Assembly: GCA_001871235.1 (NCBI GenBank)
Contig: MNUV01000010.1
Coordinates: 1-14,821, forward strand
DNA from: Candidatus Falkowbacteria bacterium CG1_02_41_21
GTDB lineage: Bacteria > Patescibacteriota > Patescibacteriia > Patescibacteriales > UBA12465
Reading direction: 5' to 3'
Length of the DNA: 14,821 nucleotides
Shown here: positions 1 through 14,821 of the stretch, piece by piece
Numbering within the stretch: position 1 is the stretch's first letter
Layout of the letters: each line of letters opens with the position of its first letter
Program-made: the position numbers and the translations under genes
The notes under the pieces: model-generated
Told to the model about the DNA's origin: nothing
Seen by the model: only the letters and a program-made list of their open reading frames with translations
The model's database searches: none

Positions 1-187
1 ATCATTTTTTGGAAGACTGAAGGATGAGAATAAAACTGAATTTTTAGAAATGGAAACATTTACCCAATTAAAAAAACTGATCGCCAAGAGGATCAGATAT
101 TATAATAATAGACGACTTCATACTAGTATTGATTTGCAGTCGCCTAAAAAATATACGTTAGATTTTATTAAAAATTTTCCCAAATAA
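1..187 (+). CDS. Integrase-core (DDE) transposase, C-terminal fragment cut by the window edge
   Basis: Reading from base 2 gives an open frame of 61 codons ending in TAA at 185-187, with no start inside the window. It begins SFFGRLKDEN, which matches the segment just after the last catalytic Glu of IS3/IS481-type DDE integrases (usually E-SFF-x-RLK-x-E). It continues with RYYNNRRLHTSI and SPKKY, the typical C-terminal signature of that superfamily (the 'YN..R.H..L...P' region). The catalytic D, D and E residues would lie to the left of the window, so activity cannot be judged. The family-level call rests on these motifs. The exact IS family is uncertain, and whether the element is complete is unknown. 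Confidence 0.78.
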   Translation, partial: SFFGRLKDENKTEFLEMETFTQLKKLIAKRIRYYNNRRLHTSIDLQSPKKYTLDFIKNFPK

Positions 188-225
188 TTTGCCAAATAAT
201 AGTATAGTATTTCTAGGGATTGACA
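188..225 (+). repeat. Possible right terminal end of the insertion sequence
   Basis: The transposase stop codon is followed by a short non-coding tract that ends in GGGATTGACA at about 216-225. Read inward this is TGTCAATCCC, and 5'-TG...CA-3' termini are typical of IS3/IS481-type elements. This is the only place to put the element's right end before the next coding frame starts. The partner left end lies outside the window, so the inverted repeat cannot be confirmed. The boundary is an inference. Confidence 0.4.
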
Positions 226-423
226 AAAAAGCAAAAAAATAAGATTGTTAAGTATTGGGGTATTATTGCCATTATTGATGGGCAAAAAATAAAGGTTATT
301 ATTAGAAAAATAGGTGACAATGGTTTTTTACATTTTTGGAGCATCATTCCAGCTTGGACAACCAATAAATATCGTGATACTAAATTTTTTACTACCATGA
401 AAGGTCGCCCCGAAGAAGATTAA
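220..423 (+). pseudogene. 3' remnant of a small gene next to the IS end (function unsure, possibly PBECR-like)
   Basis: An open frame of 67 codons ends in TAA at 421-423. Its only upstream start is a TTG at 220 that lies in the putative IS end, and an in-frame TAG sits at 214. The readable product has a compact beta-rich stretch, GQKIKVIIRKIGDNGFLHFW, then SIIPAW and a KGRPEED tail. This looks like the C-terminal half of a small protein rather than a full domain. The 'IKVIVRKIG...HFWS.IP' pattern reminds me of small phage- or plasmid-associated nuclease-like toxins (PBECR-type families), but that recollection is weak. The likely story is that the IS cut the gene and left this tail. A terminator lies 27 bp downstream. 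Confidence 0.5.
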
Positions 424-450
424 ATCTTTTATTTTAAACAACGCCAAACA

Positions 451-480
451 AAAAACACTTCATTTTAAAGAAGTGTTTTT
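451..480. terminator. Bidirectional intrinsic terminator
   Basis: AAAAACACTTC (451-461) and GAAGTGTTTTT (470-480) form a perfect 11-bp stem with an 8-nt loop. The A-tract and T-tract on either side let it act on both strands. It lies between the + strand remnant ending at 423 and the - strand gene ending at 594, so it can serve both. The rest of 424-593 holds no gene that I can support. Confidence 0.8.
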
Positions 481-593
481 TATTATGCCTGCCTTCAGCT
501 TATGCTTTAGCCGAATAGGGCTGACGCCCCACAAGCATATTGATATTATATATCTTTTTATAAATCACGTCAAACGTATTAAACAATCAACAA

Positions 594-2672
594 TTACTGC
601 GCCGCTTGGCCTGGCTTGATCTGAGAATCCAGATAAGCTTGGAAGTATTGAGCGCTCTCAATGTCTTTCTTTTCTGAAAAATAGTTTATCGCCCCAGTCA
701 CTAAATCTCCCGTCCCCAACAAACTGATACTATCCAGTTTGGCGCAAGTTCGCGCCGATTCATAGGCCTGGTTATAATCTTTAAAGAAAAAATAAGCCCG
801 GGCTAAACTGCAGTAAGCATCGGGGGAATCCGATCGGAGTTTAATGGCTTTTTTTAAGGCGTTAATTGCTTCATCTTTCTCGCCCCGCGTTAAATAAATA
901 TCCGATTTAACGGAATAAAGCGGAAATCTCTCCGGACTGGCGAGAATGGCGGTATCAATTGCGGCCACGGCATCACCGGAATATTCGTTAAACTTATCCA
1001 TGTCTTTGTAATTAAGGCGAGCAGCGACATCGGAAATTTTAGCCAATTGAGTATGGAGTAAACTATCAGTCGGATTATAAGCGGCATTCTGACGCGCCAG
1101 CTCGACGGCATAAGCCGCCACTTCCTGGGCGTCTTTAGTCGATAAAGACATTAACGCTTGGGGGTGACTGGAAATTAAGTTAACCAAAGTTCCTCGACTG
1201 TCACGATTATATCCGACTTCTTTGGCCAAGGTCTGCTTATAAATCGCCACTCCCTCCATTAATTGACCTTTAGCGACAGATTGATAGCCATCAATCGTTC
1301 CGGCGAGCATCTGGAAGCCGCGAATATTGAAACGAACCACAAAAATTAGAGCCAAGATGATTAGGACTACCCATAAAGCCAATTCTTTCTCATCTGATAG
1401 GGCTGATTTCTTGGCGCTGACGACATCAATCTCATTTTGGTGATAATTATAATAAATAAAACCCAAAAGGCCGAACAAAGAAACATAAGTTACCAGCGAA
1501 TCAAACACCGCCAAATTTTGGACGAAATAAGCCACAATCAAGCCGGAGAGAACGGCCAGTTGCCAAGAATTAATCTTCTTTTGCCGGAATGATTTAAATA
1601 AATAATAAAAGGCGGCGACAAAAATAAAGAGATAGGTCAGGAGACCGAGCGAGCCGGTAGTGGAAGCGATTTCCACAATATTATTATGCGCCCGATCAAA
1701 ATAAGTTTCATTCGGACTAAAATCATAAAACTTGGTGGTAAAGTATTTATCAAAAATGGCCGCATAATTGCCATGGCCGACGCCCAAGATCGGATGATTA
1801 TGAAAATCCAGATAAGCCGCGCGCCAAGAAAGCAACCGAGTATTAAAAGTCGCATTGGTGTTAGAGAAAGCGCGCAACATTCCACCCAACTTGGTATTAT
1901 CAAATATTGGATTAGACCGGAAAGCAAAAAGCAAAACTAAAACGATCACCAATAAGCCCATGGCCGCAGCCCCGATTATTTTTATCTTCTTGCTCTTCTG
2001 TAAAAAGAAAAAGATAATACCCATTACCGCGAGCCCCGCGCCAAAGCCGGCTTGAGAGCCGGAAATATCCGCCTTGACGAAGCCGACTAAAATCAGAAAA
2101 GCGGCGAAGATATAGATACTTCTCTGCCACCAGTCTTTACAGGAAAAAATCCGCCACAGAGCAAACCAAAAATTGAAAATCATTAATCCGCCCACATAAG
2201 CCGCATTACCAATAGTGGAAGCGGGATAGACCTTAATCAAACCATAAATAACAATGATGACCGAGGTGACGATGGAAACATCCAATAATCGTTCCCAATC
2301 GCTTTTCTGGCGCATGACGGTAATCAAAATCAAATAGAACAACAAGAAGTGGAGCAAATGAAATAAGCCCAGCATTCTTTCGGCATTTCCCCAAAAACTT
2401 AAATTAAAATCAACCCCAAAAATAGCGGATAGTCCCACGGCCAAGAAATAGGCCAAGATTCCCCCGGTCAAATAATTCTTCTGGGGACGATATTCCGGAT
2501 AAGTGACAATTAACAACACCCAAACCACCGCCAAAACTTCCATTAAAATATTAAAGGAAATCTGCTTAGAAGTAATGAAAGGAAACAAAAGAGAAGGAAA
2601 AATTAATAAAAAAGTCACAAAAGAGCTATAAAGACCATATTTCAAAATGGCCAGATAAGTTTTTGGCTGCAT
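594..2672 (-). CDS. O-antigen ligase/polymerase-like (Wzy_C) membrane protein with C-terminal TPRs
   Basis: A 692-residue protein. The first ~430 residues are mostly hydrophobic, with about ten to twelve membrane segments. The Wzy/WaaL signature is visible near residues 280-330: RLLSWRAAYLDF, then HPILGVGHGNY (about 292-302), then the RAHNNIVEIASTTG segment. This is the periplasm-facing loop expected of PF04932-type ligases and polymerases. After a last membrane segment (about 435-455) comes a soluble helical tail with TPR-like repeats, clearest at about 604-648 (NALKKAIKLR...AYCSLARAYFF). The family transfers or polymerises lipid-linked glycans outside the cytoplasmic membrane; some members glycosylate pilins or other proteins. 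It is divergently transcribed from the sugar-transferase operon, with 45 bp between them. ATG at 2672 is the natural start. Ligase versus polymerase cannot be told from sequence alone. Confidence 0.85.
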   Translation of the reverse strand: MQPKTYLAILKYGLYSSFVTFLLIFPSLLFPFITSKQISFNILMEVLAVVWVLLIVTYPEYRPQKNYLTGGILAYFLAVGLSAIFGVDFNLSFWGNAERMLGLFHLLHFLLFYLILITVMRQKSDWERLLDVSIVTSVIIVIYGLIKVYPASTIGNAAYVGGLMIFNFWFALWRIFSCKDWWQRSIYIFAAFLILVGFVKADISGSQAGFGAGLAVMGIIFFFLQKSKKIKIIGAAAMGLLVIVLVLLFAFRSNPIFDNTKLGGMLRAFSNTNATFNTRLLSWRAAYLDFHNHPILGVGHGNYAAIFDKYFTTKFYDFSPNETYFDRAHNNIVEIASTTGSLGLLTYLFIFVAAFYYLFKSFRQKKINSWQLAVLSGLIVAYFVQNLAVFDSLVTYVSLFGLLGFIYYNYHQNEIDVVSAKKSALSDEKELALWVVLIILALIFVVRFNIRGFQMLAGTIDGYQSVAKGQLMEGVAIYKQTLAKEVGYNRDSRGTLVNLISSHPQALMSLSTKDAQEVAAYAVELARQNAAYNPTDSLLHTQLAKISDVAARLNYKDMDKFNEYSGDAVAAIDTAILASPERFPLYSVKSDIYLTRGEKDEAINALKKAIKLRSDSPDAYCSLARAYFFFKDYNQAYESARTCAKLDSISLLGTGDLVTGAINYFSEKKDIESAQYFQAYLDSQIKPGQAAQ

Positions 2673-2681
2673 AATTTTAGC

Positions 2682-2709
2682 TTGATTTTAAGTTTTAAGT
2701 TGATATAAT
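2682..2709 (+). promoter_or_regulatory. Sigma-70-type promoter for the sugar transferase-gmd-fcl operon, probably leaderless
   Basis: A -35 box TTGATT (2682-2687) and a perfect -10 box TATAAT (2704-2709) are separated by 16 bp. The ATG of the downstream gene is at 2718, only 8 nt after the -10 box. Transcription normally starts about 7 nt past the -10, so it would begin at or just before the A of ATG. That leaves no room for a ribosome binding site. Confidence 0.7.
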
Positions 2710-2717
2710 GATATTAT

Positions 2718-4091
2718 ATGATAAAGTCCAAATTAAAACAAATTATTCTGCTCTTGGGAGATATTGCCATTTTCTACTTAGCCCTGTATTTAGCCCTATA
2801 TTTACGCTACTGGGACAAACCTCATAGTGAACTTTGGGAGCAAAACAGCGCCGCTTTTACTTGGGTTTTTTTAGTTTGGCTCCTGGTTTTCTACATCGGC
2901 AACCTGTACGACCTCAAAAATTTCGTCCACAAAGGCCGGCTGGTGGAAAAATATCTCCAAAGCTTAGCCATAGCCCTAGTCCTTTCCATCATCTTCTTTT
3001 ATCTTTTCCCTTATAATAATATTTCTCCCAAGACTAATCTGGTGATATTCGCCGGCGTTTTTTCCGGATTATTTCTAGCTTGGCGCTTCTTTTTTTCTTA
3101 TCTCCTCAAGAATCGTTTGCCCAAGAATAATTTAGGCGTCATCGGTTATCACCCTCATTTGGCGGAATTGATTAAAGAATTTAAATCTAATCCGCATTTA
3201 GGTTATGATATCAAATTTGTAATTTTAAACGAGGGCGAGACAATTGATCCCAGCATCAGAGAATTAGTGGATATTTTTGATGAAAATGACGGGTTGGAAG
3301 AATTGAGTTCTAAATATAAAATTACCAATATTATTTTGGCTAAAGACGTCAACAGCTCTCCCGAGCTCAAACGTCGCCTGTTTAATTGTCTGCCCCTGGG
3401 TATCAGCTATACTACCCTCTCCAATTTTTATGAAAAAATTACCGACCGCGTCCCATTGGAAATAATCGGCCAATCTTGGTTTTTGGAAAATCTAGATTTG
3501 GCTGACAAGAAAATATTTGAATTTATTAAGAGAAGTTTTGATTTGATTTTAGCTATCATCTTTTTGTTGGTGACTCTTCCCTTTTGGCCTTTTATTCTCT
3601 TAGCGATAAAACTGAGTAGCGCCGGTCCGGTTTTCTTTTCCCAATATCGCATGGGCCAAAACAATATTCCTTTCAAGATGTATAAATTCCGCACCATGAG
3701 AACCGCCAATAATAATTACGCGCTGACCGTTCAGAACGACAAACGCATTACCGGAGTCGGAAAAATTATGCGTCAGACCAGACTGGACGAAATCCCGCAA
3801 CTGATTAATATTATTAAGGGCCAAATGAGCTTTATCGGACCGCGACCTGAAAGACCGGAATTTATCGCCGAACTTAAAGAAAACGTGCCCTTCTTTGATA
3901 TTCGCACTTTAGTGAAACCCGGCATCAGCGGTTGGGATCAGATTTCGGGGGAATATCATTCCGCCTCCGTCGCCGACACCATGAAAAAACTGCAATACGA
4001 TTTATTCTATATCAAAAATCGGTCATTATATTTGGATATTACTATTATTTTAAAAACCATTAAAACTATCATTGCCCATCAAGGGAGATAA
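2718..4091 (+). CDS. Polyprenyl-phosphate sugar-1-phosphate transferase (exopolysaccharide initiating enzyme)
   Basis: A 457-residue protein of the WbaP/WcaJ-type polyprenyl glycosylphosphotransferase family, at about the usual length. The N-terminal ~130 residues hold four or five membrane segments. A Rossmann-like central domain (about 135-250) follows. The C-terminal bacterial sugar transferase domain (PF02397) starts at about 265 with KRSFDLILAIIFLL, the re-entrant helix. It carries KFRTM, the catalytic Asp-Glu pair at 357-358 in TRLDEIPQ, and SFIGPRPERPEF. The enzyme moves a sugar-1-phosphate from a nucleotide sugar to undecaprenyl phosphate at the inner membrane, the first step of repeat-unit assembly. 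The sugar is unknown; glucose, galactose and N-acetylated diamino sugars are all used in the family. It is first in its operon, with gmd starting 5 nt after its stop. Confidence 0.93.
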   Translation: MIKSKLKQIILLLGDIAIFYLALYLALYLRYWDKPHSELWEQNSAAFTWVFLVWLLVFYIGNLYDLKNFVHKGRLVEKYLQSLAIALVLSIIFFYLFPYNNISPKTNLVIFAGVFSGLFLAWRFFFSYLLKNRLPKNNLGVIGYHPHLAELIKEFKSNPHLGYDIKFVILNEGETIDPSIRELVDIFDENDGLEELSSKYKITNIILAKDVNSSPELKRRLFNCLPLGISYTTLSNFYEKITDRVPLEIIGQSWFLENLDLADKKIFEFIKRSFDLILAIIFLLVTLPFWPFILLAIKLSSAGPVFFSQYRMGQNNIPFKMYKFRTMRTANNNYALTVQNDKRITGVGKIMRQTRLDEIPQLINIIKGQMSFIGPRPERPEFIAELKENVPFFDIRTLVKPGISGWDQISGEYHSASVADTMKKLQYDLFYIKNRSLYLDITIILKTIKTIIAHQGR

Positions 4092-4096
4092 AAACT

Positions 4097-6163
4097 ATGA
4101 AAAAAGCATTAATTACCGGCATTACCGGTCAAGACGGATCATACTTAGCCGAACTATTACTGGAAAAAGACTATGAAGTTCATGGCATTATCCGCCGGTC
4201 GTCATCATTCAACACCGGCCGAATTAACCATCTTTATCAAGACCCTCATAATCCAAAAACAACTTTCTTCTTGCATTTTGGCGACGTGACCGATTCCAGC
4301 AATATCTCCCGCTTACTCGAAAAAATTCAACCGGATGAAATCTATAACCTCGCCGCTCAAAGCCATGTCCGAGTCAGTTTTGATATTCCGGAATATACCG
4401 CCGAAACTGCCGGGCTAGGCGCGCTCCGGATTCTGGACGCTATCCGAGAAACTAAAATTAAAACCAAATTCTACCAAGCCTCTTCTTCGGAAATGTTCGG
4501 TAAAGTACAAGAGAATCCGCAGAATGAAAACACGCCTTTTTATCCTCGCTCCCCTTATGGCGTCGCTAAATTATTCGGGCATTGGATTACCAAAAACTAC
4601 CGCGAGAGTTATGACCTCTTCGCCGTTTCTGGCATTTTATTCAATCACGAATGCTTAACTGCCCAAACACCAATTATTATTAAAAAAAATGACTTAATAG
4701 ATATTGTCTCTATTGAAGAATTAGTACCCCATCGTGAAAATCATAAACATGGCGTAAAATATACTACTCAAAATAAAAATCCATTAGAAATTTGGGACGG
4801 AAAAGATTGGACAAAAATAAAAACAATGACGGCTACTTGGAACAAAGCTGGGACAAAAACAGACAAAAAAGTTAAACGAGTTATTTGTCGGGGTGGTTAT
4901 TATGAAGCGACCAACGATCATCTATCTTTTTTAGAAAATAACCAGGAAATAAAAACTGGCGATTTAAAGAAAGAGAATCGCTTATTACTAAAACAACTAC
5001 CACCCTTAACTAAAAAAACGCTGACCAGTTTGGCTGAAGCAGAATTTTTAGGAATGATAGTCGCTGACGGATATGTTAACGCCGATGGCCACGGTAGATT
5101 TATAAATAACGACAGAAAATTATTAGGTCGAGCGGAAGAGCTGTGGCTGAAAATAGCCGGCGGCTCCAGCCGATATTCCAAACATCCCAATGGTTTTAAT
5201 AAATCGAAAGACGTTTTATCCATTGAATTATCCGGAAACTATGATTATTTAAGATTCGTTCAAAAAGAGATATATAATGAAAAATTATATAAAAAAATAC
5301 CGAAACGCCTATTAAACGCCGACAAAGATGTAGTCTTGGCTTTTTTAAGAGGATATAACAGTTGCGACGGACTTAAAGCCGGCAGACAAAAAACTGAATT
5401 TAAAAGCTTTACTACCAATTCCTCAGTTCTGGCCCAGGGTTTATGGTATTTAACGGAAAAAGTATTAGGATTAAGAATTACTATGCATCCAGAATTTAGA
5501 TCTGGAAAAACTTACTACCACCTAAATATTAATTCTGATAATAAAACCAGGAAGGGGAAACATTTGCAAAAAGAAATTTCGGAAATTAAAGCCATAAAAA
5601 ATAATGAATACACTGGTTGGTTATTTGACCTAGAAACGGCGAGCGGCACTTTTTCGGCCGGCATCGGCCTTACTTGGATTCATAACTCTCCGCGTCGCGG
5701 TTCAACTTTTGTTACCAAGAAAATTACCGAAGCTCTGGTTAAAATAAAAAATGGCGCTCAAGATAAATTATATTTGGGAAACTTGGAAGCCCGACGTGAT
5801 TGGGGCTATGCCAAAGACTATGTCTATGGCATGTGGCTCATGCTCCAACAGGAGACTCCCGATGATTATGTTTTGGCAACCGGAGAAACTCATAGCGTCC
5901 GGGAGTTTGTGGAAACGGCGGCTAAACTATTAGGGATGGATATTGCTTGGGAGGGCGAAGGAATAAATGAGAAAGGTATTGATAAAAATACCGGCCAGAC
6001 TATTATTGAAATCGATCCCAAATATTTCCGGCCGGCTGAAGTGGAATTATTGTTAGGTGACCCGACTAAAGCTAAAACTAAATTGGGCTGGGAGCCGAAA
6101 GTAAAATTTGAGGAGTTGGTAAAAATAATGCTGGACGCCGAATTAGAAAAAGAAAAGAAGTAA
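4097..6163 (+). CDS. gmd: GDP-mannose 4,6-dehydratase with an in-frame intein
   Basis: The 688-codon frame is two pieces of Gmd (residues 1-185 and 531-688, together 343, a normal length) separated by an intein. The enzyme converts GDP-D-mannose to GDP-4-keto-6-deoxymannose. The N-extein shows the Rossmann NADP motif TGITGQDGSY (7-16), the RRSSSFNT region (33-40), the catalytic S/T-x-E (S130, E132 in QASSSEMFG), and YxxxK (Y154, K158 in SPYGVAKLF). The C-extein resumes with SPRRGSTFVTKKI, giving NHESPRRG after splicing, a highly conserved family motif. AAGGGAG at 4081-4087 is a good ribosome binding site 9 nt before the ATG. The enzyme should be inactive without splicing, because the break lies in the substrate-binding region. 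fcl follows immediately, which supports the role. Confidence 0.96.
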   Translation: MKKALITGITGQDGSYLAELLLEKDYEVHGIIRRSSSFNTGRINHLYQDPHNPKTTFFLHFGDVTDSSNISRLLEKIQPDEIYNLAAQSHVRVSFDIPEYTAETAGLGALRILDAIRETKIKTKFYQASSSEMFGKVQENPQNENTPFYPRSPYGVAKLFGHWITKNYRESYDLFAVSGILFNHECLTAQTPIIIKKNDLIDIVSIEELVPHRENHKHGVKYTTQNKNPLEIWDGKDWTKIKTMTATWNKAGTKTDKKVKRVICRGGYYEATNDHLSFLENNQEIKTGDLKKENRLLLKQLPPLTKKTLTSLAEAEFLGMIVADGYVNADGHGRFINNDRKLLGRAEELWLKIAGGSSRYSKHPNGFNKSKDVLSIELSGNYDYLRFVQKEIYNEKLYKKIPKRLLNADKDVVLAFLRGYNSCDGLKAGRQKTEFKSFTTNSSVLAQGLWYLTEKVLGLRITMHPEFRSGKTYYHLNINSDNKTRKGKHLQKEISEIKAIKNNEYTGWLFDLETASGTFSAGIGLTWIHNSPRRGSTFVTKKITEALVKIKNGAQDKLYLGNLEARRDWGYAKDYVYGMWLMLQQETPDDYVLATGETHSVREFVETAAKLLGMDIAWEGEGINEKGIDKNTGQTIIEIDPKYFRPAEVELLLGDPTKAKTKLGWEPKVKFEELVKIMLDAELEKEKK
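4652..5686 (+). mobile_element. Intein with LAGLIDADG homing endonuclease, inserted in gmd
   Basis: 345 residues (186-530 of the precursor). It starts with Cys186 in CLTAQTPIII, right after NHE, and ends with His529-Asn530 followed by Ser531, the nucleophiles expected of a class 1 intein. Block B is visible as EATNDHLSF (T272, H275). Block F is the LFDLETASGTFSAG stretch (509-522). The two dodecapeptides of a DOD endonuclease are FLGMIVADGY (317-326, D324) and FLRGYNSCDG (416-425, D424). All splicing and both metal-binding acidic positions are present, so it looks functional. Base composition differs from the host: 16 of 60 bases are G/C at 4681-4740 against 36 of 60 at 4381-4440 in the N-extein. 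This suggests recent arrival or relaxed codon use. Confidence 0.95.
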
Positions 6164-6174
6164 AATCAAAAAAT

Positions 6175-7116
6175 ATGATGAACCTCAATAGCAAAATCAC
6201 CGTTTTTGGCGGTAGCGGCCTAGTCGGCAGCGCCATGGTTAGAGGGCTGATTAAACAAGGCTATACGAACGTTGATGAGCCAAATAGTCAGACGGTTAAT
6301 CTCCTGGATAAAGGCCAGGTAGAAGAGTATTTCAAAACCAAACAACCGGAGTTTATCTTTATGATTGCCGGACTCGTCGGTGGTATTTATGGCAATATGA
6401 CTCGGCCCGCTGATTTTCTGTACAAAAATTCCATGATGATCTTGAATGTCATGGAAGCCATTAAGGACTTCAGCCCGAAAACTAAAATCCTTTATACCGG
6501 TTCCACCTGTATCTACCCCAAAGATAATCCCCAACCGATTAACGAAGATCGTTTTATGGCTGGCAAACTGGAAGAAACTAACAAGGGCTACGCCGTTGCC
6601 AAAGGTTTGGGCGTGGTTGCTTGTGAGTTGTATCGCAAACAATATAACATCAATGCTATTGCCGTTATGCCCACTAATATGTACGGCCCGAATGACACCT
6701 ATGACCTGCAAAACGGACACATGATTCCTTCTCTCATTCAAAAATTTGTAAACGCCAAAAAGGATGGCACCCCGCTCACCTTTTGGGGGACCGGCGCCCC
6801 AAGACGTGAAGCCTTATTTGTTGATGACACCGCTGAGGCCTGCATCTATTTAATGAATAACTATGACCAACCGGAGATTGTTAATATTGGTACCGGCTTT
6901 GATTATTCCATCAAAGAATTTATTGCCATCTTGGAAGAAGTGATGGACTACAAAGCCGATATTAGCTGGGATACCACCAAGCCGGACGGCACCATGGAAA
7001 AAAGAACTGACATTACCAGGCTTAAAAGCATCATGCCCAACTTCTCTCCTCGTTCTTTCGCTGAGGGCGTCAAAGAAACTTTGAAGGCTGATTTTGGGTG
7101 GGAGTTTGAGGATTAG
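6175..7116 (+). CDS. fcl: GDP-L-fucose synthase (GDP-4-keto-6-deoxymannose 3,5-epimerase/4-reductase)
   Basis: 313 residues, normal for the family. The N-terminal dinucleotide motif is FGGSGLVGSA (11-20). The catalytic residues fit a constant offset of three from E. coli Fcl: S110 and C112 in GSTCIYP, Y139 and K143 in GYAVAK, and H182 in NGHMIP. The epimerase pair Cys/His and the Ser-Tyr-Lys triad are therefore intact. The enzyme takes the Gmd product to GDP-L-fucose using NADPH, in the cytoplasm. It starts 11 nt after the gmd stop. ATG at 6175 or the adjacent ATG at 6178 are equally possible, and neither has a strong ribosome binding site. Related enzymes making GDP-colitose also exist, but the residues shown here are those of the fucose branch. 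Confidence 0.95.
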   Translation: MMNLNSKITVFGGSGLVGSAMVRGLIKQGYTNVDEPNSQTVNLLDKGQVEEYFKTKQPEFIFMIAGLVGGIYGNMTRPADFLYKNSMMILNVMEAIKDFSPKTKILYTGSTCIYPKDNPQPINEDRFMAGKLEETNKGYAVAKGLGVVACELYRKQYNINAIAVMPTNMYGPNDTYDLQNGHMIPSLIQKFVNAKKDGTPLTFWGTGAPRREALFVDDTAEACIYLMNNYDQPEIVNIGTGFDYSIKEFIAILEEVMDYKADISWDTTKPDGTMEKRTDITRLKSIMPNFSPRSFAEGVKETLKADFGWEFED

Positions 7117-7142
7117 ATATAAATAGAATATTTTAGACACAG

Positions 7143-7172
7143 AAAAAGAGACTCTAGGCGGAATCTCTTTTT
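7143..7172. terminator. Intrinsic terminator after fcl
   Basis: AAAAAGAGA (7143-7151) pairs with TCTCTTTTT (7164-7172), followed by another T at 7173. It lies 26 bp after the fcl stop and ends the + operon. Flanking A and T tracts make it potentially bidirectional. Its stem sequence is closely related to the terminator at 7382-7411. Confidence 0.75.
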
Positions 7173-7229
7173 TGCTTTATAAAATCTTATTTTTTACTAG
7201 AAAATAATATATCAATTTAATTATTTAAT

Positions 7230-7352
7230 ATAAGCCAATATACACAGTTTAATAAGTCTAATTATTAGTCTATTTTTCAATGCACTTATTGGTCTAATTT
7301 TAGGCCTGATTGCCAATCCGACTCGTAATCTTTAATTTTTATAAGCCAATAT
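7230..7352. repeat. 12-bp direct repeat in non-coding DNA
   Basis: ATAAGCCAATAT occurs at 7230-7241 and again at 7341-7352, with 99 bp between. The enclosed DNA is AT-rich and holds several loose copies of an AGTCTA/GGTCTA motif. No open frame, tRNA-like fold or CRISPR-style spacing is visible. Its origin is unknown. The whole stretch 7117-7426 contains only this repeat and the two terminators. Confidence 0.5.
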
Positions 7353-7381
7353 CGTAATGGCAAATGAAACATTCCGAATAT

Positions 7382-7411
7382 AAAAAGAGACTCCGATTGG
7401 AGTCTCTTTTT
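7382..7411. terminator. Bidirectional intrinsic terminator downstream of the mobile mystery pair
   Basis: AAAAAGAGACTCC (7382-7394) and GGAGTCTCTTTTT (7399-7411) form a perfect 13-bp stem closed by a GATT loop. It sits 15 bp past the reconstructed stop of the - strand Fic-like gene (7427) and also faces the + operon, so it separates the two convergent units. Confidence 0.85.
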
Positions 7412-7426
7412 AGGTGTCCTTATAAA

Positions 7427-8009
7427 TTAAGATTTGGCAAATTTTAGCAACGATTTAAAGTCTTCTTGATCAGCCTCTCTCACCGCCCTAATATACTCCA
7501 AACGGTTATTATCAATAGTCTTGACGCTTACTCCGCCCCAAGAAAATGATGGTTTCAGAAAAACCTTTTCCATAATAGCGTCGGCCATTACCATTAGAAA
7601 AAGGATGAATAGAAACCAAGCGATGTTTTAATCTGATGGCAATTTCTTCTTCTGGAAAAGTTTTATTTTCAATCCAATAGAAACAGTTATCCAGCAACTT
7701 TTTTAATTCGACTCCAATTACTGCCTTGTCAACACCGATGTTCTTGTTAGACTGACGAAATCGGCCGGCCCAACCCCAAACAGATCCAAACATTTGCCGA
7801 TGTAAATCTTTAACAAACTTTTCGGTGAGCAATCTATTGGCTGAAATATTTTGGTTCAATAACCACTCCATGGCTGTTTCAATATTCTGCTGTTCAAATT
7901 CATCTAATTCCTCCCGGGTTGAAATACTTTTTATTTTTAATTCTGCCTTTTCTTCTTCATCCAGGGGAGATTGTCCATCAAGATAATTGTAGTCCAAACT
8001 TAATCCCAT
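7427..8009 (-). pseudogene. Mobile mystery protein B (Fic/DOC-fold), frameshifted at the Fic motif
   Basis: The intact frame from 8009 runs 165 codons and stops at 7512, but family similarity ends after HPFSNGNGR (residues 135-143). In the next frame a good continuation begins MADAIMEKVFLKPSFSWGGV and runs on through NNRLEYIRAVREADQ to a TAA at 7427-7429. This is the normal C-terminus of the family, so the 3' end is a separate frame of the same gene. Joining the two with the usual four residues after GNGR gives about 200 residues, as expected for mobile mystery protein B. The upstream part (LHRQMFGSVWGWAGRFR) is typical of Fic-fold proteins. These modify target proteins by AMPylation or related chemistry; the substrate of this family is unknown. 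The second Arg of the HPFx(D/E/N)GNGRxxR motif is lost in the damage. The ATG overlaps the end of A. Confidence 0.87.
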
Positions 8010-8464
8010 AAATGTCTTGGTTGATTAGCGATGATTTCAGAGGCCCTATCTTTTATCGCCCTCTTAATTCTGGCAGATGAATTAGCCTGTTTTTCGAGTT
8101 GCATAGTCCTATTGGTCCGCGCCACAATATTTTCGGCGACATGGTAGGCTTGATTTTTGATTATCTTACTTAGGCTTTTCTCTGGGGCCGAAAAACCATA
8201 AACTAACTTTAAATTCAAAGCTTGAGCGACTTCTTTCAAATTTTTTAAACTAATTGAACCATTCTTTTCTCTCTGTTCTATCTCCTTAACACTCTGAGCT
8301 GTAATTCCCAATTTCCCTCCTAATTGGCTTAGAGACATTCCCAGGGCTGTTCTGGCAGAATGAACCCAACCGTCGGAAAGCCTTGTAATACTTTCCAGTT
8401 TATTAAAAGCCTTAATCTTTCGATCTAATTGTTCAATTTGTAAATTTTTATTAATATTTTTCAT
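8000..8464 (-). CDS. Mobile mystery protein A (XRE-family HTH regulator)
   Basis: 154 residues, the usual size. Residues 33-90 form a lambda-repressor-type helix-turn-helix domain (ARTALGMSLSQLGGKLGI, SVKEIEQRE, ISLKNLKEVAQALNLKLVYG). The C-terminal half is helical with NIVARTNRTMQLE and ends in HLWD, the hallmark ending of this family. The family is normally paired with the Fic-like B protein, as here. The B start lies inside the last codons (8007-8009 against a stop at 8000-8002), so the two are translationally coupled. The gene looks intact. Two palindromes at and just before its start codon suggest that it represses its own promoter. What the pair does in the cell is not established; a toxin-antitoxin-like role is often guessed from the Fic/XRE pairing. 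Confidence 0.9.
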   Translation of the reverse strand: MKNINKNLQIEQLDRKIKAFNKLESITRLSDGWVHSARTALGMSLSQLGGKLGITAQSVKEIEQREKNGSISLKNLKEVAQALNLKLVYGFSAPEKSLSKIIKNQAYHVAENIVARTNRTMQLEKQANSSARIKRAIKDRASEIIANQPRHLWD

Positions 8465-8479
8465 AAGGTTATAACCTTA
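8464..8479. promoter_or_regulatory. Proximal operator palindrome for the XRE protein
   Basis: TAAGGTTATAACCTTA is a perfect 16-bp palindrome. Its last base (on the - strand) is the A of the ATG of the XRE gene. It repeats the core of the larger palindrome upstream, 33 bp centre to centre, about three helical turns. Binding here by the XRE dimer would block transcription through the start codon. Confidence 0.75.
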
Positions 8480-8488
8480 AAGATTGAC

Positions 8489-8520
8489 TATCTGTTTAAG
8501 GTTATAACCTTAAACAGATA
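8489..8520. promoter_or_regulatory. Distal operator: perfect 32-bp palindrome overlapping the -10 region
   Basis: The 32 bases read identically on both strands, centred between 8504 and 8505, with the same TAAGGTTATAACCTTA core as the proximal site, here flanked by TATCTGTT and AACAGATA arms. It lies across the predicted -10 box of the - strand promoter, so repressor binding would directly hide it. The longer arms suggest a higher-affinity site than the proximal copy. Confidence 0.8.
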
Positions 8521-8528
8521 AGCTACAA
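8501..8528 (-). promoter_or_regulatory. Predicted promoter of the mobile mystery A/B operon
   Basis: On the - strand TTGTAG (8523-8528) as -35 and TATAAC (8501-8506) as -10 are 16 bp apart. The -10 is a 5/6 match, the -35 only 3/6. The -10 sits in the centre of the 32-bp palindrome, as expected for an autoregulated repressor gene. A weak AAGG at 8475-8478 may serve as ribosome binding site, 10 nt before the ATG. Confidence 0.45.
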
Positions 8529-8631
8529 ATACCTATTTTTATCAAAAATTACCTTATTTTTAGTATATATTAAATAATTAAAATAATCAATAGATGTGCA
8601 CACACATATTGCACTTTTCTATAATTATCGG

Positions 8632-8656
8632 GTATTTTGGGAATATGCCAAAATAC
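8632..8656. repeat. Inverted repeat in the 8521-8744 intergenic region
   Basis: GTATTTTGG (8632-8640) and CCAAAATAC (8648-8656) form a 9-bp stem with a 7-nt loop, and can be extended imperfectly on both sides. No T-tract follows, so it is not an obvious terminator. Nearby, ATACGACAA occurs twice (8653-8661 and 8698-8706) and TGTGCACA (8595-8602) is another small palindrome. No coding frame is supported anywhere in 8521-8744. Confidence 0.5.
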
Positions 8657-8716
8657 GACAATTGCAACTTTTAGTAACTTGGTTTTCAACTTAAAATATA
8701 CGACAAAATAGCTGAC

Positions 8717-8738
8717 AGTTTTAAGTATACTTAAAACT
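8717..8738. repeat. Perfect 22-bp AT-rich palindrome at the end of the polysaccharide operon
   Basis: The 22 bases are self-complementary around the core TTTAAGTATACTTAAA. It lies 6 bp past the stop of the last gene of the - strand glycan operon (8745). It lacks a GC-rich stem and a T-run, so it is a weak terminator at best. An operator or protein-binding site is equally possible. Its sequence differs from the TAAGGTTATAACCTTA operators 200 bp away. Confidence 0.6.
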
Positions 8739-8744
8739 AAACAT

Positions 8745-9512
8745 TTAAACCCTGGGTCTTGATAAAAATTGGCTGAATTTGCTTAATATTCTTCTAATGA
8801 TAAAAAAGCACGGAACCGGCAGATTATTAACCTTCCAAGCGCGACGCAATTCCTTCCAGCCCTTGATTCTCTGTTTTAAGCTGCTGCCACTCGCCCCGCC
8901 GGCTCTCATCTTAACGACAATCTCTGATAGGTATTTAACCTTGATCTTATTGATCTTTAATGACCTGAGAATAAATTCATAATCGGCGGCCAATGAGAAA
9001 GAAGTATCAAAAATCTTTTCGGACTTATTATACACTTCCCTTTTTACAAACAAAGTTGGATGAGGAATAATCCAACCGCCATTAATTTTACTTTCTTGAT
9101 ATTTCCCGCTCCGCCAATATCTGGTTTGTTTGTCAGTATTATCCTGATCCACATAAACCAAATCGCCGTAAACAGCATCAACATCCGGATTAGCCGCAAA
9201 AACATCATTGATCTTGGCTAAAACATTTTGATCATAATAGAAATCATCGGAATTTAAAATTCCGATAATATCGCCAGTCGTCAGCTTTATTCCCTTGTTC
9301 ATGGCGTCATAAATACCGGAATCTTTTTCGGAAACCAATCTGATGGGATATTTCCTTTGATATTCATTGACTATGGCTATCGTTCCATCCGTGGAAACAC
9401 CATCAATCACTAGATATTCCAGATCTTGGTGGGTTTGGCTAATAACACTATCAATCGTGTCAGAAATAGTTTTAGCGCTGTTATAGCTGGGGGTTATAAT
9501 GGAAATTTTCAT
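8745..9512 (-). CDS. Family 2 glycosyltransferase
   Basis: 255 residues of the GT-A fold. The start is canonical for GT2 (MKISIITPSYNSAKTI). Other signatures are VIDGVSTDGT (35-44), SEKDSGIYDAMNKGI (61-75), the metal-binding NSDD (87-90) and the acceptor-side LAADYEF (174-180), with HPTLFVKREVY before it. The SEKDxGIYDAMNKG block groups it with WcaE-like enzymes of colanic acid and related capsules. It would transfer one sugar from a nucleotide donor to the growing lipid-linked oligosaccharide at the cytoplasmic face of the membrane. The basic, partly hydrophobic C-terminus (PVPCFFIIRRILSKFSQFL) may anchor it. Donor and acceptor are unknown. It is the last gene of the - strand operon, starting 4 nt after the methyltransferase stop. 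Confidence 0.9.
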   Translation of the reverse strand: MKISIITPSYNSAKTISDTIDSVISQTHQDLEYLVIDGVSTDGTIAIVNEYQRKYPIRLVSEKDSGIYDAMNKGIKLTTGDIIGILNSDDFYYDQNVLAKINDVFAANPDVDAVYGDLVYVDQDNTDKQTRYWRSGKYQESKINGGWIIPHPTLFVKREVYNKSEKIFDTSFSLAADYEFILRSLKINKIKVKYLSEIVVKMRAGGASGSSLKQRIKGWKELRRAWKVNNLPVPCFFIIRRILSKFSQFLSRPRV

Positions 9513-9516
9513 AAAT

Positions 9517-10320
9517 CTATTTTAAAGCCTCAACAAATAAGGAATCCGGTTTTCGGGGATAATCTCCATCTTGAGCTTTATCCAAGGCATATTTATTCCA
9601 ATCCAAAATTCCGGACTCATTATAATTCATAATTTTAAAATCTCTGAAACCGACACTGGCCAATAAAATTTTTAAATCCAATTTATCATACATCCACCGG
9701 TGAGCTTCACCGGATTTTTGGGGATTGGCTTTTTTAACGAAACCGACAATAAATCTTTTTAATCTACTAAAGCGATCATCTCGCCGCAGAAAATTAATAA
9801 TTTTATCTTTTAAGCTAAAATTGGGAGATTGGCCGTCGGGAAAATTTAAATTTAATAAGGGCTTAAATTCTTCCCCATTTCTAAAAAGAATATAATCTTT
9901 ATTAAATTTTCCGCCTTTGATGGTCTCCAACATCTCCCCGCCGCTCTTTTGTCTGACAATTTGATCAAAAAGCTCTATTTTATTCCATTTATAATTTAAG
10001 ATCGCCGACTGGTCGTTAGAATTGAATCCTTTGGCCAAATTACTTAAATACTCCAGACAAATTTGCTCCAAATCAGGAATCACGACTCGGATGATTCCGC
10101 CCGGTTTTAAAACCCGAAAACAGTCAGCGATAAATTTTTCCGCCTCAAATTTATTAATATGCTCCAAAACATGAGAATGATAAACAACGTCAACAGAATC
10201 CGACGAAAACGGCAATTTATTTTTGATGTTGTGATATTTAACAAATTGAGAGCGATACAAATCTAAATTTATCCAATCCGGATGATAATTATGACCGCAA
10301 CCGATATTTAATAATTTCAT
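9517..10320 (-). CDS. Class I SAM-dependent methyltransferase (glycan cluster type)
   Basis: 267 residues. Motif I is LNIGCGHNY (4-12), followed by the acidic LDLYR, the motif around VVYHSHVLEHI (45-55), and FRVLKPGGIIRVVIPD (68-83). The C-terminal part ends with a helix and strand, AHRWMYDKLDLKILLASVGF, common in methyltransferases that sit in polysaccharide loci. It would methylate a sugar or, less likely, a small-molecule precursor, using S-adenosylmethionine in the cytoplasm. The target cannot be read from sequence. It starts 9 nt after the aminotransferase stop. Confidence 0.85.
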   Translation of the reverse strand: MKLLNIGCGHNYHPDWINLDLYRSQFVKYHNIKNKLPFSSDSVDVVYHSHVLEHINKFEAEKFIADCFRVLKPGGIIRVVIPDLEQICLEYLSNLAKGFNSNDQSAILNYKWNKIELFDQIVRQKSGGEMLETIKGGKFNKDYILFRNGEEFKPLLNLNFPDGQSPNFSLKDKIINFLRRDDRFSRLKRFIVGFVKKANPQKSGEAHRWMYDKLDLKILLASVGFRDFKIMNYNESGILDWNKYALDKAQDGDYPRKPDSLFVEALK

Positions 10321-10329
10321 AATTTTTGT

Positions 10330-11427
10330 TTACAATGATTTATAAAAATTCTTAATATTTTCACAAATATACTTTACTTCTCTCTTGGTCAAAAAAGGAT
10401 GAATCGGTAAAGATAAAATAACTTTAATCTTATCTTCTAAAACCGGCAAATAAGAATTATACTCTTTAAAGCACGGCTGTCTATGAACCGGAATGGGATA
10501 ATGAATTAAAGTGGCTATTCCCTTGGACTTTAAATATTCAATCAAACCATCGCGACTCTCCGCTTCAATTACAAAGAGATGGAAAACTGACTGAGAATTT
10601 TTTCTGGCGGCCGGTAATTTTATCTGTTTTACCTGGCGTAAATATTTGACGTAAGCAGCCGCTAACTTTTGCCTGGTCTTATTATTCCGATCCAAATACT
10701 CTAATTGAACCAGCAAAATAGCGGCCTGGATTTCATCCAAACGGCTATTAAGGCCGTAGACTTCATGCTCATAGCGATTCTTCTGGCCATAATTTCTCAG
10801 TTGTAATATTTTGTCATAAAGATATTTGTCATCAGTAGTGATTGCCCCGCCATCGCCGAAAGCCCCCAGATTCTTGGTAGGATAGAAACTAAAACAATTA
10901 ATAATACCGAATGATCCCACTTTCTTATTCTGATAAGTGGCGCCATGAGCCTGAGCGCAATCTTCAATTAAATGAATTTGGTGTTTCCGGCAAATGGCCA
11001 TGATCTTATCCAAATCAACACTTTGACCATAAAGATGGACCGGAATAATGGCTTTGGTATTACTATGAATCTTCTCTTCAATTTGACTGGCATCAATATG
11101 GAAATATTCATCAATATCCACAAAAACCGGTTTGGCCCCGACTGAAATGATGGCGAGGGCTGTCGCCGCAGCGGTATGGCTAGTAGTGATAACTTCATCG
11201 CCCGGACCGATATTAAGGGCTAATAGGGCTATTTGAAGGGCTTCCAGGCCGTTGGCCACCCCCACAGCGTATTTAGTGCCGATATAACCGGCGAACTTTT
11301 TTTCAAAATCAGCCACCTGAGTTCCTAAAATATACCAACCGGAATTAAGCACTCCCTTGATGGCTTTATCAAATTTCTGATGATGACTTTTATATTGCTT
11401 TTGAAAATCATTGAATTTGATTTCCAT
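10330..11427 (-). CDS. fdtB: DegT/DnrJ/EryC1/StrS-family sugar aminotransferase, FdtB-like
   Basis: 365 residues, normal length. PLP chemistry is supported by K185 in [15 protein letters not shown], by D156 and Q159 in [10 protein letters not shown], and by the substrate motif SGWYILG (29-35). The enzyme class puts an amino group on a 3-keto or 4-keto nucleotide sugar with glutamate as donor. The adjacent FdtA-type isomerase, one nucleotide upstream, points to a 3-amination: dTDP-3-keto-6-deoxyhexose to dTDP-3-amino-3,6-dideoxyhexose (Fucp3N or Quip3N type). The symbol is by pathway analogy; QdtB-like chemistry is also possible. Confidence 0.87.
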
Positions 11428-11428
11428 A

Positions 11429-11857
11429 TTATTTTTTATTTAAATATTTAATAAATTCATCATAATTTCTCAGATAATCGCTCTCTTGATAATAATCGTC
11501 GGCCAAAACTAGAATGACGCAATCGGCAGAAAATTTTTCCATGGTATGCCATAACTTCGGACCCAACCTAACGCCGTAATGAGGGTTGTCCATTAAAATC
11601 CGCTGCTTATTCTTCCCGTCGTCCAATTTTAAAACAAAGCTGCCGTTGATGCAAAAAATAATCTGCTCTAATTTTTTATGGGCGTGATGGCCCCGATGGG
11701 ATTTTTTATTGAATAAATTGTTAATAAAATAAAACCTTTTGATAACAAAAGGAACATTCCGATTGGATTCGCCGATGACCAAATTACCGTCGGGAAAATC
11801 ATTGAAAGATTGTAATTTAATCAGGCCCGAATTCTTAACCTTTATTTTTTTGTTCAT
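11429..11857 (-). CDS. fdtA: dTDP-6-deoxyhexose-3,4-ketoisomerase, FdtA/QdtA-like cupin
   Basis: A longer frame starts at 11965, but the real start is probably the ATG at 11855-11857. That gives 142 residues, the size of FdtA, and avoids most of the overlap with the upstream gene (23 nt remain). The cupin signature [11 protein letters not shown] holds the catalytic His pair (H57 and H59 in the corrected numbering, matching H49 and H51 of the Aneurinibacillus enzyme). It ends with [21 protein letters not shown], typical of the family. The enzyme moves the keto group from C4 to C3 of dTDP-4-keto-6-deoxyglucose. It feeds the neighbouring aminotransferase. RmlA and RmlB, needed to supply the substrate, are not in this window. 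Confidence 0.88.
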
Positions 11858-12851
11858 AAAATTTGTCTTTAAATAATTTACAAAATATGATAATTGATTT
11901 GATAATTCCGAACCGTGATAGCCGAGCCACCATTTTTTCTTTAAAAGAAACTTGTTTATAGCCAAAGTTAAAATCCGGACTAAATTTTTTGACTAATTCT
12001 ATATTGTTTTGTAAGGCCCGAAAATAGGGCTCACAGATAATCCGGCGGACGTTTTCGGAAAGGTCATAGCGGCGAGCCGGCAAGTACTTAGTCGGAGATA
12101 ATAAACAAAAGCTGTGGAAGTGATAAAAAATCAAGGGAAAAATTTCACCGGTATTTTTTTCTCGGCCGATAATTTTATTATTTTCCGAATAAAAATCATA
12201 TTGCTGGACGTTCCACGGCGCCACTCCGCCACCCAGATGCCTTAATTCGTAAACTCCCTGAAAGCGGGTCGGCCAATCGTCCAAATACTTCTGATCGCCC
12301 AAACGGCCTTTATCTAAATAATCAAAACACCAATCCAGACAGGCTAAACGCCACCAATCCAGCGCCGCCAAGCTATTTTTATTATTTTTAAAAATTATGA
12401 ATTGGACGCAGTATTTCCCGCTAACCGCCGCCTGGTCGTATTTTCTGGTATAGCGATGCGAGGTAATCATAACATCCTTATCGCCCAACTCAGCAATCAA
12501 AATTTTCGGGTCGTTGAAAAAATATAAATCAGCGTCCAAATAAATCAATTTATCCCAGCTTGAATTTTTCTGCAGCAGAAACCACATGAAGTTGGAAGCG
12601 CAAGTCCAAGAATATTCCGCCACATTTCTCTCGGCTTTGACTTCCAGTAACTCCGGGCTCTCAAACTCTTCTGAGGTCACCAATCTGACATGGGGCAAAT
12701 TCATTTGGCGTAAAAGTTCATAAGTCAAGCCGTCCAAGCATAAAATCCAAAGGTTAAAATCCTCGGTACAATTAGCTGCCAACGAATTATACATGGCCAA
12801 GCCTTTATAAAAATAATTGCGATCAAACAGGGTGCAGAAATTATAAGTCAT
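11835..12851 (-). CDS. Family 8-like glycosyltransferase (nucleotide-diphospho-sugar transferase fold)
   Basis: 338 residues. The metal-binding DxD is in KLIYLDADLYFFNDP (D106 and D108). Other conserved-looking blocks are GKYCVQFIIFKNN (145-157), the GDQKYLDDWPTRFQGV segment (195-210), and HLGGGVAPWNVQQYDF. This is the architecture of a family of uncharacterised retaining transferases often found in capsule and LPS clusters of many phyla. The sugar donor and the acceptor are not known. Its 3' end overlaps the corrected fdtA start by 23 nt, which suggests translational coupling. It starts 5 nt after the stop of the preceding glycosyltransferase. Confidence 0.8.
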   Translation of the reverse strand: MTYNFCTLFDRNYFYKGLAMYNSLAANCTEDFNLWILCLDGLTYELLRQMNLPHVRLVTSEEFESPELLEVKAERNVAEYSWTCASNFMWFLLQKNSSWDKLIYLDADLYFFNDPKILIAELGDKDVMITSHRYTRKYDQAAVSGKYCVQFIIFKNNKNSLAALDWWRLACLDWCFDYLDKGRLGDQKYLDDWPTRFQGVYELRHLGGGVAPWNVQQYDFYSENNKIIGREKNTGEIFPLIFYHFHSFCLLSPTKYLPARRYDLSENVRRIICEPYFRALQNNIELVKKFSPDFNFGYKQVSFKEKMVARLSRFGIIKSIIIFCKLFKDKFYEQKNKG

Positions 12852-12856
12852 AACTT

Positions 12857-13792
12857 TTAAACGTTTAATTTTTGCCTGATTTTTTTCCAGGCGCTCTTTG
12901 GATTTTTCAGATAACTTGAAAATTTCAATAAAAAATTGTTTCTGGTTCTAAAAAATTTCATGATGCTCTTTTTGGCTTCCAAATTTTCTTTGATTTCAAT
13001 CCGATGCATATTAATTTTTATATTCTCTACCTTGGCAGTTTTATTAAAAATATTGACGATGCCGCAATTGGCGCCGCTGCCGTCAAAACCGATATTGTAA
13101 ATCAAAGATTCTCCGGGATAAAGGGTTAATTTATTTTTTAAAAAGGCCGACCCGTACCACCGAACCGCCCAAGAACTGTTTTTGCCGGCGATTTGATCTT
13201 TGAGCAGCTGGGTGTAAGGATAGGCGCCGTTAAAATCAAACTCTTTGGTTAAATTTTTGGTTTCTAACTCCGCCAATATTTTCCGGCCGTCAGGTTCAAA
13301 TAAATCCCAACCTCTTTTCCAGGTGGCCCAACCTTGGCAATCAGCCCCTTTCAAAAAATATATTTCCGGCAATCGTTCTTTGACCGGATAGATATAACTA
13401 TGAATACTAATTACCTGGTTATCATTTTCATACAGATTCAACCCTTCATTAAGATATTTAAGAAAGTAACGGGAAGTGATAATGTCATCTTCTAAAACGA
13501 TAATTCGGCCATAGTGATTAATAGTTTCGGTGACACCGGCGATAATTGACTTTCCGAGGCCGTAATTCTGGGCTCTCTCTATAATTTTAACGCTTTTGAA
13601 GCCGTTAACCTCTTTTAAATATTGTCTGACTTCGGCCACTTGTTGCCGGCTCAAATCATTATCCTTCGGTCCATCGGAAAAAATTATTAAATCAGTTTCC
13701 GAAGCCAATTCATTCTTTTCAAGGGCCTCAATTGTCTTTTGGGTATGCCAGGGACGGTTATAGACAAATAAAGCTACTGGGGCTAGTTTCAT
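12857..13792 (-). CDS. GT-A-fold glycosyltransferase (GNT-I/GT2-related)
   Basis: The frame opens at 13828, but ATG at 13790-13792 gives 311 residues, lies 4 nt after the preceding stop, and begins the conserved MKLAPVALFVYNRP. I therefore prefer it. The metal site is RIIVLEDDIITSRYF (EDD at 101-103 from this start). The typical family block GWATWKRGWDLF and the late GFDGSGANCG loop are also present. The enzyme is likely to act on the nascent glycan at the cytoplasmic face of the membrane. Substrates are unknown. The tail is basic and lysine-rich (KNPKSAWKKIRQKLNV), which could help membrane association. Confidence 0.85.
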   Translation of the reverse strand: MKLAPVALFVYNRPWHTQKTIEALEKNELASETDLIIFSDGPKDNDLSRQQVAEVRQYLKEVNGFKSVKIIERAQNYGLGKSIIAGVTETINHYGRIIVLEDDIITSRYFLKYLNEGLNLYENDNQVISIHSYIYPVKERLPEIYFLKGADCQGWATWKRGWDLFEPDGRKILAELETKNLTKEFDFNGAYPYTQLLKDQIAGKNSSWAVRWYGSAFLKNKLTLYPGESLIYNIGFDGSGANCGIVNIFNKTAKVENIKINMHRIEIKENLEAKKSIMKFFRTRNNFLLKFSSYLKNPKSAWKKIRQKLNV

Positions 13793-13796
13793 AAAA

Positions 13797-14558
13797 TTAT
13801 TTTTTAGCTTTGATAAAAGCGATAGCATACCAGCGGTCTTTAATCATGTCAGTTTTTGCGGCTTCAGCCTCATCGACGGTTAGCCATAAATTAAATTTCT
13901 TGGAATATTTCTTGTATTCTATTTCCACGCTAGAAAAATCTCTTAATAATTCATTAATTCTTCCCTTATTATAAAGCTTATTTATCGGCAAAACGTCCTT
14001 AATACCATAAGGCACGGAGATCAAGGCGGCTCCGCCAGATTTCAAGATTCTTTTTATCTCCTTCATGGCCTTGATGTCCCCCGTGGGATCGTCGTCGCTG
14101 CCGTAACGGCCGGAAACTCCGATGTGTTCCAAAGTGGAGATGCAAGTAACCATATCAAAAAAATTATCCGGATATTCGGTCTTTCGGATGTCGCCGACGG
14201 AAAACTTTATTCTATCATTTCCGATGGGCTTGGCATTTAAATCTATGCTGTTGATTTCCACCGTTTTCGGCAAAAGATCATAAAGCATATTACTGGCCGT
14301 TGAGCCGACGTCCAGCAGTCGTCCTTGGGTAATATCAATGTTTTCCAGCATCCAGGGATATTCTAAATAGCGATCGGAATTATCCGGCTGCCGCTCTATC
14401 AACTTGGCCAAGAGGACGCAATCCTTGAACTTTTCGCATTTACTTTTGCTTAAATAAAAAATAAAAATATTCAACGTCTTGATTATCTTTCCAAAAACCA
14501 CGATGCCGAGGGCCGTGGCCTGCCTCAATAGATTTAAAAATTTTACCATAATATTCAT
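13797..14558 (-). CDS. Class I SAM-dependent methyltransferase
   Basis: 253 residues. A hydrophobic N-terminal stretch at about 12-36 precedes the catalytic domain. SAM-binding motif I is LLDVGSTASNML (81-92), with D106 in INSIDL as the ribose contact and VGDIRK (121-126) as motif II. A later part reads MVTCISTLEHIG, then a GSDDDPTGDIKAMKEI stretch and a VPYG strand. It is in the same operon as another methyltransferase fragment upstream, spaced 5 nt after its stop. Two starts are possible: ATG at 14558, or ATG at 14549 (Met4). The target may be a glycan hydroxyl or a lipid-linked precursor; there is no way to choose from sequence. Confidence 0.83.
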   Translation of the reverse strand: MNIMVKFLNLLRQATALGIVVFGKIIKTLNIFIFYLSKSKCEKFKDCVLLAKLIERQPDNSDRYLEYPWMLENIDITQGRLLDVGSTASNMLYDLLPKTVEINSIDLNAKPIGNDRIKFSVGDIRKTEYPDNFFDMVTCISTLEHIGVSGRYGSDDDPTGDIKAMKEIKRILKSGGAALISVPYGIKDVLPINKLYNKGRINELLRDFSSVEIEYKKYSKKFNLWLTVDEAEAAKTDMIKDRWYAIAFIKAKK

Positions 14559-14563
14559 TGCTG

Positions 14564-14821
14564 TTAATCTTTCAGACTATAAATAATTTTATCCCATTTC
14601 TCCGTAAACGGCAAAATGCCGTCGGAAGCGTAAAAATAAAGGTTATGCCGCTCGGGGAAAATCGTTTCAAACACTATAACATTGGAAAAATAAGGTTCTA
14701 AAAACCTCAATAAATCTTTCTTGTCTTTAAATTCATATTCATGCTGGGCCAAGCTTTTCCCTCCAGCCCGCTCCACGATCGTGTAACCGCTTAAAACTCC
14801 CCCGACTTTCAATCTGGACTT
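14564..14821 (-). CDS. SAM-dependent methyltransferase, C-terminal part (5' end outside the window)
   Basis: The frame runs off the right edge with no true start; an apparent TTG start at 14812 is not credible because similarity continues past it. The visible 85 residues begin SRLKVGGVLSGYTIVERAG and continue with HEYEFKDKKDLLRFLEPYF, then NVIVFETIFPERHNLYFYASDG. This is the C-terminal segment of a Methyltransf-type fold, with the post-motif III 'LK.GG' strand followed by the terminal beta hairpin. It is probably the third methyltransferase of this operon. Its SAM-binding N-terminal half is missing from the window, so its class cannot be refined. Confidence 0.7.
   Translation of the reverse strand, partial: KSRLKVGGVLSGYTIVERAGGKSLAQHEYEFKDKKDLLRFLEPYFSNVIVFETIFPERHNLYFYASDGILPFTEKWDKIIYSLKD

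Follow-up and report, generated by a model that had tools for sequence, protein, structure and literature searches.

An intein with a LAGLIDADG endonuclease in the GDP-mannose 4,6-dehydratase gene of a Candidatus Falkowbacteria genome, of a known kind and rare in its lineage

In the window, the 14,821-nucleotide stretch of Candidatus Falkowbacteria DNA analysed here (contig MNUV01000010.1), one reading frame encodes GDP-mannose 4,6-dehydratase (Gmd) with an insert in its conserved NHESPRRG block, which raises the question of what the insert is, whether Gmd can still be made and how the insert came to lie there. We are highly confident that it is a class 1 cis-splicing intein of full length, in which a LAGLIDADG homing endonuclease with two motifs is nested, and that it occupies the NHE/SPRRG site of Gmd. 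The gmd intein of the window is real and has precedents: gmd inteins are known, and they are rare in the window's lineage.

The gmd reading frame and its insert

The gmd precursor (688 aa; 4097-6163, + strand) was identified by TIGR01472 (570.5 bits, cut-off 415, in a profile search of the ORF product) and PF16363 (499.4 bits), and solved Gmd structures match it as well (7kf3, E 9.8e-136; 2z1m, E 4.9e-135). The match to these structures is interrupted after residue 185 and picked up again at 529. The 345-aa insert (4652-5686, +; C1...HN345) runs in frame from codon 186 (Cys, from 4652) to codon 530 (Asn, to 5686), and the 688-codon ORF is free of stops. It is flanked by an N-extein (residues 1-185, ending in FNHE; 4097-4651, +), placed by profile and structure matches and extein alignment, and by a C-extein (5687-6163, +, stop included), which begins with the Ser+1 of SPRRG and was placed by extein alignments and by the Ser and Pro present in 116/116 aligned rows. 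With residues 186-530 deleted, the joined extein has 343 aa; its alignments to the ten empty relatives compared (10 of the 16 empty alleles) are all ungapped across the junction, at 61-74% full-length identity. The first-pass annotation had placed an intein at 4652-5686, splitting NHE from SPRRG; its coordinates proved exact, with Gmd on both flanks and fold matches to inteins, and the alignment of the extein-only protein to Gmd that it proposed bears out the insertion point.

The limits and parts of the intein were defined by family alignment, the LAGLIDADG_3 match, the predicted fold and fold matches. The N-terminal splicing (Hint) part (intein residues ~1-101; 4652-4954, +), bounded by strands of the model and Hint-only fold matches, contains block B, TNDH (T272 and H275; 4910-4921, +), with His in 116/116 and Thr in 110/116 rows. 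The C-terminal splicing part (5582-5686, +), recognised from strands of the model, ends in WIHN (Asn 116/116, His 112/116). Between them lies the endonuclease domain (intein residues ~127-294; 5030-5533, +), placed by profile and predicted fold with approximate boundaries. The whole insert scores 46.4 bits against LAGLIDADG_3 (cut-off 22.5), and PF14528 gives two separate half-domain matches, each above its cut-off and each with its acidic residue: the first (5042-5257, +; 23.5 bits) has D324 (5066-5068; Asp 82, Glu 31, other 3 of 116), and the second (5327-5542, +; 28.7 bits) has D424 (5366-5368; Asp 109/116). The set of splicing residues characteristic of class 1 is in place (C186, T272, H275, H529, N530, S531). 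All these splicing residues stand at the places first stated for them, both acidic positions noted at first are present, and the endonuclease assignment holds.

Profiles specific to inteins were less responsive, which counts against our reading: TIGR01445 (intein_Nterm) reaches 15.9 bits (E 0.02), below its cut-off of 24.5, and PF14890 has no match on the window intein. Among eight aligned family members, TIGR01445 matches five (best E 3.1e-4) and PF14890 two (best E 6.2e-5). The profile check suggested at first gave a match above cut-off for LAGLIDADG_3 and none for the intein profiles, which alone would have overlooked this intein; such profiles help to detect inteins and do not define them. 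Structure comparison of the predicted fold returned full-length matches to endonuclease-bearing inteins and also to Hint-only inteins, and in the predicted model the Hint fold is assembled from the N- plus C-terminal parts of the intein. On this model, the intein identity is confirmed by the fold, and chance is excluded.

A GDP-L-fucose synthase-like gene (6175-7116, +; best NCBIfam match NF047922, 309.5 bits, below the cut-off of 500) lies directly 3' of gmd. No second gmd was found among the matches listed for this genome, a draft assembly of 61 contigs that is 85.6% complete; the other match is a 29% relative. With the NHESPRRG block interrupted and a further gmd not detected, the production of GDP-fucose by these two genes probably depends on splicing, as was proposed at first. 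A surface-polysaccharide locus extends over 594-4091 and 8745-14558, with genes for an O-antigen ligase with TPRs, a sugar transferase, a DegT aminotransferase, FdtA, glycosyltransferases and methyltransferases. In addition, an HTH gene overlaps a Fic-domain gene at 7512-8464 on the - strand; the latter has the motif HPFSNGNGR and then ends early, possibly by a frameshift, and the two resemble an HTH/Fic mobile pair. Rfam had no match in the window at gathering score, and a search of the genome for 16S rRNA found none; the sizes of 0.6-1.4 Mb listed for genomes of its relatives suggest a bacterium of the candidate phyla (CPR).

A family of inteins at one Gmd site

To place the window copy in its family, homologous proteins were collected within a length range of 0.55-1.75 times that of the query; 7,995 candidates were scored and the best 120 listed, so that the 116 of 120 with an insert at the NHE site give no frequency. 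Of these 116, 115 were aligned with the window copy, and the other, P0026, has a second intein. P0001, among the 115, is either the protein of the window itself or a 99% copy, and metagenome proteins in the set may include chimeras. In the remaining four (P0054, P0060, P0094 and P0109), which resemble doubled gmd, the insert was not seen. All 116 rows of the alignment (window included) have N-H-E before and S-P after the insert. Position 1 is Cys in 107 rows, Thr in six and Ser in three; the block B His and the final Asn are invariant and the penultimate His is present in 112, and the endonuclease positions are Asp (82) or Glu (31) at the first and Asp (109) at the second.

According to passages of PMC7664689, residue 1 of class 1 inteins is Cys or Ser. 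A Thr-starting branch comprises P0045, P0064, P0082, P0084, P0091 and P0107 together with viral L144-L149. Its members (11 aligned, L145 judged by its ends only) retain the block B His, His-Asn and Ser+1, as well as the Asp of the GW-F-DL block; judging from the D107C design of gp41-1 in the title of 6riz, class 3 inteins would have Cys at that Asp. All 11 aligned Thr1 inteins also contain an extra ~40 residues ahead of the last block, helix-turn-helix-like by eye. Further insertion sites in Gmd, each filled alongside the NHE site, were seen in P0026 (Q88|S89 in window numbering, AAQ/SHV) and L123 (S130|S131, SSSE block), both placed by the C-terminal junction only, and in L138 and L145 (position about 130). 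An Anaerolineae locus (L136:3569-5275) has a gmd intein of just 246 aa with the endonuclease region partly missing, and is likely a degenerating copy.

Genome and viral contigs were searched with C-terminal motifs of the window's intein family, and the search is hence biased towards that family. Of the pattern matches, 36/95 on genome contigs and 13/43 on viral contigs (IMG/VR) were confirmed as encoding a related intein. The genome carriers belong to Cyanobacteriota, Chloroflexota, Myxococcota, Thermodesulfobacteriota and Planctomycetota and include a Sericytochromatia MAG, while the archaeal carriers are MAGs of Woesearchaeota and Thermoplasmata. The intein lies at the gmd NHE site in 36/36 genome loci and 12/13 viral loci (L141 and L142 called from BLAST coordinates, L145 from its ends); L150 contains the 3' part only. 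These many inserted homologues and loci led us to reject gmd as a near-unique intein host.

Closer to the window, genomes were sampled from the phylum (379) and from the class (380): the intein was present in one of the former, that of the window, and in two of the latter. The second (L151) has an intein 36% identical to the window's, also at the NHE site, that ends in Ala-Asn. The statement that a surface-sugar enzyme is an uncommon host therefore stands within the phylum and class and not in general, since gmd is a recurrent host at the NHE site with one published case. Among 60 kin genomes (the window's included), 16 others have a gmd-like match of at least 54% identity, all free of the intein among the matches listed. 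In this survey of intein-free alleles, of the kind proposed at first, the site is uninterrupted in 16/16, with NHE followed by Ser (ten SPRRG, six SERRG or SSRRG), and 37-47 of 60 bases are identical to the joined window site.

Mobility and competing readings

The intein tree and the extein tree are in conflict, as homing predicts. Both were built by a quick method from 52 of the 120 proteins and 44/49 loci, the extein tree with 10/16 empty alleles as well (L004, L007, L012, L015, L016 and L017 were missed by the motif filter). P0001, P0054, P0060, P0094, P0109, L147, L150 and most proteins below P0044 were left out, as were P0026, L123, L138 and L145 on account of their second intein. On a 35-row subset, extein data reject the intein clades P0009+P0029+P0030 (AU p 5.3e-8) and P0028+P0032+P0068+P0081 (AU p 4.8e-8). 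A third clade, P0008+P0011, shows no conflict (AU p 0.52), which speaks against our reading; inteins of this pair are 98.3% and exteins 77.0% identical. Empty and intein-bearing alleles are mixed in the extein tree, and P0024 adjoins an empty allele with support 98. Compared with P0002, its nearest relative apart from P0001, the window is less similar in the intein (70.4%) than in the extein (76.4%), which also weighs against the homing interpretation and gives no support to a recent transfer into the window genome. P0034 and L129 behave likewise (62.3% against 86.0%), and in more distant rows the extein is usually more similar than the intein, as faster intein change would produce. For eight hand-picked pairs of relatives, dN/dS was 0.03-0.34 in the endonuclease region and 0.00-0.10 in the extein, with synonymous change near saturation in some; the former values are those expected where selection still maintains a domain. 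For the window copy, no DNA relative near enough for a selection measurement was found, so the case for its activity rests on intact motifs.

The splicing chemistry of class 1 inteins is established. From the sequence, predicted fold, residues, empty alleles and family tree conflict we infer that the window intein splices, cuts and homes: Cys1 would attack the Glu185 carbonyl (N-S shift), the N-extein would be passed to Ser+1, and Asn345 would cyclise with the aid of the penultimate His, releasing the intein (345 aa) and a Gmd of 343 aa. The endonuclease would cut empty gmd alleles at the NHE/SPRRG site, and repair of the cut allele would copy the intein in.

Would splicing be regulated? A conditional intein, by which fucose synthesis is switched post-translationally, would refine this reading and is compatible with it; since the insert interrupts the conserved NHESPRRG block and a second gmd was not seen, splicing would gate activity. 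We nevertheless regard such a switch as improbable, since sporadic presence is more in keeping with a selfish element than with a retained switch. Glu at -1, from which slow or conditional splicing had been suspected, occurs in 116/116 aligned intein-bearing Gmds and in 16/16 empty relatives; like Ser+1 it is Gmd's own residue, invariant in the family, and no evidence of slow or conditional splicing, and we have rejected it as a sign of the latter. That splicing has been lost and gmd is non-functional in this genome is very unlikely: another gmd could be missing from an assembly at 85.6% completeness, but the ORF is intact, the splicing residues are complete, and both exteins are full-length and well conserved. 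An assembly chimera that fused an intein to the window gmd might be feared in a draft of 61 contigs; its probability is close to negligible, given a frame open over both junctions, a residue pair equal to that of the other 115 rows and a cluster, P0001, of 13 member sequences, 99% identical across all 688 aa.

As to how the intein may spread, two viral contigs are informative. L139 (117,459 b) contains a gmd intein 48% identical to that of the window, with matches to a holin (39 bits), an endolysin (112 bits) and, weakly, a tail fibre (24.5 bits) nearby, and also a transposase; a neighbour in L146 matches a phage DNA transfer protein (498 bits). With such phage-type neighbours, at least these two resemble phage DNA with an intein-bearing gmd. 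We tentatively suggest, as a possibility somewhat short of even, that gmd is a hot spot for a lineage of homing inteins spread by phages across bacterial phyla and into archaea, that one branch (Thr1) may start splicing via a Thr nucleophile, and that the Cys1 copy of the window is one station. Against this suggestion, a tblastn search of 50,697 phage records with the window intein gave nothing at E 1e-5, and phage carriage comes from IMG/VR contigs, with neighbours checked for two. The same search of 72,556 plasmid records gave no match.

Comparison with known systems

At one conserved block, inteins have repeatedly colonised a gene for surface polysaccharides rather than one for replication. 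Viral contigs with gmd and intein offer a concrete route of spread, and abundant inserted and empty alleles make homing testable in uncultured bacteria. Passages of two intein reviews stress replication proteins and active-site insertion (PMC5874633, PMC7765530). Their text accessible to us contains no Gmd passage under 'dehydratase' (both) or 'mannose' (PMC7765530), and an earlier report of a gmd intein elsewhere is possible. LAGLIDADG enzymes of CPR rRNA insertions are the subject of PMC11270868, to judge from an excerpt.

The nearest precedent is Thermosynechococcus, where, according to one sentence in an excerpt of PMC9403480 that gives neither insertion site nor intein tree, GDP-D-mannose dehydratase hosts a full-length ('type II') intein. 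Like the window intein, those of the two Thermosynechococcus loci found here (L121 and L124) lie at the NHE/SPRRG site; unlike it they are cyanobacterial, and they are 41% and 37% identical to it. The archaeal V-ATPase inteins TliVMA and PhoVMA (7qss, 7qsu, 7qst) share with the window intein the overall fold, a Hint domain plus a two-motif LAGLIDADG endonuclease, and differ in host protein and site, with 22-25% identity across the structural alignment. According to passages of PMC8966425, TliVMA, with 429 residues against the 345 aa of the window intein, includes an accessory domain and cleaves its homing site, and the catalytic acids retained by the window intein are gone from PhoVMA. Intein homing endonuclease II (2cw7; PI-PkoII) differs from the window's in its 537 aa and in its host, a DNA polymerase according to the same paper.
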